Origin: Armatimonadota bacterium
GTDB lineage: Bacteria; Armatimonadota; UBA5829; DTJY01
Assembly: GCA_017993055.1 (NCBI GenBank)
Contig: JAGONM010000013.1
Span: 1 to 64,000 of the forward strand
Direction: 5' to 3'
Length of the DNA stretch: 64,000 nucleotides
The position numbers were made by a program, and so were the translations under genes. Positions 1-64,000 of this stretch are shown here, piece by piece. How positions within the stretch are numbered: position 1 is the first letter of the stretch; each line of letters starts with the position of its first letter. The notes beneath the pieces are model-generated. The model was given only the letters and a program-made list of their open reading frames with translations. It made no database searches and was not told the DNA's origin.

Positions 1-96
1 GAGGAGGGCGTTGTGCCTCAACGAACCGTACTCAGTCGCAGCCTCGACGTCCAGGCTGCGACTGAGTACGGTTCGTTGAGGCACAACGCCCTCCTC
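1..96. repeat. Perfect 44-bp inverted repeat at the window start
   Basis: Bases 1-44 are the exact reverse complement of bases 53-96, with an 8-base centre (45-52). The right arm reads smoothly into the GH5-like gene, whereas the left arm lies at the very first base of the sequence. A perfect fold-back exactly at a sequence end is typical of an assembly or amplification artefact. The left arm should therefore not be trusted as genomic sequence. Confidence 0.9.
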
Positions 97-1647
97 TGGA
101 GATCATGGCTTCAGGAGTATCCCGAGACTTATACGGCGCTCACGAATGCCCAGGAACGCTGGTCCGTCAGGCTGGCCGCGGCGCAAGACGAGGACGCCGA
201 CGCTCTTTCGGCAGTTCTTCGCGATGCCGTCGCCGATCTGGAGAAGTATTACGCCAGGGCCTTCGAGGCGTTCCGAAAGGGAATACAGAACCCCAAGCCG
301 CTGATGAAGACGAATCCCGCGAAGGAGGACTACGTCCGGGTCGCGCCGGGCGGGAAGTACTTCGTCCATTCGGATGGATCGTTCTTCACTCCCCTGGGCT
401 ACAATCACAATCCCGACTGGCCTCAGACCTACGAGTCCGCTATAGGGCGGCCCGAGTACGATCCGGCGGTCACCGATGCGTTCTTCAAGCACCTGAGCGA
501 GTGCGGCGTGAACCTCATCCGCCTGATGCTCGAATCGCCCGCGGGAGGGTTTCTCCTCGAGGATCCGGTCGGCACGTTCAACGTGGAACAGGTGGCGTTT
601 CTCGACAACATCGTCAACCTTGCCAGGAAACATGACATCAAGCTGATGATCACCCCGTGGGACACCTTCTGGATGGGCCATACCTGGGACCGCAATCCGT
701 ACAATTCGAAGAATGGCGGCCCCGTCGGAACGCGCGTCGAGTTCATCACCAGGCCGGAAGTCATCGAGGCGCAGAAAAGGCGGCTGAAGTTCATTATAGA
801 CCGGTGGGGCAACACGGGCACGATCTTCGCGTGGGAGATTCTGAACGAGGCGGACAAGTGGTGGGACGCTTCAGGAGAGCAGACGCAGGCATGGGCGAAG
901 GAGATGGGCGACTACGTGCGCGAGTATGAGAAGCAGAAGTGGGGGCGCAATCACCTGATCTGCATCTCCACCGGGCATCCGATTCCGGACGGCGCGTGGG
1001 GCGAGTTGGCATACAGGCAGCCGGGCATGGACCTTGCCACTACACACCTCTACCTCGACGCAGCGATGTGGCCCGACGAGCCGATCGGCCCGGCGATTGC
1101 GGTCCGGAAGGGAGTGACCTACGCGCTGGGCCAGATCGAGGACAGCCGGCCGTACATTGACGGCGAGAACGGCCCGATCAACAGATGGATCGCGGATGGG
1201 AAGCTCGACGATGAGGTATTCCATCACATGTCGTGGGCGCATCTGGCGTCAGGCGGGGCGGGAAGCAGCCTTCGGTGGCCGTACCGCGGCCCTCACCATC
1301 TGAGCGAGGGCATGTATCAGCATCTCGGCCGGATGAGCAAGTTCGTGAAAGACGTCCCGTGGGCGAAGCTGATCGGGACCCCCTCGGAAATCAGGGTGCC
1401 GGTCCCGGAGGGATGGGTCGCCTGCTCGACGGGCACCTCGCAGGGCGCACTGGTATGGGTTGCGTCCTCGAAGCCATCGGAGATGAAGCTGTCCATCACA
1501 TGGAACGGCCCCAAGACGGTGAAGTATCGCTGTTACGACACGAAGTCCGGCGAGTGGATATGCAACGGAACCGCAAGGCCGGCCGACGGGGATCTGCCGA
1601 TACTGATCGGCGGAGAGCGATCGTCCGTAGCGGTGGTGCTGGAATGA
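13..1647 (+). CDS. GH5-like cellulase/mannanase-type glycoside hydrolase, 5' end missing
   Basis: Predicted retaining beta-glycosidase with a (beta/alpha)8 barrel, acting on beta-linked glucans or mannans. Counting from base 13, the acid/base Glu lies in ILNEADKWW (residue 279, codon 847-849). The likely nucleophile lies in YIDGENGP (residue 385, codon 1165-1167). A helical segment of about 80 residues precedes the barrel, and a small beta-rich domain follows from about residue 445. The apparent GTG start at 13 falls inside the fold-back repeat, so genuine sequence probably starts near base 45. The true N-terminus, and any signal peptide, are outside the window. The stop overlaps the next gene by four bases (ATGA), so the two genes are translationally coupled. 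The substrate cannot be assigned from sequence. Confidence 0.75.
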   Translation: MPQRTVLSRSLDVQAATEYGSLRHNALLWRSWLQEYPETYTALTNAQERWSVRLAAAQDEDADALSAVLRDAVADLEKYYARAFEAFRKGIQNPKPLMKTNPAKEDYVRVAPGGKYFVHSDGSFFTPLGYNHNPDWPQTYESAIGRPEYDPAVTDAFFKHLSECGVNLIRLMLESPAGGFLLEDPVGTFNVEQVAFLDNIVNLARKHDIKLMITPWDTFWMGHTWDRNPYNSKNGGPVGTRVEFITRPEVIEAQKRRLKFIIDRWGNTGTIFAWEILNEADKWWDASGEQTQAWAKEMGDYVREYEKQKWGRNHLICISTGHPIPDGAWGELAYRQPGMDLATTHLYLDAAMWPDEPIGPAIAVRKGVTYALGQIEDSRPYIDGENGPINRWIADGKLDDEVFHHMSWAHLASGGAGSSLRWPYRGPHHLSEGMYQHLGRMSKFVKDVPWAKLIGTPSEIRVPVPEGWVACSTGTSQGALVWVASSKPSEMKLSITWNGPKTVKYRCYDTKSGEWICNGTARPADGDLPILIGGERSSVAVVLE

Positions 1648-2597
1648 CCTACACCAACCCCGTCCACGACCGATACTTCGCCGACCCGTTCGTGTGGCGG
1701 CATGAGGGGACGTACTATGCCGTCGGGACCGGGCCGCGCGGTGAATCGGAGCCGAGCAGGTTCCCGCTGCTGCGGTCGGCCGACCTCTTGAACTGGGAGT
1801 CGCTCGGGCACGCGCTCGTCTCGGTGAGCCCCGACCTCGGGAACGACTACTGGGCGCCGGAGGTCGCATACTCCGGCGGGCGGTTCTATCTCTACTATTC
1901 GGTCGGTCACGGCGACAAAGGGCATCACGTCCGAGTCGCCGTGAGTGAGAAACCCGAAGGCCCATATGAGGATACCGGCACACCAGTGATCGATCCGTCA
2001 GTCTGCCCGTTCTCGATAGACGCGAGCCCGTTCCGGAACGATGACGGCGAGTGGTACCTCTTCTACGCCCGCGACTTCCTCGATACCGACGACGGATTCC
2101 GTGTGGGCACCGGGCTGGCGGTCGATCGGTTGATCGGCATGACGAAGCTCGCCGGTGAAGAGCGAGTCGTCATGCGCGCGAGGCACGACTGGCAGCGGTT
2201 CATGGCCGACCGACCGATGTACGGCGGCGTTTACGACTGGCATACTCTCGAAGGCCCGGCGGTCCTCAAGCACGATGGGCGCTACTACTGCTTCTACAGC
2301 GGCGGGTGCTGGAAGAACGATACCTACGGCGTGGACTGCGCCGTCGCCGATTCGGTCACGGGTCCGTACGTGGATCAGAATGATGGAAGCGGCGCGAGAG
2401 TGCTCCGCTCAGCGCTCGGGGTGATCGGTCCGGGACACAACTCGTTCGTCGAGGGACCCGACGGCTTAGAGATCATCGTCTACCACGCATGGAATCCGGA
2501 GATGAACGCCCGCCTCATGTGCATCGACCGGCTCATCTGGACTCCCGACGGTCCCAGAAGTGGGCTGCCGACCGCAGACGTCCCTACCTGGGGCTGA
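1644..2597 (+). CDS. GH43-family glycosidase (arabinanase/xylosidase type)
   Basis: Inverting five-bladed beta-propeller glycosidase of 317 residues, acting on arabinose- or xylose-containing side chains. The three expected acidic residues are visible: base D14 in FADPFVW, pKa-modulating D126 in SIDASPF, and acid E203 in LEGPAV. WAPEV at about 70-74 is another family landmark. The ATG at 1644 overlaps the stop of the GH5-like gene (ATGA) and directly precedes the NPVHDRYFADP start of the propeller, so I prefer it over in-frame codons further upstream. No signal peptide is visible, so the enzyme is probably cytoplasmic and acts on imported oligosaccharides. It converges with the next gene and shares its last 14 bases with it. 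Confidence 0.85.
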   Translation: MTYTNPVHDRYFADPFVWRHEGTYYAVGTGPRGESEPSRFPLLRSADLLNWESLGHALVSVSPDLGNDYWAPEVAYSGGRFYLYYSVGHGDKGHHVRVAVSEKPEGPYEDTGTPVIDPSVCPFSIDASPFRNDDGEWYLFYARDFLDTDDGFRVGTGLAVDRLIGMTKLAGEERVVMRARHDWQRFMADRPMYGGVYDWHTLEGPAVLKHDGRYYCFYSGGCWKNDTYGVDCAVADSVTGPYVDQNDGSGARVLRSALGVIGPGHNSFVEGPDGLEIIVYHAWNPEMNARLMCIDRLIWTPDGPRSGLPTADVPTWG

Positions 2598-5500
2598 TCG
2601 TCCCCAACTTCACCCTTCCACTATACTGCACGAGGACTGATCCGTCTTGCGTGCCGTGCTTCAACTCGCATACACCGGGGAAGTAGATCGGGTGGCCGGC
2701 GTCTACGATCAATGACTTGGACCAGGTCTTGCCCTCATCACGGCTGATAATGTACTTCAGCGACTGGTCCATCACGGCAGTGGCGGCGACTCCTGGCTTC
2801 TCGCGATCCTCGTCGGTCGTGAAGACGCAGAGGAGATCGCCGGTCGAGAGCTTGATCATCCACGGGGCGAGCGCATTGAAGTCAGGATTCGGCGGCTGAT
2901 AGAGCAGACGGCGCTCCTCCTTCTGCCAACTCCAGGTCTTCCCGCCGTCGTCCGAGGTTACGCTCATCAGCACGCCTCGATGCGGAGGATAGGTCTGCAC
3001 CGTCTCGAATGCGCACAGAAGCCTGTTCTTCGATAGTTCTACGACGGTACACATGCCGTCGCGCGAGAGATGCTCCGGATTGTGCGCCCGGCTGACGGTC
3101 ACGGGGGCGATCCACTGCTTCGACTTCGGGTCCCACGTCTTCATCGTCAGCCACTGATGCCTGGGAAACCCCTCCCTGCCAGGCGTGTCCTCGTCGTCAT
3201 AGTAGCACTGGATCGTGCCGTCGCTCTGCTCCAGAAGAAAAGTGGACCAGAGGCCTCGGAAATCGCCGTCACTGCGTGCGACCTCGGAGTGCGGCTTCCA
3301 CGTCGCGCCGTTGTCGCTGCTGGCGGCGACCTCCAGGCGATACCTGTGCTGCCTGCCCAAGTTTCGGCGGTATGAGTAGAGGAGATCGCCGTTCCGAAGC
3401 TGGACCATGTGCCCATCGCCGATGTCGATGCCAGGCTCGTCGCTGTGGACGATATCGCTGAACTTGCTCCACGTCAGGCCGCCGTCCTGACTTCGGAAGC
3501 ATGCGATCGAGACACCTCCCTCCCCGACGGGGACCGTCCTGCTGACCAGGATATCCCCGTTTCTGAGTTCGAGCGGGCACTTGAAGCCCTCGCCGGGATG
3601 GGATTCGCTGCTCCATTTGATCGTCGGGGGGAGGAAGCCGGCGATCCTTTTCCGCAGCCCCTCACGACGCTTCCGGAGATCGGGTTCGTCCATCTGCCTG
3701 AAGAGCGGCGGGGTATTCGCTGCGCTCGTAGAACGGACGACCCTTCCGAGGTAGTCGGTCCCGAAGCGTCCGAGGGAGACCGCTCCGTCGAGCCGTGCGC
3801 TCATCTTGTTGCCGATCTGATCGACCTGCGGAGTGCGGCCCGAGACGACCAGCTTTCCACCGCGCTCCATGAAGGCAGAGAGCATTCCCGCCACTCCAGG
3901 CGGGCAGTAGGCGCAGTCGGGCAGGAAGATCACGTCGTATCGCGCCCGGAGGTCAGGCCTCTGCGAAGCGAGTTCATGGAGCGTCCAGATGTCAGGGATT
4001 GCGCCGGACTCCGTGACCGCTTTATACAGACCGACGAAGTCCCTGAAGTCGTTGTCCTTCGGCCCGCTCGCCAGGGCCGTCGGCAGGATCGGCTGTATGA
4101 TCGCCACCCGCGATGGCCCGTCGGCCACCGACATCCTGCCGCGCGTAAGCATCTTCTCGAGTTCTGCGAGCGGCATGCCGGTGTAGTAATCGTAGTCGGG
4201 AGTTCCCCACCAGCAATAGTAGAACACGCCGGTCGCGCCGTGACGGATCGCCTCGCGAGTGACGGCGTCCATCGCAGGGTATCCGACCGCGACGCCGGAC
4301 GTGAAGTCGATCACATCGATCGCATAGACCGGCTTCCCATACTTCCGCGCCAGGTCGATCGCCGCCGTGATCCTCACCGGATCGCCGTCCGCCGAGCAGA
4401 TCTGCATCCCGATCACGTCCATGTGCCTGAGCTTCGGTAGGATCACATCCAGCGCCATCCCGACGTGCTGGGTGTAGTCCCACTCCACAGGGAAGGCGAA
4501 AGCGTAGGTGAGGTAGCCGACCGTAAGTCGGGAGGGATCGGCGTGCTTGACGAGCCTGCAGAAACCCTCGATGTAGCCGCCGACGAACTCGCTGCCGAAT
4601 GTGAACCAGTCATACGCCGCGGCCCGCATATTCCCCAACTCGCGCCGGTCGTCCACGCGAGGCATTTCGATGGTGAGACGCCCGCCCTCGAATATGCCCT
4701 TCGCTCGGCTGCTCTGCATCCAGTTATCGAAAAACCAGTGCTCCGGCGCATCCTTGCCCTGACTGAACTGCGGATTCGGGGCGAGGTTTCTATCGGAGCC
4801 CTCTTCCCCGAAGAAGACGTCGTCGAAGCTGACCGTGCCGTTGCCGTGGAGCTTGAGGAGGAGCCACGCCGACTTCGCCCGTTCCGGCGCTTTCACGATC
4901 AGCTCCAACTGCCTCTGGGATGCCGTGCCCTTCAGCCGGTCGCTGTTTGAGGTCCAGATCGGCGTTCCGTTGTCGCCCTGACGCCATGCTATCTGGAGGA
5001 AGGCACCCTCACCGCGCACGTTCATTGCCCGGATCTTCGCTCGGAAGACGTACTCCTTACCGGGCTCGATCGGGACATCGGTGTGGATGCTCCACGAAAG
5101 ATCGTTGGCGACGTCCTCGGCGGGCTCGAACGGTGAGAGGTGGTCCGCCGCTCCCAAGTCGGAGCCGGTCAGCTTTGGAGGATTGACCGCGTCGAAGCTG
5201 CTGTAGGTGCTCTTCCAAGTCGAGTTCAGTCTCGCGATGGATCCGTACTTCGCCGCGAGCCACTCTCTGAACGCGGCAATCTCCGCGGGGTTGAAGCGGA
5301 ACCCCGATTCGTACCACCATTCGGCGCCCGGCTGATATCCTATCACGACGCCGGTCGTGTCGCGTTGTTTCACATGTTCGATCACGGCGCGGACGAACTT
5401 CTCGTGCCAGATCCTGAAGATGCCGGAAGTCATTGAAGGCGTTGCGTGAGGCCGCCCGATGAAATCCAACTGCATCTCGCCGGCTGAGCGGCACTGCTCC

Positions 5501-5802
5501 GTCAGCCAGGCCGGCGAGTAGACCGGATTCGCCTCCATGAGCAGGATGATCTTCAGCTTGTTGTTCTCCGCAAACTCGATCTGCCGGTCTATGCTGCTGA
5601 AGTCATACTCACCTTCCTTCGACTCGATGCCGGAGACCGCGCGGAAGATGACCGCGTTGGAGCCGGACCTGGACACGTCGTCCATCCCCTTGTCTATCCA
5701 GGGAAAGTGGTTCACGAAGCCGATCAGCGGCTCATCCGCATGCGACGCGGAGATCGCGCATGCCAGTATAGCAAGCATCGGGAGTATCAGCATCTTCATC
5801 AT
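2584..5802 (-). CDS. Secreted GH42-like glycosidase fused to a sialidase-type BNR propeller
   Basis: Large secreted protein of 1072 residues with several domains. Residues 1-22 are a signal peptide. Residues 24-540 resemble a GH42 beta-galactosidase barrel, with the probable acid/base E161 in GYQPGAEWWYES. A carbohydrate-binding-like jelly roll is inserted at about 235-365. A GATase-like beta-galactosidase domain lies at about 555-670. From about 725 to the end there is a sialidase-type propeller with four Asp-box-like motifs: SQDGGLTW, SSDNGATW, TSDDGGKTW and SRDEGKTW, near residues 770, 830, 950 and 1020. The gene starts immediately after the upstream stop (TAG then ATG), so it is the second gene of a two-gene operon. 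The combination suggests one polypeptide attacking two linkages of a host or algal glycan. Catalytic competence of the propeller is not established. Confidence 0.75.
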   Translation of the reverse strand: MMKMLILPMLAILACAISASHADEPLIGFVNHFPWIDKGMDDVSRSGSNAVIFRAVSGIESKEGEYDFSSIDRQIEFAENNKLKIILLMEANPVYSPAWLTEQCRSAGEMQLDFIGRPHATPSMTSGIFRIWHEKFVRAVIEHVKQRDTTGVVIGYQPGAEWWYESGFRFNPAEIAAFREWLAAKYGSIARLNSTWKSTYSSFDAVNPPKLTGSDLGAADHLSPFEPAEDVANDLSWSIHTDVPIEPGKEYVFRAKIRAMNVRGEGAFLQIAWRQGDNGTPIWTSNSDRLKGTASQRQLELIVKAPERAKSAWLLLKLHGNGTVSFDDVFFGEEGSDRNLAPNPQFSQGKDAPEHWFFDNWMQSSRAKGIFEGGRLTIEMPRVDDRRELGNMRAAAYDWFTFGSEFVGGYIEGFCRLVKHADPSRLTVGYLTYAFAFPVEWDYTQHVGMALDVILPKLRHMDVIGMQICSADGDPVRITAAIDLARKYGKPVYAIDVIDFTSGVAVGYPAMDAVTREAIRHGATGVFYYCWWGTPDYDYYTGMPLAELEKMLTRGRMSVADGPSRVAIIQPILPTALASGPKDNDFRDFVGLYKAVTESGAIPDIWTLHELASQRPDLRARYDVIFLPDCAYCPPGVAGMLSAFMERGGKLVVSGRTPQVDQIGNKMSARLDGAVSLGRFGTDYLGRVVRSTSAANTPPLFRQMDEPDLRKRREGLRKRIAGFLPPTIKWSSESHPGEGFKCPLELRNGDILVSRTVPVGEGGVSIACFRSQDGGLTWSKFSDIVHSDEPGIDIGDGHMVQLRNGDLLYSYRRNLGRQHRYRLEVAASSDNGATWKPHSEVARSDGDFRGLWSTFLLEQSDGTIQCYYDDEDTPGREGFPRHQWLTMKTWDPKSKQWIAPVTVSRAHNPEHLSRDGMCTVVELSKNRLLCAFETVQTYPPHRGVLMSVTSDDGGKTWSWQKEERRLLYQPPNPDFNALAPWMIKLSTGDLLCVFTTDEDREKPGVAATAVMDQSLKYIISRDEGKTWSKSLIVDAGHPIYFPGVCELKHGTQDGSVLVQYSGRVKLGTISPR

Positions 5803-8097
5803 CTACCTGCCGTTCAATGATATGAAAACCCGCGCGCCTCCACGAAGGTCTTCGATGGACGCGTCGACGATGATCTCGGTCGCGCCGTCCGCAAGTTCGT
5901 ACTTCTCGGTCGAAGGGTTGTAGAACACCGGGAGGGCATTCCTCGCCAGATCGAGCCGATAGATGCCGGGGGATATCTCCTTGAGGCCTAGCCACGCGAA
6001 GAGGCCCGGCACGAGACGAAGGCGAACCTGAGCCTTCTCGACGGGACGACCGTCGGCATCCCATGCCCGCACCTCGACGCGGAGTCCTTCGACCGACGAC
6101 CTGAGCGCCAGGGAATGGGTGATGCTTCGTGAGAGAGCACAGGCCTTGGACCAGCGGCCGCCTCCCAGGTGCTCGCGCGCTCGGTCGAGGACCGCGCCAA
6201 AGCGCTTCGTGTCCGCACCGAGTCGCGTCCACAGAGCGATGGCGGACTCGGCCCGTTCCACCTCGTATTTCGCGCGTTCGGCGCCGAGCGGCGGTTCGAT
6301 GGAGAACAGGGCGGTCCCAAGCGGCTCGATGGTGATGCCACCGAGGAGCGGCTCGCCGGTGAGGAGGTCTCTGGCTCGTCCGTCCCGTCCGACGGGTCCG
6401 AGATTGTCTGACGAGAGCTGGACGCTTCTGCGCTCGTCCGTGCGGTTGATCAGCACCACCTGAACGTTGGTCCCGTCGGTGAGCAGGAGCGGCTCAATGC
6501 CCTCGGCGTGCACACCTTCTTCGATCACAGTCACGGGGCGCAGACCCTCGCCGACGACGGCCTCGACGGCATCCAGATCCAGCGGCTCTACCTTGACGGG
6601 CCATGTGTTCGCGCCGGAGGTCGTCTGCGTCTGATGGATCACGGACACCGGCGGACCTCCGGAATCCCGGGGCAGGATGATCTTCCCGCCAGCGCGGGTG
6701 TATTCACCCAGGCGCCGACACGCTTCCTCGGAGAGAAGCGAATTGTCCGTGCTGAGGAGGAAAGGGGTCACCTTGGCAAGCTGCGCGTCTATTTCAGCGT
6801 CGGTCAGAAGCACAACCGACCAGCCGCGCTTGATCGCCTCGTCGTAGAGCAGCGTCCATCGGTCCTGCCACCTGGAGCGCCAGGCCGCGTCGGAAATGAA
6901 GATCCCCACGCGAGGCTGGAGTCGCGAGCACCCGTCGAGATGCGGCGCGGCGCGTCGAAGTTCGTCGAAGACGCGCCTCGCCTCCGACTCGGCAGGCGTG
7001 CCGGCGATGCCCCATTCGCCGTCGGGAAGGTCGCCGCGCCAGTGCACGAGCCCGATGTGCCACACCCCGAGACCGAGGGCCTCGTAGACTGCCCGACGAA
7101 GAGCCGGCGGGGTGAATGTTCGTCCCCCACCCTTAGCTGCCGGGTCGAGCTGCTTGTTGGCCAGGCGGGGCGCGACTACCGGCAGGCCGAAACTCGTCTG
7201 CTGATCGAGGGTCATGCGGATGATGCGCTCGGCGTCGTCGTCAATCGAGATCGGCCCGGCCTCGAAGCCGTCCGAGACGCCAGCGAGGTCGCCGAGCGGG
7301 TACCCGAGTTTCGATCGGAAGTCGAAGGCGAATGGGTTGCCGTGCGTCGGGACCATCGCCGGGCGAGTCGGATCGAGCGAGTGGATTTGAGGAGTGTAGC
7401 CCGCATAGCGGTCAACGACGACCGAATCCCGGAACTCCCTCCAGTCAGTCCGTCCGGTACGCATTCTCCAAGCGGTGAAGTGCCTCGTCACCGCAGGACT
7501 GTGATCGCCTTCCGGGAGGCCGAAGTAGTCGGGCCAGGACTGCTCACCGCCGATGACCCAGTAGCGGACCCAGCGCTTCCGGCCCAGCAGCCCGATCATG
7601 TATGTCATCTGCTCCTTCGCGAGCCGGGCGAGCAACGGGTCCAGCATCGCCGGGACCCGGTTTGCGCCCACAAGGATGTTCCTGCCCGCCCGATCTTTCA
7701 TCCGCGCTTCCTGGCGAAGCCTCCAGAACCAGTCGGGATAGCGTACAAAGAAGGGGTTGTTGTGCTCGCCCAACCCGACTCCCGCGCCTGCCAACGCATC
7801 GAGTCCGGCATCAACAACGGGGGAGGGAGACACACGAACTCCATGAGGGGTGTCTTCAGCCTGCTCGACCTGCATCATGAGGTGCATGGACGAAGCATTG
7901 GCGCCGGTGCGCTCCATCTGCTCGCGAATCGAGTCCGGACCCGTCCATAGCCAGAATCCGTACATCTCCGCCGGTCTTGGGACAAGGTCCTGATAGGCCG
8001 GGTGGAGCATTCGCGGGAGCAAGCGTCCGCACGGGTCTCCGGAAGCGCCCGCCGCCTGCGAGATCATCAGAATCAGCACCGCAGTCATAGGTCTCAT
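5803..8097 (-). CDS. Secreted GH42-like beta-galactosidase-type protein
   Basis: Protein of about 764 residues with an N-terminal signal peptide ending near GASGD. A barrel-like region (about 40-380) is followed by a GATase-like segment (about 395-500, PRVGIFISDAAW and GEYTRAGGKIILP) as in GH42 trimerisation domains, then beta-rich C-terminal domains. The GH42 catalytic glutamates are not obvious; the GGEQSWPDYFG stretch may hold one. The family call is therefore moderate and the substrate unknown. The ATG at 8097 is preferred because it directly precedes the hydrophobic signal segment; a GTG at 8109 is also in frame. It lies upstream of the GH42/sialidase fusion with no gap, implying joint expression and export. 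Confidence 0.6.
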   Translation of the reverse strand: MRPMTAVLILMISQAAGASGDPCGRLLPRMLHPAYQDLVPRPAEMYGFWLWTGPDSIREQMERTGANASSMHLMMQVEQAEDTPHGVRVSPSPVVDAGLDALAGAGVGLGEHNNPFFVRYPDWFWRLRQEARMKDRAGRNILVGANRVPAMLDPLLARLAKEQMTYMIGLLGRKRWVRYWVIGGEQSWPDYFGLPEGDHSPAVTRHFTAWRMRTGRTDWREFRDSVVVDRYAGYTPQIHSLDPTRPAMVPTHGNPFAFDFRSKLGYPLGDLAGVSDGFEAGPISIDDDAERIIRMTLDQQTSFGLPVVAPRLANKQLDPAAKGGGRTFTPPALRRAVYEALGLGVWHIGLVHWRGDLPDGEWGIAGTPAESEARRVFDELRRAAPHLDGCSRLQPRVGIFISDAAWRSRWQDRWTLLYDEAIKRGWSVVLLTDAEIDAQLAKVTPFLLSTDNSLLSEEACRRLGEYTRAGGKIILPRDSGGPPVSVIHQTQTTSGANTWPVKVEPLDLDAVEAVVGEGLRPVTVIEEGVHAEGIEPLLLTDGTNVQVVLINRTDERRSVQLSSDNLGPVGRDGRARDLLTGEPLLGGITIEPLGTALFSIEPPLGAERAKYEVERAESAIALWTRLGADTKRFGAVLDRAREHLGGGRWSKACALSRSITHSLALRSSVEGLRVEVRAWDADGRPVEKAQVRLRLVPGLFAWLGLKEISPGIYRLDLARNALPVFYNPSTEKYELADGATEIIVDASIEDLRGGARVFISLNGR

Positions 8098-8231
8098 GTT
8101 CCTCAACACTGGGGACTATCGCCTCTGGTATGTCATTAGACGCCGACTATGGTCGAAACCTTCCGAAGGGTGCTCAGCGCCAACATGCACCCGCATTGCG
8201 AGGCGACTGTCAACCGGTTCGAGGAAGGAAG

Positions 8232-8260
8232 TTGACGCAGTCACCAAGTCAGTATAGACT
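8232..8260 (+). promoter_or_regulatory. Candidate sigma-70 promoter for the TolC-family gene
   Basis: TTGACG, 17 bases, then TAGACT. A second TATACT lies closer to the gene at 8358-8363 but lacks a good -35. The 300-bp gap 8098-8396 separates divergent genes and holds nothing else I recognise. Confidence 0.4.
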
Positions 8261-8396
8261 TAGTATATGCAGCCATTAGATAAGCCAACTGTTTCCCGCG
8301 AGCACGCGGCGGAGTAGTGCCCGAACTGCCGGACACCTTGCCAATCGCTAGTACCAATATACTGGAACTATATGAATCGGAAAGGCACAATCAACG

Positions 8397-9689
8397 ATGA
8401 GAACCACTGAGATCGTATTCGGACTGGCGCTGGTGATGCTACCCTGCGCGATGTCATTCGCGGCCGACCTGCCGTCTGACCGCCCGCTGACCCTGACCGA
8501 CTGCATCCGCCACGCGCTGTCGAACCACAACAACGTGCTGGCGGCAGAAAGAGACGCCGAGTCAAGCAGAGCAGCCACAAGGCAGGCGAGATCCGGCTAC
8601 CTACCGAGACTCGGAGTGTCCTCAGGGTACGCCCAATCCGGATACGAGGGCGGGCAGACCGGCTCCACCCAGATCCGCACCGGCACTTTCACCAACGACC
8701 GAACGATCCTGAGCGTTACGGAGACGCTCTACGACGGAGGGTTGACCCGGATGGCGATTCGGCAGGCAGCGGCATCCGAGAGAAGCTCGATCGCAAACCT
8801 CGAGCTGGCCAGACAGCAACGGGTCCTGATAGTGACCGAAGCGTACTTCGACGCCCTGCTCACGAGCCGGCTGGCGGACATCGCAGCCCAGACCGTGGAC
8901 GAAGCGGAGAAGCAGCTGGAAATGATCCGAGCGAAGATAGATGCAGGAGATGCCGCCCGCGTAGACATCTACCCGGTGGAGGTTCAGCTTGCCAACGCGA
9001 AGCTCGACAGGATACGGGCGGACAACGACGTCCGAGTCGCCGCCAATAGCTTGAGAAACGCCGTCGGCCTTGGAAGAGGCCCCGCCCTCACAATCGCGGA
9101 CGTGAGCGACCCTCGACCCGATATCCCGACTCTCGACGCCAGCCTGGCGCGCGCTATGACCGATCGCCCTGAGGCGGCCGGCGCGCTGGCCCAGGTTGAA
9201 TCAGCAAAGGCCGGACTCTCATACGCCAGATCCCAGACTTACCCGGTTCCCACCGCGAGCGCGTCATACGATTACGGGCTGATCGGCGAGCTTGACAACC
9301 GCTGGTCCGTCGGCGTCGCCTTGAACCTGAACATCTGGGACGGCGGCGCGGCCCAGGCCGAAGTTGACGGCAGCAGGGCCAGGCTGGACTCGGTCTCCAT
9401 GAAGTCCGAGCAGTTGCTCAGGGACATATCCGCCGAAGTCGAGGAGGCGCATCTCAACGTCACGACCGCGTTCGAGCGGCTGAAGGCCGGCGCGGCAAGC
9501 GTCGAACTGGCGCGGACGAACCTCGAGGTCGCCAAGGAGAAGTACATGCAGGAGATGGCAATCCCGCTGGAAATAACCTCCGCTCAGACGGCGTACGCGG
9601 ACGCGCGGGCACAGCATGCGCGGGCGCTCTACGACTGCTACGTCGCGCAGGCCCGGCTCGACAGGGCTGTCGGCAAGAGAGGATACTGA
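8397..9689 (+). CDS. TolC-family outer membrane efflux protein
   Basis: Outer-membrane channel component of 430 residues for efflux or type I export. It has a signal peptide (cleavage near SFAAD) and two homologous OEP halves made of long helical hairpins: one centred on SYLPRLGVSSGY to VDIYPVEVQLANAK, the second on SYARSQTYPVPTASASYDYG to LEITSAQTAYADARAQ. Length is typical for the family. No inner-membrane pump or membrane-fusion partner is next to it, so it probably serves pumps encoded elsewhere. It stands as a single transcription unit with its own promoter region and a strong terminator downstream. It is direct evidence that the cell has an outer membrane. Confidence 0.9.
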   Translation: MRTTEIVFGLALVMLPCAMSFAADLPSDRPLTLTDCIRHALSNHNNVLAAERDAESSRAATRQARSGYLPRLGVSSGYAQSGYEGGQTGSTQIRTGTFTNDRTILSVTETLYDGGLTRMAIRQAAASERSSIANLELARQQRVLIVTEAYFDALLTSRLADIAAQTVDEAEKQLEMIRAKIDAGDAARVDIYPVEVQLANAKLDRIRADNDVRVAANSLRNAVGLGRGPALTIADVSDPRPDIPTLDASLARAMTDRPEAAGALAQVESAKAGLSYARSQTYPVPTASASYDYGLIGELDNRWSVGVALNLNIWDGGAAQAEVDGSRARLDSVSMKSEQLLRDISAEVEEAHLNVTTAFERLKAGAASVELARTNLEVAKEKYMQEMAIPLEITSAQTAYADARAQHARALYDCYVAQARLDRAVGKRGY

Positions 9690-9793
9690 TCAGAGAGTGG
9701 AGACCGGCGGGCGCCGAAGCACGGGAGAGACCAAGGCGTCCGCGATGCTGCCTGCCGGGACAGCGGAATCACCATCTCAGAGCAGCTTGGTGA

Positions 9794-9833
9794 CGCGAAA
9801 AAGCCCATCCGGATTCGGACGGGCTTTTTCGCG
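9794..9833. terminator. Bidirectional intrinsic terminator
   Basis: Perfect 13-bp stem (9794-9806 with 9821-9833) carrying GGGCTTTTT on both strands. It ends the TolC gene on + and the tRNA operon on -. Confidence 0.85.
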
Positions 9834-9837
9834 ACTA

Positions 9838-9915
9838 TGGGGCGAGTAATGGGACTTGAACCCACGGCCTCCAGGGCCACAACCTGGCGCTCTAACCAAC
9901 TGAGCTACACCCGCC
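9838..9915 (-). tRNA. tRNA-His (GTG anticodon)
   Basis: Complete cloverleaf with anticodon GTG in the loop TTGTGGC. It has the histidine-specific extra G-1 opposite discriminator C73, and the CCA end is encoded. It is the last gene of a three-tRNA operon. Confidence 0.95.
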
Positions 9916-9957
9916 ATGAAGAAGTAGCGAGTACCCGGGAACACGGGGTACAGAGAA

Positions 9958-10033
<76 letters not shown>

Positions 10034-10037
10034 AGAA

Positions 10038-10113
10038 TGGAGCGGGAGACGAGGTTCGAACTCGCGACATCCAGCTTGGAAGGCTAGCGCTCTACCAACT
10101 GAGCTACTCCCGC
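10038..10113 (-). tRNA. tRNA-Gly (TCC anticodon)
   Basis: 76-nt cloverleaf with anticodon loop CTTCCAA, an intact T-arm with GTTCGAA, and encoded CCA. It is only four bases from tRNA-Arg, so the genes are co-transcribed and first in order from the promoter at 10151-10179. Confidence 0.95.
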
Positions 10114-10150
10114 ATTTCGCCGCACAACACCCCTGCATCAGGCACACGAT

Positions 10151-10179
10151 ATTATACCCGTGCCACGCGTAGCTGTCAA
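10151..10179 (-). promoter_or_regulatory. Consensus sigma-70 promoter of the tRNA operon
   Basis: Perfect TTGACA (10174-10179), a 17-base spacer and perfect TATAAT (10151-10156), 38 bases before tRNA-Gly. It lies just downstream of the DUF6785-type gene stop. Confidence 0.92.
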
Positions 10180-10213
10180 TACGCCGAAAGCCGGCTGCGG
10201 GTTCCGGTGGACG

Positions 10214-12211
10214 TCACATTTTCCCCGGCCAGAAGTCGTAGGTCGGAAAGCCGAACACGACGCCGACGATCGTCCAGAGGCTGCCCACGGTGACCTCGCC
10301 CAGAATCAGGCCGAAGAAGAAGGGCAACGCCTTACGGTACTGCCGAAGCCCTCCAAACTTGAGCGTCAGGAACTTCGCGGTGCTCCCGATGAAGATGGGC
10401 ATCCAGAGTTGTGATATCCCCCAACTCGGAGCGATCGCGTATGCCAAGGGATGGAGCGGGAACCAGAAGAACCTCAGCCGGAGCCACGCCAGCATGGACG
10501 AAATGGCGAACCCGACTCCGACGAAGATCAGCGACGTCGGGCTCGTGGGCGTCGGCTGCTTGATCCACCCCGCGAGCCGGCTCCAAGCCTCGTTTCCGAA
10601 CTGCAGGGCCCACATCTCCATATTCGCCGTCGCTCCGCCGTTGCGATAGTAGGTGTGCAGGAGATTCCAGAACCCGAGGGGCAACGCAAAGACCCCGGCG
10701 ATGAGGACCGCGGCGAACATCTGCCTCGCAGGATTGCCCGCGCGCTCCGAGAGCTTGAACGCCTCCAACTGGTGCGGCGACGGATGGCTGGCATAGGTGC
10801 GGTTGAACCAGTGGAAGAGCGAGAAACCGACCAGGTTCTGCACGCCGACGCCATCCGAGCCGACCGCAGTGGTGATCGGATAGGCGGGACTCATCTGGTG
10901 CATATCATGCGTCGGGAAGCCGAGTTCCGCGCGGATACGGCTTATGATGATCGCGAACATGAGGTACAGCAGGAAGAACACGCAGATAACAGGCAGCGTC
11001 ATGCCCATGCGATGGGCGAACACCCCGAGGAAGAGCAACCCGCCGATCAGCCCTAATACCGCAGACCGGTAACTGATCGCCTCTCTCGACTCGTCCTCCT
11101 CATCTGTGCCGAGAAAGGCCGTCCGGAAGACGCGCTTGAGGTACCGCCGACTCGACCACATACTCATCACAAAGAAACCGAGATACGCGCCGTAGGACTG
11201 CGAGATCAGGAACGGATATGTGCGATCGAAGCTCCCGCCCACGACGTTCAGCTCGTACAGGCCGAACTGCCTGGTGGCGACGTACTCCATCTTGACCACC
11301 CAGTAGAATACCCAGCACGAGAACGAGAGTTCGAGGGGCATCATGAAGGCGATGGCGATCGCCCAGAAGTAGAAGCCGACTATGATCGCGCCCATGGCAT
11401 TCCACGGCGGATTGACGACGTACTGGCCGATGTCCTGCCTCACGATGCGTATGTACGGTACGGCAGGATAGAGATAGTGCATACCGGCGAGAAACGTCAG
11501 GAAGCCCGCGATGGCGAACCCCATCCACATGGTACGGTTACGAAACAGCGCGCCCGACTCCTCGGTCATCTCGAGAGGGAGCATGATGATCGGAAACGTG
11601 AGCCGCTCGGACTCGACCCAGTGCTTGCGAAGGATGCTGTTGATGCACAGCATGGTGAACAGCAGCACTGCCGCGAAGGCGGACCACGACAGCACCGGCA
11701 CTATCCACGGAACGTAGTTGACAGGAGTGTAGAGCGTCGAGTGCCCGTAGTAGAAGTTCTTCAGGCTCTCCGCATCGCTCACGGTGAGCCATCTTGGCAC
11801 CCTGTCGAGAAACAACTCGCCCCACCTGTTCTCCGGCGACTGGAAGAAGAACGCGTAGCCCATCAACGAGACCAGAATCTGCATCATGTTGTGAGAGCAG
11901 GCCGCGCTGGTGATGGAGAGCATCACGTAGACGGTAAGCAGTTCGACGCGGCTCAACGCCAGCCGCGGACGCGCCCTGCGCACGAGGAAGTTCGACGCGG
12001 TGACTATCAGCAGCGTGAAGATACAGTTGTAGAACGGCGCGGCATAGGTGGCGAAAGAGTACCTGACGACCTCGATCTGCACGAGCCAGTAGTCGTTGAC
12101 GAACGCGAGAATCAGCGACAGGATGACCGCACGAGGCGTGACCCGGCCGGCGGATTCGGCGGGCTCAGGCGGCGAATGCTCGCTGGTTGTGGAGGTTTCC
12201 GGAGTTTCCAT
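10214..12211 (-). CDS. DUF6785/DUF6784-type multi-pass membrane protein
   Basis: Protein of 665 residues with a Pro/Glu-rich cytoplasmic N-terminus (1-25) and roughly 14-16 hydrophobic spans. It looks like a transporter; I recall the family as DUF6785 plus DUF6784, seen in Armatimonadota- and Planctomycete-type genomes, with no known substrate. Landmarks shared with the paralogue at 31330-33300 are MLCINSILRKHWVE, ERLTFPIIMLPLEMT, HYLYPAVPYI and FSCWVFYWVVKMEYV. The start lacks a Shine-Dalgarno sequence, and the promoter -10 lies only 11 bases upstream, so the mRNA is probably leaderless. It is flanked by tRNAs and a DinB gene, which give no clue to the substrate. Confidence 0.75.
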   Translation of the reverse strand: METPETSTTSEHSPPEPAESAGRVTPRAVILSLILAFVNDYWLVQIEVVRYSFATYAAPFYNCIFTLLIVTASNFLVRRARPRLALSRVELLTVYVMLSITSAACSHNMMQILVSLMGYAFFFQSPENRWGELFLDRVPRWLTVSDAESLKNFYYGHSTLYTPVNYVPWIVPVLSWSAFAAVLLFTMLCINSILRKHWVESERLTFPIIMLPLEMTEESGALFRNRTMWMGFAIAGFLTFLAGMHYLYPAVPYIRIVRQDIGQYVVNPPWNAMGAIIVGFYFWAIAIAFMMPLELSFSCWVFYWVVKMEYVATRQFGLYELNVVGGSFDRTYPFLISQSYGAYLGFFVMSMWSSRRYLKRVFRTAFLGTDEEDESREAISYRSAVLGLIGGLLFLGVFAHRMGMTLPVICVFFLLYLMFAIIISRIRAELGFPTHDMHQMSPAYPITTAVGSDGVGVQNLVGFSLFHWFNRTYASHPSPHQLEAFKLSERAGNPARQMFAAVLIAGVFALPLGFWNLLHTYYRNGGATANMEMWALQFGNEAWSRLAGWIKQPTPTSPTSLIFVGVGFAISSMLAWLRLRFFWFPLHPLAYAIAPSWGISQLWMPIFIGSTAKFLTLKFGGLRQYRKALPFFFGLILGEVTVGSLWTIVGVVFGFPTYDFWPGKM

Positions 12212-12222
12212 GGGCGGTATAT

Positions 12223-12251
12223 ATCATAGGGAAATCCGCGGGGATTGTAAA
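12223..12251 (-). promoter_or_regulatory. Sigma-70 promoter implying a near-leaderless mRNA
   Basis: TTTACA (12246-12251), 17 bases, TATGAT (12223-12228). Transcription would begin about five bases before the start codon at 12211. Confidence 0.7.
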
Positions 12252-12349
12252 CCTCGAGTTTCGCTCGTTCATCCGCAGGACGGGCGCCGGTGCGCGGCGA
12301 ATGGTGAGGATGACACTAGTGCGAGAGAAGCGATAGAGGAGGAGACGAT

Positions 12350-12811
12350 ATGCCGACCATCAAGGAAATCGCGCAAGGGAGCACGCTGAACCAAGCGGAG
12401 CTGCTCGTGAAGGATGCCTCGTACATACCCGAGGAGAAGCTCTGCTTCTGCCCTATGGGGTGTGCAAAGACCGCCAAGGACATCCTGGCGGAAGTGGCCG
12501 CCACCAATGCGTCACTCGCGGCCGCGCTTATCGGCGAGACGCCCGATCCCGCCTTCGCGGAACAGGTCAAACGGGCCGACACCCGGAACGAACTCAGCGT
12601 GCTGGTGCTCGAGAGCGCGCGTATCGTCGTCGCGGCCGTTGACAAGATCCGCGAGGACGACCTCGACAAGGACGCAACGATGCCCTGGGGAGGTGTCTTC
12701 CCGCTCTGGCAGGCGATTCTCCTGCCGGTGAGCCACATGACCTACCACGATGGGCAGCTCAACTACATACAGACCTTGCTCGGAGACTCGGCCTTCCATT
12801 GGATGGAGTGA
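12350..12811 (+). CDS. DinB-family protein
   Basis: Protein of 153 residues resembling the DinB/YfiT four-helix metal-binding family, many of which are thiol transferases or of unknown function. The C-terminal signature SHMTYHDGQLNYIQTLLGD (about 123-141) carries two of the usual histidines. The first conserved His of the family is not evident: the matching helix reads CPMGCAKTAKDILAEV, so metal binding may use Cys or be weakened. GGAGGAG lies five bases before the ATG, a strong ribosome site. It stands alone between a divergent membrane-protein gene and the aldolase gene. Confidence 0.7.
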   Translation: MPTIKEIAQGSTLNQAELLVKDASYIPEEKLCFCPMGCAKTAKDILAEVAATNASLAAALIGETPDPAFAEQVKRADTRNELSVLVLESARIVVAAVDKIREDDLDKDATMPWGGVFPLWQAILLPVSHMTYHDGQLNYIQTLLGDSAFHWME

Positions 12812-12990
12812 GTATGCTGTCGAGGGCCGTTCGTGTCAAGCCGGGTCCGGGCTCGATACGCTCCCTTGTGTGACGTCAGCCGGGTTCGGTTGTCGCGCAG
12901 CACCCGGCGGTTTCGCACATTCCGCCAGGCCGGCGGCATGATCAGAGGCCGGCTGACTATGCCGGAGTTCATCTCATCAGCCGACCGGTA

Positions 12991-13019
12991 TTGACAGAAG
13001 AGCCTTGTTGTGCGAATAT
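12991..13019 (+). promoter_or_regulatory. Candidate promoter for the HMGL-like aldolase
   Basis: Perfect TTGACA (12991-12996), 17 bases, then GAATAT preceded by TGC, an extended -10 pattern. The rest of the 12812-13053 gap shows nothing recognisable. Confidence 0.55.
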
Positions 13020-13053
13020 GTGACAAATCTGTAACATCGGACGGGGGATGGCT

Positions 13054-14061
13054 ATGGCGAGAATGGAGCACATCAAGGATCAGCTGGCAAAGGGCACGTG
13101 GTTGACATACAGGCCGGAGATCAAGATACTGGACTGCACGGTCCGGGACGGTGGGCTGATCAACGACCACGGCTTCGAGGACGGGTTCGTGAAGGCTGTC
13201 TACGATACCTGCGTCGAGGCCGGGATTGACGCGATGGAGATCGGCTATAAGGCCGACAGAAAGATCTTCGCGGCCGGCGATCACGGCGACTGGAAGTTCT
13301 GCGACGAGGACTGCATCCGTCGGATCGTTGGCGACAACCCGACCGACCTGCAGATCGCGGTGATGGCCGACGCCGAGCGAACCGACTACCGCAACGATAT
13401 CCTGCCCAAGTCGGAGAGCGTGATAGACATCATCCGCGTCGCGACGTACATCCACCAGATTCCAACGGCGCTGGAGATGATAAAGGACGCGCATGACAAG
13501 GGCTACCATGTGACCTGCAACCTGATGGCGATATCGGCGATCCAGGAGCGCGAACTCGGGGAGGCGCTCGAAATCCTGGCAAACCAGCCGCTGTGCGCGA
13601 TCTACATCGTGGACAGTTTCGGATCGTACTACTCGGAGCAGATCAGGGACCTAACGCTTCAGTTCCTGGCGGCGGTCGAGGGCAAGGGCATCGAGATCGG
13701 CATCCACGCGCACAACAACCAGATGCTCGCCTATGCGAACACCCTGGAGGCGCTGATCGTCGGGGCGAACCGGCTCGACGCGACGATCAACGGGATGGGC
13801 CGAGGCGCTGGTAACTGCCCGCTCGAACTGCTGATCGGGTTCCTCAAGAACCCGAAGTTCCAGCTTCGGCCGGTGCTGAAATGCATCCAGGACGTATTCC
13901 TGCCGCTCGAGCAGAAGGGCGAAATGGAGTGGGGCTACAAGATCCCCTACATGATCACCGGCCAGATGAATATGCATCCCCGCGCGGCGATCAAGATGCG
14001 TTCAGGCGAGAACCCTCACGACTACGTGGGGTTCTACGACCAGATGATCGACGTGGAGTAG
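13054..14061 (+). CDS. HMGL-like (DRE-TIM) aldolase/metallolyase
   Basis: TIM-barrel lyase or aldolase of 335 residues in the HMG-CoA lyase / 4-hydroxy-2-oxovalerate aldolase superfamily. The N-terminal LDCTVRDGG is the DRE-like motif that binds the divalent metal and base. HAHNNQMLAYANT (about 224-236) supplies the second metal ligands, and GMGRGAGNCPLELL is the usual late motif. Such enzymes cleave or form C-C bonds of 2-oxoacids. No dehydrogenase partner (DmpF type) is adjacent, so the substrate is open. ATG 13054 is chosen because GGGGG lies six bases upstream; ATG 13048 abuts it. It ends at a bidirectional terminator. Confidence 0.75.
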   Translation: MARMEHIKDQLAKGTWLTYRPEIKILDCTVRDGGLINDHGFEDGFVKAVYDTCVEAGIDAMEIGYKADRKIFAAGDHGDWKFCDEDCIRRIVGDNPTDLQIAVMADAERTDYRNDILPKSESVIDIIRVATYIHQIPTALEMIKDAHDKGYHVTCNLMAISAIQERELGEALEILANQPLCAIYIVDSFGSYYSEQIRDLTLQFLAAVEGKGIEIGIHAHNNQMLAYANTLEALIVGANRLDATINGMGRGAGNCPLELLIGFLKNPKFQLRPVLKCIQDVFLPLEQKGEMEWGYKIPYMITGQMNMHPRAAIKMRSGENPHDYVGFYDQMIDVE

Positions 14062-14117
14062 GAAGGGTCGCGGGGATAGCAGCCGTGAAACGTTATCCGG
14101 GCTCGATGTATGCAAGA

Positions 14118-14149
14118 AGGCCGCTGAGAACCAGACGTCTCAGCGGCCT
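14118..14149. terminator. Bidirectional terminator between convergent genes
   Basis: 12-bp perfect stem (14118-14129 with 14138-14149) with an 8-base loop, between the aldolase and the PEP-CTERM gene. T-tracts are short on both sides. Confidence 0.7.
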
Positions 14150-14182
14150 CTCTTCCATTGCGATAAGTCCGGATGCGCGAGG

Positions 14183-14983
14183 TCACGTTCTGCGGCGGAA
14201 AGACGCAAGGAGCGGCAGCAGCCCCGCGGCAAGAGCGACTATCGGCGCCGGCTCGGGGATAGGAACCTCGTTGAGGTTCTGGCCGCTCTCACTCATGCCC
14301 GCGGATACGTTTCGCGCCACCCAAGCCTGGTCCCAGGAGCCGTAGCCCTCAGGGAATGTGAGCGCACTCACCTCGTTCAGCCAGGTATTCGCGAGCGCGA
14401 CGGACGAACTCCAGTAGCTCAGGCTTCCCCCGAATATGAAGAAGCTCCCCTTGCCCGCGCTCACGTTGAGCGTCCCGGTAGTCTCGTTGATCAGTTCCCA
14501 GATCGCCAACTGCATCGCGGAGCCCTTCACACTGTCCAAGACCGAGGACGGCCCGTACTTGTCTATCAGATAGACCTTTCGACTCCAGGCGAGTTGAGTG
14601 ACGGGCGCGATGTTCGGGTTGGGCAGTTCACCCTTGGCGTCACGGTACCAGTCGGGGTCGACGATGGGTCGCTCGTCAACGCAGTACATCCAGGCTTCTC
14701 GTTTCGGGGCCGCGTTTTGCTGAAACACAGCCGGAACATTGCCGGTGTAGACGCCGGTGAAGTCGTACATGCGCATGTAGAACGGCATCGCGACCATGCT
14801 CTTGGTAAGGGTGTCGTTCCACCTGATGTCGAACCAGGACCATCCGGTCTCGTCGTCGTTGAGCCTCTCCATCCAGAAGTTCTCGCCGGGATCCCTGACG
14901 GACGGAGCAGGGACCGCGAAAGCGGAACAAGCGATCGCAATGCCTACCATCACCAGTAGCGAAGTGCGCAGACTATTCATCAT
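14183..14983 (-). CDS. PEP-CTERM protein with a thioester-like domain
   Basis: Exported protein of 266 residues. Signal peptide 1-23. The C-terminus has PEP (IPEPAP), a hydrophobic span (IVALAAGLLPLLA) and FRRRT: the tripartite signal recognised by exosortase. In the middle, C101 (AWMYCVDERP) and Q158 (MQLAIWEL) match the Cys...Gln/AIW pattern of thioester domains that form an internal Cys-Gln bond for covalent attachment. This suggests a surface or matrix adhesin. No exosortase is in the window. A strong sigma-54 site lies about 295 bases upstream (15278-15294) and a sigma-70-like site about 110 bases upstream. Thioester function is inferred from motif spacing only. Confidence 0.75.
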   Translation of the reverse strand: MMNSLRTSLLVMVGIAIACSAFAVPAPSVRDPGENFWMERLNDDETGWSWFDIRWNDTLTKSMVAMPFYMRMYDFTGVYTGNVPAVFQQNAAPKREAWMYCVDERPIVDPDWYRDAKGELPNPNIAPVTQLAWSRKVYLIDKYGPSSVLDSVKGSAMQLAIWELINETTGTLNVSAGKGSFFIFGGSLSYWSSSVALANTWLNEVSALTFPEGYGSWDQAWVARNVSAGMSESGQNLNEVPIPEPAPIVALAAGLLPLLASFRRRT

Positions 14984-15090
14984 CGTATCTCCTGCGGGAT
15001 AGCGGGCTTGTCAGCTTCGGATTGCCGCTGATCCAAGCGTACATCCCGGTGGCGGGCAGCACATGGCAGACCACGCCGCCCATCCACGTG

Positions 15091-15119
15091 AGTAGACAAG
15101 GAAGCATGCCCGATGTCAA
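15091..15119 (-). promoter_or_regulatory. Candidate sigma-70 promoter for the thioester PEP-CTERM gene
   Basis: TTGACA (15114-15119), 17 bases, TCTACT (15091-15096), about 108 bases before the start codon. Apart from this, the sigma-54 site, the repeat below and the terminator, the 14984-15426 gap is empty. Confidence 0.5.
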
Positions 15120-15129
15120 CCGAATCGGA

Positions 15130-15169
15130 GGCAAACCGACCGGAAACCCGAGAAGTCCTCGGCAAACCG
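15130..15169. repeat. Paired 9-bp direct repeats, 31 bp apart
   Basis: GGCAAACCG occurs at 15130-15138 and 15161-15169. The 31-bp spacing equals about three helical turns, so both copies face the same side of the DNA. They may be regulator sites just upstream of the -35 at 15114-15119. Confidence 0.45.
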
Positions 15170-15277
15170 GCAAATCTACCAGGTGACAACACGTAACGTG
15201 CCGCGTCCACGGGGGCAGGGATGGAGCACAGGCGGGTGCGCATGCACCGTCGGCGAGCCGTCACACAGATGATATAC

Positions 15278-15294
15278 TGCAAGAATCGTGCCAA
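15278..15294 (-). promoter_or_regulatory. Sigma-54 promoter upstream of the PEP-CTERM gene
   Basis: The minus strand reads TTGGCACGATTCTTGCA, an exact fit to the -24/-12 consensus (YTGGCACGR-N3-TTGCW). It points at the PEP-CTERM gene, giving a predicted leader of about 284 bases from +1 near 15267. Its twin is at 61809-61825. From memory, PEP-CTERM expression in Zoogloea needs RpoN and the PrsK/PrsR pair. Confidence 0.75.
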
Positions 15295-15364
15295 AGTAGC
15301 CGATTGCTAGAATGTTTGCCCCATGTTTTTCGGGCATGGGTGCGGGCGGAGGGAGAGGCGACGA

Positions 15365-15398
15365 AAGGGCCTCCGGTCATCTCTGACCGGAGGCCCTT
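15365..15398. terminator. Intrinsic terminator after the lipoprotein gene
   Basis: Perfect 15-bp GC-rich stem (15365-15379 with 15384-15398) with loop TCTC. It lies 28 bases beyond the minus-strand lipoprotein stop. Confidence 0.8.
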
Positions 15399-15426
15399 CT
15401 GTTCGTAGCAGGAATACGCAGAGTGG

Positions 15427-15912
15427 CTACTTTCTGCGCAGAGTGATCTCCGGGATTGCCGGCGGGGCGTCGGCCTCGTGTCTCTGTCCGGAATCGCCGG
15501 CGTCGCCTACGGTCCCCTCCTCATTGTCGTCGCCCGTTCCGCCATCGTGGTCCCCGATGTCGATGTCAACCTCGCCGGTCTCGTCGTCTATTCGGATGGT
15601 CCCATTCTCGCCTTCCGACTCGCCCTCATACTCGAACTCAACCTCGATGTTTCCTTCTTCATCAGTTGTGCCATGGATCGTGCAGATGACCGTGCCGTCC
15701 TCCGACTGCACCTCGCCCTCGACATCCGAGCCGGAGATGATCAGCATGCACTTCGCCGCATCCGGCCGGGTGGGATCATTGATAGTCCCTACCCACTCCC
15801 CTTGAAGCCGCTGCGTCGGGCTCGGGGCCTCCCCGGTTCCACCCCCGCACCCCGCGACGGCGATGCCTGCGGCGATCAGCAGCGCCGCCAAGAACATGTA
15901 TCGAAATCTCAT
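15427..15912 (-). CDS. Small acidic lipoprotein of unknown function
   Basis: Predicted lipoprotein of 161 residues. MRFRYMFLAALLIAAG is the signal, and VAGC is the lipobox (lipidated Cys near residue 22). The mature part begins with a Gly/Pro linker, then a small beta domain (LQGEWVGT to EGENGTIRIDDETGEVDID). The tail is very acidic and rich in Asp, Glu and Gly (about 125-150), which could bind calcium. I do not recognise a family. The reading frame stays open upstream to 16308, but that part is antisense to the neighbouring PEP-CTERM gene. ATG 15912 directly precedes the signal and has AAAGG upstream. It has its own promoter and terminator. Confidence 0.75.
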   Translation of the reverse strand: MRFRYMFLAALLIAAGIAVAGCGGGTGEAPSPTQRLQGEWVGTINDPTRPDAAKCMLIISGSDVEGEVQSEDGTVICTIHGTTDEEGNIEVEFEYEGESEGENGTIRIDDETGEVDIDIGDHDGGTGDDNEEGTVGDAGDSGQRHEADAPPAIPEITLRRK

Positions 15913-15948
15913 GACAACCTTTCCCGGTCCCAGCGCGGACCTGCTTCT

Positions 15949-15977
15949 ATTGTGCTCCGATGCGTCCAATCTGTCAA
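15949..15977 (-). promoter_or_regulatory. Candidate sigma-70 promoter of the lipoprotein gene
   Basis: TTGACA (15972-15977), 17 bases, CACAAT (15949-15954), 37 bases before the ATG at 15912. Confidence 0.6.
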
Positions 15978-16012
15978 TCGGCAATCCGAAACGCTGTGAA
16001 TACGAAACCAGG

Positions 16013-17023
16013 CTACTGCCTGCGACGCCTGAGCGCAAAGAGCGGCATGAGTCCGCCGGCCAGCACGACGAGTGATGACGGCTCGGGGACAGCGGCGACG
16101 CGAAACCCGAGGTCCATTTGTTCCAGGGAGGGATAGAGCCAGCCTCGACTCTCTGCTCGGATATAGGGGAGGAAGGATCTGTACGAACCGCCACGCACAC
16201 CGCGGGAAGCGGTTGTCTTGGTGAAGAATGGGATGGCTTCGTTCCACTCGGAGACGTTTCCGCTCTGGTCAAATGTGCCATAGGCACTCTCGGAGTTCTC
16301 GAACTCACCCACGTTCGTTCGCCAGTAGGGCCCGCCGAGAGTGTAATGGTTCATATAGCAGTTAGCGTTGTTTCCGCCATCGGGGTTTGTGAGATCGTTA
16401 CTGGGCACTGTGGCGACGTCGCTCTGCATGGGATAGTCCCAGTATCCCGCGTCAGCCCCGTTGCTCTTGTAGTAAGCAGACTTGTAGTACTCGTCCTCGC
16501 TGGGGATAGCCCATTTCCACCCCGTGTTTCTTCCGATGTTGCGCCCGTCCAGCCCCGTGTAGCCGTCCAGATTGTATGCGCCGCGTTCTGTGGTAGAGGC
16601 ATCCTGAAACCCGATCGGTTGGCCGTTGTGTAGCCAATTAGCGAATCGACAGGAGTCCCAGTAGCTTACGAAGTTGACAGGCCTGTTCGCCCAGTCGGAG
16701 GCCACACTGTAGCCGTAGCCGCCGGAAGAGCCACCTCGCTGGATCTTACAACCCTCAGAGCTGTCCCACATTTGGGAGTTGTACAGCCCGTACGTATCGG
16801 TCGCGGCCACGGCATTGAGAAAGGCAGTATACTGCCCGGCGGTAGTCTCATACGTGCCGATTTTGTAGGTATACCCGACAGAGCCAAACCCCGGGGTAGC
16901 ATAGCGCGTGTCCGGCGCATTACCAACATCGCCTACGGCAACAGTGTCAATCGTTATAGCTGCTTGCGCGACGGCACATAAGCACAGCGCAATCACTGCC
17001 AGAAGAGCAGGCACTCTTCCCAT
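16013..17023 (-). CDS. FGE-sulfatase-like (SUMF1 fold) PEP-CTERM protein
   Basis: Exported protein of 336 residues: signal peptide 1-21, an FGE-sulfatase/SUMF1-like domain (about 25-310), then a PEP-CTERM tail VPEPSS + LVVLAGGLMPLFA + LRRRRQ. Domain landmarks are YKIGTYETTAGQYTAFLNAV, NRPVNFVSYWDSCRFANWL, WAIPSEDEYYKSAYY, GNVSEWNEA and RGVRGGSYRSF, ending GFRVAA. The cysteines used by true formylglycine-generating enzymes are absent after RGGSY. It is therefore probably a binding or structural version, not an oxidase. This surface-anchored form is a recognised architecture in PEP-CTERM genomes. A sigma-70 promoter lies 74 bases upstream. Confidence 0.85.
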   Translation of the reverse strand: MGRVPALLAVIALCLCAVAQAAITIDTVAVGDVGNAPDTRYATPGFGSVGYTYKIGTYETTAGQYTAFLNAVAATDTYGLYNSQMWDSSEGCKIQRGGSSGGYGYSVASDWANRPVNFVSYWDSCRFANWLHNGQPIGFQDASTTERGAYNLDGYTGLDGRNIGRNTGWKWAIPSEDEYYKSAYYKSNGADAGYWDYPMQSDVATVPSNDLTNPDGGNNANCYMNHYTLGGPYWRTNVGEFENSESAYGTFDQSGNVSEWNEAIPFFTKTTASRGVRGGSYRSFLPYIRAESRGWLYPSLEQMDLGFRVAAVPEPSSLVVLAGGLMPLFALRRRRQ

Positions 17024-17096
17024 TCTTTCCCCTCCCTTGCACGGCCCACGATTGGGATCGAGCGTTCTAGTGACGCCTTGAACTACCGTCTAGCAC

Positions 17097-17123
17097 AGTA
17101 TACCCCCCAGGGCACTTTGTCAA
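17097..17123 (-). promoter_or_regulatory. Candidate sigma-70 promoter of the FGE-like PEP-CTERM gene
   Basis: TTGACA (17118-17123), a short 15-base spacer and TATACT (17097-17102), 74 bases before the start codon. Confidence 0.6.
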
Positions 17124-17162
17124 CACACTATTTCCTGCACTGAACGAGGCGGCGTCGAGAAA

Positions 17163-17178
17163 CTGGTATTCCTACCAG
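17163..17178. promoter_or_regulatory. Palindromic operator-like site between divergent genes
   Basis: CTGGTA, TTCC, TACCAG: a 6-bp perfect palindrome between the FGE-like PEP-CTERM promoter and iorA. The half-site continues as TACCAGGTGACA, shared with 15178-15188; TACCAGGTG also recurs at 61792-61800. Confidence 0.4.
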
Positions 17179-17216
17179 GTGACAGTGCGCCGTTCCATCC
17201 GTCGGAGCGGCGAGGT

Positions 17217-17246
17217 TTGACGGATGTGGTGGCAAAGTGATACGAT
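17217..17246 (+). promoter_or_regulatory. Candidate promoter of the iorAB operon
   Basis: TTGACG (17217-17222), 18 bases, TACGAT (17241-17246). It falls inside the longest possible iorA reading frame, so it argues for the downstream start codon. Confidence 0.4.
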
Positions 17247-17283
17247 TCTGACGGTTTGGCAGGAGATATGGGACCCATGGTGG

Positions 17284-19074
17284 ATGCAACGTGAGGTTGA
17301 GCATATTTTGAGCAAGACGGTCCTGCTCTCAGGCAACGAGGCGATCGCACGGGGAGCATACGAAGCGGGCGTGAGGATCGCCGCGGCGTACCCCGGCACC
17401 CCGAGCACTGAGATACTCGAAAACATCACCCGTTACGAGACGATATACGCTGAGTGGGCACCGAATGAGAAGGTCGCCCTCGAGGTGGCTCTCGGAGCTG
17501 CGTTCGGCGGGGCAAGAGCGCTCTGCACGATGAAGCACGTCGGCGTGAACGTCGCGGCCGACCCGCTCCTGACCGCCGCGTACACCGGCATCAACAAGGG
17601 GCTCGTGCTCGTGAGTGCGGACGACCCCGGCATGCACAGTTCCCAGAACGAGCAGGACAACCGCCACTACGCCCGGTTCGCCAAGATTCCGATGCTCGAA
17701 CCGTCCGACAGCGAAGAGTGCCGGGAGTTCACGATCCGCGCTTTCGAGATCAGCGAGGAGTTCGACACCCCGGTCCTGCTACGCACGACCACCCGTGTGA
17801 ACCACGGAAAGTCGCCGGTCGCACTCGGGGAGCCAACCGAGCTGGTCTTCGGCACTTTCGAGCGAGACCCTCAGAAGTATGTGATGATCCCCGCCTACGG
17901 GATGAAGCGGCATGCTGTCGTGGAGGAGCGGCTGATCCGCCTTCGCGAGTCGTCCAACAACACGAATCTGAACCGCGTCGAATGGGGAGACACCTCGGTC
18001 GGGGTGATCACCTCCGGGATCGCCTACCAGTACGTGAAGGAGGCCGTTCCGAACGCGTCGGTCCTGAAGCTCGGGATGAGCTATCCCCTGCCCGACCGTC
18101 TCATCAGCGCGTTTGCTTCTAAGATCGAGAAGCTCTACGTCGTCGAGGAACTCGACCCGTTCGTCGAAGAACAGGTTCGAGCGATGGGTATCGAGGTCGT
18201 CGGCAAAGAGCGGTTTCCTATCGTCGGAGAGCTGAACCCGAAGATCGTCGCTGCCGGATTTGGCCCGGTCGCCGGGGAGGAAGTCCATCTCCCCCCTCAA
18301 CAGGCAGGCGAAGTACCCGGACGCCCGCCGGTGCTCTGTCCCGGATGCCCTCACCGAGGCTTCTTCCAGGTGCTGAAGAAGCTGAAGGCGATCGTCACCG
18401 GCGACATCGGATGCTACACGCTCAGCGTCCTCCCGCCGCTCGAAGTCATGGACACGTGCGTCTGCATGGGCGCGTCCATCGGGACCGCGCTCGGCATGAA
18501 GCGCGCTCAACCGCCGAACGACAAGCGCCCGGTGGTGGCGGTCATCGGCGACTCGACGTTCGTCCACTCGGGGATCACGGGCCTGATTGACGCCGTCTAC
18601 AACGGCACCGCCGCGACAATATGCATCCTAGACAACTCGATCACCGCGATGACCGGCGGGCAGGACCACCCGGCGACGGGACGCACGCTCATGGGGCAGC
18701 CGGCTCCGAAGCTCGAACTCTATGCGCTGGCGAAGGCGATCGGCGTCGAGGACGTGCTCGCGGTTGACCCCTGCGACCTGCCGGAACTCGAGAAGGCGCT
18801 CGCGTACGCGATCGGCACGGATAAGCCGTCGGTGGTCATCACCAACCGGCCGTGCGTCCTGCAGGATCGGACTCCGAAGCCGCCGAAGCCGTCGGTCGCT
18901 CTCGACGAGTGCACCGCGTGCGGGATGTGTTTCCGAATCGGATGTCCCGCGATCGAGTCGGTGAAGGGCGATGACGGGAAGCTGAGGGCCCGGATCAACC
19001 ACGATCTGTGCATGAGCTGTGTCGTGTGCATGCAGGTCTGCCGCTTCGGTGCCATACGGAGAGAGCAGGAATGA
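17284..19074 (+). CDS. iorA: Indolepyruvate ferredoxin oxidoreductase, alpha subunit
   Basis: Large subunit of the thiamin-diphosphate enzyme that oxidatively decarboxylates aryl-pyruvates to aryl-acetyl-CoA, reducing ferredoxin. The N-terminus has LLSGNEAIARGAYEAGV and AAYPGTPSTEI (pyrimidine-binding domain). The TPP-binding half has GDIGCYTL and GDSTFVHSGITGL, and the CPGCPHRGFF motif precedes it. The C-terminus carries two 4Fe-4S motifs: CTACGMCFRIGCP, and CMSCVVCMQVC followed by Arg instead of the usual Pro. 596 residues is normal. ATG 17284 is chosen; an in-frame ATG at 17224 has a fair ribosome site but adds an odd Trp-rich tail. It overlaps iorB by four bases. Confidence 0.92.
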   Translation: MQREVEHILSKTVLLSGNEAIARGAYEAGVRIAAAYPGTPSTEILENITRYETIYAEWAPNEKVALEVALGAAFGGARALCTMKHVGVNVAADPLLTAAYTGINKGLVLVSADDPGMHSSQNEQDNRHYARFAKIPMLEPSDSEECREFTIRAFEISEEFDTPVLLRTTTRVNHGKSPVALGEPTELVFGTFERDPQKYVMIPAYGMKRHAVVEERLIRLRESSNNTNLNRVEWGDTSVGVITSGIAYQYVKEAVPNASVLKLGMSYPLPDRLISAFASKIEKLYVVEELDPFVEEQVRAMGIEVVGKERFPIVGELNPKIVAAGFGPVAGEEVHLPPQQAGEVPGRPPVLCPGCPHRGFFQVLKKLKAIVTGDIGCYTLSVLPPLEVMDTCVCMGASIGTALGMKRAQPPNDKRPVVAVIGDSTFVHSGITGLIDAVYNGTAATICILDNSITAMTGGQDHPATGRTLMGQPAPKLELYALAKAIGVEDVLAVDPCDLPELEKALAYAIGTDKPSVVITNRPCVLQDRTPKPPKPSVALDECTACGMCFRIGCPAIESVKGDDGKLRARINHDLCMSCVVCMQVCRFGAIRREQE

Positions 19075-19658
19075 GCGAGCGAACGACGAATATCAGACTG
19101 GTCGGAGTCGGCGGACAGGGCATACTCGTGGCCAGCGAGGCTCTATGCGATTCGCTGCTGGCGAGCGGGCTCCATGTGAAGAAGAGCGAGGTTCACGGCA
19201 TGGCGCAGCGCGGCGGCACGGTGAACTCGGACGTGCGATTCGGAAAGAAGGTCTACTCGCCGATCATCCCGAACGGAGAGGTGGACATCCTGCTGGCGTT
19301 CGAGCAGATGGAAGCGCTCAGGTATCTGCCTTCGCTCAAGTCAGGCGGCGTCGTCATATTCAATACCCAGAGGATACTTCCGGCGGCGGTCGCATCCGGC
19401 AGGCTGGAATACCCGGATGGCATCGAGCGCAAGCTCTCGGACCGCGCGGGCGAAGTAGTGCCGCTCGACGCGCTGGAACTCGCGAAGGATGCCGGCTCAG
19501 CACGAAGCGCGAACATCTGTCTGCTGGGAGCGCTCTCAAGGTTCCTTGACGTTGAGCAGACGGTCTGGAAGAACGTACTGACTGAACGGTTCAGGCAAAA
19601 GGGGCTGGATGCGAACCTGAGGGCGTTTGCGTTGGGGCGTGGCGTGGGACTTGTCTGA
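19071..19658 (+). CDS. iorB: Indolepyruvate ferredoxin oxidoreductase, beta subunit
   Basis: Gamma-type partner subunit (195 residues) of the IorAB complex. The N-terminus shows the nucleotide/CoA-binding-type motif LVGVGGQGILVASE, and the family landmark EVHGMAQRGGTV follows at about 40-51. ATG 19071 overlaps the iorA stop (ATGA), giving translational coupling and the equal amounts expected of a heteromer. Reading frame upstream of 19071 is within iorA and is ignored. The last codons run into a 36-bp element of 9-bp units (19644-19679). Confidence 0.92.
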   Translation: MSERTTNIRLVGVGGQGILVASEALCDSLLASGLHVKKSEVHGMAQRGGTVNSDVRFGKKVYSPIIPNGEVDILLAFEQMEALRYLPSLKSGGVVIFNTQRILPAAVASGRLEYPDGIERKLSDRAGEVVPLDALELAKDAGSARSANICLLGALSRFLDVEQTVWKNVLTERFRQKGLDANLRAFALGRGVGLV

Positions 19659-19679
19659 CGTGTCCGACCGATCAGACCA
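19644..19679 (+). repeat. 36-bp element of four 9-bp units (copy A)
   Basis: Units GTGGGACTT, GTCTGACGT, GTCCGACCG and ATCAGACCA fit RTNNGACNN. The element includes the iorB stop codon and runs into the gap before paaK. Copies B (37337-37372) and C (56123-56158) have the same length and phase. Confidence 0.7.
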
Positions 19680-19700
19680 GAATGAATGGGAGCGGTATTC

Positions 19701-21002
19701 ATGATTTGGAATAGAGAAGCCGAATGCATGCCGATCGAGGAACGGCGAACGCTCCAGGGCGAGTGCCTGCGGGAGACCGTGCGCCGGTGCTACGAGAACG
19801 TCGCGGTCTACCGCCGCAAGTTCGACATCGCCGGCATCAAACCGGATGACGTCAACTCGATAGACGACCTGCGACACCTGCCGTTCACTACGAGAGATGA
19901 CCTGCGCGACAACTACCCGTTCGGCATGTTCGCCGTTCCCATGGAAGACGTCGTCCGCGTCCACTCCTCATCCGGCACGACCGGCAAGCCCAAGGTGGTC
20001 GGGTACACGCGCCGCGACATCGGGACGTGGGCGGAGTTGATGGCGCGCACGATCGGATGCGGCGGTGCGGGCAAGAACGACATTATCCAGGTCGCCTACG
20101 GATACGGCCTCTTCACCGGAGGCCTGGGAGTCCACTACGGCGCGGAACTGGTCGGCGCAGCCGTCATCCCTATCTCAGGGGGCAACACAAAGCGCCAGAT
20201 CATGATAATGCAGGACTTCGGCAGCACGATGCTGGCCTGCACGCCGTCGTACGCCCTTCACATCGCCGACACCGCGAAGGACATGGACCTCGACATCCGC
20301 GACTTTTCGCTCAAGTACGGCATCTTCGGCGCAGAGCCGTGGACCGTCCAGATGCGCAGGGAGATCGAGGCCAAGATGGGAGTCCGCGCGACCGACATCT
20401 ACGGCCTGAGCGAAGTCATCGGCCCGGGCGTCGCGAGCGAGTGCGAAGTCCAAGACGGCCTGCATGTCTTCGACGACCATTTTGTCCCGGAGATCATAGA
20501 CCCGCTGACCGATGAAGTCCTCCCGCCGGGAACGCCCGGCGAACTTGTGTTCACTTCACTCACCAAGGAAGCATTCCCGATCATCCGCTACCGGACAAGG
20601 GACCTATCCGTCATCAACGAGAAACCGTGCGCGTGCGGGAGAACACACTTCCGCATGGGACGGATCACCGGCAGGACCGACGATATGCTGATCATCCGCG
20701 GAGTGAACGTGTTCCCGAGCCAGATAGAGAGTGTGCTGCTCGAGATAGAAGGCACTGAGCCGCACTATCTGATCGTCGTGCACCGCAAGGACAACCTCGA
20801 CTGCCTGGAGGTCTGGGTCGAGGTGAACGAGAGATTCTTCTCCGATGAGATCAAGGTGCTCGAAGCGCTCGAGAAGAAGATCGAGCATGAGATACACAGC
20901 GTCGTCGGGGTAACGGCCGACGTGAAGCTGGTCGAGCCCAAGACCATCGAACGTAGCGAGGGCAAGGCCAAGCGCGTGGTTGACAACCGTCCAAGAGACT
21001 AG
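19701..21002 (+). CDS. paaK: Phenylacetate-CoA ligase-type enzyme, copy 1
   Basis: ANL-superfamily AMP-forming aryl-acid CoA ligase (433 residues), converting phenylacetate or indoleacetate-type acids to CoA thioesters, or the reverse. The P-loop-like [16 protein letters not shown] (about 87-102) is intact. [23 protein letters not shown], the hinge [16 protein letters not shown] and the C-terminal lid are all present. ATG 19701 has GGGAG eight bases upstream and gives the MIWNRE start matched by copy 2 (MPIWNK). Next to iorAB, the ligase probably interconverts the aryl-acetyl-CoA product and the free acid, possibly recovering ATP during aromatic amino acid fermentation. Confidence 0.9.
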
Positions 21003-21020
21003 CCAAAGGAGGAGAGCAGG

Positions 21021-22625
21021 GTGGGAGTAGCAGTAATCGTTCTGTACGTTCTGGCCATACTGTGCCTCGGAGTCTGGGCCATGAGGAAGACGAAGAGCCT
21101 GGGCGACTTCTTCCTCGGAGGCAGAAGCATCGGACCGTGGATGTCGGCGTTCGCCTACGGGACGACGTACTTCTCGGCAGTCGTCTTCATCGGATACGCC
21201 GGGAAGCTCGGATGGGGATTCGGCCTGCACACGATGTGGATCGTCGCGGGGAACATACTCGTCGGAAGCCTTCTCGCATGGATGGTCCTCGGCAGGCGCA
21301 CAAGAGAGATGACCTCCCGGCTCGACGCAATGACTATGCCCGCGTTCCTTGCCGAGCGATACAGAAGCCCGATGCTGAAGATACTGGCCGCACTGCTGAT
21401 CTTCATCTTCCTGGTCCCTTACTCCGCTTCGGTCTACATGGGTCTCAGCTACCTTTTCGAGAGCGCTCTGGGCATGGACTACGTGCAGGCAATCGTTCTC
21501 CTTGCCGTACTGACGGGCGTGTATCTGATAATGGGCGGATACTTCGCGGTCACGCTGACCGACTTCCTGATGGGCCTGGTGATGATTTCGGGCGTCGGGG
21601 TGATGATGTACATCCTGCTCGGCAAGGCGGGCGGCATCGGAAACGCGGTCAGCCTGCTCGCGAACTGGGAGGTCTGCTCGCCCGCGTTGAAGCCTCTTCC
21701 GCCGAATGCGCCTCCGGGGACTATCCCCGGCTGGGTGACACTGGCATCACTCGTTGTCCTGACGAGCCTCGGCCCTTGGGGCCTCCCGCAGATGGTGCAG
21801 AAGTTCTACTCCATAAAGAACTCGGACCAGGTCAAGCGGGCGATGATCGTCGCGACCCTCTTTGCGGTCGTGATCACGTTCGGCGCCTATTTTACCGGGG
21901 CGATGACTCACCTGAACCTGCCTAACGACTCGCGCATTACGGCGGCGCCGATCTCTGAGGGGCTATACACCTCGCCGAAGGAACTGCCGGTGAAGATGGC
22001 GGGCGACAAACCGGTCATCCTGCCGAACGGGAAGCCGGACATTGACTGGGACCGCTGGATGCCGATCTTCCTGATGAACAAACTGCCGGCGTGGATGCTC
22101 ATCATCATCGCGCTGCTGGTGTTCTCAGCGTCCATGAGCACACTCTCGTCGCTGGTACTTGTATCGAGTTCGGCGGTGGCGATGGACCTCTACGCCGGCA
22201 CCGTGAACCCGAAGGCTGAACGCAGAACCGTACTGCTGATGATGAGGGTACTGTGCGGGTTGTTCGTAGCGCTCTCACTCTACATCGCGCTCATGAAGCC
22301 GGATATCATCATAAACCTGATGGTGATATCGTGGGGCGTGCTGGCGGGATCGTTCGCCGCTCCCTATCTGTACGGTCTATTCTGGCGCAGGGCGACCACC
22401 GCCGGCGCGGTCGCGGGATTCTTCGCCGGAGTCGCGATTGCCGTCACCCTCTATGTCAAGCTCGGACAGCCGGGGATACCCCTTGGCGGAGCGATCGCCA
22501 TCCTCGCGCCGTTCATTGTAGTGCCGATCGTGAGCGCGGTCACGAGACCGATGGACGAGGCTCACCTTGCCAAGTGCTTCGGCGATGGAACGGCTCGGCC
22601 GGGGGCCGAATCCGCAGGAGAATGA
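21021..22625 (+). CDS. Sodium:solute symporter (SSS family)
   Basis: Inner-membrane Na+-coupled importer of 534 residues with about 13 spans, in the proline/pantothenate/acetate-type SSS family. Landmarks are FFLGGRSIGPWMSAFAYGTT, GYAGKLGWGFGLHTMWI, TSLGPWGLPQMVQKFYSIK and SASMSTLSSLVLVSSSAVAMD. The GTG start has a perfect AAAGGAGG upstream. A loop of about 50 residues between late spans (PNDSRITAAPISEG to WDRWMPIF) is longer than usual. The position between paaK and ACT genes suggests uptake of an amino acid or monocarboxylate feeding IorAB; the exact substrate cannot be read from sequence. Confidence 0.88.
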   Translation: MGVAVIVLYVLAILCLGVWAMRKTKSLGDFFLGGRSIGPWMSAFAYGTTYFSAVVFIGYAGKLGWGFGLHTMWIVAGNILVGSLLAWMVLGRRTREMTSRLDAMTMPAFLAERYRSPMLKILAALLIFIFLVPYSASVYMGLSYLFESALGMDYVQAIVLLAVLTGVYLIMGGYFAVTLTDFLMGLVMISGVGVMMYILLGKAGGIGNAVSLLANWEVCSPALKPLPPNAPPGTIPGWVTLASLVVLTSLGPWGLPQMVQKFYSIKNSDQVKRAMIVATLFAVVITFGAYFTGAMTHLNLPNDSRITAAPISEGLYTSPKELPVKMAGDKPVILPNGKPDIDWDRWMPIFLMNKLPAWMLIIIALLVFSASMSTLSSLVLVSSSAVAMDLYAGTVNPKAERRTVLLMMRVLCGLFVALSLYIALMKPDIIINLMVISWGVLAGSFAAPYLYGLFWRRATTAGAVAGFFAGVAIAVTLYVKLGQPGIPLGGAIAILAPFIVVPIVSAVTRPMDEAHLAKCFGDGTARPGAESAGE

Positions 22626-22626
22626 T

Positions 22627-23058
22627 ATGAAGGTCAAGCAGCTCTCTATCTTCCTCGAGAACCAGTCCGGCCGGCTAGCCGAGGTGTCGGAAGCGATAGG
22701 CGCGGAAGGTGTCAACATCCGGGCCCTCTCGCTCGCGGACACATCGGGTTTCGGGATACTCCGCCTGATCGTAGACGACATCGCCAAAGCCCATGCCGTG
22801 CTGAAGTCCGGTGGGTTTACGGTTCGCGAGACCGATGTCATCGCGATCGAGATCCCCGACAGGCCTGGTGGTCTCGGAAGCGTGCTCAAGATCTTCGCCG
22901 ATGCGAAGATCAACATCGAGTATATGTACGCCTACGTGCAGAAGTCCGCCGAGAACGCGGTCGTGATCTTCCGGATCGACAACGTGGACGAGGGGATCAG
23001 GACTCTGGAGGCGAAGGGCGTCAAGATGCTTTCGGCGAAGCAGGTCTACGGCCTCTAG
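22627..23058 (+). CDS. Tandem ACT-domain protein 1
   Basis: 143-residue protein of two ACT domains (about 1-70 and 71-143), each with the ligand-turn pattern, e.g. FLENQSGRLAEV and IPDRPGGLGSVL. Proteins of this type beside iorAB/paaK are annotated as amino-acid-binding ACT proteins and are thought to sense amino acids. ATG 22627 is two bases after the symporter stop, with GGAG upstream; an earlier in-frame start lies inside the symporter gene. It is about half identical by eye to the next gene, so the pair arose by duplication. Confidence 0.85.
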   Translation: MKVKQLSIFLENQSGRLAEVSEAIGAEGVNIRALSLADTSGFGILRLIVDDIAKAHAVLKSGGFTVRETDVIAIEIPDRPGGLGSVLKIFADAKINIEYMYAYVQKSAENAVVIFRIDNVDEGIRTLEAKGVKMLSAKQVYGL

Positions 23059-23138
23059 GAGGAATGTTTGCCCGCCGCGCATAATCGGGTAAACACAGCC
23101 CGTGCGATTCAGCGAATGATGGCCAATGGAGCAAGCGG

Positions 23139-23570
23139 ATGAAGGTAGAACAGATATCCGTCTTCCTTGAGAACAAGTCCGGCCGCCTGGGTGACGTCAC
23201 CCGCACACTCGCCGGGAACGAGGTCAACATTCGCGCTCTGTCCATCGCGGACACTGCGGACTACGGTCTCCTGCGCCTGATAGTAGATCACCCGGAACGC
23301 GCCACCGAGGTGCTGACCGGCGAGGGCTTCACAGTCACGGCGACGGAGGTGCTGGCGATCGAGGTGCCGGACCGCCCGGGCGGACTCGCCGGCATAATAG
23401 AGATCCTCGCGTCGAAGGGCCTGAACATAGACTACATGTATGCGTTCGTCGGATCGTCCGGCGAGAACGCGATCGTTGTATTTCGAACCGAACCGGTTGA
23501 CAAAGCAATAGAGGCTCTGAAGGAAGGCGGAGCCAGGATACTTACAGGCGACGAACTCCACGCGCTCTAG
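23139..23570 (+). CDS. Tandem ACT-domain protein 2 (paralogue)
   Basis: 143-residue paralogue of the preceding gene with identical layout: MKVEQISVFLENKSGRLGDV for ACT 1 and EVPDRPGGLAGIIEIL for ACT 2, ending LTGDELHAL. The two copies may form a heteromer or bind different amino acids. The sequence differences lie mostly in the second half of the first ACT domain. A gap of 165 bases with two hairpins follows before livK. Confidence 0.85.
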   Translation: MKVEQISVFLENKSGRLGDVTRTLAGNEVNIRALSIADTADYGLLRLIVDHPERATEVLTGEGFTVTATEVLAIEVPDRPGGLAGIIEILASKGLNIDYMYAFVGSSGENAIVVFRTEPVDKAIEALKEGGARILTGDELHAL

Positions 23571-23595
23571 GGGGAGACGGCTCCCTCTTGGCATA

Positions 23596-23638
23596 CGCGC
23601 CGAAAGCGGCGCGCAACGGGCGAAACTTCCGCGCCCGT
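23596..23638 (+). other. Two adjacent hairpins before livK
   Basis: Stem CGCGCCG/CGGCGCG (23596-23602 with 23607-23613, loop AAAG) and stem ACGGGCG/CGCCCGT (23616-23622 with 23632-23638). There is no T-run, so this is probably an RNA stability or pausing element, not a terminator. Confidence 0.5.
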
Positions 23639-23735
23639 GTAAGGACATCGGTCGCATGACCGCCGGCCTAGTCGGAAGTGTCCACGAGTGACACCGGGCC
23701 TGCGTCAGCGGCTAATTCCAACTATGGAGGTCGAA

Positions 23736-24890
23736 ATGCAAGGAAGGATTCGCCTTGCGGCAACGCTCATCGTGTGTCTGGCCATTCTCATCGCGGCCGG
23801 ATGCGCGAAGCAGACAGGCAACGCGCCCTACAAGGTAGGCGTGGTGCTGGACATCACCGGGCCGGCGTCTCCCCTGGGGACTCCCGAGCGGGACACGGTC
23901 AAGATGATCGCCGACCAGATCACCGCGGAAGGCGGGATAAAGGGTCATCCCGTCGAGTTCATCATCGAGGACAACGCCAGCGAAGAGACCAAGTGCGTGA
24001 TGGCGGTCAAGAAGCTGATCGAGTCCGACAAGGTGTGCGCGATCATCGGCCCGAGCACGACCGGCACGACACTCGCCGTCGCCGGGATGTGCGAGAAGGC
24101 GCAGATACCGTTGATCTCCTGCGCGGCGGGCATCAAGATCACGGACCCGGTGAAACCGTTCGTATTCAAGACGGCCCAGGCTGACGTCCACGCCGCGGCC
24201 AAGGTGCTTGACTACCTGAAGGCTAAGGGAATCAAGACCGTAGCGTTCATCAACGATTCCAACGCATTCGGGGCCAGCGGCCTCGAGCAGACGGAGAAGC
24301 AGGCCGCAGGAGCCGGCGTCACCATCATCGCCAAGGAGCAGTTCGGCGGCAAGGACACCGACATGACGGCCCAGCTGACCCGCATCAACGCGAAGAAGCC
24401 CGACGCCGTCATCTGCTGGGGCACGAACCCCGGACCGGCGATTGTCGCCAAGAACATGAAACAGCTCGGGATGAAGATGCCGCTGGTCAACAGCCACGGC
24501 ATCGCGAACAAGAAGTTCATCGAGCTTGCCGGTGATGCGGCGAACGGCGTGGTATTCCCCGCCGGCCGACTGATAGTCGCCGACAGCATACCCGACTCCG
24601 ACCCTCAGAAGGCTACACTGCTGACGTACGCCTCTCAGTTCGAGAAAGCTTACGGAAAGAGCGCCGACACGTTCGGCGGGCACGCGTGGGACGCGGTCCA
24701 CCTCGTCGTGAAGGCTCTCGAGAGCGTGGGGGACGATCCGGCGAAGATCCGCGACGAGATCGAGAACACCACCAACTTCGTAGGCATCAGCGGCGTCTTC
24801 AACTTCTCGGCCAAAGATCACAACGGCCTGACGAAGGATTCGTTCGTCATGGTCGAGATCAAGGACGGGAAGTGGACGCTGATGAAGTAG
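23736..24890 (+). CDS. livK: Branched-chain/aromatic amino acid ABC transporter, binding lipoprotein
   Basis: Periplasmic solute-binding protein (384 residues) of the Leu/Ile/Val-binding family, delivering substrate to LivHMGF. Signal and lipobox LIAAGC put the lipidated Cys at residue 23. The mature domain shows YKVGVVLDITGPASPLG and IIGPSTTGTTLAVAGM, typical of peripla_BP_6 proteins. ATG 23736 is preferred: GGAGG lies six bases upstream and the signal peptide follows directly. In this neighbourhood, aromatic amino acids or aryl acids are plausible ligands as well as branched-chain ones. A large stem structure separates it from livH. Confidence 0.88.
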   Translation: MQGRIRLAATLIVCLAILIAAGCAKQTGNAPYKVGVVLDITGPASPLGTPERDTVKMIADQITAEGGIKGHPVEFIIEDNASEETKCVMAVKKLIESDKVCAIIGPSTTGTTLAVAGMCEKAQIPLISCAAGIKITDPVKPFVFKTAQADVHAAAKVLDYLKAKGIKTVAFINDSNAFGASGLEQTEKQAAGAGVTIIAKEQFGGKDTDMTAQLTRINAKKPDAVICWGTNPGPAIVAKNMKQLGMKMPLVNSHGIANKKFIELAGDAANGVVFPAGRLIVADSIPDSDPQKATLLTYASQFEKAYGKSADTFGGHAWDAVHLVVKALESVGDDPAKIRDEIENTTNFVGISGVFNFSAKDHNGLTKDSFVMVEIKDGKWTLMK

Positions 24891-24906
24891 GCAAGAACGT
24901 GCCGGG

Positions 24907-25006
24907 GGACATGCCCGGCGAAAGCTGGATGCCGTGTCGGTGCGAGTGGGAACTTCCCCTCTACCCGCACGCCGATTCTTGCATCCGGCATCAGCCGGGC
25001 ATGTCC
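24907..25006 (+). promoter_or_regulatory. Long stem structure between livK and livH
   Basis: Perfect 13-bp arms (24907-24919 and 24994-25006) enclose a second near-perfect pairing (24924-24934 with 24986-24995). GTGCG/CGCAC lies further in. No T-run follows. It probably protects the livK mRNA 3' end and lowers expression of the membrane genes relative to the binding protein. Confidence 0.65.
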
Positions 25007-25023
25007 TCTCAGGAACTGAGTAC

Positions 25024-25899
25024 GTGAGTATTTCAGCGCAATTCCTGCAGTTTCTCCTGTCCGGCATGACGGTCGGCAGTATCTACGCGCTGACCGCGAT
25101 CGGATTCACGATAGTATACAACTGCACCCAGGTGGTCAACTTCGCGCAGGGCGAGTTCGTGATGCTCGGCGCCGTGGTTGCCGCGGTGCTCGTGTCCATG
25201 CACGTCTCGCTTCCCCTGGCAGTGCTCGCAGCAGTGGCTGTGTCCGGCATAGTAGGATGCCTGGTCGCCATGTCTCTGCTCAGGCCGCTCCGGACCGGCT
25301 CGACGGTAACTCTTGTCATCATCACCGTCGGCGCCTCGATACTGCTCCGCGGGATTGCTATGCTTCTCTGGGGCAAAGACGCCTTGCCTCTGCCCGCCTA
25401 TTCGGGCGACCACACGCTCAGGTTCGGCGGCGCAGCAATTCAGGCGCAGAGCCTGTGGGTATTCGGCATCACCGCGCTTCTCGTGCTCCTGCTGTGGCTC
25501 TTCTACCGATACACGCTGATCGGACGCGGCATGAGGGCATGCGCGTCGTGCAAGGCGGGCGCAAGGCTCGTCGGCATCAACATCAACCGCATGACGATAC
25601 TCTCGTTCATGCTGGGAGGAGCGATCGGCGCCGTGGGTGGGGCGGTGGTTGCTCCGATCACGATGGCCCAGTACGATATGGGAGCCATGCTCGGTCTCAA
25701 GGGCTTCTGCGCCGCGATCCTGGGCGGACTCGGCAACTTCTCGGGCGGAATAGCCGCCGGACTAATGCTGGGAATACTGGAGGCGATGGGAGCCGGGTTC
25801 GTCTCGAGCGGCTACAAGGACGCGATAGCATTCATCATTCTACTGATCATTCTCTTCGCCCGACCCCAAGGCGTATTCGGCGGGCGAAAGAAAGAGTAG
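25024..25899 (+). CDS. livH: Branched-chain amino acid ABC transporter permease
   Basis: Inner-membrane permease of 291 residues with about eight spans. Family landmarks: GMTVGSIYALTAIGFTIVYN, VNFAQGEFVMLGA, the EAA-like loop region GRGMRACASCKAGARLVGI, and GLKGFCAAILGGLGNFSGGI. GTG 25024 is chosen because earlier in-frame sequence lies in the intergenic stem. AGGA is about ten bases upstream, a weak site, which fits lower expression than livK. It pairs with LivM. Confidence 0.9.
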   Translation: MSISAQFLQFLLSGMTVGSIYALTAIGFTIVYNCTQVVNFAQGEFVMLGAVVAAVLVSMHVSLPLAVLAAVAVSGIVGCLVAMSLLRPLRTGSTVTLVIITVGASILLRGIAMLLWGKDALPLPAYSGDHTLRFGGAAIQAQSLWVFGITALLVLLLWLFYRYTLIGRGMRACASCKAGARLVGININRMTILSFMLGGAIGAVGGAVVAPITMAQYDMGAMLGLKGFCAAILGGLGNFSGGIAAGLMLGILEAMGAGFVSSGYKDAIAFIILLIILFARPQGVFGGRKKE

Positions 25900-25943
25900 C
25901 CCTGACGCCCCGACTCAGAACCGGGGATTGGTGACGACAAGAA

Positions 25944-27022
25944 TTGACTTCGGAAACAGGGAAACAAGAGACGAACGCGCCGTCGGCGCGCGGAACAGCT
26001 GGATCGAAGCTGATGGGCTATGCGCCCTTCGTCGCGCTCATCGCGGCGATAGTCATAGTTCCAAACCTGATCTTCAGGCCCTCGGCCGGGGGCGGCAATT
26101 ACCAGCTCACCGTGCTGATATACGTCGGCATAAACACCATTCTGGCCGTCGGGCTGAACCTGCTTATGGGCTACGCGGGGCAGGTCTCGCTCGGCCACGC
26201 GGCATTCTACGGACTGGGAGCGTACACGTCCGCGATACTGACCTCGCGCGTGGGACTCTCGCCGTGGATCGGTATGCTTGCGGGCGTACTGCTCACATCG
26301 CTCATCGCGTGGTTGATCGGAGCGCAGGCCCTGAAGCTCCACGGCTATTACCTGGCAATGGCGACGCTGGGCTTCGGCGTCATCGTCTCGATAGTGTTTG
26401 TGCAGTGGGAGCCGATGACCGGCGGGACGTCCGGCATATACGGCATACCCAGTCTCGGCATCGGCAGACTGATTCTTGACGACGATGTCTCGATGTTCTA
26501 CGTTGTGTGGGGACTGGCGGCGGCGGTGATAGCTCTCTCGGCCAACATCGTTCACTCGCGGATAGGGCGCGCGTTCCGGGCCGTTCACAGCAGCGAAATG
26601 GCCGCTTCGACGCTCGGAGTGGACACGGCGAGGTACAAGCTGCAGGTCTTCGTGCTGAGCGCCGCGCTCGCCTCGATAGCCGGAAGCCTCTACGCGCACT
26701 ACGTCACGTTCATAAGCCCGGAGCCTTTCGGGTTCAAGTTCTCGGTCGAACTGGTCGTCATGGTCGCCGTGGGCGGCATGGCCAGCGTGTGGGGAGCGAT
26801 CTTCGGGGCGGCGGCGATCACCGTGTTGGGCGAGCTTCTGCGCGGGCTCGGCCACGTTCATATTCCGGGGATGGGCGGCTCGCTGGCCGACTTCGACGTA
26901 GTCGTCTTCGGGCTGATCCTCATGCTGATCATGATCTACATGCCGGACGGCCTGGTGCGCAGCGCCGTTGACGCGACCGCATCGTTCCTGCGGATGGCCC
27001 GCGGGAAGAAGGCGGTGGGCCG

Positions 27023-27026
<4 letters not shown>
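25944..27026 (+). CDS. livM: Branched-chain amino acid ABC transporter permease
   Basis: Second permease (up to 360 residues, about nine spans). Landmarks: NTILAVGLNLLMGYAGQVSLGH, LKLHGYYLAMATLGFG, GGTSGIYGIP and GGMASVWGAIFGAA. The start is uncertain: TTG 25944 gives a 24-residue polar N-terminus with little ribosome-site support, and ATG 26014-type starts would begin right at the first span (MGYAPFVALI). The stop overlaps livG by four bases, so the two are coupled. Confidence 0.9.
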
Positions 27027-27796
<770 letters not shown>

Positions 27797-27802
27797 GGAG
27801 CG

Positions 27803-28540
27803 ATGCTCAGGCTCACGAGCGTTGCGGCGGCATACGGGCGCATCACCGCCCTGCGGAGAGTTTCCCTGCACGTCGGAGCGGGCGAGATCGTCGCGGTCAT
27901 AGGCGCGAACGGTGCGGGCAAGACGACGCTGCTCGATACGATATGCGGCATTCTTCCGGCACAGTCCGGCTCCATAAAGTACGACGGGCACGAAGTGGCC
28001 GGAGCCGCGCCGGAGAGCCTCGTGAAGCTTGGAATCTCGCACGTACCGCAGGGACGCCAGCTCTTCCCGGACATGACAGTGTACGAGAACCTCGTGCTGG
28101 GCGCGTACCGCCGCCCGAGGGCCGACAAGCAGGCCCAGATGCGCGAGGACCTCGAGCGGGTCTACTCGATTTTCACGAGACTCGAGGAGAGGCACTCTCA
28201 ACTCGCGGGAACGCTGTCCGGCGGCGAACAGCAGATGCTCGCCATCGGGCGCTCGCTGATGTCACGCCCCAGGCTCTTGCTGCTCGACGAGCCCTCGATG
28301 GGCCTGGCCCCACTTGTCATCAAGGACATCTTCAAGGTAATCACCGCACTCCACAAGCAGGGCACAACGGTGCTGATCGTGGAACAGAACGCGAAGGCGG
28401 CGCTCTCGGTCGCCCAACGCGGGTACGTCATCGAGACCGGACGGGTCATTCTGGAGGGAACTGCCCACGAACTGGAGCGAAATCCCGAGGTACAGAGGGC
28501 GTATCTCGGCAAGGGTTACAGGCAGATCATAGAAAGCTGA
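27803..28540 (+). CDS. livF: Branched-chain amino acid ABC transporter ATP-binding protein
   Basis: Second ATPase of 245 residues, forming a heterodimer with LivG. Walker A is GANGAGKTT (about 34-42), the signature is LSGGEQQMLAIGRSLM, Walker B is LLLLDEPSMGLAP and the switch is VEQNAKAAL. It starts six bases after livG and is followed eight bases later by the second paaK, so the importer and ligase are one operon. Confidence 0.92.
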   Translation: MLRLTSVAAAYGRITALRRVSLHVGAGEIVAVIGANGAGKTTLLDTICGILPAQSGSIKYDGHEVAGAAPESLVKLGISHVPQGRQLFPDMTVYENLVLGAYRRPRADKQAQMREDLERVYSIFTRLEERHSQLAGTLSGGEQQMLAIGRSLMSRPRLLLLDEPSMGLAPLVIKDIFKVITALHKQGTTVLIVEQNAKAALSVAQRGYVIETGRVILEGTAHELERNPEVQRAYLGKGYRQIIES

Positions 28541-28548
28541 GGAAGCTT

Positions 28549-29853
28549 ATGCCTATCTGGAACAAACGATGTGAAACGATGCCGCGCGAGGATATGGAGC
28601 AGTTGCAGATCGAGCGTCTCCAACTCACGGTCAACCGCGCGTACCGAAACGTCCGCTTCTACCACAAGCGGTTCGAGAAGCTCGGAATCGAGCCTGAGGA
28701 CGTGACATCGCCGGCCGACCTCGGCCGACTGCCGTTCACGACCAAGGAAGACCTGTGCGACGCCTACCCGTACGAGATGTTCAGCGTACCCCTGAAGGAG
28801 ATCGTGCGCATACACTCCTCGTCCGGATCGTCCGGGCAGGGGGCAGTCATCGGCTACACGCGAAACGACCTGCGGACTTGGAGCGACCTCGTCGCCCGCG
28901 TCGTCAGCGGGGCCGGGGTGACCAAGAACGACGTCCTGCAGGTAACCTTCGACTACGGGCTGTTCACCGGCGGCTTCGGAATCCATTACGGAGCCGAGCG
29001 CGTCGGCGCGTCGGTCATCCCGGCGTCGGGAGGCAATACGGAGCGCCAGATCCGCATCATGAAGGACTTCAAGACGACCGCGCTCGTCGGAACCCCGAGC
29101 TACGCCCTTCACATCGCCGAGGTGATGGAACAGATGGACGTGGACCGCGATGCGTTCTCTTTGAGACTGGGACTGTTCGGGGGCGAACCGTTCCCGGAAT
29201 GCCTGCGCGCCGAGATCGAGGATCGCCTGGGGATAAGCGCGACGGACAACTACGGGATCAGCGACGTGATGGGTCCGGGGATAGCCGGCGAATGCGAGCA
29301 CAAGTGCGGCCTGCACGTGAACGAGGACCACTTCCTGGCGGAGTTGGTCAACCCTTCGACGCTCGAACCCGTCGGGTACGGTGAACAGGGCGAACTGGTC
29401 CTGACGACGATCACCAAGCAGGGGATGCCCCTGATCAGATACAGGACGAGGGACCTGACCACACTCAACCCGGAGCGATGCTCGTGCGGGCGAACGACCG
29501 TCCGCATGAGCAAAATCGCCGGACGCACCGACGACATGCTCATCATCCGGGGCATCAACGTCTATCCCTCGCAGATCGAGGCGATCCTGTACGAGATTGA
29601 GGGAGTCGAGCCGCATTACCGGATCATCGTAGACCGTGTCGAGGCGATGGACGAACTGACTGTGCTGGTCGAGGTCTCGGCAGACATCATCACCGACCAG
29701 ATCAGCAGGCTCGTGCAACTCGAAGAGAAGATAAGGGATCGAATCCACGCGGTAGTGGGTCTCACTCCGAAGCTGAGGCTCGTCGAGCCGAAGACGCTTC
29801 AGGACAGCCCGGACGCCGCTCAGCGCGTGGTGGACAATCGGAACCTGTCGTAG
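28549..29853 (+). CDS. paaK: Phenylacetate-CoA ligase-type enzyme, copy 2 (altered P-loop)
   Basis: 434-residue paralogue of the ligase at 19701-21002, aligning end to end: MPIWNKRCETMPRE start, [68 protein letters not shown]. The phosphate-binding loop reads HSSSGSSGQGAVIGYT where copy 1 has [10 protein letters not shown], so the conserved Lys and Pro are lost. The ligase may have a changed nucleotide or acyl preference or weaker activity. ATG 28549 has GAGGA upstream. Its place after livF ties this copy to the imported substrate, whereas copy 1 is tied to IorAB. Confidence 0.85.
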   Translation: MPIWNKRCETMPREDMEQLQIERLQLTVNRAYRNVRFYHKRFEKLGIEPEDVTSPADLGRLPFTTKEDLCDAYPYEMFSVPLKEIVRIHSSSGSSGQGAVIGYTRNDLRTWSDLVARVVSGAGVTKNDVLQVTFDYGLFTGGFGIHYGAERVGASVIPASGGNTERQIRIMKDFKTTALVGTPSYALHIAEVMEQMDVDRDAFSLRLGLFGGEPFPECLRAEIEDRLGISATDNYGISDVMGPGIAGECEHKCGLHVNEDHFLAELVNPSTLEPVGYGEQGELVLTTITKQGMPLIRYRTRDLTTLNPERCSCGRTTVRMSKIAGRTDDMLIIRGINVYPSQIEAILYEIEGVEPHYRIIVDRVEAMDELTVLVEVSADIITDQISRLVQLEEKIRDRIHAVVGLTPKLRLVEPKTLQDSPDAAQRVVDNRNLS

Positions 29854-29986
29854 ATGGCTGATCAGTTTCAGTTTGGCCGGGCGAAGGCGAAACAGGGACA
29901 GCCTCGCCAGGCCATCGCCGGCCCGACCGGCACATAAGGACCGCGGCAATAGAGCCGCGGAAACAAAGGCACAGGAGGTAAGGAAA

Positions 29987-31183
29987 GTGTCCAGAGTTAC
30001 GACGTGCGCCCTTGCGGCGCTAAGCGCCGTGCTGCTGGTAGCAGCAGCCGGAGCACTGTTCGCGCAGGCCGCGCCCGCGCCGCCGAAGATCGACGTGCAT
30101 GGCTACATGCAGAACCGGTTCTACATGGGCGAAGGAGCGTCAGGAGAGTTCAGATCCGAGAGGATCTCCATCTCGACGCTCGCGACCTTCGCCGACACCA
30201 GCAACGCCTACGTGGAGCTCTATTACCATCCGTGGGTCAACACGAACGGTCTCTACCTCGAGAGCGCCTACTATGACAAACCGATCGAAGTAGGCAAACT
30301 GAGGATCGGAAAAGGCCGAAGGCAGGCATTCGGCATCACGCCGGCCTACCCGAATCGCAAGACCTCGAACTACGGGATCGTATCCGAGGCGTTCACACAG
30401 GACCGGGTCCAGGGCGTTCAGTACATCGGAAGCAAGAACAACATGGAAGCCGCGCTCGCCGTTCACACGGCCTACCGCCTCGGCACGAGAGCGATAGGGG
30501 AGATTCCGGGCGACACGCCCCGCAACGCGCTGGGCGTACCGCAGCATCAGGTGCCTCACCTGGCGCTGCGCGATCCCCATTCGGGTTCGGGCAACCAGGC
30601 ATTCAGCGCCGTTTCAGGTCAGTTGAGCCAGAAGCTCCAGTTCTCCGGCCGAATCGGCGGAACCTGGAGTGGGGTCAAGGCAGGCCTCTCATATTCCTAT
30701 GCGAAGCTCGACAGCAGAGACATGGCGAACTTGCGCGACCCGGCGGCGGACGCCGTCCTCCGCCCGTCGAACCCCATAACCGGAGCGGCATCTGCTCCGC
30801 TGCTGCCAGGGGCGACCGACAACACCATGAGCCAGCTCGGCTTCGACTTCATGAGGAAGTGGCCGTGCGGATTCGTGCTCCAGGGCGAGTACTACGACGC
30901 CAAGGTCAGCAGCCTCGACTACGATGCCTGGAACGTGGTGCTAGGGCAGGAGTTCAAGAACGGTTGGAAGCTGTTTGCCAGATATGCCCAGCAGAACATG
31001 GACACCCCGCTGGCGAACAACCCGCTCACGTGGGATGTGCAGCAGGTATCCCTCTCAATGGTACAGCCGATAGCGAAATCCGTGTGGTTGCAGTATGAGT
31101 ATGAGATAAATAACGAGGACGCACTCGGCGGAGGCAAGGTGGACAACGACCTCTTCTTCATCGAGTTGTTCAGCGGGTTCTAG
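29987..31183 (+). CDS. Porin-like outer membrane beta-barrel protein
   Basis: 398-residue exported protein. Signal peptide ends near LFAQAAPAP; the mature protein is rich in alternating aromatic beta strands (VHGYMQNRFYMG, NAYVELYYHPW, GLSYSYAKLD, GFVLQGEYYDAK, SVWLQYEYEINN). It ends LFFIELFSGF, the terminal Phe recognised by the Bam machinery. It resembles porins in strand pattern, but I do not recognise the exact family. GTG 29987 has AGGAGGT upstream. As the last gene of the aryl-acid/liv block, it probably lets the substrate cross the outer membrane. A strong terminator follows. Confidence 0.8.
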   Translation: MSRVTTCALAALSAVLLVAAAGALFAQAAPAPPKIDVHGYMQNRFYMGEGASGEFRSERISISTLATFADTSNAYVELYYHPWVNTNGLYLESAYYDKPIEVGKLRIGKGRRQAFGITPAYPNRKTSNYGIVSEAFTQDRVQGVQYIGSKNNMEAALAVHTAYRLGTRAIGEIPGDTPRNALGVPQHQVPHLALRDPHSGSGNQAFSAVSGQLSQKLQFSGRIGGTWSGVKAGLSYSYAKLDSRDMANLRDPAADAVLRPSNPITGAASAPLLPGATDNTMSQLGFDFMRKWPCGFVLQGEYYDAKVSSLDYDAWNVVLGQEFKNGWKLFARYAQQNMDTPLANNPLTWDVQQVSLSMVQPIAKSVWLQYEYEINNEDALGGGKVDNDLFFIELFSGF

Positions 31184-31207
31184 CATTTCCGTCTGGCCCG
31201 ACAACAG

Positions 31208-31236
31208 AGGCCGGGGGCACCCGCCCCCGGCCTTTT
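31208..31236 (+). terminator. Intrinsic terminator ending the liv/paaK block
   Basis: Perfect 11-bp GC stem (31208-31218 with 31223-31233), 4-base loop, then TTTT. It lies 25 bases past the porin-like gene. Confidence 0.9.
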
Positions 31237-31329
31237 CTCTGTGCGACGCTTCTGATTCCTGGACTCGGTAGGACTTTCACCCGCGCAGGATGAAGATTAC
31301 CCTGCACCGATCCACGACAGCAGGCAGGC

Positions 31330-33300
31330 ATGGCAGTAGAACCCTACAGTCCGAAGTTTCCCGAGGAAGCCGAATCGGCGCCCGACCCCGCTCAGCCCGA
31401 CCGGGGCATCACCTGGCGCGCGGTGGTGATCGGCTTTGCCGCCATCATCCCGGGGGTGTTCTGGGGCGTATACGGCGATGTGGTCTCGCAGACCGACCTC
31501 ACCTCGACTTCGCTCATGATGCCGCCGATCCTGATCATCATCTCACTGCTCATCATCAACGGCCTGGTCCGGCGTCTGCGGCCGATCTGGACGCTCGGCC
31601 GGACGGAGTTGATCACTATATACGCGATGCTGACCGTCTCCGTGATACTCTCCGGCATGGGGATGCTCCAGTTCCTGATGACCTCGCTCGGTGCGGTCCC
31701 GCACTACGGACTGACGCAGCCTCACATCGCAGCGCTCGACGGCTTCGTGCCGCAGTACATCATGCCCAAGCTCTCGGCGATCGAGGGCTTCTACAAGGGC
31801 AACGAGCCGATACCGTGGGCGGCATGGACATACCCGATCGTCCTGTGGAGCGGCTTCCTCTTCGCGATGCTCTTCAGCATGATGTGCATCAACACCATCC
31901 TGCGCAAGCAGTGGATCGAGCGAGAGAGGCTCTCTTACCCGATCGTGCAGTTGCCGCTGGAGATGACCGACCCTAAGACCCGGTTCTTCTCGAACAAGCT
32001 GATGTGGACCGGGTTCTTTGCCGCCGCCGCGGTGGAGACGCTGAACAGCCTGCACCACCTCTACCCGTCTGTGCCGTACCTGCAGGTTCGGGCGTTCGAC
32101 CTTCAGCCGTTCTTCAGCACCGCGCCGTGGAACGGGGTCGGCTACTTCCCGACGACGTTCTACCCGCTGGCGATCGGGCTCGGGTTCGTGCTGGCGACCG
32201 ACGTGAGCTTCTCGTGCTGGTTCTTCTACATCATCACCAAGCTGGAAGGCGTCCTCGTCGCCGCAACCGGTTGGCAAGGGGGCGCGGGGGCGCTGAGCGC
32301 CCCACCCTACCTCGCCCAGCAGAGCGTCGGGGGGTTCATCGGAATCGGCATCGTAGTTGTCTACCTGGCGCGGAAGCACCTGAAGGAGGTCTTCGCCAAG
32401 GTATTCCGAAACGATCCCGACGTTGACGACTCGGAGGAGCCGATGTCCTACCGCATGGCCGGGATAGGTCTCCTCGCCGGGTTCGCGGTGATGGTCGTCT
32501 TCTGCGTGCTCGTCGGGATGTCTCCGCTGGTGGCGCTCGCGTACCTCGGCATCTACCTGCTCTTCGCCACGACGATCAGCCGCCTGCGCGCGGAGGCCGG
32601 GCCGGCGTGGGTCATGGGGCCGGGATGGGATGCGGTGGACACGCTGGTGCGCCCGATGGGAAGTGGGGTGTTCAGCCAGGGAAACCTGGTCGCGCTCGCG
32701 TATTTCCACTGGTTCAGCGTCGAGATGAGGTGCTGCCCGATGGGCGTGCAGGCCGAGGGGATGAAGATGGCGCAGGCGACTCGGAGCAGGCAGCGCATCA
32801 TGACGATGGTGCTCCTGTTCGCGATGGTCGTCGGGATAGCGGTCGGGTTCTGGGCGTGCCTGGCGGTGTGGTACAAGTTCGGCGCGGGAACGGCGAAGGT
32901 GGAACCCTGGCGCACGATGATGGGCAAGGTGCCGTTCGACCGCGCGAGCACCTTCATCGCCAACCCGATGAAGGCCGACATCCCCGGCATCCTGGCGATC
33001 GCGTTCGGAACCGGTTTCACGTTCCTCCTCAGCCTGATGCGCAGCCGATTCGTCTGGTTCCCGTTCCACCCTGCGGGGTATGTGCTCTCGAACACCGGCA
33101 CGATGTACTGGCTCTGGTGCCCCTTCCTGGTGGCGTGGATCCTTAAGACGCTGATCATTCGCTACGGCGGCATCAAGGGCTACAGGATAGCGCTTCCGTT
33201 CTTCCTCGGACTCGTCCTCGGCGACTACATCACGTCGAGCCTCTGGGCGCTCGCAGGCTCGGTGCTCGGCATCACGATGTATCGTTGCTTCCCCTGCTAG
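31330..33300 (+). CDS. DUF6785/DUF6784-type multi-pass membrane protein (paralogue)
   Basis: 656-residue paralogue of the protein at 10214-12211, with the same order of spans: MMCINTILRKQWIERERLSYPIVQLPLEMTD, HHLYPSVPYLQ, WNGVGYFPTTFYPLAIGLGF and FSCWFFYIITKLEGV, then a soluble loop with VDDSEEPMSYRMAG. The C-terminal third (RFVWFPFHPAGYVLSNT, KTLIIRYGGIKGYRIALPFFLGLVLGD) is also shared. It lies beside a DUF4838 gene and an Idh/MocA gene, which suggests a link to carbohydrate or polyol uptake, but no function is known to me. It converges with the DUF4838 gene (22-base gap, no terminator seen). Confidence 0.75.
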   Translation: MAVEPYSPKFPEEAESAPDPAQPDRGITWRAVVIGFAAIIPGVFWGVYGDVVSQTDLTSTSLMMPPILIIISLLIINGLVRRLRPIWTLGRTELITIYAMLTVSVILSGMGMLQFLMTSLGAVPHYGLTQPHIAALDGFVPQYIMPKLSAIEGFYKGNEPIPWAAWTYPIVLWSGFLFAMLFSMMCINTILRKQWIERERLSYPIVQLPLEMTDPKTRFFSNKLMWTGFFAAAAVETLNSLHHLYPSVPYLQVRAFDLQPFFSTAPWNGVGYFPTTFYPLAIGLGFVLATDVSFSCWFFYIITKLEGVLVAATGWQGGAGALSAPPYLAQQSVGGFIGIGIVVVYLARKHLKEVFAKVFRNDPDVDDSEEPMSYRMAGIGLLAGFAVMVVFCVLVGMSPLVALAYLGIYLLFATTISRLRAEAGPAWVMGPGWDAVDTLVRPMGSGVFSQGNLVALAYFHWFSVEMRCCPMGVQAEGMKMAQATRSRQRIMTMVLLFAMVVGIAVGFWACLAVWYKFGAGTAKVEPWRTMMGKVPFDRASTFIANPMKADIPGILAIAFGTGFTFLLSLMRSRFVWFPFHPAGYVLSNTGTMYWLWCPFLVAWILKTLIIRYGGIKGYRIALPFFLGLVLGDYITSSLWALAGSVLGITMYRCFPC

Positions 33301-33322
33301 CGACGGCTACCTGCGGGGATGC

Positions 33323-35131
33323 TCATTCCGGCCACCAGCCGAGATTGGTCTCGCGGCCCATGCACGAGGAATCCCCGTCGCTCAGGTTGACCGCCATCGG
33401 GTCCGTGATCATCGCCCTGAAAGCCCTGAGCTTCTCAGCCGCCGCCTTCCATCGGGCGTCATCCGACTTCGCTTTCTCGAAGGCCATGCTCGCCTCGACA
33501 CAGAGCTTCGCGTGCGCCAACCCCGTCCTGAGGAACGCCACCTTTTCCGCAGCGCTTCGATTCCGCGCGGCAGCGCGCTCCGCCTCGTCGAGCAACTTCG
33601 CGGCGGGAACGAACGACTCCGGCGGAAAGCGCTTGTAGGCGGTTTCCGGGTAGCGCGCATATTGCCAGAGGCCGTCCTTGAAGAGATCGAGATGCTCCAG
33701 GCTGTAGCGCTCCCAGTAGTCCCAGTACGCCTCGACCTGCTTCGAGGCCGGGCCGAAGGACGCATAGTACTCGTCGAGAATCTGATCTACCGGAGCTCCT
33801 GGCGTCACGTGCAGCCGCCCGATGACGTACAGCGACAGGCCCATCGTTGACCACATGCCCGTCAGGCTGTCGAAATCGGTGCCGATCATCCCGCGCGTCT
33901 CCAGGAACCGAAACTCCTCGGCGGACTGCCGGGCCCAGTTCACCGGCATGCAGTAGCCGTGGAGCAGGTAGTTCGGGCGCATGAACAGCGATGCGCCGGC
34001 GTCTATCCATCCCTGCCCCTGCCTCAGGACCCAGTCCTGCTGCTCGGCGGTCCGGGGGAAGAACACGTCCGGCACGTATCCGATGAGCACGCTCTTGTCG
34101 AGCTTCACGCCGTCGGGCGCAAAGGTGAGGTTGCTGTAAGCGTAGGCGGTCACCTCGGCGGCGGGGTCGTGATCGCGGGCAAGCTTCAGTACGGCCATCT
34201 CGAAGCGGGCGTACCGCTGGGAGACGTTGCGCACGTTGTCGTAGGGAGTCGGGCGCGGCCAGGACGGTTCGGGACCGTCCCAGGCGAGGCAGTTCGGGCA
34301 GCAGCACGCACCGGGCCCGTCGTTCTCGCAGATGTTGACGTGCGTTCTGGACGCGGTACGATTCTGCCGACCGGACCACCAGTTCTCAACGATCTGCCTG
34401 TGGAAGCCGGGATTGGAGACGCACATCGACTTGCCGGGGTGACGCACGCCGTTCGCGTCCATCTCGAACCAGTCCGGATGCTCGGCGAAGTACTTGTTCC
34501 CCCAATCCTCGAACGCATGGCCCTAGTCGATGCCATCGGCGTCGTGCATCCGCATCCGGCGCATCCACTGACGCTCCTCGGCGCGCCCGGTCCGCAGCCC
34601 GCAGAACCTGAACCGGGGCTGGACGGTCTCGTCGCGGTCCCTGATCCTGAGCGACAGCCGCTTCGGGACATACTCGCCCGATGTCCCCGGCCATAGCCAT
34701 CGCGCGCCGAGGTCGTTGTCGAGCACGTCGTAGACGGCGAACAGCGTCCCGGCGGGTGTCCCGAGGGACAGTGGGTCGCCGCCCCGATCGCCTCCGACGA
34801 GGTATGCCGTGTCGCCCGACTTCCGGATGCGGTAGGCGTCTCGCGTAAGCGCCGAGGTTTCGATGCCGGCCTTGCGCGCAGCCTCGGTCGCGCCGAGGTA
34901 GATGCGCTCTTTCGTGGCCTTGGGGACGCTCCCCTCGGTCATGATCGGCATCTCGACGCCGGTTGACTTCCGGACGTAGTACTGAAGCTCCCGCGCGGCG
35001 TAAGCCACTACCTGTGGGGCCGACTCAGGGACGATGATGACACTCGCCCTCCCGTATCCGGCCGATGCCGGGCATACGTTCGCCGCCGCCAGCGCTACCA
35101 GTACGAGTCCTGTAAGTCTCAGCATGTGCAT
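33323..35131 (-). pseudogene. DUF4838 family protein interrupted by an in-frame TAG
   Basis: One 603-codon frame on the minus strand, broken at codon 203 by TAG (34523-34525). The first part has a signal peptide and a GH67-N-like domain (ELQYYVRKSTGVEMPI to GARWLWPG). Reading through the stop continues GHAFEDWGNKYFAEHPDWFEM, then CVSNPGFHRQIVENW and a barrel-like DUF4838 region to the end. Both parts keep normal codon use and no other lesion. The defect is therefore a very recent point mutation, a strain variant or a base-call error. TAG is an ordinary stop in many neighbouring genes, so recoding is unlikely. The intact form would be an exported protein of carbohydrate metabolism. ATG 35125 has the better ribosome site. 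Confidence 0.8.
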
Positions 35132-35269
35132 ACCTCTACTGCTCCTGATTCCAGGGGGCGCCGATTGCTCGGCTGCGCAGCTTGAGTATGTCCTGTTTGA
35201 GCGCCTGTGTCAACCGCTCACGGAGGATTGCCGACTTCCTCGGATGAACAGATGAGTAAGTGAGAATAC

Positions 35270-35300
35270 CTGTCATTCTAAGCTCCGCTCCGAATGACAG
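35270..35300 (+). promoter_or_regulatory. 9-bp palindrome upstream of the Idh/MocA gene
   Basis: CTGTCATTC (35270-35278) and GAATGACAG (35292-35300) are exact inverted repeats around 13 bases. They lie 22 bases before the ATG at 35323. This is an operator or leader hairpin for the sugar-dehydrogenase gene. Confidence 0.5.
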
Positions 35301-35322
35301 CAGATATCGGGGGGATTGTGTC

Positions 35323-36471
35323 ATGGACAAGTTACGAATCGGGATCGTCGGCGTCGGCGGAATGGGCAGCCACCACGCCGGATACCTTTCAAAGGGCGAG
35401 GTCGTCGGCGCCGAGCTGACCGCTGTTTGCGATATCGAGAAGGAGAAGCTCGGCCGATGGGAGGGCGTCCGCGACTTCAGCGACAGCCGCGAGTTGATCC
35501 GCTCCGGTATGGTTGACGCAGTGCTCATCGCCACGCCGCACTACGATCACACCACCGTCGGCGTAGACGCCTTCCAGCAGGGTCTGCACGTGCTGACCGA
35601 GAAACCGATCTCCGTCCACAAGGCCGACTGCGAGCGCCTCATCGCCGCCCACAAGTCATCCGACCGCATCTTCTCGGCGATGTTCCAGATGCGGACCGCC
35701 AACCTCTACAAGAAGATCAAGAAGCTCATCGAATCCGGCGAGATCGGCGAGATCAGCCGCATCTCGTGGATCGTGTCGGACTGGTTTCGCTCCGAGGCCT
35801 ACTACGCGAGCGGCGGATGGCGCGCGACATGGAGCGGCGAGGGCGGCGGGGTGCTGCTCAACCAGTGTCCGCACAACCTCGACCTGATGCAGTGGTTCTT
35901 CGGCATGCCGTCGAAGGTCCGCGCGTTCTGCAAGTTCGGCGCGAAGCACGACATCGAGGTCGAGGACGAGGTGACCGCGTACCTCGAGTACCCGAACGGC
36001 GCGACAGGCGTCTTCATCACCACCACCGGCGAGGCGCCCGGCACGAACCGCCTCGAGATCGCGGGCGACCGGGGCAAGCTGGTGGTCGAGGACGGATGCA
36101 TCCGCTTCTTCCGCAACGAGATGCTCGCATCCGAGTTCCGGGTAACGAGCCAGCAGAGCTTCGCCAAGCCGGATATCTGGAATGTGGAGATTCCATACCG
36201 CAGCGGCGGCGGACACCATGTCGAGATCACTCAGAACTGGGTGAACGCGATACTGAAGGGCGACGACCTGATCGCCCCGGCCGAGGAAGGCATCAGGTCG
36301 GTCGAGATGGCGAACTGCATGCTCTACTCGGGCTGGACCGACGCGACCGTGAACCTCCCGCTGGATTCCGCGGCCTACGAGTCGGCGCTCAAGGAGCGGA
36401 TCGCCTCGTCGCGCTACGTGAAGAAGGTGAAGGACATCGGCGAGCAGGACATGAACGCCTCGTTCAAGTAG
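35323..36471 (+). CDS. Gfo/Idh/MocA-family oxidoreductase
   Basis: NAD(P)-dependent sugar or polyol dehydrogenase of 382 residues. Rossmann motif GIVGVGGMGSHHAG is at the N-terminus, TEKPISVH (about 93-100) carries the catalytic-region Lys, and GGVLLNQCPHNLDLMQWFFG carries the catalytic His. The C-terminal alpha/beta domain follows. ATG 35323 sits directly before the Rossmann strand; in-frame sequence upstream is within the leader palindrome. The gene is followed 20 bases later by an EEP-fold hydrolase, so the two are probably co-transcribed. The substrate is likely a sugar released by the surrounding glycosidases. Confidence 0.88.
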   Translation: MDKLRIGIVGVGGMGSHHAGYLSKGEVVGAELTAVCDIEKEKLGRWEGVRDFSDSRELIRSGMVDAVLIATPHYDHTTVGVDAFQQGLHVLTEKPISVHKADCERLIAAHKSSDRIFSAMFQMRTANLYKKIKKLIESGEIGEISRISWIVSDWFRSEAYYASGGWRATWSGEGGGVLLNQCPHNLDLMQWFFGMPSKVRAFCKFGAKHDIEVEDEVTAYLEYPNGATGVFITTTGEAPGTNRLEIAGDRGKLVVEDGCIRFFRNEMLASEFRVTSQQSFAKPDIWNVEIPYRSGGGHHVEITQNWVNAILKGDDLIAPAEEGIRSVEMANCMLYSGWTDATVNLPLDSAAYESALKERIASSRYVKKVKDIGEQDMNASFK

Positions 36472-36491
36472 TGATCAGGAGTCGAGAGGCC

Positions 36492-37274
36492 ATGGCGCGA
36501 TATCCTGCTCTGATCATGCTCGTCATTCTCTCAGTCTCGGCACATGCCGCCGAGGGCACGAAGCTCACCGTAATGACCTACAACGTGGCGTACGGGGCGG
36601 GCGTCGATCCGGCGGAGCAGAAGATCGTCGAACGAGCCACCAACAACAGACTGGTCGGCAACCGCCTGGATCGGGTGATCTCGGTCATCAAGTATGTGAA
36701 CCCCGATATCGTGGGCATCCAGGAGGCCTGCTCGTGGGACAAGAACGACAATGCGGTGGCGAAGCAGGTCGCCCGGGAACTGGGCATGCACTACTACCTG
36801 GCGAAATCCGGCAAGAGCCGCTTCAACGTCGCGCTGTTCAGCAAACTCCCCATAATCTGGGCGAGGGGGTATCCCGACCATTTCACCCGCGCGGCCCTGC
36901 AGGCACAACTGAAGCTTCCCGACGGACGCGCGCTCAACGTCTTCGTGGCGCACTTCAACCTCCTGAGGGCCCCTGAGAGCCATCTCAGCGAAGTACGGTG
37001 TCTCGCCCGGCAGATGAGACTACGTTCATCGAACCTGTCGGTGATGATGGGAGATGCGAACTTCAAGTACGGCATCCACAAGGAGAGCACGGACGCGCTT
37101 CTGGCTTCGGGGTTTGTGATTGCGCCGCCGGTTGGTGAGCGGATCGACCAGATCTGGACCTCCAGGCCGCTCGCGGGCGACATCAGGGAAGGCCGCGAGA
37201 TCCCGGCCGGGATGACGGGCGGGGCTTCAGATCACCGCCCGACGGTGATGGTCATAGGCATACCGGACAAGTGA
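36492..37274 (+). CDS. Secreted endonuclease/exonuclease/phosphatase-fold hydrolase
   Basis: 260-residue exported protein of the EEP (DNase I-like) superfamily. Signal peptide 1-19 (cleaved after AHA). Motifs: MTYNVAYG, IVGIQEACSW (metal-binding Glu), FVAHFNLL, MMGDANF and the C-terminal GGASDHRPTVMV with the catalytic Asp-His pair. Substrates in the family include nucleic acids, phosphoinositides and sphingomyelin. In this position, an exported phosphodiesterase is the most that can be said. ATG 36492 is preferred because the signal peptide begins there; the longer open frame lies inside the upstream gene. Confidence 0.8.
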   Translation: MARYPALIMLVILSVSAHAAEGTKLTVMTYNVAYGAGVDPAEQKIVERATNNRLVGNRLDRVISVIKYVNPDIVGIQEACSWDKNDNAVAKQVARELGMHYYLAKSGKSRFNVALFSKLPIIWARGYPDHFTRAALQAQLKLPDGRALNVFVAHFNLLRAPESHLSEVRCLARQMRLRSSNLSVMMGDANFKYGIHKESTDALLASGFVIAPPVGERIDQIWTSRPLAGDIREGREIPAGMTGGASDHRPTVMVIGIPDK

Positions 37275-37336
37275 GTCCGAGGCCGCGGGGCATTTGTTCG
37301 GTGATCACGTATTCGGTGTTCATGATCGGCCTCCTT

Positions 37337-37372
37337 ATGGGACGAATGGGACAGATGGGACGTACGGGCCCA
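37337..37372 (+). repeat. 36-bp element of four 9-bp units (copy B)
   Basis: Units ATGGGACGA, ATGGGACAG, ATGGGACGT and ACGGGCCCA. It lies between the EEP-fold gene and the end of the GH27 gene, both facing it. Same length and phase as copies A and C. Confidence 0.7.
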
Positions 37373-37392
37373 ATACGAAACATCTGACACCC

Positions 37393-39402
37393 TCATTTCG
37401 CGACCTTGATCAGCCAGGCGGCATGGGGGAGGACCTCAGCGGCGAAGGAATCGGTGAAGGTGCCCAGGTCGCGGCGCATCCAGAGGTCGCGGACCGGGAG
37501 GCCCCTCAACCCCGACCCCTCTCGCCCGGAGGGGCGAGGGGAGCTCAGGCCGATGTCCGACCAGCGGACGGTGACCTTGGTCTTGTAGTTGCCCCGGTTG
37601 AAGAGCGCAACGGCCTTCGTGCCGTCCGAGAGCGGGCGGGCCCAGACCTCCAGGTCGCCTTCATGCCATACCCTGTGCGCCGCCTTGCCGAGCGGGTCCT
37701 GGTCAACCGCGATCACCTCGTCGTTGCTGAGCACGTCGAGGGTGAACTGGTCCATCTCCATGATGTCGCCGCCGATGAGCAGCGGGGCTGCGGCCATGCA
37801 CCAGAGCGTCATCTGCGTGATCTGCTCGTTCTGCGTGAGCTTCGACGGGCGCAGGTTGCCGAATCCGACCTTGCCGATGCACAGCATGTCGGGATCGTTC
37901 CAGTGGCCCGGGCCGGCGTACTTGCCCTTCTCGGCCGAAGAGAACCCGATCCGTGCCATGTTCCCCCAGCTGTCGAGCAGGTCGCCCGTCGTGCGCCACA
38001 TGTTCGCGCCGACGAGATCGCCCCACTCCCAGACGTTGCCCATGCCGTACTGGCAGAGGCTGTAGACCATGTCCCGGCCGCTCGCGTCGAGCGCGTAGCG
38101 CATGATAGCGTAGGGCTTCTGAAGCTCGGGGATGCTCTTGTCCTTCGCGATCCCTCCGTAGGTGCACCAGTCGTGCTTGAAGAAGTCGACGCCCCACCTG
38201 GCGTAGGTCTTCGCATCCTGGACCTCGTGCTGATAGGTGCCCTCATACCGGCCGCAGGTCAGCGGGCCGGGCGAGGAGTAGATGCCGAACTTGAGGCCCC
38301 TGGCGTGGATATAGTCGGACATCACCTTCATGTCGGGGAACTTCTCGTTGGCCTGAATCTCGCCGGCCGCGTCGCGCTCGCCCTCCCAGCAGTCGTCAAT
38401 GTTGACGTACTGGTATCCGTGACCCGCGAGGCCGGACTCGACCATCTTGTCGGCGTGCGCCATCATGATATCGGCGGTTATATGCCGGCCCCAGCAGTAC
38501 CAGGAGTTCCAGCCCATCGGCGGGGTGAGCGCGAGTTTGCGGTTGCCGCCGACGATGGCAAGGGTGCTCCGGGCGGTCCGGGCGGAGTCGCTGACGGCGA
38601 CATCCACCTTCCACTCACCGGCAGACTGCAATGCACCGGTGATTACTCCGGTGGCCGGATCGAGGCGCAGACCGGCGGGGAGGCCCTTCGCGGAGTAGGT
38701 GAGCTTGCCCTTACCGGTCGCGGGAATCTTGAAGAGGAACGGGCGGCCCGGTGTCGCGCCGGTGATGCGCGGGTAGTTGATCCGCAGCGTCTCGTTGTCG
38801 GCGTGCGCGATCTGCATCGGCTCCTGGCCGAGGTGCGCGAGCGACTGCGGGTATTGAGCCTTGTCAGCCATCATGGGGATGAATATACACGCGTCGGCCC
38901 AATCGGCGTGGTCGAAGTTGATGTTGTCACCGGCGTCCTCCACGGTCAGGGTCATGGTCTTGGCGCCTTCCAGCGAGACGCCGAGCCGGATCGGCTTGTC
39001 GCCGCCCTTCATGACGGCTGTCCGGGCAACGATCTTGCCGTCTACGAGGATATTGAAGATCACCGAGCCCTGTCCGGCGGTCTCATCATCCACGCCGACA
39101 GTGGCGATGAAGGCCTTCGCGGTCCCTCTGAGGTCTACGATGAACTCGCTCACGGCGTGGGTCCCGACTCCTCGCTCGAAAACGGTCCCGCCGAGTGTCA
39201 TCGGCTTGTCGATGATCGACTTGCCGACCCTGGGCGTCCCGTAGTCCTGGAACATGTTGCTCAGGTCGAGGCTCTCCAGGGGGACGGCCGTCCATGTGGC
39301 GTCGATCCCGGGCATCTCGGGGATGATTGCGGTGATGTCGGCGAATGCGCATGCCGTCGAGACGCACAACAACGCAGCGAAAAGAATCCGTCTAGTCATC
39401 AT
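37393..39402 (-). CDS. GH27 alpha-galactosidase with NPCBM domain
   Basis: Secreted retaining alpha-galactosidase of 669 residues. Signal 1-21; NPCBM carbohydrate-binding domain about 32-178; putative Ig-like (He-PIG type) domain about 205-285; GH27 barrel from LALTPPMGWNSWYCWG (290-305). Nucleophile D411 lies in FFKHDWC and acid/base D474 in RTTGDLLDSW; GHWNDPDML (499-507) is another landmark. The C-terminal beta domain (about 565-669) holds a foreign-looking insert, LSSPRPSGREGSGLRG, encoded by a palindromic repeat (37516-37541). The insert is in frame and the domain continues normally after it. Divergent from the GH2 gene, with overlapping promoters. Confidence 0.92.
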   Translation of the reverse strand: MMTRRILFAALLCVSTACAFADITAIIPEMPGIDATWTAVPLESLDLSNMFQDYGTPRVGKSIIDKPMTLGGTVFERGVGTHAVSEFIVDLRGTAKAFIATVGVDDETAGQGSVIFNILVDGKIVARTAVMKGGDKPIRLGVSLEGAKTMTLTVEDAGDNINFDHADWADACIFIPMMADKAQYPQSLAHLGQEPMQIAHADNETLRINYPRITGATPGRPFLFKIPATGKGKLTYSAKGLPAGLRLDPATGVITGALQSAGEWKVDVAVSDSARTARSTLAIVGGNRKLALTPPMGWNSWYCWGRHITADIMMAHADKMVESGLAGHGYQYVNIDDCWEGERDAAGEIQANEKFPDMKVMSDYIHARGLKFGIYSSPGPLTCGRYEGTYQHEVQDAKTYARWGVDFFKHDWCTYGGIAKDKSIPELQKPYAIMRYALDASGRDMVYSLCQYGMGNVWEWGDLVGANMWRTTGDLLDSWGNMARIGFSSAEKGKYAGPGHWNDPDMLCIGKVGFGNLRPSKLTQNEQITQMTLWCMAAAPLLIGGDIMEMDQFTLDVLSNDEVIAVDQDPLGKAAHRVWHEGDLEVWARPLSDGTKAVALFNRGNYKTKVTVRWSDIGLSSPRPSGREGSGLRGLPVRDLWMRRDLGTFTDSFAAEVLPHAAWLIKVAK
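37516..37541 (-). repeat. Palindromic repeat inserted in the GH27 reading frame
   Basis: CTCGCCC-GGAG-GGGCGAG core stem flanked by CCCC and GGGG. It encodes a Pro/Gly/Arg-rich stretch in a loop of the C-terminal beta domain. It resembles the CCCCTCTCGCCC...GGGCGAGGGG palindromes dispersed in many GC-rich genomes. Confidence 0.6.
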
Positions 39403-39418
39403 GAATCCTGCCTCCTAC

Positions 39419-39473
39419 TTGCCCGCGCAACCTGCGCTGATATAGAATAGTCCAAAGCGAATGCTTCTGGCAA
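39419..39473. promoter_or_regulatory. Overlapping divergent promoters for GH27 and GH2
   Basis: Plus strand: TTGCCC (39419-39424), 16 bases, TATAGA (39441-39446). Minus strand: TTGCCA (39468-39473), 18 bases, TATTCT (39444-39449). The two -10 regions overlap, so one polymerase would exclude the other. Confidence 0.5.
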
Positions 39474-39487
39474 CAGGAGATGTTACA

Positions 39488-42400
39488 ATGCGAATCTTCG
39501 CGCTAATTTCGATGCTCGTGCTCTGGACCGGCGTGTGTGCGGCGGAGACCCCCGCGCAGATGTTGGCCGCGGACGAAAAGGTAGTCATCCGATTCCAGCC
39601 GGCTGGTACGAGGGTCCCGGATGGAATGCTCGTGAACGACGGATCGGTCTACTCGGCTGAGAAGGGCCTCGGATGGGACCAGGACCTCCGCTCGCAGGGG
39701 CGCGACCGCGGGGACGGATGCACGGGAGTGGCGCTCCTCGACCGCGGCGTGACGACGGCGGCGTTCAACGTCACCCTCCCGGACGGTGACTACCTCTTCG
39801 AGGTCACCGCATGGGACACGGGTTTCACGACCGGCATCACGCCGCTGATCGACGGTGAGGCGGCGCTCGGCTCGATGCGCCTGCGGTCAGGCGAGAAGGG
39901 CATGATGACCATCCCCGTTACCGCAAGGGACGGGAAGGCGTCGGTCGTGCTGACCGGCGGGATCAGCGCATATCCGAACTGCATGGTGCACGAGATCGTG
40001 ATCATACCTGCGTCCGCTCAGCCTGACAGGTTCCGGCTCGTGAGCAGCACGGTTCAGACTTATCTCACCAACATCGAGAAGACACGGATCGATCAAGAGG
40101 AGAAGCATTCGCGGCAGAGGGCGGCGTACAGGGCGGTCGTGGTGGAGGACGAGAAGACGCCTCGGCAGACGATTGATCTCACAGGAGACTGGCTCTTCCG
40201 GCCATCGCAGGACGCCGGAACGGGTGCTGACCCGATCACCATGGATGCGAACTGGCACGTGCTCGGGGTGCCGCAGTTCTGGAATCCGACCGAGTGGTGG
40301 ATCTACACGACGGCGAACGGCACGTCGCACAACTACATCCGCAAGGAGATCCAGCGCTGCGAGGACTTCACCTTCGACTACAAGACGACCGAGAGCGGCT
40401 GGTATCGCCAGTGGATCAAGGTCCCTTCCTCGATGAAGGGCAGGCGGCTCGTGCTAAGGTTCGACGCCGTCGCGAGCTTCGCGGAGGTCTACTGGAACGG
40501 CCGGAAGGTCGGCTCGCACGTCGGGATGTTCGGTCCGTTCGAATGCGAGGTGACGGACGAGGTCCGGTTCGGCGAGTTGAACCTGCTGGCGGTGATGGTC
40601 GGATCGAGCAAGACCGACCCGAGCTTCGCGAAGGACAGCGTCGGCGTTGCGGTTACGGTCAACATCACCAAGGACATGCTGAACTCACTGCCGCACGGTT
40701 GGTTCAAGAACGGCATGGCGGGCATCTGGCAGCCGGTGTCCCTGGAGGTCACGGGCAAGGGACGGATCGACGACGTCTACTTCCAGCCATTCCTTGATGG
40801 AGCACTGATCGAGACTCATACCAGCGGCGTGCTGCTGAAGGACGTCGAGGTCCGCCACACAATCGTAGACGCAGCCACCGGTAGGACGCTGGTGACCGGG
40901 AACGCCAGGGAATACTCAGGCCCGTCAGAAGATGGAAAGGTCCAGAAAGACGCTCTCTTCCGGAATCTGAATCCCAAACTGTGGTCGCCGGAGCATCCGA
41001 ACCTCTACAGACTGAGGACCCAACTCTTCGCCAACGGCGTGATATTCGACGAGAAGACGATCACCGTCGGGTTCAAGACCTTTGAGGCAAAGGGCAACCG
41101 CCTCTACCTGAACGGCAAGCCCTACTACATCCGGGGCGCAGACATGCCTCCGCACGGACTCATGCCGAACGACAAGGCGCTCGCAGACAAGTTCATGAAG
41201 CTGATGCACGACGGGAACGAGATGGCGACGCGGTTTCACATGTGCCCTCCCAGCAAGATCTGGATGGACGCCGCCGACAAGCAGGGCGTCGGCACGAGCG
41301 TCGGGGAGACGTGGCCGTGGGTGCTGATGGGCGACACGCCGATCCCCGATCCCAAGCTCATGGAGGTCTGGAAGAACGAGTTCCGGGAGGTCGTGAAGGC
41401 GAACCGCAATCACCCGAGCCTGATGCTCTGGACGATCAGCAACGAGAGCTACTTCGAGGGCGGGCGCGATCCCGACAAGAATCGGCAGACCGAGAAGTAC
41501 CGCTGGTTCTCAGACGTCATCAAGGCTGCGAGAGAGGCCGACCCGAAGACCCCGGTCGTCCTGCACTCGGGGTACGTCCGCAATCAGGGGGACTACGATA
41601 CCCTCCTCACGCCGAACAAGCTCGATGACGGCGACGTGGACGACAAGCATGCCTACTTCGGCTGGTATTCGACCTCGCCGTTCCAGTTCGATTACCAGAA
41701 GAGCATCGAGGCAAGCGTCTCGAAAACCAGGCCGCTCATCAGCCAGGAGGCCTCGACCGGATACCCCGACAACGACACGGGGCACCCGGTCGAGTCGTAT
41801 ATCCGCGACCACGTCGTCCCGCAGGCGTGGGTCGGCAAGTACGGCACCTTCGAGGAGCGGCCGGACATGTTCCTCGACATCCACGGGCAGATCACCAAGG
41901 AGTACGCCGAGAAGGTGCGCCGGGATCGGACCGACCTCTCGGGATGGATGCTCTTCGCCAACTGCTGCTGGTTCAAGGACGTCTATGATGCCGAGACGAT
42001 CGCCCCATACCCCGCATACTACGGGGTGCAGTTGGCGCATCAGCCGGTGCTCGTATCCCTGGCGCTCCACGACCGGCATTTCGAGGCGGGCCGGACGTTC
42101 ATCGGCGAGGTCGTGGTGGTGAACGACGACCCGGATCGGCCGGAAGTGAAGGACCTCACGCTGAGGTGGCACATCTTCGGCAAGGGCCCGGATTGGGGCA
42201 CGTCCGGCTCGGTTCCGTTCCCCGAATGCGCGTACGACGGCAAGAGCCGGCAGTCGGTCGAGTTCACAGTGCCGTCGAGGCTCTACACCGAGCGCGCGCC
42301 GATGACCCTCGAACTCACGCTGCTCCAGGGCGACGAGGTGATCTCGCGGAACGAGTATCCGCTGATCTGCGCGACGCAGGACTGGTACTCGCAGGGCGGA

Positions 42401-42988
42401 GGCACGATATACACGCTGGACGCGGACGCCCGGACCCGTGACTACCTGAAGGACCTGGGATATGAGTGTCATGACATCGGCGGCGAACTGGGAACGCTGA
42501 TCGGACGCGGCTCCGTGATCGTGGCCGGTCCCAATGACCATGCCGAACGTATAGGCACCTACCTCGAGGGCAGTGCCAACGTCCTGATGATCCAGCCGGA
42601 TGCCGAGACGATCAAGAGCGTCACCGGCCGGGACTGGACGATGATAGACGCGAGCGGCGACTTCGTCGAGGTGTACGAGAGCGACCTCCTCGCCGGGATG
42701 GACCCGATGGACATGCACTGGTGGAACGCGTCCCCGGGCGGACTCGTGAGGGTCTGCAGCAAGTCGTACCAGATGCCGGACGCGCCGGGACTGACGAAGC
42801 TCGCGCAGCACATCCAGCCGCACAGCTACCTCAGGCAGGGTAAGGAGCAGATCGCGCGGTATACGTCGTGGCCGGTGGTCGAGTTGGAGGTCGGCAGGGG
42901 ACGGCTGATCATCAGTAGCATGCTTCTCGCCGAAGATCCGATCGCCAAGCGCTTCACGGCGAACCTGGTGAGCTATCTGATGAAGTAA
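39488..42988 (+). CDS. Secreted GH2-family beta-glycosidase, multidomain
   Basis: 1166-residue exported enzyme of the beta-galactosidase/beta-glucuronidase family. Signal peptide ends near VCAAE; a malectin/CBM-like domain follows (about 30-180). GH2 sugar-binding jelly roll about 220-430 (WYRQWIKVPSSMKGRRLVLRF), Ig-like domain about 430-545, then the barrel with acid/base E653 in ISNESYF and nucleophile E754 in ISQEASTG. After the barrel come beta domains and a GATase-like segment (about 970-1050, DLGYECHDIGGELGTLIG). ATG 39488 has AGGAG eight bases upstream. It is divergent from the alpha-galactosidase, consistent with one galactose-containing substrate. Confidence 0.85.
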   Translation: MRIFALISMLVLWTGVCAAETPAQMLAADEKVVIRFQPAGTRVPDGMLVNDGSVYSAEKGLGWDQDLRSQGRDRGDGCTGVALLDRGVTTAAFNVTLPDGDYLFEVTAWDTGFTTGITPLIDGEAALGSMRLRSGEKGMMTIPVTARDGKASVVLTGGISAYPNCMVHEIVIIPASAQPDRFRLVSSTVQTYLTNIEKTRIDQEEKHSRQRAAYRAVVVEDEKTPRQTIDLTGDWLFRPSQDAGTGADPITMDANWHVLGVPQFWNPTEWWIYTTANGTSHNYIRKEIQRCEDFTFDYKTTESGWYRQWIKVPSSMKGRRLVLRFDAVASFAEVYWNGRKVGSHVGMFGPFECEVTDEVRFGELNLLAVMVGSSKTDPSFAKDSVGVAVTVNITKDMLNSLPHGWFKNGMAGIWQPVSLEVTGKGRIDDVYFQPFLDGALIETHTSGVLLKDVEVRHTIVDAATGRTLVTGNAREYSGPSEDGKVQKDALFRNLNPKLWSPEHPNLYRLRTQLFANGVIFDEKTITVGFKTFEAKGNRLYLNGKPYYIRGADMPPHGLMPNDKALADKFMKLMHDGNEMATRFHMCPPSKIWMDAADKQGVGTSVGETWPWVLMGDTPIPDPKLMEVWKNEFREVVKANRNHPSLMLWTISNESYFEGGRDPDKNRQTEKYRWFSDVIKAAREADPKTPVVLHSGYVRNQGDYDTLLTPNKLDDGDVDDKHAYFGWYSTSPFQFDYQKSIEASVSKTRPLISQEASTGYPDNDTGHPVESYIRDHVVPQAWVGKYGTFEERPDMFLDIHGQITKEYAEKVRRDRTDLSGWMLFANCCWFKDVYDAETIAPYPAYYGVQLAHQPVLVSLALHDRHFEAGRTFIGEVVVVNDDPDRPEVKDLTLRWHIFGKGPDWGTSGSVPFPECAYDGKSRQSVEFTVPSRLYTERAPMTLELTLLQGDEVISRNEYPLICATQDWYSQGGGTIYTLDADARTRDYLKDLGYECHDIGGELGTLIGRGSVIVAGPNDHAERIGTYLEGSANVLMIQPDAETIKSVTGRDWTMIDASGDFVEVYESDLLAGMDPMDMHWWNASPGGLVRVCSKSYQMPDAPGLTKLAQHIQPHSYLRQGKEQIARYTSWPVVELEVGRGRLIISSMLLAEDPIAKRFTANLVSYLMK

Positions 42989-43128
42989 CATCCAGTCGTG
43001 GGAAGCGTCTCCAGACGGCAGATGGTGGTGCGCCAGGGCCGTCTCTCGATACACGCGCCGGAGCGCGCACTCGAGATTGGGCGGTTCTGGTTTCGGATAG
43101 AGCCTGACGGTTGTATTAGGAGTGGGTA

Positions 43129-45174
43129 ATGTCAAGACGTTTATGCGCTGTTCTGCTGCTCGTTATGATTCTGGCGGTCGCATCGTATGCGGCTGAGCCG
43201 TTCACGTTCATTCACATATCGGATGTGCACGTCAACTCGCAGGGAAAGCACACCGAGAAGCTGCGGGCCATCGCCGACGAGATCGAGGCCATGAACCCGA
43301 AGCCGGCGCTCGTCGTATGCACGGGCGACCTGGTGGAGGTCGGCTTCGAATCCGAGTTCCAGCAGTACAAGGCCGCGATGGAGAGCTTCGGCGTCCCCGT
43401 CTACAACGTCTCCGGCAACCACGAGACCAAGTGGTCGAACTGGGGCAAGTTCGGCCCGACGAAGTTCCTCGGCCAGGACCCGTACTACAGCTTCGATCAC
43501 GGCGGCGTGCACTTCGTCGGCCTGGACAGCGCGCTCTGGCTCGAGCACTACGGCATCCTCGACCAGCACATGCTGACGTGGCTGAAGGCCGACCTGGAGA
43601 AGGCCGGCAAGGATACGCCGTCCGTGCTCTTTTACCACCACATGCCGGGGTTCATCCCGAACGAGGACCAGCTTCTCCGCACGATCAGGCCCTTCAATGT
43701 GAAGCTCATACTCGTGGGGCACGGGCACAACTTCAAGACCTGGCGGAAGAACGGCGTACTCTTTCAGGAGGTCAAGGGCGTCATGAACGCTCCCGGGGGC
43801 TACCGGATTCTGGAGGTGACCGGCGACGAGATCAAGAGCTACACGAAGATCACGGGAGGAGAGAAGACGGCCGATGGAACCGTCTCCCTCAAGCCGACCA
43901 CCAATCCCGTCTCCCTCCTCCGCCCGAAGACCGGACGCATAGTAGAGGGCCAAGTGCAGGTTCGCGCGCGGGTAGGTGCCCTGATGGAGAAGGTGGAGTA
44001 CGCCGTTGACGGCGACTACAAGCCGATCGAGCGCGGCAGGTCCGGCATCTACGAGGCGAAGTCGGACTTCAGCGGTACGCCCGGCCGGCACCTGGTCTCG
44101 GTCCGCGCGACCGACAAGGACGGCATGGAGTGGTCGGATGCCGCGTGGGTCCGCATTGGGGCGGGCGGCAAGGAAGCATGGCATATCAACGTCTCCGGCG
44201 CGATCGAGCGCCCGATCCGGGCGGATGGCGACCGGCTCTACTTCGGCTGCTGGGGCGGCGACGTGTACTGCCTCGATGCACGAACTGGGAAAGAGATCTG
44301 GCGGAAGAACGTAGGGGCCGACACGATCAGCTATCCTGCGGTATCGGACGGCCTGGTCTTCCTGGGATCGGTGAACGGGAAGATTCTCGCGCTCAATGCA
44401 GACACCGGCAAACAGGCGTGGGAGTACAAGACCGACGGCCCGGTGTGCGGTTCGCCTGCCGTTGGCGAAGGCAAGGTCTTCATCGGCTCGGGCGATTGCT
44501 CGTTCTACGCGATCGATGCGAATACCGGCGATCTTGCCTGGCGCTACGAGATGAAGCGGATGAACCAGACCGTGCCGATCTACATGAACGGCGTGGTCTA
44601 CTTCGGCGCGTGGGACGGGCACTTCCATGCCGTCAGTGCAGCGACCGGCAAGGACGTATGGCTGTACAAGACCGGCGATACGCTCTACTGGTCGCCCTCG
44701 AACTCCGATCCGTCTACGGACGGCAAGAGCATCGTTGTGACCGCCTACCAGGGCGAGACGCCGGGCGCGCCGGACGTCTTCTGCATAGACTTGAAGACCG
44801 GCGGCGAGGTATGGAAGCGCAAGAACCCGGGCGGGAAGTCGCTCGCCATCTTCAACAGCCCCATGGTGGTCGGAGACAGGTTCTACCTGCCGGACGTCGG
44901 CGGCAACCTCTACTGCATGAGGATGTCCGACGGCGGAGAGACATGGCGCACCACGATCGGCCAGACCAGCTACGACAACTGGCCGGTGTACGCGGACGGC
45001 AAGCTCTACGTCTCGGGCCTGCGGGGGAACCTCGTCTGCTTCGATGCGGCAACCGGCGACAAGGAGTGGACCTATTCCACCGGCAACGGATACCTGCTCG
45101 CATCGCCGACGGTCTGGAAGGACCTGGTGATCGTCCCGTCTATGGACGGCACGGTCACGGCGGTGAAGCGGTAA
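43129..45174 (+). CDS. Metallophosphoesterase fused to a PQQ-type beta-propeller
   Basis: Exported protein of 681 residues. Signal 1-22. Calcineurin-like phosphoesterase at about 24-245 with ISDVH, CTGDLV, SGNHETK, YHHMPGF and VGHGHNFKTW, together supplying the two-metal site. A linking beta domain follows (about 265-345), then a PQQ/quinoprotein-like propeller (about 350-681) with repeats such as LYFGCWGGDVYCLDARTGKEIW, VFLGSVNGKILALNADTGK and VFIGSGDCSFYAIDANTGD. The propeller probably binds substrate or a partner; cofactor ligands for a dehydrogenase are not evident. The stop overlaps the start of the next gene. Confidence 0.85.
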   Translation: MSRRLCAVLLLVMILAVASYAAEPFTFIHISDVHVNSQGKHTEKLRAIADEIEAMNPKPALVVCTGDLVEVGFESEFQQYKAAMESFGVPVYNVSGNHETKWSNWGKFGPTKFLGQDPYYSFDHGGVHFVGLDSALWLEHYGILDQHMLTWLKADLEKAGKDTPSVLFYHHMPGFIPNEDQLLRTIRPFNVKLILVGHGHNFKTWRKNGVLFQEVKGVMNAPGGYRILEVTGDEIKSYTKITGGEKTADGTVSLKPTTNPVSLLRPKTGRIVEGQVQVRARVGALMEKVEYAVDGDYKPIERGRSGIYEAKSDFSGTPGRHLVSVRATDKDGMEWSDAAWVRIGAGGKEAWHINVSGAIERPIRADGDRLYFGCWGGDVYCLDARTGKEIWRKNVGADTISYPAVSDGLVFLGSVNGKILALNADTGKQAWEYKTDGPVCGSPAVGEGKVFIGSGDCSFYAIDANTGDLAWRYEMKRMNQTVPIYMNGVVYFGAWDGHFHAVSAATGKDVWLYKTGDTLYWSPSNSDPSTDGKSIVVTAYQGETPGAPDVFCIDLKTGGEVWKRKNPGGKSLAIFNSPMVVGDRFYLPDVGGNLYCMRMSDGGETWRTTIGQTSYDNWPVYADGKLYVSGLRGNLVCFDAATGDKEWTYSTGNGYLLASPTVWKDLVIVPSMDGTVTAVKR

Positions 45175-45944
45175 TGCACCTCGAACTCTGGCAGTGGGCG
45201 ATGGGAGCCGGCGCGGCTCTGCTCGTGGGAATATCGAAGACCGGCATCCCCGGCGTGGGCATCCTGGTCGTGCCGCTGCTGGCGGCGACGTTCGGCGGGC
45301 GGCCGTCGATCGGGATCATGCTCCCGATGCTGATCATGGGCGACATCTTCGCCGCCACCTGGTACAGACGCCACGTGCAGTGGGACAAGCTCATCGGCTT
45401 GCTCCCGTGGGTCGTCGTCGGGCTCGCGATCGGGACGGTCACTCTGTGGAAGACGGGCAAGATGACCGGCACGAGAGACCTCATCGGGCAGATGATGGGG
45501 GTGCTCGTGCTGATCATGATCGCGGTGTACTTCCTGCAGAAGTCCCTTGGTGAGAAGCTAACCCCGAAGTCGAAGATCGGCATGGCAGGCACCGGCGTCT
45601 CGGCAGGGTTCTCGACGATGGTATCGAACGCGGCCGGGCCGATCATGCAGATCTACCTGGCCGCTCACAGGTTGCCGAAGAACGAGTTCATGGGCACGAT
45701 CGCCTGGTACTTCTTCACGATCAACCTGAGCAAGCTGCCGGTCTACATCGTGCTCAGCATGCTAAACCCCGGCAACCCGATCGTCACCAAATCCTCGGCG
45801 ATCTTCAACCTCCTCATATTCCCGGTCATCGTCGTGGGCGTCTACATCGGCAAGTGGATACTCCCCCGGATGTCGCAGAAGCAGTTCGATGTCGCGGTCT
45901 TCGCCCTTGCGGCGGCGGGCGCAATCAAGCTGCTCATTGGGTAA
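45174..45944 (+). CDS. TauE/SafE-family membrane transporter
   Basis: 256-residue inner-membrane protein with about eight spans in the sulfite exporter TauE/SafE family. The first repeat has GISKTGIPGVGILVVPLLAA and GRPSIGIMLPMLIMGDIFA; the second has GTGVSAGFSTMVSNAAGPIMQIYL. ATG 45174 overlaps the stop of the phosphoesterase gene (TAATG), so it is translated with it. Transported ions in the family include sulfite, sulfoacetate and other small anions. Coupling to an exported phosphoesterase might hint at anion handling, but this is speculative. Confidence 0.88.
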   Translation: MHLELWQWAMGAGAALLVGISKTGIPGVGILVVPLLAATFGGRPSIGIMLPMLIMGDIFAATWYRRHVQWDKLIGLLPWVVVGLAIGTVTLWKTGKMTGTRDLIGQMMGVLVLIMIAVYFLQKSLGEKLTPKSKIGMAGTGVSAGFSTMVSNAAGPIMQIYLAAHRLPKNEFMGTIAWYFFTINLSKLPVYIVLSMLNPGNPIVTKSSAIFNLLIFPVIVVGVYIGKWILPRMSQKQFDVAVFALAAAGAIKLLIG

Positions 45945-46032
45945 CTGGAGAGAGCACCCGCGGGAGTAAAGATTCCGCTCGCCATCGCGTCTAGTATGAT
46001 GTATGATATGTCTATTCGCTGGAGGGAATGAC

Positions 46033-47877
46033 GTGAAACGATTGGTGCTTGCAGCCTGTTTACTTGGCATGCTCAGTACTACCGCATTTTGCGCATCCGA
46101 CCCTGACGAAAAGCCGGAGCCGGATGCGCGGCTCGATCAGAAGGTAACGATCAAGGCCGTCGGGAAGCCGCTGGGCGACTTCCTCAGAGAGGTCACGGCA
46201 GGGACCGGCGTCAAGATGGTTGCCAGGAAGGACGCGGCTGACATCAAGGTCGCTGTTTTCATCAAGGATACACCCCTGTCCTCGCTGAGGGATGCCCTCA
46301 AGGACTGCCTGCACCTGATGTGTACCCGTGAGGGGCGGAAGGACGAGTGGATCTACAACTTCTGGGAAGACATGAAGACCCGGCAGGCGGCCGAGCGCAT
46401 CAAGCAGGAAGAAGTCGAGAAGCTGCACGCACACATTGACATGCTCGCCCAGCAGATTGCCGATATCGAGGCCGAGGGCAAGGATCCTGCGTCGCTGGCG
46501 AAGGAGTTCAACACCATGGCGCCCCAGCAGCGGGAGAAGCTCATGCGCGAGGATCCCGACCGGTATGCGGCGTTTGCGGCTTTCGGATCCTATGCGGGAA
46601 CCCTCGCTGCCGTCACCGCGTACACCGGCCTCGGTCAGACTCAGGCTCAGGCACTCTGGGCGGGACAGAAGGTGGCGATCCATACTGTGGATATGGCCAC
46701 CTCCCTCAGGCAGAGGTTCGAGACCAGGTCCGAAGCGCTTACGAGTAGCATTCGAGCGAATGAGTGGCGCTTCCCTGACCAGCAACCCCTCCCCGACGAG
46801 ATCGGCGGCCTGACCCTGCAACTCGAGATGACGTCATGGCAGAACAAGCCCTGCCTGACCTACATGTTCGAGTATGTCTCAGACAACGGCGAGATCGCCG
46901 GAGGCGCCGGTTCCGTGATCAGTGTGCCCCTGGATCAGCCCGAAGCCGAGTCGACCGCACCGACAGATGCTGATTCGGCTCCAGATACGAGACCCGACCT
47001 GAAACTGAAGATAGCGTCCCGGACCACTCTGTATGAGGTCATGGAACAGGTCTTCGACGTCACCGGGACATGCGTGATCTCCGACTACTATACGCGCGTG
47101 AAACAGCCAGGGATCATCACGGGCATTCTGACCGGAGACCACCCTGCGTTCAAGACGGCGGACGACGTGCTGGACCAGGCAGCGAGGGATACCCGCTCGA
47201 TCGTCGGCAGGTCCGGGGAGATTCGGATCTTCTCCAGCAGGCAATGGCCCTCGGACCGCGACAGGGAGATCCCCGAGCGGCTGTTGGCCAGGTGGAGAGC
47301 GGCCAGGGATCGGTATGGCGGTGTTCGGCTGCAAGACGCGTTCGAAATGGCGAACCTCAGCAGGCTACAGCTCGAAGACCTCGAGATGTACAAGACGGGC
47401 TACGGCTGGGCGATCATCAGCTGCCAGGGAGCGATCAGAGTAGCCGGCTCGCTAACCGCCGGACAGTGGCAGGCGGCGGTATCCGAGACAGGACTCTCGA
47501 CGTCGGAGATGAGCGTCGAGCAACTGGCGTTGGTCCAAGACTGGGCTAAGGATTCCGAGAATTACAGGTGGCCTGTCACACTGAGCGAGGAGTTGACCGA
47601 TCTCTGGAGGCTGAGGTCGTGCACGCTGAAGATCGTGTACAGAGGGCGCGGCGACAGGGACGACGCCATCAAGGCCGAGTGGGACTTCGAGCTTTATCCG
47701 CCAAGCTACTACGAAGCGATCAGGAACGGCGCATCAGAGGCAGCATCCAGGGGCGAGGAGGCGTTCGCTGTGCCGGGGCCCGAATGCTGTGGGTTATTCC
47801 TGGCGGAACTGAATCAGCCCCGAGGTTGGCCTTCGCCATCGGACGAAGAGAGAGAAGGCACACCAGCGTCAAAGTAG
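46033..47877 (+). CDS. Exported protein with two secretin-N/STN-like domains
   Basis: 614-residue protein; I do not recognise a named family. Signal peptide ends at TAFCASD. A first STN/secretin-N-like module (about 38-105, KVTIKAVGKPLGDFLREVTA to LRDALKDCLHL) recurs near 318-405 (LKLKIASRTTLYEVMEQVFDVTGTCVI to DDVLDQAARDTRSIV). Between them is a long charged helical region (about 110-185), likely a coiled coil. No secretin barrel or membrane span is present. GTG 46033 has GGAGGG seven bases upstream. A periplasmic scaffold or sensor role is possible. The neighbouring beta-helix gene starts 41 bases later and is probably co-transcribed. Confidence 0.6.
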   Translation: MKRLVLAACLLGMLSTTAFCASDPDEKPEPDARLDQKVTIKAVGKPLGDFLREVTAGTGVKMVARKDAADIKVAVFIKDTPLSSLRDALKDCLHLMCTREGRKDEWIYNFWEDMKTRQAAERIKQEEVEKLHAHIDMLAQQIADIEAEGKDPASLAKEFNTMAPQQREKLMREDPDRYAAFAAFGSYAGTLAAVTAYTGLGQTQAQALWAGQKVAIHTVDMATSLRQRFETRSEALTSSIRANEWRFPDQQPLPDEIGGLTLQLEMTSWQNKPCLTYMFEYVSDNGEIAGGAGSVISVPLDQPEAESTAPTDADSAPDTRPDLKLKIASRTTLYEVMEQVFDVTGTCVISDYYTRVKQPGIITGILTGDHPAFKTADDVLDQAARDTRSIVGRSGEIRIFSSRQWPSDRDREIPERLLARWRAARDRYGGVRLQDAFEMANLSRLQLEDLEMYKTGYGWAIISCQGAIRVAGSLTAGQWQAAVSETGLSTSEMSVEQLALVQDWAKDSENYRWPVTLSEELTDLWRLRSCTLKIVYRGRGDRDDAIKAEWDFELYPPSYYEAIRNGASEAASRGEEAFAVPGPECCGLFLAELNQPRGWPSPSDEEREGTPASK

Positions 47878-47917
47878 GACGCCGACAGAGCTTTTCGACG
47901 CCATCGGAGATTTCATC

Positions 47918-48949
47918 ATGAGAAGACTGACCGGTATCTGTGCGCTCTTTGCACTTCTACTCAGTGTCTGCTTCGCCGAATCCGCCGGCCCGAAGCTCTG
48001 GGAGGTAAAGACGACCCCGCAGCTACTCTCGGCGGCCGCGAAGGTCGGGAAGGACGGCGGCACCATCCGCCTGGCGACCGGCCGGTACGTTATCACCAAG
48101 CCCATCGTCTTCAAGGGCATGAACCGCATCAACATCGTCGGCACAGGGTGGGACGTCGAGATCCTCATGTCGGGCAAGGGCGACGCGTTGGTCTTCGAAG
48201 ACTGCGGCCACTGCAGCGTGAGAAACCTGATGATCACCGGCAGCAAGGACGCCGGCTCCGGGATCGTCTTCAAGGGCGCCTGCGGATCGGACACCGTCGA
48301 CTTCTGCCGGATCGCAGTATTCCCAGTGAGCGGGGTTCGCTTCGAGGGTCCGGAGAAGAGCGCGCAGTCGTCCAACACCGTGAGCCGGTGCCACTTCATC
48401 AGCAACCTCCAAGACCAGCTCTACAGCTACAACAACAACGACTTCTACATCCTGCAGAACCAGTTCGGGACGCACGGCGGCACCCCCAAGACCGGCGTTC
48501 GACTCGACCACTCGTCCGCCGGGACCTACTCCATGAACTACCACTGGGGCAACGAGGTCGCGCTGAGGCTCGGGCCGCACTCCCATTTCAACCGCATCGA
48601 AAACAACCGCTTCGAGAACTCGCTCAAGGAAGGCGTGATCATCGGCGGGCCGGACCCCTGGTCTTGCATGCTGACGATCTTCACCGGCAACACTGTCCAC
48701 ACCAACTCGGAGTCGGAGTTCGGCAAGTACCCGGCGGTCACGGCGACCAACGCCACGAGCACCACCTTCACCTCCAACCAGATCTTCAGTTGGGACGCGG
48801 GCACAGCGAAGCACAGCTCGAGCCTGATCGTCGGTGAGGGTTGCCGCGGTTGGATCGTGAAGGACAACATCTTCATCCACAACACCGGGAAGCCGCTGAT
48901 CTACGACGAAGGCGCCGGCCACATCGTGAAGGACAACATCACGGACTGA
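47918..48949 (+). CDS. Exported right-handed beta-helix protein
   Basis: 343-residue protein with signal peptide (cleavage near CFAES) and a pectate-lyase-like parallel beta-helix. The N-terminal cap reads GGTIRLATGRYVITKPIVFKGM, and rungs have the repeated N/F/G pattern (CSVRNLMITGSKDAGSGIVFKG, DFYILQNQFGTHGGTPKTGV, NRIENNRFENSLKEGVIIGG). Such folds bind or cut acidic polysaccharides. No clear lyase or GH28 catalytic set is visible, so binding or an unidentified activity are both possible. GGAG eight bases upstream supports ATG 47918. It is followed by a cluster of palindromes. Confidence 0.78.
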   Translation: MRRLTGICALFALLLSVCFAESAGPKLWEVKTTPQLLSAAAKVGKDGGTIRLATGRYVITKPIVFKGMNRINIVGTGWDVEILMSGKGDALVFEDCGHCSVRNLMITGSKDAGSGIVFKGACGSDTVDFCRIAVFPVSGVRFEGPEKSAQSSNTVSRCHFISNLQDQLYSYNNNDFYILQNQFGTHGGTPKTGVRLDHSSAGTYSMNYHWGNEVALRLGPHSHFNRIENNRFENSLKEGVIIGGPDPWSCMLTIFTGNTVHTNSESEFGKYPAVTATNATSTTFTSNQIFSWDAGTAKHSSSLIVGEGCRGWIVKDNIFIHNTGKPLIYDEGAGHIVKDNITD

Positions 48950-48968
48950 GTGGAGTCACCCTCGTTCA

Positions 48969-49082
48969 GGAGGGAGTTGGACTCCCTCCCGCGTCACTCA
49001 TAGGATGAGTTCAACTCCTAAACCAGTGATCGGGGCAGGAGTGCAACTCCCGCCCCAACGTGTGGGTTGGCCCCCAACGTGC
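48969..49082. repeat. Cluster of short-loop palindromes (REP-like)
   Basis: Three consecutive palindromes with GAGT/ACTC cores: 48969-48989 (9-bp perfect arms, loop TGG), about 49001-49020 (GAGTT-C-AACTC), and 49032-49056 (11-bp arms, one mismatch, loop GCA). CCCCAACGTG then occurs twice (49053-49062, 49073-49082). They fill the gap between the beta-helix and ACT genes. Confidence 0.7.
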
Positions 49083-49126
49083 TGGTGCGACTGGCGCGGG
49101 ACCGCGTGTCCTGCTACAATGGGCGC

Positions 49127-49702
49127 ATGAGAGACTTCATCGTCACCGCGATGGCGCGAGACCGCGTGGGGATCGTGCGCGACGTCAGCAGCGCCCTCGC
49201 GGGACTCGGGGGCAACATCACCCGCCTCAGCGAGACCGTCGTGCGCGGATACTTCACCCTCATCATCTCCGTCGAGGTGCCCGACGAGCGGGCCGAATCG
49301 GAGGTACGCCGGGCAGTCAGCGAATGCGGAGCATCGGGCGAACTCGAGGTCGGGGTGAAGCCGTATGTCGAGCAGCCCGCGCCCGATGAAGGCATCGTTG
49401 AGCATTTCACCCTCACCATGCGCGGTGTCGATCAGCCGGGAATCATCGCGCGGACGACCTCGTACCTCGCCGAGAACGGCATCAACATCGAGGACTTCTA
49501 CTGCTACGTCCACGAGGGCATCCTCCTCATGCTGGCGGAGGTATCCATTCCCGAAGGCGTTGACGCAGAGTCGGTCCAAGCCGGGCTCGAGGGCGTCGGC
49601 GGCGAGTTCGGGCTGGTGATTCACCTCCAGCACGACAACATCTTCCGCGCGACGAGTGACGTCAGGCCGGTCATCGAGATAACGCGGGGAGCAGGCGGAT
49701 GA
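49127..49702 (+). CDS. ACT-domain regulatory protein (GcvR/UPF0237-like)
   Basis: 191-residue protein with two ACT domains (about 1-80 and 95-175): MARDRVGIVRDVSSALAGLG and MRGVDQPGIIARTTSYLAENG. Similar proteins are paired with UPF0210 genes in many bacteria, as here, where the stop overlaps the next start by four bases. The role is probably amino acid sensing. ATG 49127 is preferred because the domain begins there; earlier in-frame codons lie in the palindrome cluster. Confidence 0.85.
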   Translation: MRDFIVTAMARDRVGIVRDVSSALAGLGGNITRLSETVVRGYFTLIISVEVPDERAESEVRRAVSECGASGELEVGVKPYVEQPAPDEGIVEHFTLTMRGVDQPGIIARTTSYLAENGINIEDFYCYVHEGILLMLAEVSIPEGVDAESVQAGLEGVGGEFGLVIHLQHDNIFRATSDVRPVIEITRGAGG

Positions 49703-51066
49703 GTCGAGAAGAGACTTTCGAACTGATTGACATGCTCCAGAAGGAGCACCTGGACGTGCGCGCGGTAAACATGGGAATCGACCTGTTCGACTGCGCGGAC
49801 AGGGGTATCGAGCGAGTCTGCCGGCTCGTTCGCGAGAAGATCGTGCGGTGTGCATCGCCACTCGTCGGCGCGTGCGACTCGATCTCCAAGCGGTACGGCA
49901 TTCCCATCGTCAACAAGCGCGTGGCCGTGAGCCCGATCGCCGACGTGATGGCCGGCCACGACCGGGATGCGCTCCTCCAACTTGCCCACACGCTCGATGC
50001 GGCCGCCTCGGATGCCGGGGTGGACTTTATCGGCGGCTACTCGGCGCTCGTCCAGAAGGGCATGAGCGAGGCTGACCGGACGCTCATCGAGAGCCTTCCT
50101 GACGTGCTCTCGCAGACCTCCAGGCTCTGCGCTTCGATCAACGCCGCGAGCACGAAGGCGGGGATCAACGTGGAGGGGCTCCTGCTCCTGGGTCGGATCC
50201 TGCTCGATATCGCCGCGCGTACCGCCGAGCACGACGGATTCGGGTGCGCCAAGCTCAGCGTCTTCGCCAATATCCCCGAGGACAACCCGTTCATGGCGGG
50301 CGCGTACAAGGGCGTTGGTGAGCCGGAGACCGTCATCAACATCGGAGTCAGCGGGCCGGGCGTCGTGAAGCGCGCGATCGAGCGGCTGAGGGAGACGACG
50401 CCGAACTGCACGCTGGGCGACATCGCCGAGCAGATCAAGAGCACCGCGTTCCGAGTCACCCGCTGCGGAGAACTGATCGGGCGTGAGGTCGCGAGGTCGG
50501 TCGGCGCGGAGTTCGGGATCGTGGACCTCTCGCTCGCACCCACCCCGGCGGTCGGCGACAGCGTCGGGGAGATCTTCCAGGCGATGGGGATTCCGCAGAT
50601 CGGCGGGCCGGGCACGACCGCGGCGCTTGCGATGCTTAACGACGCCGTCAAGAAGGGCGGATCGTTCGCATCGTCTTCGGTCGGCGGGCTCTCCGGCGCG
50701 TTCATCCCGGTCGCGGAGGACTCGGCACTGGCGAAGGCGGTCGAGGACGGGCATCTGAGGCTCGAAAAGCTCGAGGCGATGACGAGCGTCTGCTCGGTCG
50801 GGCTCGACATGATCGCGCTCCCCGGCGACACGTCCGCCGAGACGCTCACGGCGATTGCGATGGACGAGCTGGCGATCGGAGTGGTCAACGGGAAGACGAC
50901 CTCGGTGCGGCTGATCCCGGTCCCGGACAAGAAGGCGGGCGACCGCGCGGTCTTCGGCGGCCTCTTCGGCGAGAGCCCGATCCTGGCGGTCCCGAACCAC
51001 ACCTCCGACGCCTTCGTCTCCCACGGCGGCCGGATTCCGGCGCCCCTGACGAGTTTGAATAACTAG
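49699..51066 (+). CDS. UPF0210 (PFL/DUF711) family protein
   Basis: 455-residue member of the UPF0210 family, annotated as DUF711 or PFL-like because of fold similarity to pyruvate formate-lyase; no activity is established to my knowledge. Landmarks: VNMGIDLFDCADRG, FIGGYSALVQKGM, NIGVSGPGVVKRAIER, GEIFQAMGIPQIGGPGTTAA and SVGGLSGAFIPVAED. Length is normal. Translational overlap with the ACT protein implies a functional pair, likely a ligand-controlled enzyme. Confidence 0.88.
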   Translation: MSREETFELIDMLQKEHLDVRAVNMGIDLFDCADRGIERVCRLVREKIVRCASPLVGACDSISKRYGIPIVNKRVAVSPIADVMAGHDRDALLQLAHTLDAAASDAGVDFIGGYSALVQKGMSEADRTLIESLPDVLSQTSRLCASINAASTKAGINVEGLLLLGRILLDIAARTAEHDGFGCAKLSVFANIPEDNPFMAGAYKGVGEPETVINIGVSGPGVVKRAIERLRETTPNCTLGDIAEQIKSTAFRVTRCGELIGREVARSVGAEFGIVDLSLAPTPAVGDSVGEIFQAMGIPQIGGPGTTAALAMLNDAVKKGGSFASSSVGGLSGAFIPVAEDSALAKAVEDGHLRLEKLEAMTSVCSVGLDMIALPGDTSAETLTAIAMDELAIGVVNGKTTSVRLIPVPDKKAGDRAVFGGLFGESPILAVPNHTSDAFVSHGGRIPAPLTSLNN

Positions 51067-51074
51067 AGAGACTC

Positions 51075-51818
51075 ATGGCAGGCACATATCAGACCCCTGA
51101 CTGGGAGACATACCGCATGGATGTCCGGCAGCCGCACGAGGCGCTGGAGCCGATCGAGCGCGAGATCGAGGTCGTGGACGGGGCGCTTCGGGCCCTGGTG
51201 GATCCCGGCATAATCCCCCACGCGGAGTATGACCTTGACAAGTTCCTCGCCCACCGGCGGGCCGTGCGCGACCTGTTCGAGATTCCCTGGACCGCGATCA
51301 CTCCACGCATGCAGCGGCTGATCTGGGCGATCAATGCGATCAAGCAGCCGAACAACATGATCGCCGCAGGAGTCTACTGCGGGAACACGTTCATCTCGAA
51401 CGCGGGCGCGGCGGTCGGGCCGGGCGCGTGCTACACGGCGGAGAACCTGATAGGCATCGAGATCAAGCCCGAGGAGGCCGAGCGCGCCGAGCGGAACGTC
51501 CGGCGCATCGACCCGACGGGAGTCGCCCGCATAGTCGCCGCCGACGCGGTGGATGTAGTGCGCGACTTCGACGGGCAGATCGACCTGCTCTACCTCGACG
51601 CCGACGGCGCGGGCGGCAGGGGCAAGGGAGTCTACCTCGACATCCTCGAGGCGTGCATCGACCGCATGCCGCCGGGAAGCGTTGTCCTCGCGCACAATAG
51701 CGTCAACTGCTTCGAGCGGCTGAAGTTCTACCTCGACTTCGTCCGCGACCCGGCAAACTGCGCCGCGAGCGTGAACGTCATCCTCGATCCCGAAGGGCTG
51801 GAAGTCTCCGTCCGTTAG
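51075..51818 (+). CDS. Class I SAM-dependent methyltransferase-like protein
   Basis: 247-residue protein with an O-methyltransferase-like Rossmann core: GVYCGNTFISNAGAAVG (about 95-111) as the SAM loop, ENLIGIEIKPEEAERAERNV as the acidic strand 2, DLLYLDADGAGGRG as strand 4, and GSVVLAHNSVNCFERLKFY as strand 5. About 80 helical residues precede the core. The gene starts nine bases after the UPF0210 stop, so it may belong to that operon. The substrate is unknown. Confidence 0.65.
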   Translation: MAGTYQTPDWETYRMDVRQPHEALEPIEREIEVVDGALRALVDPGIIPHAEYDLDKFLAHRRAVRDLFEIPWTAITPRMQRLIWAINAIKQPNNMIAAGVYCGNTFISNAGAAVGPGACYTAENLIGIEIKPEEAERAERNVRRIDPTGVARIVAADAVDVVRDFDGQIDLLYLDADGAGGRGKGVYLDILEACIDRMPPGSVVLAHNSVNCFERLKFYLDFVRDPANCAASVNVILDPEGLEVSVR

Positions 51819-51867
51819 AAAACTCGGGGTGAGTGGGTATAACATTTTATAGGATGGGAATGTTAGT

Positions 51868-54402
51868 ATGAGAAGGGCTGTCTGGGCAACGGTTCTCCTG
51901 ATACTCAGTCTGCCGGCAGCGGGCCAGAAGATCGGCGGGAAGCTTGCGCCGCCCGATCCCGCATTTCTCGACTACCTGCACAAACGCACGACGACATCGG
52001 CCCCGGTCGGACACGCGCTGGGAGTCATGCCCTCGCCGGTCAATCCATCGCGTCACAGAGGCACGATCGCTCCGTCCCCATTGGTTGGGGATGGACTCCC
52101 TGCGACGTATGACCTCCGAACACAGGGGAAGCTCACCGCCGTCAGGGACCAGGGAATGTGCTCATCCTGTTGGGCCTTTGCGCTCTACGGGATGATCGAG
52201 TCGGCCGCTCTGCCAAGCCGGACGCTCGATCTCTCCGAACACCACCTGAACTGCAAACACGGGTTCGACATCCTCCCCTGCACCGGCGGAAACCTCATCA
52301 TGGCAACGGCGTGCATGGCCCGCTGGAGCGACCCTCTGTTCGAAGCCGACGATCTGTACGTCCCAGGCTGCACCTCATCGACGGAAATCCCAGCCCGCCG
52401 ACGCCTAGGGGACGTGAGCTTCATCCCCGACAGGTCCGGGCCGCTCGACAATGGCGCGCTCAAGACAGCCATTATGACCAATGGCGCGGTCTATACCGTG
52501 ATGTGCTGGGACCCGGCGTGCTACAACGAGCCATCGTCCTCCTACTTCGATTCAGGCCCGTTCTCGTCGGTCCACGCCGTCTGCCTCGTCGGCTGGGACG
52601 ACAACTACGACAAGGGCAGGTTCCTCGCCGAGCCGCCGGGCAACGGCGCGTTCATAGTCCGGAACAGCTGGGGTGCGAGCTGGGGCGAGAGCGGGTACTT
52701 CTACGTGTCCTACTACGACACGTGGATCGGCATGGACACCGGGTTGGTCACGACCTCGGATCCGGATGAAGACATTGACCGCGTATACGAGTACGATCCG
52801 CTCGGCTGGGTCGGCGACTACGGCTACTGCGACGGAGACGACTGGTTCGCCAACGTCTTCACCGCCGGTCGTGACGAACAGCTCAGGGCGGTGAGCTGGT
52901 ACAGCGCGGTCCCGAACTGCAGCTACACGGTGCAGGTCTATCTCGATCCGGTCGGCGGACCGACAAACCCATCAGGCCCAGTCGCAACGAAGAGTGGGAC
53001 ATTCGCAGCCGCCGGATATCACATCCTCGCCCTGGATGCGCCGGTCGCACTCCTGGCGGGACACAAGTTCTCGGTCGTCGTGCGAAATGCCACTCCCGGC
53101 TATGCATATCCGATCCCGGTCGAATACATGTTTGAGGGCTACACAAGCTCGGCGACATCGAACCCGGGCGAGAGCTTCGTTAGCAGCGACGGCCTCGCGT
53201 GGATGGACGCGATCGAACTGGAACTCGACATGTTCCAGGCAAACGTTTGCCTCAAGGCGTTCACTGGGGTCACTTTGGAGCCGGCTGCTATGCCGGTATT
53301 CGATCCAGACGGCGGTGACTTCGATCAGCCCCAGAGCGTGACCATCACCTGCCCTACCCCGGGCGCCACGATCCACTACACCACCACCGACATAGACCCG
53401 ACTGAGGCCGATCCGGTAGTTGAGTCAGGCTCGTCGATCCAAGTTGACCACAGTCTGACCCTCAGAGCTAAGGCATTCAAGAACGGCTGGCCGCCGAGCG
53501 GAGTCCAGAGCGCGGTCTACAGCTTCAGGGTCGCAACGCCTGAGTTCAGTCCGGACGGCGGGACGTATCAGGGCGAGCAGTACGTCACGATTTCCTCCGC
53601 GACACCCGGAGCAGAGATCCATTACACCACCGACGGACGGGATTCTACTCAGGAGGATGGATGGGTGACGGGGCCTGTGCTGGTGACCGAGTACACGCTG
53701 CTCAAGGCCAGGGCGTGGAGAGCCGGTTGGACTCCGAGCGGCGTGAAGAGCGCAGTCTACAGCTTCAACAAGATATCGCCGATCAAGCGTCTCCCGGATT
53801 ATCTGATCGTCTCGGTCAACCGGGCGATCGTGAGCGCTGCGTTTGGAAGCTTCTTCTACATCGAGGAAGACGACCGGTCCTGCGGCATTCGGGTTGACGT
53901 GCCGGGACACGGCCTTCAGGTCGGCATGAGAGTAGATGTCAGCGGCCAACTCCGAACAAAGACCACCGGCGAGAGACACCTTCAGTTCGGTACGGCCGTC
54001 CAGTCTCCTCCTCCGTACAACACCGGTAGCGTCGCTCCACTCCTGCTCGCGAACAGGGCGGTCGGCGGCTCGGACTGGTTCTACGATCCGCTCACCGGAG
54101 CGGGACACCGAGGGGTGATCGGAGGATTGGGCCTGAACAGCATCGGCCTCCTGGTGACAACCTCGGGGGAGGTGACGTACTCCCAGCCGGGCGTCTACTA
54201 CTTCGTGATCTCGGACGGCTCGAGCGTGACCGACTACTCCGGCTATCCCGGCGTGCGGATCGCGGCAGGGGCCTCGATCACGCCACCGCAGATGGGCCAG
54301 CGTATGACGGTCACCGGCGTGTGCCAGTGCGTCAACTACGGCGGCGCCTACTACCGCATCATCCTTCCGAGAAACCAGGCGGATATCGTGCCGTACCCCT
54401 AG
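51868..54402 (+). CDS. Secreted papain-like (C1) peptidase with lectin-like and CHB_HEX_C domains
   Basis: 844-residue exported protease. Signal peptide 1-19. Papain domain about 75-290 with nucleophile C101 (QGMCSSCWAF), H236 (SSVHAVCLVGWDD) and N266 (FIVRNSWGASWGESGYF). A lectin-like beta domain follows (about 305-455). Two chitobiase/hexosaminidase C-terminal-like repeats come next (about 463-535 and 545-615; TPGATIHYTTTDIDPTE and TPGAEIHYTTDGRDSTQ). The last part (about 625-844) is beta-rich and OB-like. No cell-wall anchor is seen. It converges with ilvB, sharing four bases. Confidence 0.88.
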   Translation: MRRAVWATVLLILSLPAAGQKIGGKLAPPDPAFLDYLHKRTTTSAPVGHALGVMPSPVNPSRHRGTIAPSPLVGDGLPATYDLRTQGKLTAVRDQGMCSSCWAFALYGMIESAALPSRTLDLSEHHLNCKHGFDILPCTGGNLIMATACMARWSDPLFEADDLYVPGCTSSTEIPARRRLGDVSFIPDRSGPLDNGALKTAIMTNGAVYTVMCWDPACYNEPSSSYFDSGPFSSVHAVCLVGWDDNYDKGRFLAEPPGNGAFIVRNSWGASWGESGYFYVSYYDTWIGMDTGLVTTSDPDEDIDRVYEYDPLGWVGDYGYCDGDDWFANVFTAGRDEQLRAVSWYSAVPNCSYTVQVYLDPVGGPTNPSGPVATKSGTFAAAGYHILALDAPVALLAGHKFSVVVRNATPGYAYPIPVEYMFEGYTSSATSNPGESFVSSDGLAWMDAIELELDMFQANVCLKAFTGVTLEPAAMPVFDPDGGDFDQPQSVTITCPTPGATIHYTTTDIDPTEADPVVESGSSIQVDHSLTLRAKAFKNGWPPSGVQSAVYSFRVATPEFSPDGGTYQGEQYVTISSATPGAEIHYTTDGRDSTQEDGWVTGPVLVTEYTLLKARAWRAGWTPSGVKSAVYSFNKISPIKRLPDYLIVSVNRAIVSAAFGSFFYIEEDDRSCGIRVDVPGHGLQVGMRVDVSGQLRTKTTGERHLQFGTAVQSPPPYNTGSVAPLLLANRAVGGSDWFYDPLTGAGHRGVIGGLGLNSIGLLVTTSGEVTYSQPGVYYFVISDGSSVTDYSGYPGVRIAAGASITPPQMGQRMTVTGVCQCVNYGGAYYRIILPRNQADIVPYP

Positions 54403-56102
54403 TCCATCTCCAGGATCATGTCGTCGGTCGAGCCGCCGGCGGGGATCATCGGAAGCACGTTCGCCTCGCGGGCGACTAGGAACTCGATGAGGCACGGGCG
54501 GTCGGTGATCTTCATCGCCGCCTCGAGCGCCGGCATGATCTCCTCCGACTTCTCCACCCGCAGGCCCTCCGCGCCGTATGCCTTCGCCAGCGCCACGAAG
54601 TCCGGCTGGCACGAGATGTCGGTCGAGGCGTACCGGCGGTCGTAAAAGATCTGCTGCCACTGACGCACCATGCCGAGATAGCCGTTGTTGAAGAGCGCGA
54701 TCTTGATCGGCAGGCGCTGCTCGACCGCCGTCATCAGCTCCTGGTTGTTCATCAGGATGCTCCCGTCGCCCGCGATCACGAACACCGTCGCGTCCGGCAT
54801 CCCCATCTGCGCGCCGACCGCCGCCGGGAGCCCGTAGCCCATCGTGCCGAGCCCGCCGCTGGACAGGAACTGCCTCGGGCGCCTGGTCAGGATGCTCTGC
54901 GCGGCCCACATCTGGTGCTGGCCGACGTCGGTGCAGACGATGGCCTGTTGATCCTGAATCGAGTTCAGGATGACGTGGTTGATCGCGTCGAAGATCTCCT
55001 GCGGCATGATCCTGCCGCAGTCCTTCGGCTGGCGGGTCACGTGTTTCTTGCGCCACTTCTCGAGCTGTGCGATCCACTCCTGGTGCCTCGCTTCGCGAAC
55101 CTTCGACCCGAGCGAGTGGAGGATGTTTTTTGCGTCGCCCACGATGGGGACCGTCGGGCGGCGCATCTTGCCGATCTCCGCCGGATCCACGTCTATGTGG
55201 ACGACCTGCGCGTCGGGCGCGAAGGCCGACGTCTTGCCGGTGGACCGGTCGCTGAACCGCATCCCCACCGCGATGAGGAGGTCACAGCCCTTCGCGGCAT
55301 GATTGGCGTACGGCGAGCCGTGCATGCCGAGCATCCCGAGGTTCAGCGGATCGCCGTCGGGGAACGCACCCTTGCCCATGAGCGTGTAGACCACCGGGAT
55401 GTTCGCCTTCTCCATCAGCCGCCTCAACTCACCGGACGCATCGGCGGCGATCACTCCACCACCGGCGATGATGAGAGGCTTCTCAGAGGCGTCGATCAGC
55501 GCGACGGCTTTCTTGATCTGGCCCGGGTGGCCGATGACTGTCGGCTTGTAGGCGAGCATGTTGATCTTCGGCGGACGCCGGTACTCGATCTCGGCGAACG
55601 AAAGGTCGAGCGGGATGTCAATCAGCACCGGGCCGGGACGACCGGTGGAGGCGACGTGGAACGCCTCCTGCACGACCGCCGGGATCTCGCTCACGTCCTT
55701 CGCGAGGTAGTTGTGCTTCACGATCGGATCGGTTACGCCGGTCGTGTCGGCTTCCTGGAAAGCATCGGTGCCGAGCTTGAACGTGGCGACCTGGCCGGTG
55801 ATCGCGACCATCGGCACGGAGTCCATGTAGGCGGTGGCGATCCCGCAGACGAGGTTGAGCGCGCCGGGCCCGGACGTAGCGAGGCAGACCCCCACCTTGC
55901 CGGTCGCGCGGGCGTATCCATCCGCCGCGTGGGCCGCTCCCTGCTCGTGGCGGACGAGGACGTGGCGGATCCTGCCCTCCATCAGCACGTCGTGGATCGG
56001 GATCGTGGCCGCGCCGGGGTAGCCGAATATGATCTCGACCCCCTCGTCCGCGAGCGCCTCGATGAGCACCCGAGCGCCGTTCATCTTCTCGCCTGTCGCC
56101 AT
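54399..56102 (-). CDS. ilvB: Acetolactate synthase, catalytic subunit
   Basis: Thiamin-diphosphate enzyme of 567 residues condensing pyruvate to acetolactate, the first step of valine/leucine synthesis. Catalytic E53 lies in RHEQGAAHAADGYA. The TPP/Mg motif is GDGSILMNNQELMTAVEQ to ALFNNGYLG, and FAD-contact regions such as LNLGMLGMHGS and GMRFSDRSTGK are present. ATG 56102 has AGAGGAG six bases upstream. No ilvH/ilvN regulatory subunit is next to it; feedback control may come from elsewhere. Transcription is controlled by the T-box leader at 56171-56474. Confidence 0.93.
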   Translation of the reverse strand: MATGEKMNGARVLIEALADEGVEIIFGYPGAATIPIHDVLMEGRIRHVLVRHEQGAAHAADGYARATGKVGVCLATSGPGALNLVCGIATAYMDSVPMVAITGQVATFKLGTDAFQEADTTGVTDPIVKHNYLAKDVSEIPAVVQEAFHVASTGRPGPVLIDIPLDLSFAEIEYRRPPKINMLAYKPTVIGHPGQIKKAVALIDASEKPLIIAGGGVIAADASGELRRLMEKANIPVVYTLMGKGAFPDGDPLNLGMLGMHGSPYANHAAKGCDLLIAVGMRFSDRSTGKTSAFAPDAQVVHIDVDPAEIGKMRRPTVPIVGDAKNILHSLGSKVREARHQEWIAQLEKWRKKHVTRQPKDCGRIMPQEIFDAINHVILNSIQDQQAIVCTDVGQHQMWAAQSILTRRPRQFLSSGGLGTMGYGLPAAVGAQMGMPDATVFVIAGDGSILMNNQELMTAVEQRLPIKIALFNNGYLGMVRQWQQIFYDRRYASTDISCQPDFVALAKAYGAEGLRVEKSEEIMPALEAAMKITDRPCLIEFLVAREANVLPMIPAGGSTDDMILEMD

Positions 56103-56122
56103 GTGTGTCTCCTCTCAAGGAT

Positions 56123-56158
56123 ATGGGACATATGTGACCAATATGACCCATAGGACTC
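56123..56158 (+). repeat. 36-bp element of four 9-bp units (copy C)
   Basis: Units ATGGGACAT, ATGTGACCA, ATATGACCC and ATAGGACTC. It lies between the T-box terminator and the ilvB start codon, so it is within the ilvB mRNA leader (antisense orientation). Confidence 0.7.
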
Positions 56159-56170
56159 ATCGCCGAATGC

Positions 56171-56206
56171 AAAAAGCCTCTCATCCCTCCATAGGGACGA
56201 GAGGCT
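56171..56206 (-). terminator. T-box-controlled terminator of ilvB
   Basis: 14-bp stem (56193-56206 with 56175-56188, one G-U pair) followed by UUUUU. Its 5' arm contains CGUCCCU, the sequence that instead pairs with the T-box motif in the antiterminator. Confidence 0.92.
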
Positions 56207-56474
56207 CATGAACCTTTCGTGGTACCACCCCCGATTCGCCGATGCCTCTCAGCACCGACCTCATTGAGCACTTGGAGTATAATCCGCCATGCTCTGGCTC
56301 TGTAACGGGAACCGCCCGGGAGGGGCTACTCGATCGTCTTACTTTCGTCACTCCGGCTCGAAGGCGACGTTCGATCTGCTTTCGGATACCGGCTCTCAGC
56401 AACCCGGCTCTCTGGGACCGTCCGGCAGGTCTACTCTTCCTCGTCAACGCCTTTGATGGGCCTATGCGATTGTC
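56171..56474 (-). ncRNA. T-box riboswitch leader of ilvB, probable valine specifier
   Basis: Minus-strand leader of about 300 nt. The canonical T-box GGGTGGTACCACG lies at 56218-56230, with CGTCCCT about 30 nt later. Stem I base pairs AAGGCG (near 56448) with CGCCTT (near 56362). GACGAGGAAGAGTAG is the usual 5' specifier-loop region. On the 3' side the pattern GAA-C-NNN-GCC reads GTC, a valine codon, with GAG just after. Uncharged tRNA-Val would favour the antiterminator and allow ilvB transcription. ATC, six bases before GTC, is a less likely isoleucine alternative. Confidence 0.9.
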
Positions 56475-56480
56475 ACTGGA

Positions 56481-56509
56481 AATATACCACACTCCGGCTG
56501 AGTTGTCAA
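56481..56509 (-). promoter_or_regulatory. Sigma-70 promoter of the T-box/ilvB unit
   Basis: TTGACA (56504-56509), 17 bases, TATATT (56481-56486). It starts only four bases from the stop of the upstream radical SAM gene, so ilvB is its own unit. Confidence 0.88.
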
Positions 56510-56512
56510 CGT

Positions 56513-57856
56513 CTAGACCTGATCGGTCGCCTTGCGGGGGACCGCGACCGTGCGGTGGCGGGGGAGGCCCTTGCAGAGCGCCTTGCCGCGGCTGATGAAT
56601 CGGTAGCTGAGGTTCACAAGAAGGCGCGGGATGATCTTCCCGCGCAGGTTCAGGCTCCGCACGAAAATAGACTGGATCGAATAGAAGCTCCGGTACGTCG
56701 CCTTCTGCCCATCGTAGAGTTCCTGCGCCGTCATGTGCTTCGGTCGGAATGACACGTTACTCATCGTGTAGTGCGACCAGTCCGAGTCGGTGACGCGCCC
56801 CTCGTCCTCGAGTTCGCGACGGGATACAGTGCCGGGGAACGGGGTCAGCACCGAGAACTGCGCGGCGACCAGCTTGTGATTCTTCGCGAAATCGGCGGTG
56901 CGCTTGAAGACATCCTTGTCGTCCCCGTCAAGCCCGAGCACAAACGAGCCGATGATCTCGATCCCCGCCCGGTGGATAGTGTCAATCGCTTCGCCCATGT
57001 CGAGCCCGATGTTCGGCCGTTTCGATGTGGCGAGAAGGTTCTCCTGCGAGACGGACTCCAATCCAACGAACAACGCCTGGCAGCCGCTTCGTACCGCGAG
57101 CCTCATCAGCTCCGGGGCTTTCGCCATGCTCAGGTCGCCCTGCCCCACCCACTTGATCTTGAGCGGGATGAGCGCCTCGAACAGTTCCTTAGCGCGACGG
57201 GACGAGCCGACGATGTTGTCATCAACGAAACCGACCCATCCTCGAAGGGTCTTCAACTCCTCGACGACCTCCGGGATCGGGCGGAATCGGTATCTTCGGC
57301 CGGAGACCGTGCTCACGGAGCAGAAACTACAGCCGTTCGGACATCCTCGCGCAGTCTGGACAACGTTGACCGTGAGATACCGGTCGCCCTTCAGGAGATC
57401 GCGACGAGGGAGCGGCAGGCCCTCCATGTTCGAGAGCCCCTGGTTCTCGTAGCGGGGCTTCAGGCCGCCGGCGGCGAAATCGTTCAGGATCGTCTGCCAT
57501 ACCGGCTCGGCCTCGCCGACAACGACCGCGTCGGCATGCAGGCTCGCCTCGTCGGGCATGACCGTGGGATGAATACCGCCCAGGACGACGGGAATACCCC
57601 GCCGTCGGAATGCGTCCGCGATCTCGTAAGCTCTCGGCGCCGAGGCGGTCATGCAGGAGATGGCTACCAGATCCGCGTCGGCCTCGAGATCGGTCTTCTC
57701 GATGTTCTCGTCAATGAGCCGAACGTCAATGTTCGAGGGGGTCAGTCCGGCGAGCAGAGGGAGGGCCAGGGGCGGCGCTAGTACCTTTCCGCCCTTCCAC
57801 CAGGTGTGCGTCCAGGACGGAGATATAATGAGGAGTTTCGGTTTGCTGCGGGTCAT
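56513..57856 (-). CDS. B12-binding radical SAM protein
   Basis: 447-residue protein with a cobalamin-binding domain (about 5-145: SPSWTHTWWKGGKVLAPP, VVLGGIHPTVMPDEA) and a radical SAM barrel. The 4Fe-4S ligands are in RGCPNGCSFCSV (CX3CX2C, about 170-181). VGFVDDNIVGS and CQALFVGLESVSQ are typical of the BchE/elongator-like class. The C-terminus has a basic stretch with no clear domain. Family members carry out methylations and ring formations on lipids, hopanoids and other molecules; the substrate here is unknown. It lies alone, with a palindromic upstream region. Confidence 0.85.
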   Translation of the reverse strand: MTRSKPKLLIISPSWTHTWWKGGKVLAPPLALPLLAGLTPSNIDVRLIDENIEKTDLEADADLVAISCMTASAPRAYEIADAFRRRGIPVVLGGIHPTVMPDEASLHADAVVVGEAEPVWQTILNDFAAGGLKPRYENQGLSNMEGLPLPRRDLLKGDRYLTVNVVQTARGCPNGCSFCSVSTVSGRRYRFRPIPEVVEELKTLRGWVGFVDDNIVGSSRRAKELFEALIPLKIKWVGQGDLSMAKAPELMRLAVRSGCQALFVGLESVSQENLLATSKRPNIGLDMGEAIDTIHRAGIEIIGSFVLGLDGDDKDVFKRTADFAKNHKLVAAQFSVLTPFPGTVSRRELEDEGRVTDSDWSHYTMSNVSFRPKHMTAQELYDGQKATYRSFYSIQSIFVRSLNLRGKIIPRLLVNLSYRFISRGKALCKGLPRHRTVAVPRKATDQV

Positions 57857-57998
57857 GTGCTTGAGCCCAGCCTTTCCGGCAGATCAGTGTGCCTGAAGCG
57901 GGTCATCCGCGTCGCAGTCGGGCTACAAGCATCATCAAAGCCATTGCCAGCATACCACTTGCCGACGCTCAATGCAAGTGTTACTGGACAGCCATCGT

Positions 57999-58039
57999 CC
58001 GGATATCCGTATCCGATATGTATATACCCAGATATCCGG
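57999..58039 (-). promoter_or_regulatory. Operator-like inverted repeat upstream of the radical SAM gene
   Basis: CCGGATATC (57999-58007) and GATATCCGG (58031-58039) are exact inverted repeats around an AT-rich 23-base centre. This is the only AT-rich stretch between the two minus-strand genes, and may hold the promoter and a regulator site. Confidence 0.45.
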
Positions 58040-58096
58040 TCGATCTAACGAGTGTCTGGCAATCAGACCCAGGGAGTCGCGCGGTGGCGGGCAACG

Positions 58097-59299
58097 TCAG
58101 TAGAGAAGGTAGGGCCGGCGGACGGCCTCCCACTTCTCCTCGTCGGCCAAGAGTCGGGTGTCGAAGTCGGCGGGAGCGGCTGATGGATCGTCCACCCACT
58201 CGCGAAGGAACGTACCGCCGGAGAGCAGGTCAATCGCTAGACGATCGGTCTCGTACTCGTAGGGGAGAGTGTGCCAGAGCGCGTAGTCCGGGTATTCCAG
58301 CCGGATCGCCTTGAGCATGAGGGCGCCGAGGCGGTAAGGCCGGAAGAGATCGTGGCGGTAGCAGGCGTTGTCGGTGTGGATCATGATGCCCGAGCAGAGC
58401 CTCCCGGCGTGTTTCTGGAATGTCGGCTCGAACCAGCACGGCCTGAGGAGGCACCCGGACTGCCATTCGGGTGCCAGATCCTTCATTCGCTCGAGCACCC
58501 GGCAGGCATCAATGTCGGGCGCACCGATGAGTTCCAGGGAGGAAGTCGTGCCCCGCCCCTCGGACATTGTGGTTCCCTCGAAGAGCACTGTGCCGGGAAA
58601 GCACCGCGCCATGTTCAGGCTGGACGCGTTCGGGCTCGGGTTCACCCAGGACAGTTCCATGATCGGCCATCCGAATCCGGGCGCGGCGTCGGGATCGTAG
58701 TCGGCCATGGCGATGACACGGAGGTCCACGTCGAGGCCCTTCAGCTCGACGTACCACCCGGCGATCTCGCCCGGGGTTAGTCCGTGGCGCATAATGAGGG
58801 GGGCGCATCCGATAAAGCTCTCCCAGCCGGGTTCGAGAATGGTGCCCTCGATCGGCCGGCCAGCGGGATTCGGGCGGTCGAGCACCCAGAGCGACTTGCC
58901 GCGCGCGGCGCAGGCGTCGAGCATGTAGGTGAGCGTCGTGATGAAGGTGTAGATGCGCGTGCCGATGTCCTGGATATCAACCAGCAGGACGTCGAACGTA
59001 TCCATCATGGCCTCGGTCGGCCGTCGGACCTCCCCGTAGAGGCTGAAGACGGGGATGCCGTACTGCGGGTCGTCGTAGTCTGCCGACTCGATCATGTTGT
59101 CCTGCTTGTCGCCGCGCATCCCGTGCTGGGGTCCGAACGCGGCGGTGATATTGACGTCCGGGCAGGCGATCAGCTCGTCGAGCGAGTGCCGGCACTCGCT
59201 CGTCACCGACGCGGGATGGCCGAGGAGTGCAACTCGCTTGCCTGCGATCGGCGCTCGGAGTTCATGGTTCTGAAGTAGTTCGTCTATTCCCAGGTTCAT
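58097..59299 (-). CDS. NamZ-like exo-beta-N-acetylmuramidase (DUF1343/GH171)
   Basis: 400-residue protein of the DUF1343 family, whose characterised member NamZ removes terminal N-acetylmuramic acid from peptidoglycan fragments. Landmarks: GKRVALLGHPASVT, AAFGPQHGMRGDKQDNM, PVFSLYGEVRRPT, DVLLVDIQDIGTRIYTF, WVLDRPNPAGRPIEG and FEGTTMSEGRGTTSSLELIGAP. No signal peptide is visible at ATG 59299, so it may act on imported muropeptides. The start is fixed by a strong promoter at 59329-59358, which lies inside the longer open frame (to 59383). A VanW-like gene nearby is consistent with cell-wall turnover. Confidence 0.85.
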   Translation of the reverse strand: MNLGIDELLQNHELRAPIAGKRVALLGHPASVTSECRHSLDELIACPDVNITAAFGPQHGMRGDKQDNMIESADYDDPQYGIPVFSLYGEVRRPTEAMMDTFDVLLVDIQDIGTRIYTFITTLTYMLDACAARGKSLWVLDRPNPAGRPIEGTILEPGWESFIGCAPLIMRHGLTPGEIAGWYVELKGLDVDLRVIAMADYDPDAAPGFGWPIMELSWVNPSPNASSLNMARCFPGTVLFEGTTMSEGRGTTSSLELIGAPDIDACRVLERMKDLAPEWQSGCLLRPCWFEPTFQKHAGRLCSGIMIHTDNACYRHDLFRPYRLGALMLKAIRLEYPDYALWHTLPYEYETDRLAIDLLSGGTFLREWVDDPSAAPADFDTRLLADEEKWEAVRRPYLLY

Positions 59300-59328
59300 C
59301 TGCCTTGCCTCTGCAACAACGTCAGGCG

Positions 59329-59358
59329 ATTGTAGCCAACCGAAGATCGCGCTGTCAA
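59329..59358 (-). promoter_or_regulatory. Sigma-70 promoter of the NamZ-like gene
   Basis: TTGACA (59353-59358), 18 bases, TACAAT (59329-59334), 29 bases before ATG 59299. Confidence 0.8.
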
Positions 59359-59401
59359 CGATCAGACACTTTCCTCTGCGCAACCCCGAAGAAGTCCATG
59401 C

Positions 59402-59593
59402 TCAGTCGTTCCGGCCGAAGTAGGTGACGAACGGCTTGATGGAGAGGAGCACAGCCCCAGCCGCGAAGAACCAGACGTGGCTCTTCGTGAAGTCCGAGAG
59501 GTACGCCCCGGCGATCATGCCGAAGAGGATGCAGCACCACTTCAGACTGGCGACGCTCATCGGCGACCATGTCTTGGTTCTGAAGAGCTTCAT
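59402..59593 (-). CDS. Small two-span membrane protein
   Basis: 63-residue protein MKLFRTKTWSPMSVA... with two hydrophobic spans (about 17-33, LKWCCILFGMIAGAYL; and 41-56, VWFFAAGAVLLSIKPF), a basic N-terminus and C-terminal FGRND. No named family comes to mind, but the composition and a clean promoter (59684-59712) support a real gene. GAGGTGAG lies just upstream of the GTG/ATG start pair. Function unknown; it may modulate a membrane partner. Confidence 0.7.
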   Translation of the reverse strand: MKLFRTKTWSPMSVASLKWCCILFGMIAGAYLSDFTKSHVWFFAAGAVLLSIKPFVTYFGRND

Positions 59594-59683
59594 CACTCAC
59601 CTCACCTCTGCGAGGAAGACGCGAGCACGGCTGAACACCGACGGAAGGCTGGACAGCGCCTGCGACGGAATCCCTCAACCGTG

Positions 59684-59712
59684 ATTGTAGCAACCGAACG
59701 AGGCCGCGTCAA
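59684..59712 (-). promoter_or_regulatory. Sigma-70 promoter of the small membrane protein
   Basis: TTGACG (59707-59712), 17 bases, TACAAT (59684-59689). The spacer end resembles that of the NamZ promoter (TCGGTTG-CTACAATC). Nothing else is seen in 59594-59811. Confidence 0.75.
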
Positions 59713-59811
59713 ACACGGTTCGATGCCGGGTTCCGCTTGGGGGGTCCGCACCGAAACGGACGCCGCCCGGTGCTGGTGTCGATCGGCTACACGGACAAAC
59801 CTGTGCATAGT

Positions 59812-59841
59812 TTGACTGGCTGCCATAATAGATGGTAGGAT
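59812..59841 (+). promoter_or_regulatory. Candidate promoter of the VanW-like gene
   Basis: TTGACT (59812-59817), 18 bases, TAGGAT (59836-59841), about 96 bases before the start codon. Confidence 0.45.
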
Positions 59842-59937
59842 GTTTGTGTTCGAGAAGTTCAGCCAACGGCGGGAACCTTCCAGAGCCGAGAGCAGTAGAA
59901 GATAGAGGTGCCCGCAGCCACTGGGCACGGAGGTCCG

Positions 59938-60990
59938 GTGAGAGGGAAGTCTACAGTCACGAAGACGTCGGCAGCAGCGGCCATCGGGGCAGTCGCATAC
60001 CTGCTTGCGACATCGCCGTTTGTCGGCGTACGCGCGCCTATAGTCGCCGGCTTTCCTCTGTCTGGCGAGGTCGAGTACTCATCGCTCCTTGCCTCGACGG
60101 CTTCCTCGAGCGCACGCGATGCGGCTGTGCTCGAGTCAGCATTCGCCGCCAGCAAGACCAGCCTCCTGGGTTCGCGCGTGATTGACCTCGGCAGCCGGGA
60201 TTTCGAGTCCGCAGCGAACGTCAGGCTGTCCGCGGAGGCGATTGACGATACGATCCTCCAACCGAACGAAGTATTCTCCTTCAACGGAACAGTCGGGATA
60301 CGCACGCCGGAGCGGGGTTTCCAGTCCGGCCTGATGTACTCGAACGGGCAACTGGTCACGGGGGTCGGCGGGGGGATATGCATCGCCTCGACGGCGGTCT
60401 ACAACGTCGCACTCGAGACGGGCATGGCGATCATCGAGCGGCACCCTCACTCCGGACCGGTCGCCTACGCAGAACCGGGACGGGACAGCGCGGTTGCCTA
60501 CGGTGTGCTCGACCTGAAGTTCAGGAACAACACCGGAGCGGTCGTCCTGATACGCTCGATCGTGCAGGATGACAAGTTGGTCGTGGCGTTCTACGGGACC
60601 AGGCAACCCGGGCGCGAGATCGAGATCGTCTCGGAGGACTTCGAGCCGTTGCCTTACGAGGTCGTCCAGACGGCGGACGAGAGCGTGCCGGAAGGGGAGC
60701 AGGTCGTGGAGCAGAAGGGCCGCCCCGGACACTCGGTCTCGATCGTGCGGATCATCAGACAGAACGGGAAGGTCGTCGGCAGAGAGGTCATGAACAGGGA
60801 CTTCATGCGCCCGAGGAACGAGATCGTACGAGTGAATCCGGGGCCGCGGGAATCCGGCACGGCCGCTGCGGACACGAACGGACTGCTGCCGCCGCCGATA
60901 TATCTGCCGATACCGACGGACTTCGATGTCCTGCCTTTGTCACCCGACATCTCGGTCGAGAGAGACTCCCGCACGGGATCGCCGGACTAG
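59938..60990 (+). CDS. VanW-family protein
   Basis: 350-residue exported or membrane-anchored protein with the VanW domain: QPNEVFSFNGTVGIRTPERG, GVGGGICIASTAVYNVALETG and HPHSGPVAYAEPGRDSAVAYG (about 100-200). A G5-like beta segment follows (about 240-290), then a Pro-rich tail. A single hydrophobic stretch near the N-terminus (AAAAIGAVAYLLATSPF) is the export signal or anchor. VanW-domain proteins are often linked to the cell envelope; the activity is unknown. GTG 59938 has GGAGGT just three bases upstream, so GTG 59908 is a possible alternative. It ends five bases from the convergent bioY. Confidence 0.82.
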   Translation: MRGKSTVTKTSAAAAIGAVAYLLATSPFVGVRAPIVAGFPLSGEVEYSSLLASTASSSARDAAVLESAFAASKTSLLGSRVIDLGSRDFESAANVRLSAEAIDDTILQPNEVFSFNGTVGIRTPERGFQSGLMYSNGQLVTGVGGGICIASTAVYNVALETGMAIIERHPHSGPVAYAEPGRDSAVAYGVLDLKFRNNTGAVVLIRSIVQDDKLVVAFYGTRQPGREIEIVSEDFEPLPYEVVQTADESVPEGEQVVEQKGRPGHSVSIVRIIRQNGKVVGREVMNRDFMRPRNEIVRVNPGPRESGTAAADTNGLLPPPIYLPIPTDFDVLPLSPDISVERDSRTGSPD

Positions 60991-60995
60991 GCCGG

Positions 60996-61592
60996 CTAGA
61001 GATGCATCGCGGTGCGGATTTTCGTCCGCCCGGCGGTTGCGATGCCCGAAGCCACAACCGCTTTGAGCAGGTCAACCCCGATGAACGGCGCGACACCCAT
61101 CGCCAAGACGGCTTCGATCGTGAGCGGCGTCGATGTGAACAGCGCCATCCACACGCTCAGCCAACCGGCGCCGCAGGCATAGATCGCGCAGACCCCGGCG
61201 ATCCCGGCAACCCAGGCGCCCGACCTGCTGCGCGCTCCAAGCTTCTCGAAGACCCATCCCGCGACAAACGCCGCCGGCACGAATCCGACCAGGTAGCCCG
61301 CCGTCGGGCCGAAGAACGCAGTAGGCCCGCCGTTCCACTGAGCGAAGACCGGCATCCCCAGGGCGCCGACCGCGAGGTACTGCATCTGGCTGATCGCCCC
61401 CCATCGGCTCCCGAGAACCAAGCCTGAGAGAATCACGGCGAGCACCTGGAGAGTCACCGGCACCGGCGTGAACCCTAGCGGGATCGCGACTTGGGCCGCA
61501 ACCGCCGTGATCCCGGCGAAAGCGAGCGAAACCAGCAACTTCCCGTGAATCTCTTCCCTGCGAAGGGCGGATGCCCTGAAGTGAACTCCCAT
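60996..61592 (-). CDS. bioY: BioY biotin transporter, ECF S-component
   Basis: 198-residue membrane protein with about six spans, the substrate-binding subunit for biotin uptake. Landmarks: VAIPLGFTPVPVTLQVLAVILSGLVLGSRWGAISQMQYLAVGALGMPVFA and GPTAGYLVGFVPAAFVAGW (given here in parts of the second and third spans). ATG 61592 has GGAGGAG five bases upstream; further in-frame sequence belongs to the leader. No ECF ATPases (EcfA) or BioMN are adjacent, so it uses a shared module or works alone. It has its own sigma-70 promoter at 61649-61678. Confidence 0.92.
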   Translation of the reverse strand: MGVHFRASALRREEIHGKLLVSLAFAGITAVAAQVAIPLGFTPVPVTLQVLAVILSGLVLGSRWGAISQMQYLAVGALGMPVFAQWNGGPTAFFGPTAGYLVGFVPAAFVAGWVFEKLGARSRSGAWVAGIAGVCAIYACGAGWLSVWMALFTSTPLTIEAVLAMGVAPFIGVDLLKAVVASGIATAGRTKIRTAMHL

Positions 61593-61648
61593 GTCTCTCC
61601 TCCGCGCACCTGACGACAACTGATGTCCGAGATTCGCCACCGGCGCTC

Positions 61649-61678
61649 ATCATACCGAATGGAACAGGCCGGTGTCAA
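61649..61678 (-). promoter_or_regulatory. Sigma-70 promoter of bioY
   Basis: TTGACA (61673-61678), 18 bases, TATGAT (61649-61654). It lies downstream of the terminator at 61691-61723, so bioY does not depend on the sigma-54 transcript. Confidence 0.85.
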
Positions 61679-61690
61679 ACGGGGAGCAAA

Positions 61691-61723
61691 AGAAAAAGCC
61701 CGCTGGGGTTTGAGCCAACGGGC
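61691..61723 (-). terminator. Intrinsic terminator of the putative sigma-54 small RNA
   Basis: 9-bp stem GCCCGTTGG/CCAGCGGGC (61715-61723 with 61698-61706, one G-U pair), followed by TTTTTCTTTT on the minus strand. Confidence 0.85.
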
Positions 61724-61798
61724 CTGCGCGCCGCGGGCCTAGCCATCCCCGACGCGTCAAAAGTGGTAAGGAAGGAGAAAGAGATGCTACTTACCAGG
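61691..61798 (-). ncRNA. Putative sigma-54-dependent small RNA
   Basis: The predicted +1 is 61798, 12 bases after the -12 C of the sigma-54 site. The transcript is about 108 nt and ends at the terminator. Near its 5' end, UGGUAAG (61796-61790) pairs with CUUACCA (61770-61764). The loop is pyrimidine-rich (UCUCUUUCUCCUUC) and complementary to purine-rich ribosome sites such as GGAAGGAGAAAGAGA. A GC-rich middle part follows, then the terminator. No sizeable reading frame is seen on this strand. Confidence 0.55.
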
Positions 61799-61808
61799 TG
61801 GTACTACC

Positions 61809-61825
61809 TGCAAGATTCGTGCCAA
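61809..61825 (-). promoter_or_regulatory. Sigma-54 promoter
   Basis: The minus strand reads TTGGCACGAATCTTGCA, an exact match to the -24/-12 consensus. It differs from the site upstream of the PEP-CTERM gene (15278-15294) by one base in 17 and shares the flanking T before and G after. Confidence 0.78.
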
Positions 61826-61878
61826 ACCGCCGGATTCGTTCGAGAAACCTGAAAAAAGTGCGTGAGGCTTGACTCGCT

Positions 61879-64000
61879 TCAGTACTGTACTCGGACTTCG
61901 ACGGGACCGGTCAAGCGCGGCATCTCGACATAGTCGCGGGCAAACCGTTGGTGCGCCCGGCCGTTGACAGTGACCGATCGAATGGGCAGGTCGTCCGGAT
62001 GGCGAAGGCGGATTCGGACCCGGTCGGGCGGCCGAAGCTGCGGAGGCGTGAGTCTGATTTCGATCAAGCCTGAGTGACTTTGGGAGACGATCTCGAAGGA
62101 GACCTCCCCGAAGCGCGTCGGGGTTTCCTCTACCTGCACGACCTTGCCGTCCTCGAGCCACGCGCGCGGGATCGCGTCGCCGATCAGCAGCGAATCCTCA
62201 TCCTCGCGCAGGAGCATCATGCGGAGGAGCTTCAATTGCTGGGTGTTCGAGTAGAGATGCGGAAGCGTCCAGTAGTTGTTGCCGGTCACGATGCCCGTAC
62301 ATTCGACACCGGAGTATGTCTCGCGGGTCATCCCATAGGCCAGCATGCCGTAGAAGCCGAGGATGACCTTGCGCGCGTCATTCCGCTTGAGCTGAGTCAG
62401 CAGATAGCCGTAGGTGTAGGCGTGGTCTATGCCTCCGGACTGGAACTTGCACAGCCCGGCGATAAGGCCGTTTCGCTGCTCCATCAGGTCCGTCACCCAC
62501 CACGCGCGCCTGTCATCGGCAGGAATAAGCTCGTTCTCCAACATAGAGGAAGCAACGAGACCATAGTAGTCGCCACCGGTGTAACGGCTGTCCTTCAGCA
62601 GGCGGTGGGTTTCAGGCTCGAGTGGGAGCATCTTCATGCCGTCCTTCTCGATCACGGCTCTCTCCATGGAAGCCATGATGTCGGCCCGATAGCGGACGGC
62701 CTCGTCGCCGAACTTGCGGGCCTGGTCTGTCATTCCAAGGGCATCGAGGGCGACGGCGGCCTTCGCCAGCCCGACGGCACAGTAGGAGTCTGAGTAGTAG
62801 TCGTACACCGGCTCGGCATAGTCGCAGTACGCGCGGAACTTGATCAGCCCGCGGGTGACGCCGGTCTTCGGGGCATCGTTTCGCCTGCGGATCAGCCACT
62901 CACCGGCGCGCACGATGTTGTCGGAGACTCGCTGCAGCCAGACCTTGTCGTCGGTATAGTTGTAGTGCTCGGCCAGTGCGAGCAGGAGTCCGCCGGTGTC
63001 CGGCAAACCGAAGTTCTGCGTGTACAGGCCGTCCGGCTGTTGGAAGTGCAGGAGTGTATCGAGATAGCGCTCGGCCTGATCGTGCATGCCGTACATGTCG
63101 AGCATGATGCAGTAGAGCGCGGCGCTGTAGCCGTAGATCTCCTCGTAGAAGCCTGTGCCGTCGCGCGGCTCCGGGTAGCCGTTGACCTTGTCCACGTCGA
63201 GCAGCGAATATGCCAGCCACGCCTTGTACGCGTCGTTTACACGCTTCTCCGGGACCTCGATGCGCTCACCCTGAGCGAGGACCTTGCGCCACGAGTCGGC
63301 GTACTGCTTCAGGGTGCGGCCGTACTCGTCCGACGTGATGGGGACGGGAGCGTCGGCGCTTGGGAACGGCATGCTGATGCAGCTCTCTCCGCCGGTCATC
63401 GGGAACTCGGTCCGCCTGCCGGTCGAGTCCGACACGAGCGTCACCTTACCGGGCAGCTTGCTGCCTCGCGCACGGAGCCGGACGTAGGCGAAGAGCGGCG
63501 CGTCGGGGCTGAATCCTTCCGACCAGCCGAAGACGGTCAGCTCGTACCGGACGCCGCCGTGCTCGGTCGTGAGGATGACGGCGGGTATCCATCCGTCGAG
63601 GAGCTTGCGGGTGATCGGGGTCTTCTCGTCGCCGAACGGGATCGGTGGATCGCCAATCTCGAGCCGGGCGATCAGCGGCGTGTTGTAGTTGAGCTGCAGG
63701 CGGCCGAGGTAATCCACGCAGATGTCCACCGGATGCTCGGGCACTCCGACCGCCTCCTTGGGGTACTTCATCGGCGGGTAGTACCTGGAGATCCGCTCGT
63801 AGGAGACGTCGCCCTTGCGCGCAAGCTCGATCCTGCCGACCGGATCGAGGCCGATCTCCGCCCGCTCTCTGCGCTCGGAGTCGGTCAAGGCCAGCAATGC
63901 GGCAGGAGTCTCCTCCACAGCTATGTCGGCGATGGACGAGACAACCCTCGGCCCGCGGTCGGAGTAGTCGTTGTCGAGGTCCTGGGCGGGGTAAGCATCC
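61879..64000 (-). CDS. Six-hairpin-type glycosidase-like protein, N-terminus beyond the window
   Basis: At least 707 residues; the reading frame remains open to the last base (upstream of the GTG at 63918 it reads DAYPAQDLDNDYSDRG), so the start lies outside. An N-terminal beta-sandwich region is followed by an (alpha/alpha)6-like barrel (about 235-590 counted from 63918: WLAYSLLDVDKVNG, GFYEEIYGYSAALY, RYLDTLLHFQQPDGLY, QSGGIDHAYTYGYLL, GIVTGNNYWTLPHLYSN) and a C-terminal beta domain. This layout is that of six-hairpin glycosidases such as rhamnosidases and glucoamylases. Catalytic residues cannot be named and no exact GH family is recognised. It is the only gene near the putative sigma-54 promoter on its 3' side. 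Confidence 0.7.
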   Translation of the reverse strand, partial: DAYPAQDLDNDYSDRGPRVVSSIADIAVEETPAALLALTDSERRERAEIGLDPVGRIELARKGDVSYERISRYYPPMKYPKEAVGVPEHPVDICVDYLGRLQLNYNTPLIARLEIGDPPIPFGDEKTPITRKLLDGWIPAVILTTEHGGVRYELTVFGWSEGFSPDAPLFAYVRLRARGSKLPGKVTLVSDSTGRRTEFPMTGGESCISMPFPSADAPVPITSDEYGRTLKQYADSWRKVLAQGERIEVPEKRVNDAYKAWLAYSLLDVDKVNGYPEPRDGTGFYEEIYGYSAALYCIMLDMYGMHDQAERYLDTLLHFQQPDGLYTQNFGLPDTGGLLLALAEHYNYTDDKVWLQRVSDNIVRAGEWLIRRRNDAPKTGVTRGLIKFRAYCDYAEPVYDYYSDSYCAVGLAKAAVALDALGMTDQARKFGDEAVRYRADIMASMERAVIEKDGMKMLPLEPETHRLLKDSRYTGGDYYGLVASSMLENELIPADDRRAWWVTDLMEQRNGLIAGLCKFQSGGIDHAYTYGYLLTQLKRNDARKVILGFYGMLAYGMTRETYSGVECTGIVTGNNYWTLPHLYSNTQQLKLLRMMLLREDEDSLLIGDAIPRAWLEDGKVVQVEETPTRFGEVSFEIVSQSHSGLIEIRLTPPQLRPPDRVRIRLRHPDDLPIRSVTVNGRAHQRFARDYVEMPRLTGPVEVRVQY

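Follow-up and report, generated by a model that had tools for sequence, protein, structure and literature searches.

The window analysed here, a 64,000-nt stretch of Armatimonadota DNA, contains one member of a so far undescribed family of small RNAs. Computational comparison shows that the family has multiple copies, some of them in tandem, and is found only in genomes of a single Armatimonadota class that contain sigma-54; that its members are transcribed is inferred. What is conserved among them, as likewise shown computationally, is complementarity to a translation start region, comprising the Shine-Dalgarno sequence (SD), the spacer and the AUG. Judged by sequence, the best-matching targets of the family are mRNAs encoding PEP-CTERM proteins, a statement made without RNA-less control genomes and from which regulation can only be inferred. 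The likely reading, to which we assign a probability of about 0.72, is that sigma-54-induced sibling RNAs act in trans and repress PEP-CTERM translation. Transcription, the role of Hfq and the direction of regulation are inferences, and no RNA-seq, 5'-end or repression data support them.

The window copy and its predicted RNA

The window is contig C13 of genome G000 (3.7 Mb, 82 contigs). A reading made from the sequence alone had proposed that three elements share one strand: a sigma-54 promoter, a terminator and, for bioY, a sigma-70 promoter of its own. All three were found where it had placed them, except that the -24/-12 element, claimed for 61809-61825, ends at 61824 (Table 1). With two mismatches allowed, the sigma-54 pattern occurs at chance level in the window; exact matches alone were counted. 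The proposed 108-nt RNA holds as a prediction of about 109 nt, its start being placed 12 nt beyond the -12 C. Its predicted fold (-42.2 kcal/mol, z -1.9) has two hairpins, one at the 5' end and one in the middle, followed by the terminator. The gene downstream, which we take to be bioY following the sequence-only reading, encodes a product without any NCBIfam match. On the other side, a gene for a 679-aa protein (61879-63918, minus strand) terminates shortly before the small RNA; it shows weak similarity to TIGR01577 (oligosaccharide amylase), far below the cut-off, and has no match in the G002 and G004 loci.

Table 1. Features of the small-RNA locus in the window
Feature	Position	Strand	Basis or remark
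Sigma-54 promoter TGGCACGAATCTTGCA (-24/-12)	61809..61824	-	Exact match; kept before bioY in G002 and G004
Predicted small RNA, about 109 nt	61690..61798	-	Promoter geometry, terminator and family search; no transcript data
Conserved core CAUCUCUUUCUCCUUCC (target-pairing tract)	61770..61786	-	Reverse complement of SD-spacer-AUG; alignments
5' hairpin, arms 61790-61796 and 61764-61770	61764..61796	-	Predicted fold of the window copy; pairing not kept in the family
Middle hairpin with conserved UGGCUAGGC loop	61727..61756	-	Specific to the bioY-linked copy; orthologs in G002/G004
Intrinsic terminator, then U tract	61696..61725	-	11-pair stem; kept in orthologs
Separate sigma-70 promoter of bioY	61649..61678	-	TTGACA-18-TATGAT, 11/12; same layout in G002/G004
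bioY	60996..61592	-	tblastn 53-54% identity in G002/G004, E 1e-54 and 2e-53
22-codon ORF, opposite strand	61784..61852	+	Not accepted as a gene

In G002 and G004, which represent another genus, orthologs of the window copy immediately precede bioY, and the order of promoter, tract, UGGCUAGGC-loop middle hairpin, terminator, sigma-70 promoter and bioY is kept. Every tested pair of the middle hairpin and the terminator is maintained in these orthologs. In the middle hairpin, one pair has changed in a compensatory manner (C-G to U-A) and another differs as C-G/U-G, and the terminator shows one-sided G-U changes; taken together, both elements give one compensatory and three one-sided changes. Since the one-sided changes include G-U pairs, this pattern fits an RNA on the minus strand, yet the support is modest because only two distinct sequences were available. 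That the unit keeps its place before bioY in G002 and G004 would also fit a leader or auxiliary promoter of this gene, acting through sigma-54 read-through into biotin uptake or in the manner of a riboswitch. However, the terminator and an independent sigma-70 promoter stand between the two, and the other fetched loci that carry family copies gave no match to bioY. Consequently, we regard this explanation as very unlikely.

The 5' hairpin folds in the window copy as the sequence-only reading had described, but its stem is not conserved. Compensatory changes, which would have supported it, were not detected: among 17 sequences of the family, no covariation was seen in the 5' stem, slid controls performed equally well, and the 5' pairing of relatives uses another register. 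Conserved instead are the tract and the spacing of the antisense AUG. The conserved core AACAUCUUUUUCUCCUUCC is the reverse complement of SD-spacer-AUG, and in most members CAU follows 6-8 nt from the SD complement. Thus the claim that the CU tract is complementary to ribosome-binding sites held and could be extended to SD, spacer and AUG together.

Read on the plus strand, the same tract is GGAAGGAG-N6-ATG (61784) followed by 22 codons, and the sequence-only reading had left open that this strand might be the functional one. If so, the locus would be a small protein gene and the minus-strand match merely its shadow. The open reading frame is present, and SD, a spacing of 6-8 nt and ATG are kept on the plus strand in most of 27 copies. 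However, the peptides are wholly different, ranging from 5 to >30 codons, three listed copies lack a start, and the frame shifts relative to the conserved sigma-54 box. In addition, promoter, terminators and U tracts are all oriented along the minus strand. Since length, frame and sequence of the peptide change from copy to copy, we conclude that the RNA strand is under selection; the peptide was rejected and this alternative is all but excluded.

Copies and distribution of the family

Across the whole genome G000, the exact pattern TGGCACN5TTGCW occurs 21 times, compared to 3 matches of a reversed control pattern. A random scatter of the sigma-54 match, which together with a missing transcript would have refuted the sequence-only reading, was thus not observed. 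Five units in which the promoter is followed by CUCCUUCC at a distance of 15-45 nt are present in this genome, and three of them, each of which contains GCAACATCTTTT(T)CTCCTTCC together with a terminator, stand in tandem at C18:30238-30700. Several of the 21 sites thus precede predicted short RNAs of this kind instead of genes, another one lying at C1:28392; a further copy, whose promoter is not clearly recognisable, is located at C60:1977. In all, the genome holds the five units and two related RNAs. With the same spacing, the unit occurs 22 times in 10 of 61 genomes (own genome included), and every reversed control gave 0. Hence what had been proposed as a single sigma-54-driven terminated small RNA with an anti-SD tract is supported and turns out to be one copy of a class-wide family, in which promoter and tract are conserved together.

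The sequence-only model R1 matches 21 of the 28 genomes of the class. In a sample of 201 phylum genomes, 19 are matched at a threshold of 1e-6; all 19 belong to the class, and the sampled genomes outside it gave no match. As R1 includes the promoter, some other sigma-54 promoters may be among its weakest matches, and we rely on matches above about 40 bits. Named records that contain the unit are MAGs of Armatimonadota/Armatimonadetes or unnamed bacterial bins. A search of Rfam 15 gave no family match: at the gathering score the window yields tRNAs only, and relaxed settings add sub-threshold hits. Pattern matches in Ottowia, Sulfuricurvum, Clostridia and Lachnospiraceae were rejected, as the remainder of the unit is not resembled there. 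A viral presence was rejected as well: 39 pattern matches in viral contigs correspond roughly to the chance expectation by our estimate, and none of the inspected viral matches with a nearby T run contained the whole unit.

The occurrence of the RNA follows that of sigma-54. G000 encodes an RpoN above the TIGR02395 cut-off. The RNA is absent from all five class genomes that lack both rpoN and a PrsR-like hit (G001, G010, G013, G021 and G025), and it is missing wherever rpoN is missing, except for weak matches in G011, a 69%-complete genome. G012 and G019 are RpoN-positive, yet the model search of the class genomes revealed no RNA copy in them.

Other RNAs of similar build were observed as well. 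Two more types of sigma-54-driven CUCCUUCC RNAs (UACUCUACUCCUUCC and GCGCAACUCUUCUCCUUCC) are conserved between genomes and lack the antisense AUG (loci L001 1501-1660, i.e., G000 C1:28392, L037 and L027; L028 and L036). A sigma-54-driven terminated RNA at L012 1501-1516 (minus strand; G000 C18:49102) carries a different pyrimidine tract, UUUUCUUCUUUCCUUUCG, which likewise favours PEP-CTERM start regions.

PEP-CTERM start regions and the proposed circuit

A search of G000 with GAAGGAGAAARAGATG, in which up to two mismatches were tolerated, hit 11 places besides the RNA genes. At four of these 11 (C9:84780, an exact match, C11:59057, C53:9555 and C77:1690), a spaced SD suggests a true start site, and all four belong to PEP-CTERM genes above the TIGR02595 cut-off, whose products combine a signal-peptide-like start with a PEP-CTERM tail. 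We then compared the pairing of start regions with the RNA between PEP-CTERM genes and genes with hydrophobic N-termini, applying one simple start caller of our own to all. PEP-CTERM genes paired better in G000 (35 vs. 355 genes, AUC 0.81, p 7e-10), in G002 (6 vs. 88, AUC 0.88, p 1e-3) and in G008 (26 vs. 78, AUC 0.815, p 8e-7). For G008 the family consensus core was used, which has one U more than the genome's own copy. An earlier comparison with less uniform start calls agrees. Neither PEP-CTERM genes nor genomes are phylogenetically independent. The envelope link suggested by the sequence-only reading is supported by this target signal.

One might argue that the RNAs are general anti-SD RNAs that damp translation globally, and that the PEP-CTERM signal merely reflects strong, purine-rich starts. 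In favour of this view, the core includes CUCCUU, PEP-CTERM starts of G000 are also somewhat better matched to the 16S anti-SD (AUC 0.71), and many non-PEP genes are found among the top 30 pairing start regions. However, 16S anti-SD pairing barely separates the gene classes in G008 (AUC 0.55), and the PEP-CTERM signal remains after 16S pairing is regressed out (p 3e-8 and 3e-16). If CUCCUU is kept and its flanks are shuffled, discrimination falls, with 0 of 60 shuffles reaching the real value in G000 and 2 of 60 in family f3. Furthermore, a second box pairs outside the SD in a lineage-matched manner. We thus consider a general anti-SD function unlikely. It remains possible that PEP-CTERM start regions are purine-rich for reasons of translation alone, as no RNA-lacking members of the class were compared.

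This second box, UUAAAGUGUUGUGGUUUA, is shared by the f3 RNAs and lies 3' of the tract. Unbiased enrichment of 6-mers at -70..-12 was computed for PEP-CTERM genes from six f3 genomes (82 after removal of redundancy), with background genes from G008 only. The enriched 6-mers, the top ones including AAACCA, CCACAA, CACAAC, ACAACA, CAACAC, AACACT, CACTTT and ACTTTA, tile TAAACCACAACACTTTA, the complement of the second box. A second-box 6-mer is present in 33 of 82 PEP-CTERM leaders vs. 20 of 215 others, and none of 500 shuffled second boxes was as good as the real one. The f1 genomes, whose RNA lacks the second box, showed no enrichment (2/34 vs. 46/867 and 0/6 vs. 17/216). Leaders of G016 and G022 carry a CACAACAC box. 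The two pairing parts are in antiparallel-correct order, and the resulting bipartite duplexes have predicted energies of -22 to -40 kcal/mol. Since SD strength cannot produce a lineage-matched pattern of this kind, we regard it as the best argument that the base pairing is real.

If the pairing is real, its consequence still has to be inferred. The RNAs might act on PEP-CTERM mRNAs as activators or stabilisers, or mainly sponge another RNA or Hfq, given that pairing in a 5' UTR can also open structures and that some f3 targets have the paired box at a considerable distance upstream of the SD. However, the best-conserved pairing spans SD and AUG, and such alternatives therefore appear unlikely. 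Pairing of an sRNA over SD and AUG normally blocks initiation. In the repression model that we favour, an NtrC/PrsR-type activator together with RpoN would turn on the small RNAs, which, probably with Hfq, would pair with the start region of PEP-CTERM mRNAs; binding of the 30S subunit would be blocked and less exosortase-sorted surface protein would be made. Hfq is present in 24 of the 28 class genomes. Activators of NtrC type and PrsR-like activators occur in class genomes, but PrsR exceeds the curated cut-off (TIGR02915, 502.6) in none of the 28, the best hit reaching 434 bits, and the activator is consequently not identified.

Sigma-54 promoters of the same kind also precede PEP-CTERM genes themselves (L004, L006, L007, L013, L016 and L018). 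In G000 such genes pair more weakly with the RNA than other PEP-CTERM genes (-14.4 vs. -20.7 kcal/mol, p 0.03, five genes only), and the same holds for f3 (-21.2 vs. -24.8, p 0.05). This suggests, albeit weakly, that the RNAs silence the remaining PEP-CTERM genes. The probable net effect would thus be a shift between sets of PEP-CTERM proteins, because other PEP-CTERM genes use sigma-54 promoters and pair less strongly. A bolder reading is a surface-coat switch, in which one sigma-54 activator would induce one PEP-CTERM set and the RNAs would silence the sigma-54-independent set, with RNA boxes and mRNA leaders co-evolving in each lineage; here the balance tips slightly against it.

Several observations touch on this circuit. 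The second exact sigma-54 site of the window (15278..15293, minus strand) precedes a PEP-CTERM gene by about 280 nt (ATG 14983, minus strand, 266 aa, C-terminus PIPEPAPIVALAAGLLPLLASFRRRT); both arms of the proposed circuit are thus present in the window. Many class genomes encode two rpoN paralogs, one of which adjoins a full-length PrsR-like activator gene (G004:C1:570289-574290, G002:C7:36086-40087, G014:C174 and G015:C172), and a sigma-54 factor dedicated to PEP-CTERM control is conceivable. Imperfect dyads, for example CTGGTAATTTTACCGG or TACCAGTATTTATACTGGG, are repeatedly seen immediately 5' of the -24 box (L064, L065, L016, L055 and L076). They might represent an activator site, although their count is dominated by tandem sRNA sequence. 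Finally, at L002, L009 and L017 (G000 C1, C18 and C26), copies of one secreted-protein family are preceded by near-identical sigma-54 promoters and 5' ends.

Significance and relation to known systems

If the repression model is true, a whole class of surface proteins, with tens of genes in many class genomes, would be under one RNA-level control, built as the antisense of a common start-region design. The lineage-matched boxes of RNA and mRNA would then be a natural record of RNA-target co-evolution, and one could test directly in this system what triggers PEP-CTERM regulation. In the open-access full texts searched, no small or regulatory RNA was described for Armatimonadota, and PEP-CTERM or exosortase and small RNAs were co-mentioned only, without any such RNA being described.

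The protein side of the circuit has a known counterpart. For the PEP-CTERM/EpsH regulon with PrsK-PrsR, sigma-54 sites upstream of PEP-CTERM genes were reported in Proteobacteria, along with a few before other genes (Haft 2006, PMC1569441), and pepA is RpoN-dependent (PMC9850573). Sigma-54 sites before PEP-CTERM genes are found in the Armatimonadota class as well, which differs in that it lacks a PrsR above the curated cut-off.

On the RNA side, CcsR/'cuckoo' and related anti-SD sRNAs of alphaproteobacteria are tandem or multi-copy and carry pyrimidine anti-SD stretches (CCUCCUCCC loops); motif, promoters and phylum differ from those of the Armatimonadota RNAs. The Qrr small RNAs of Vibrio are sibling sRNAs (PMC4211561). 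They are sigma-54-dependent. Both systems comprise several closely related sRNA genes with a common pairing core and activation by a response regulator, LuxO in the case of Qrr, whereas the activator role is inferred here. In contrast to Qrr, the Armatimonadota RNAs belong to another phylum, have another core, lack an Rfam match and are often tandem. Furthermore, Qrr targets quorum-sensing regulators, while the RNAs described here match PEP-CTERM start regions.

In principle, the nearest known system is CJnc230 of Campylobacter jejuni, an RpoN-dependent sRNA of 98 nt with a single-stranded anti-SD motif (PMC11187230). It differs in being encoded downstream of flgE and in its short CCUU motif (PMC11187230), and the relevant sections of that paper mention neither an antisense AUG nor a second box like those of the Armatimonadota RNAs. 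The likeness lies in the logic of the circuit: CJnc230 acts within the very gene system that its sigma factor serves, the flagella (PMC11187230), as the Armatimonadota RNAs would do within that of the PEP-CTERM proteins.
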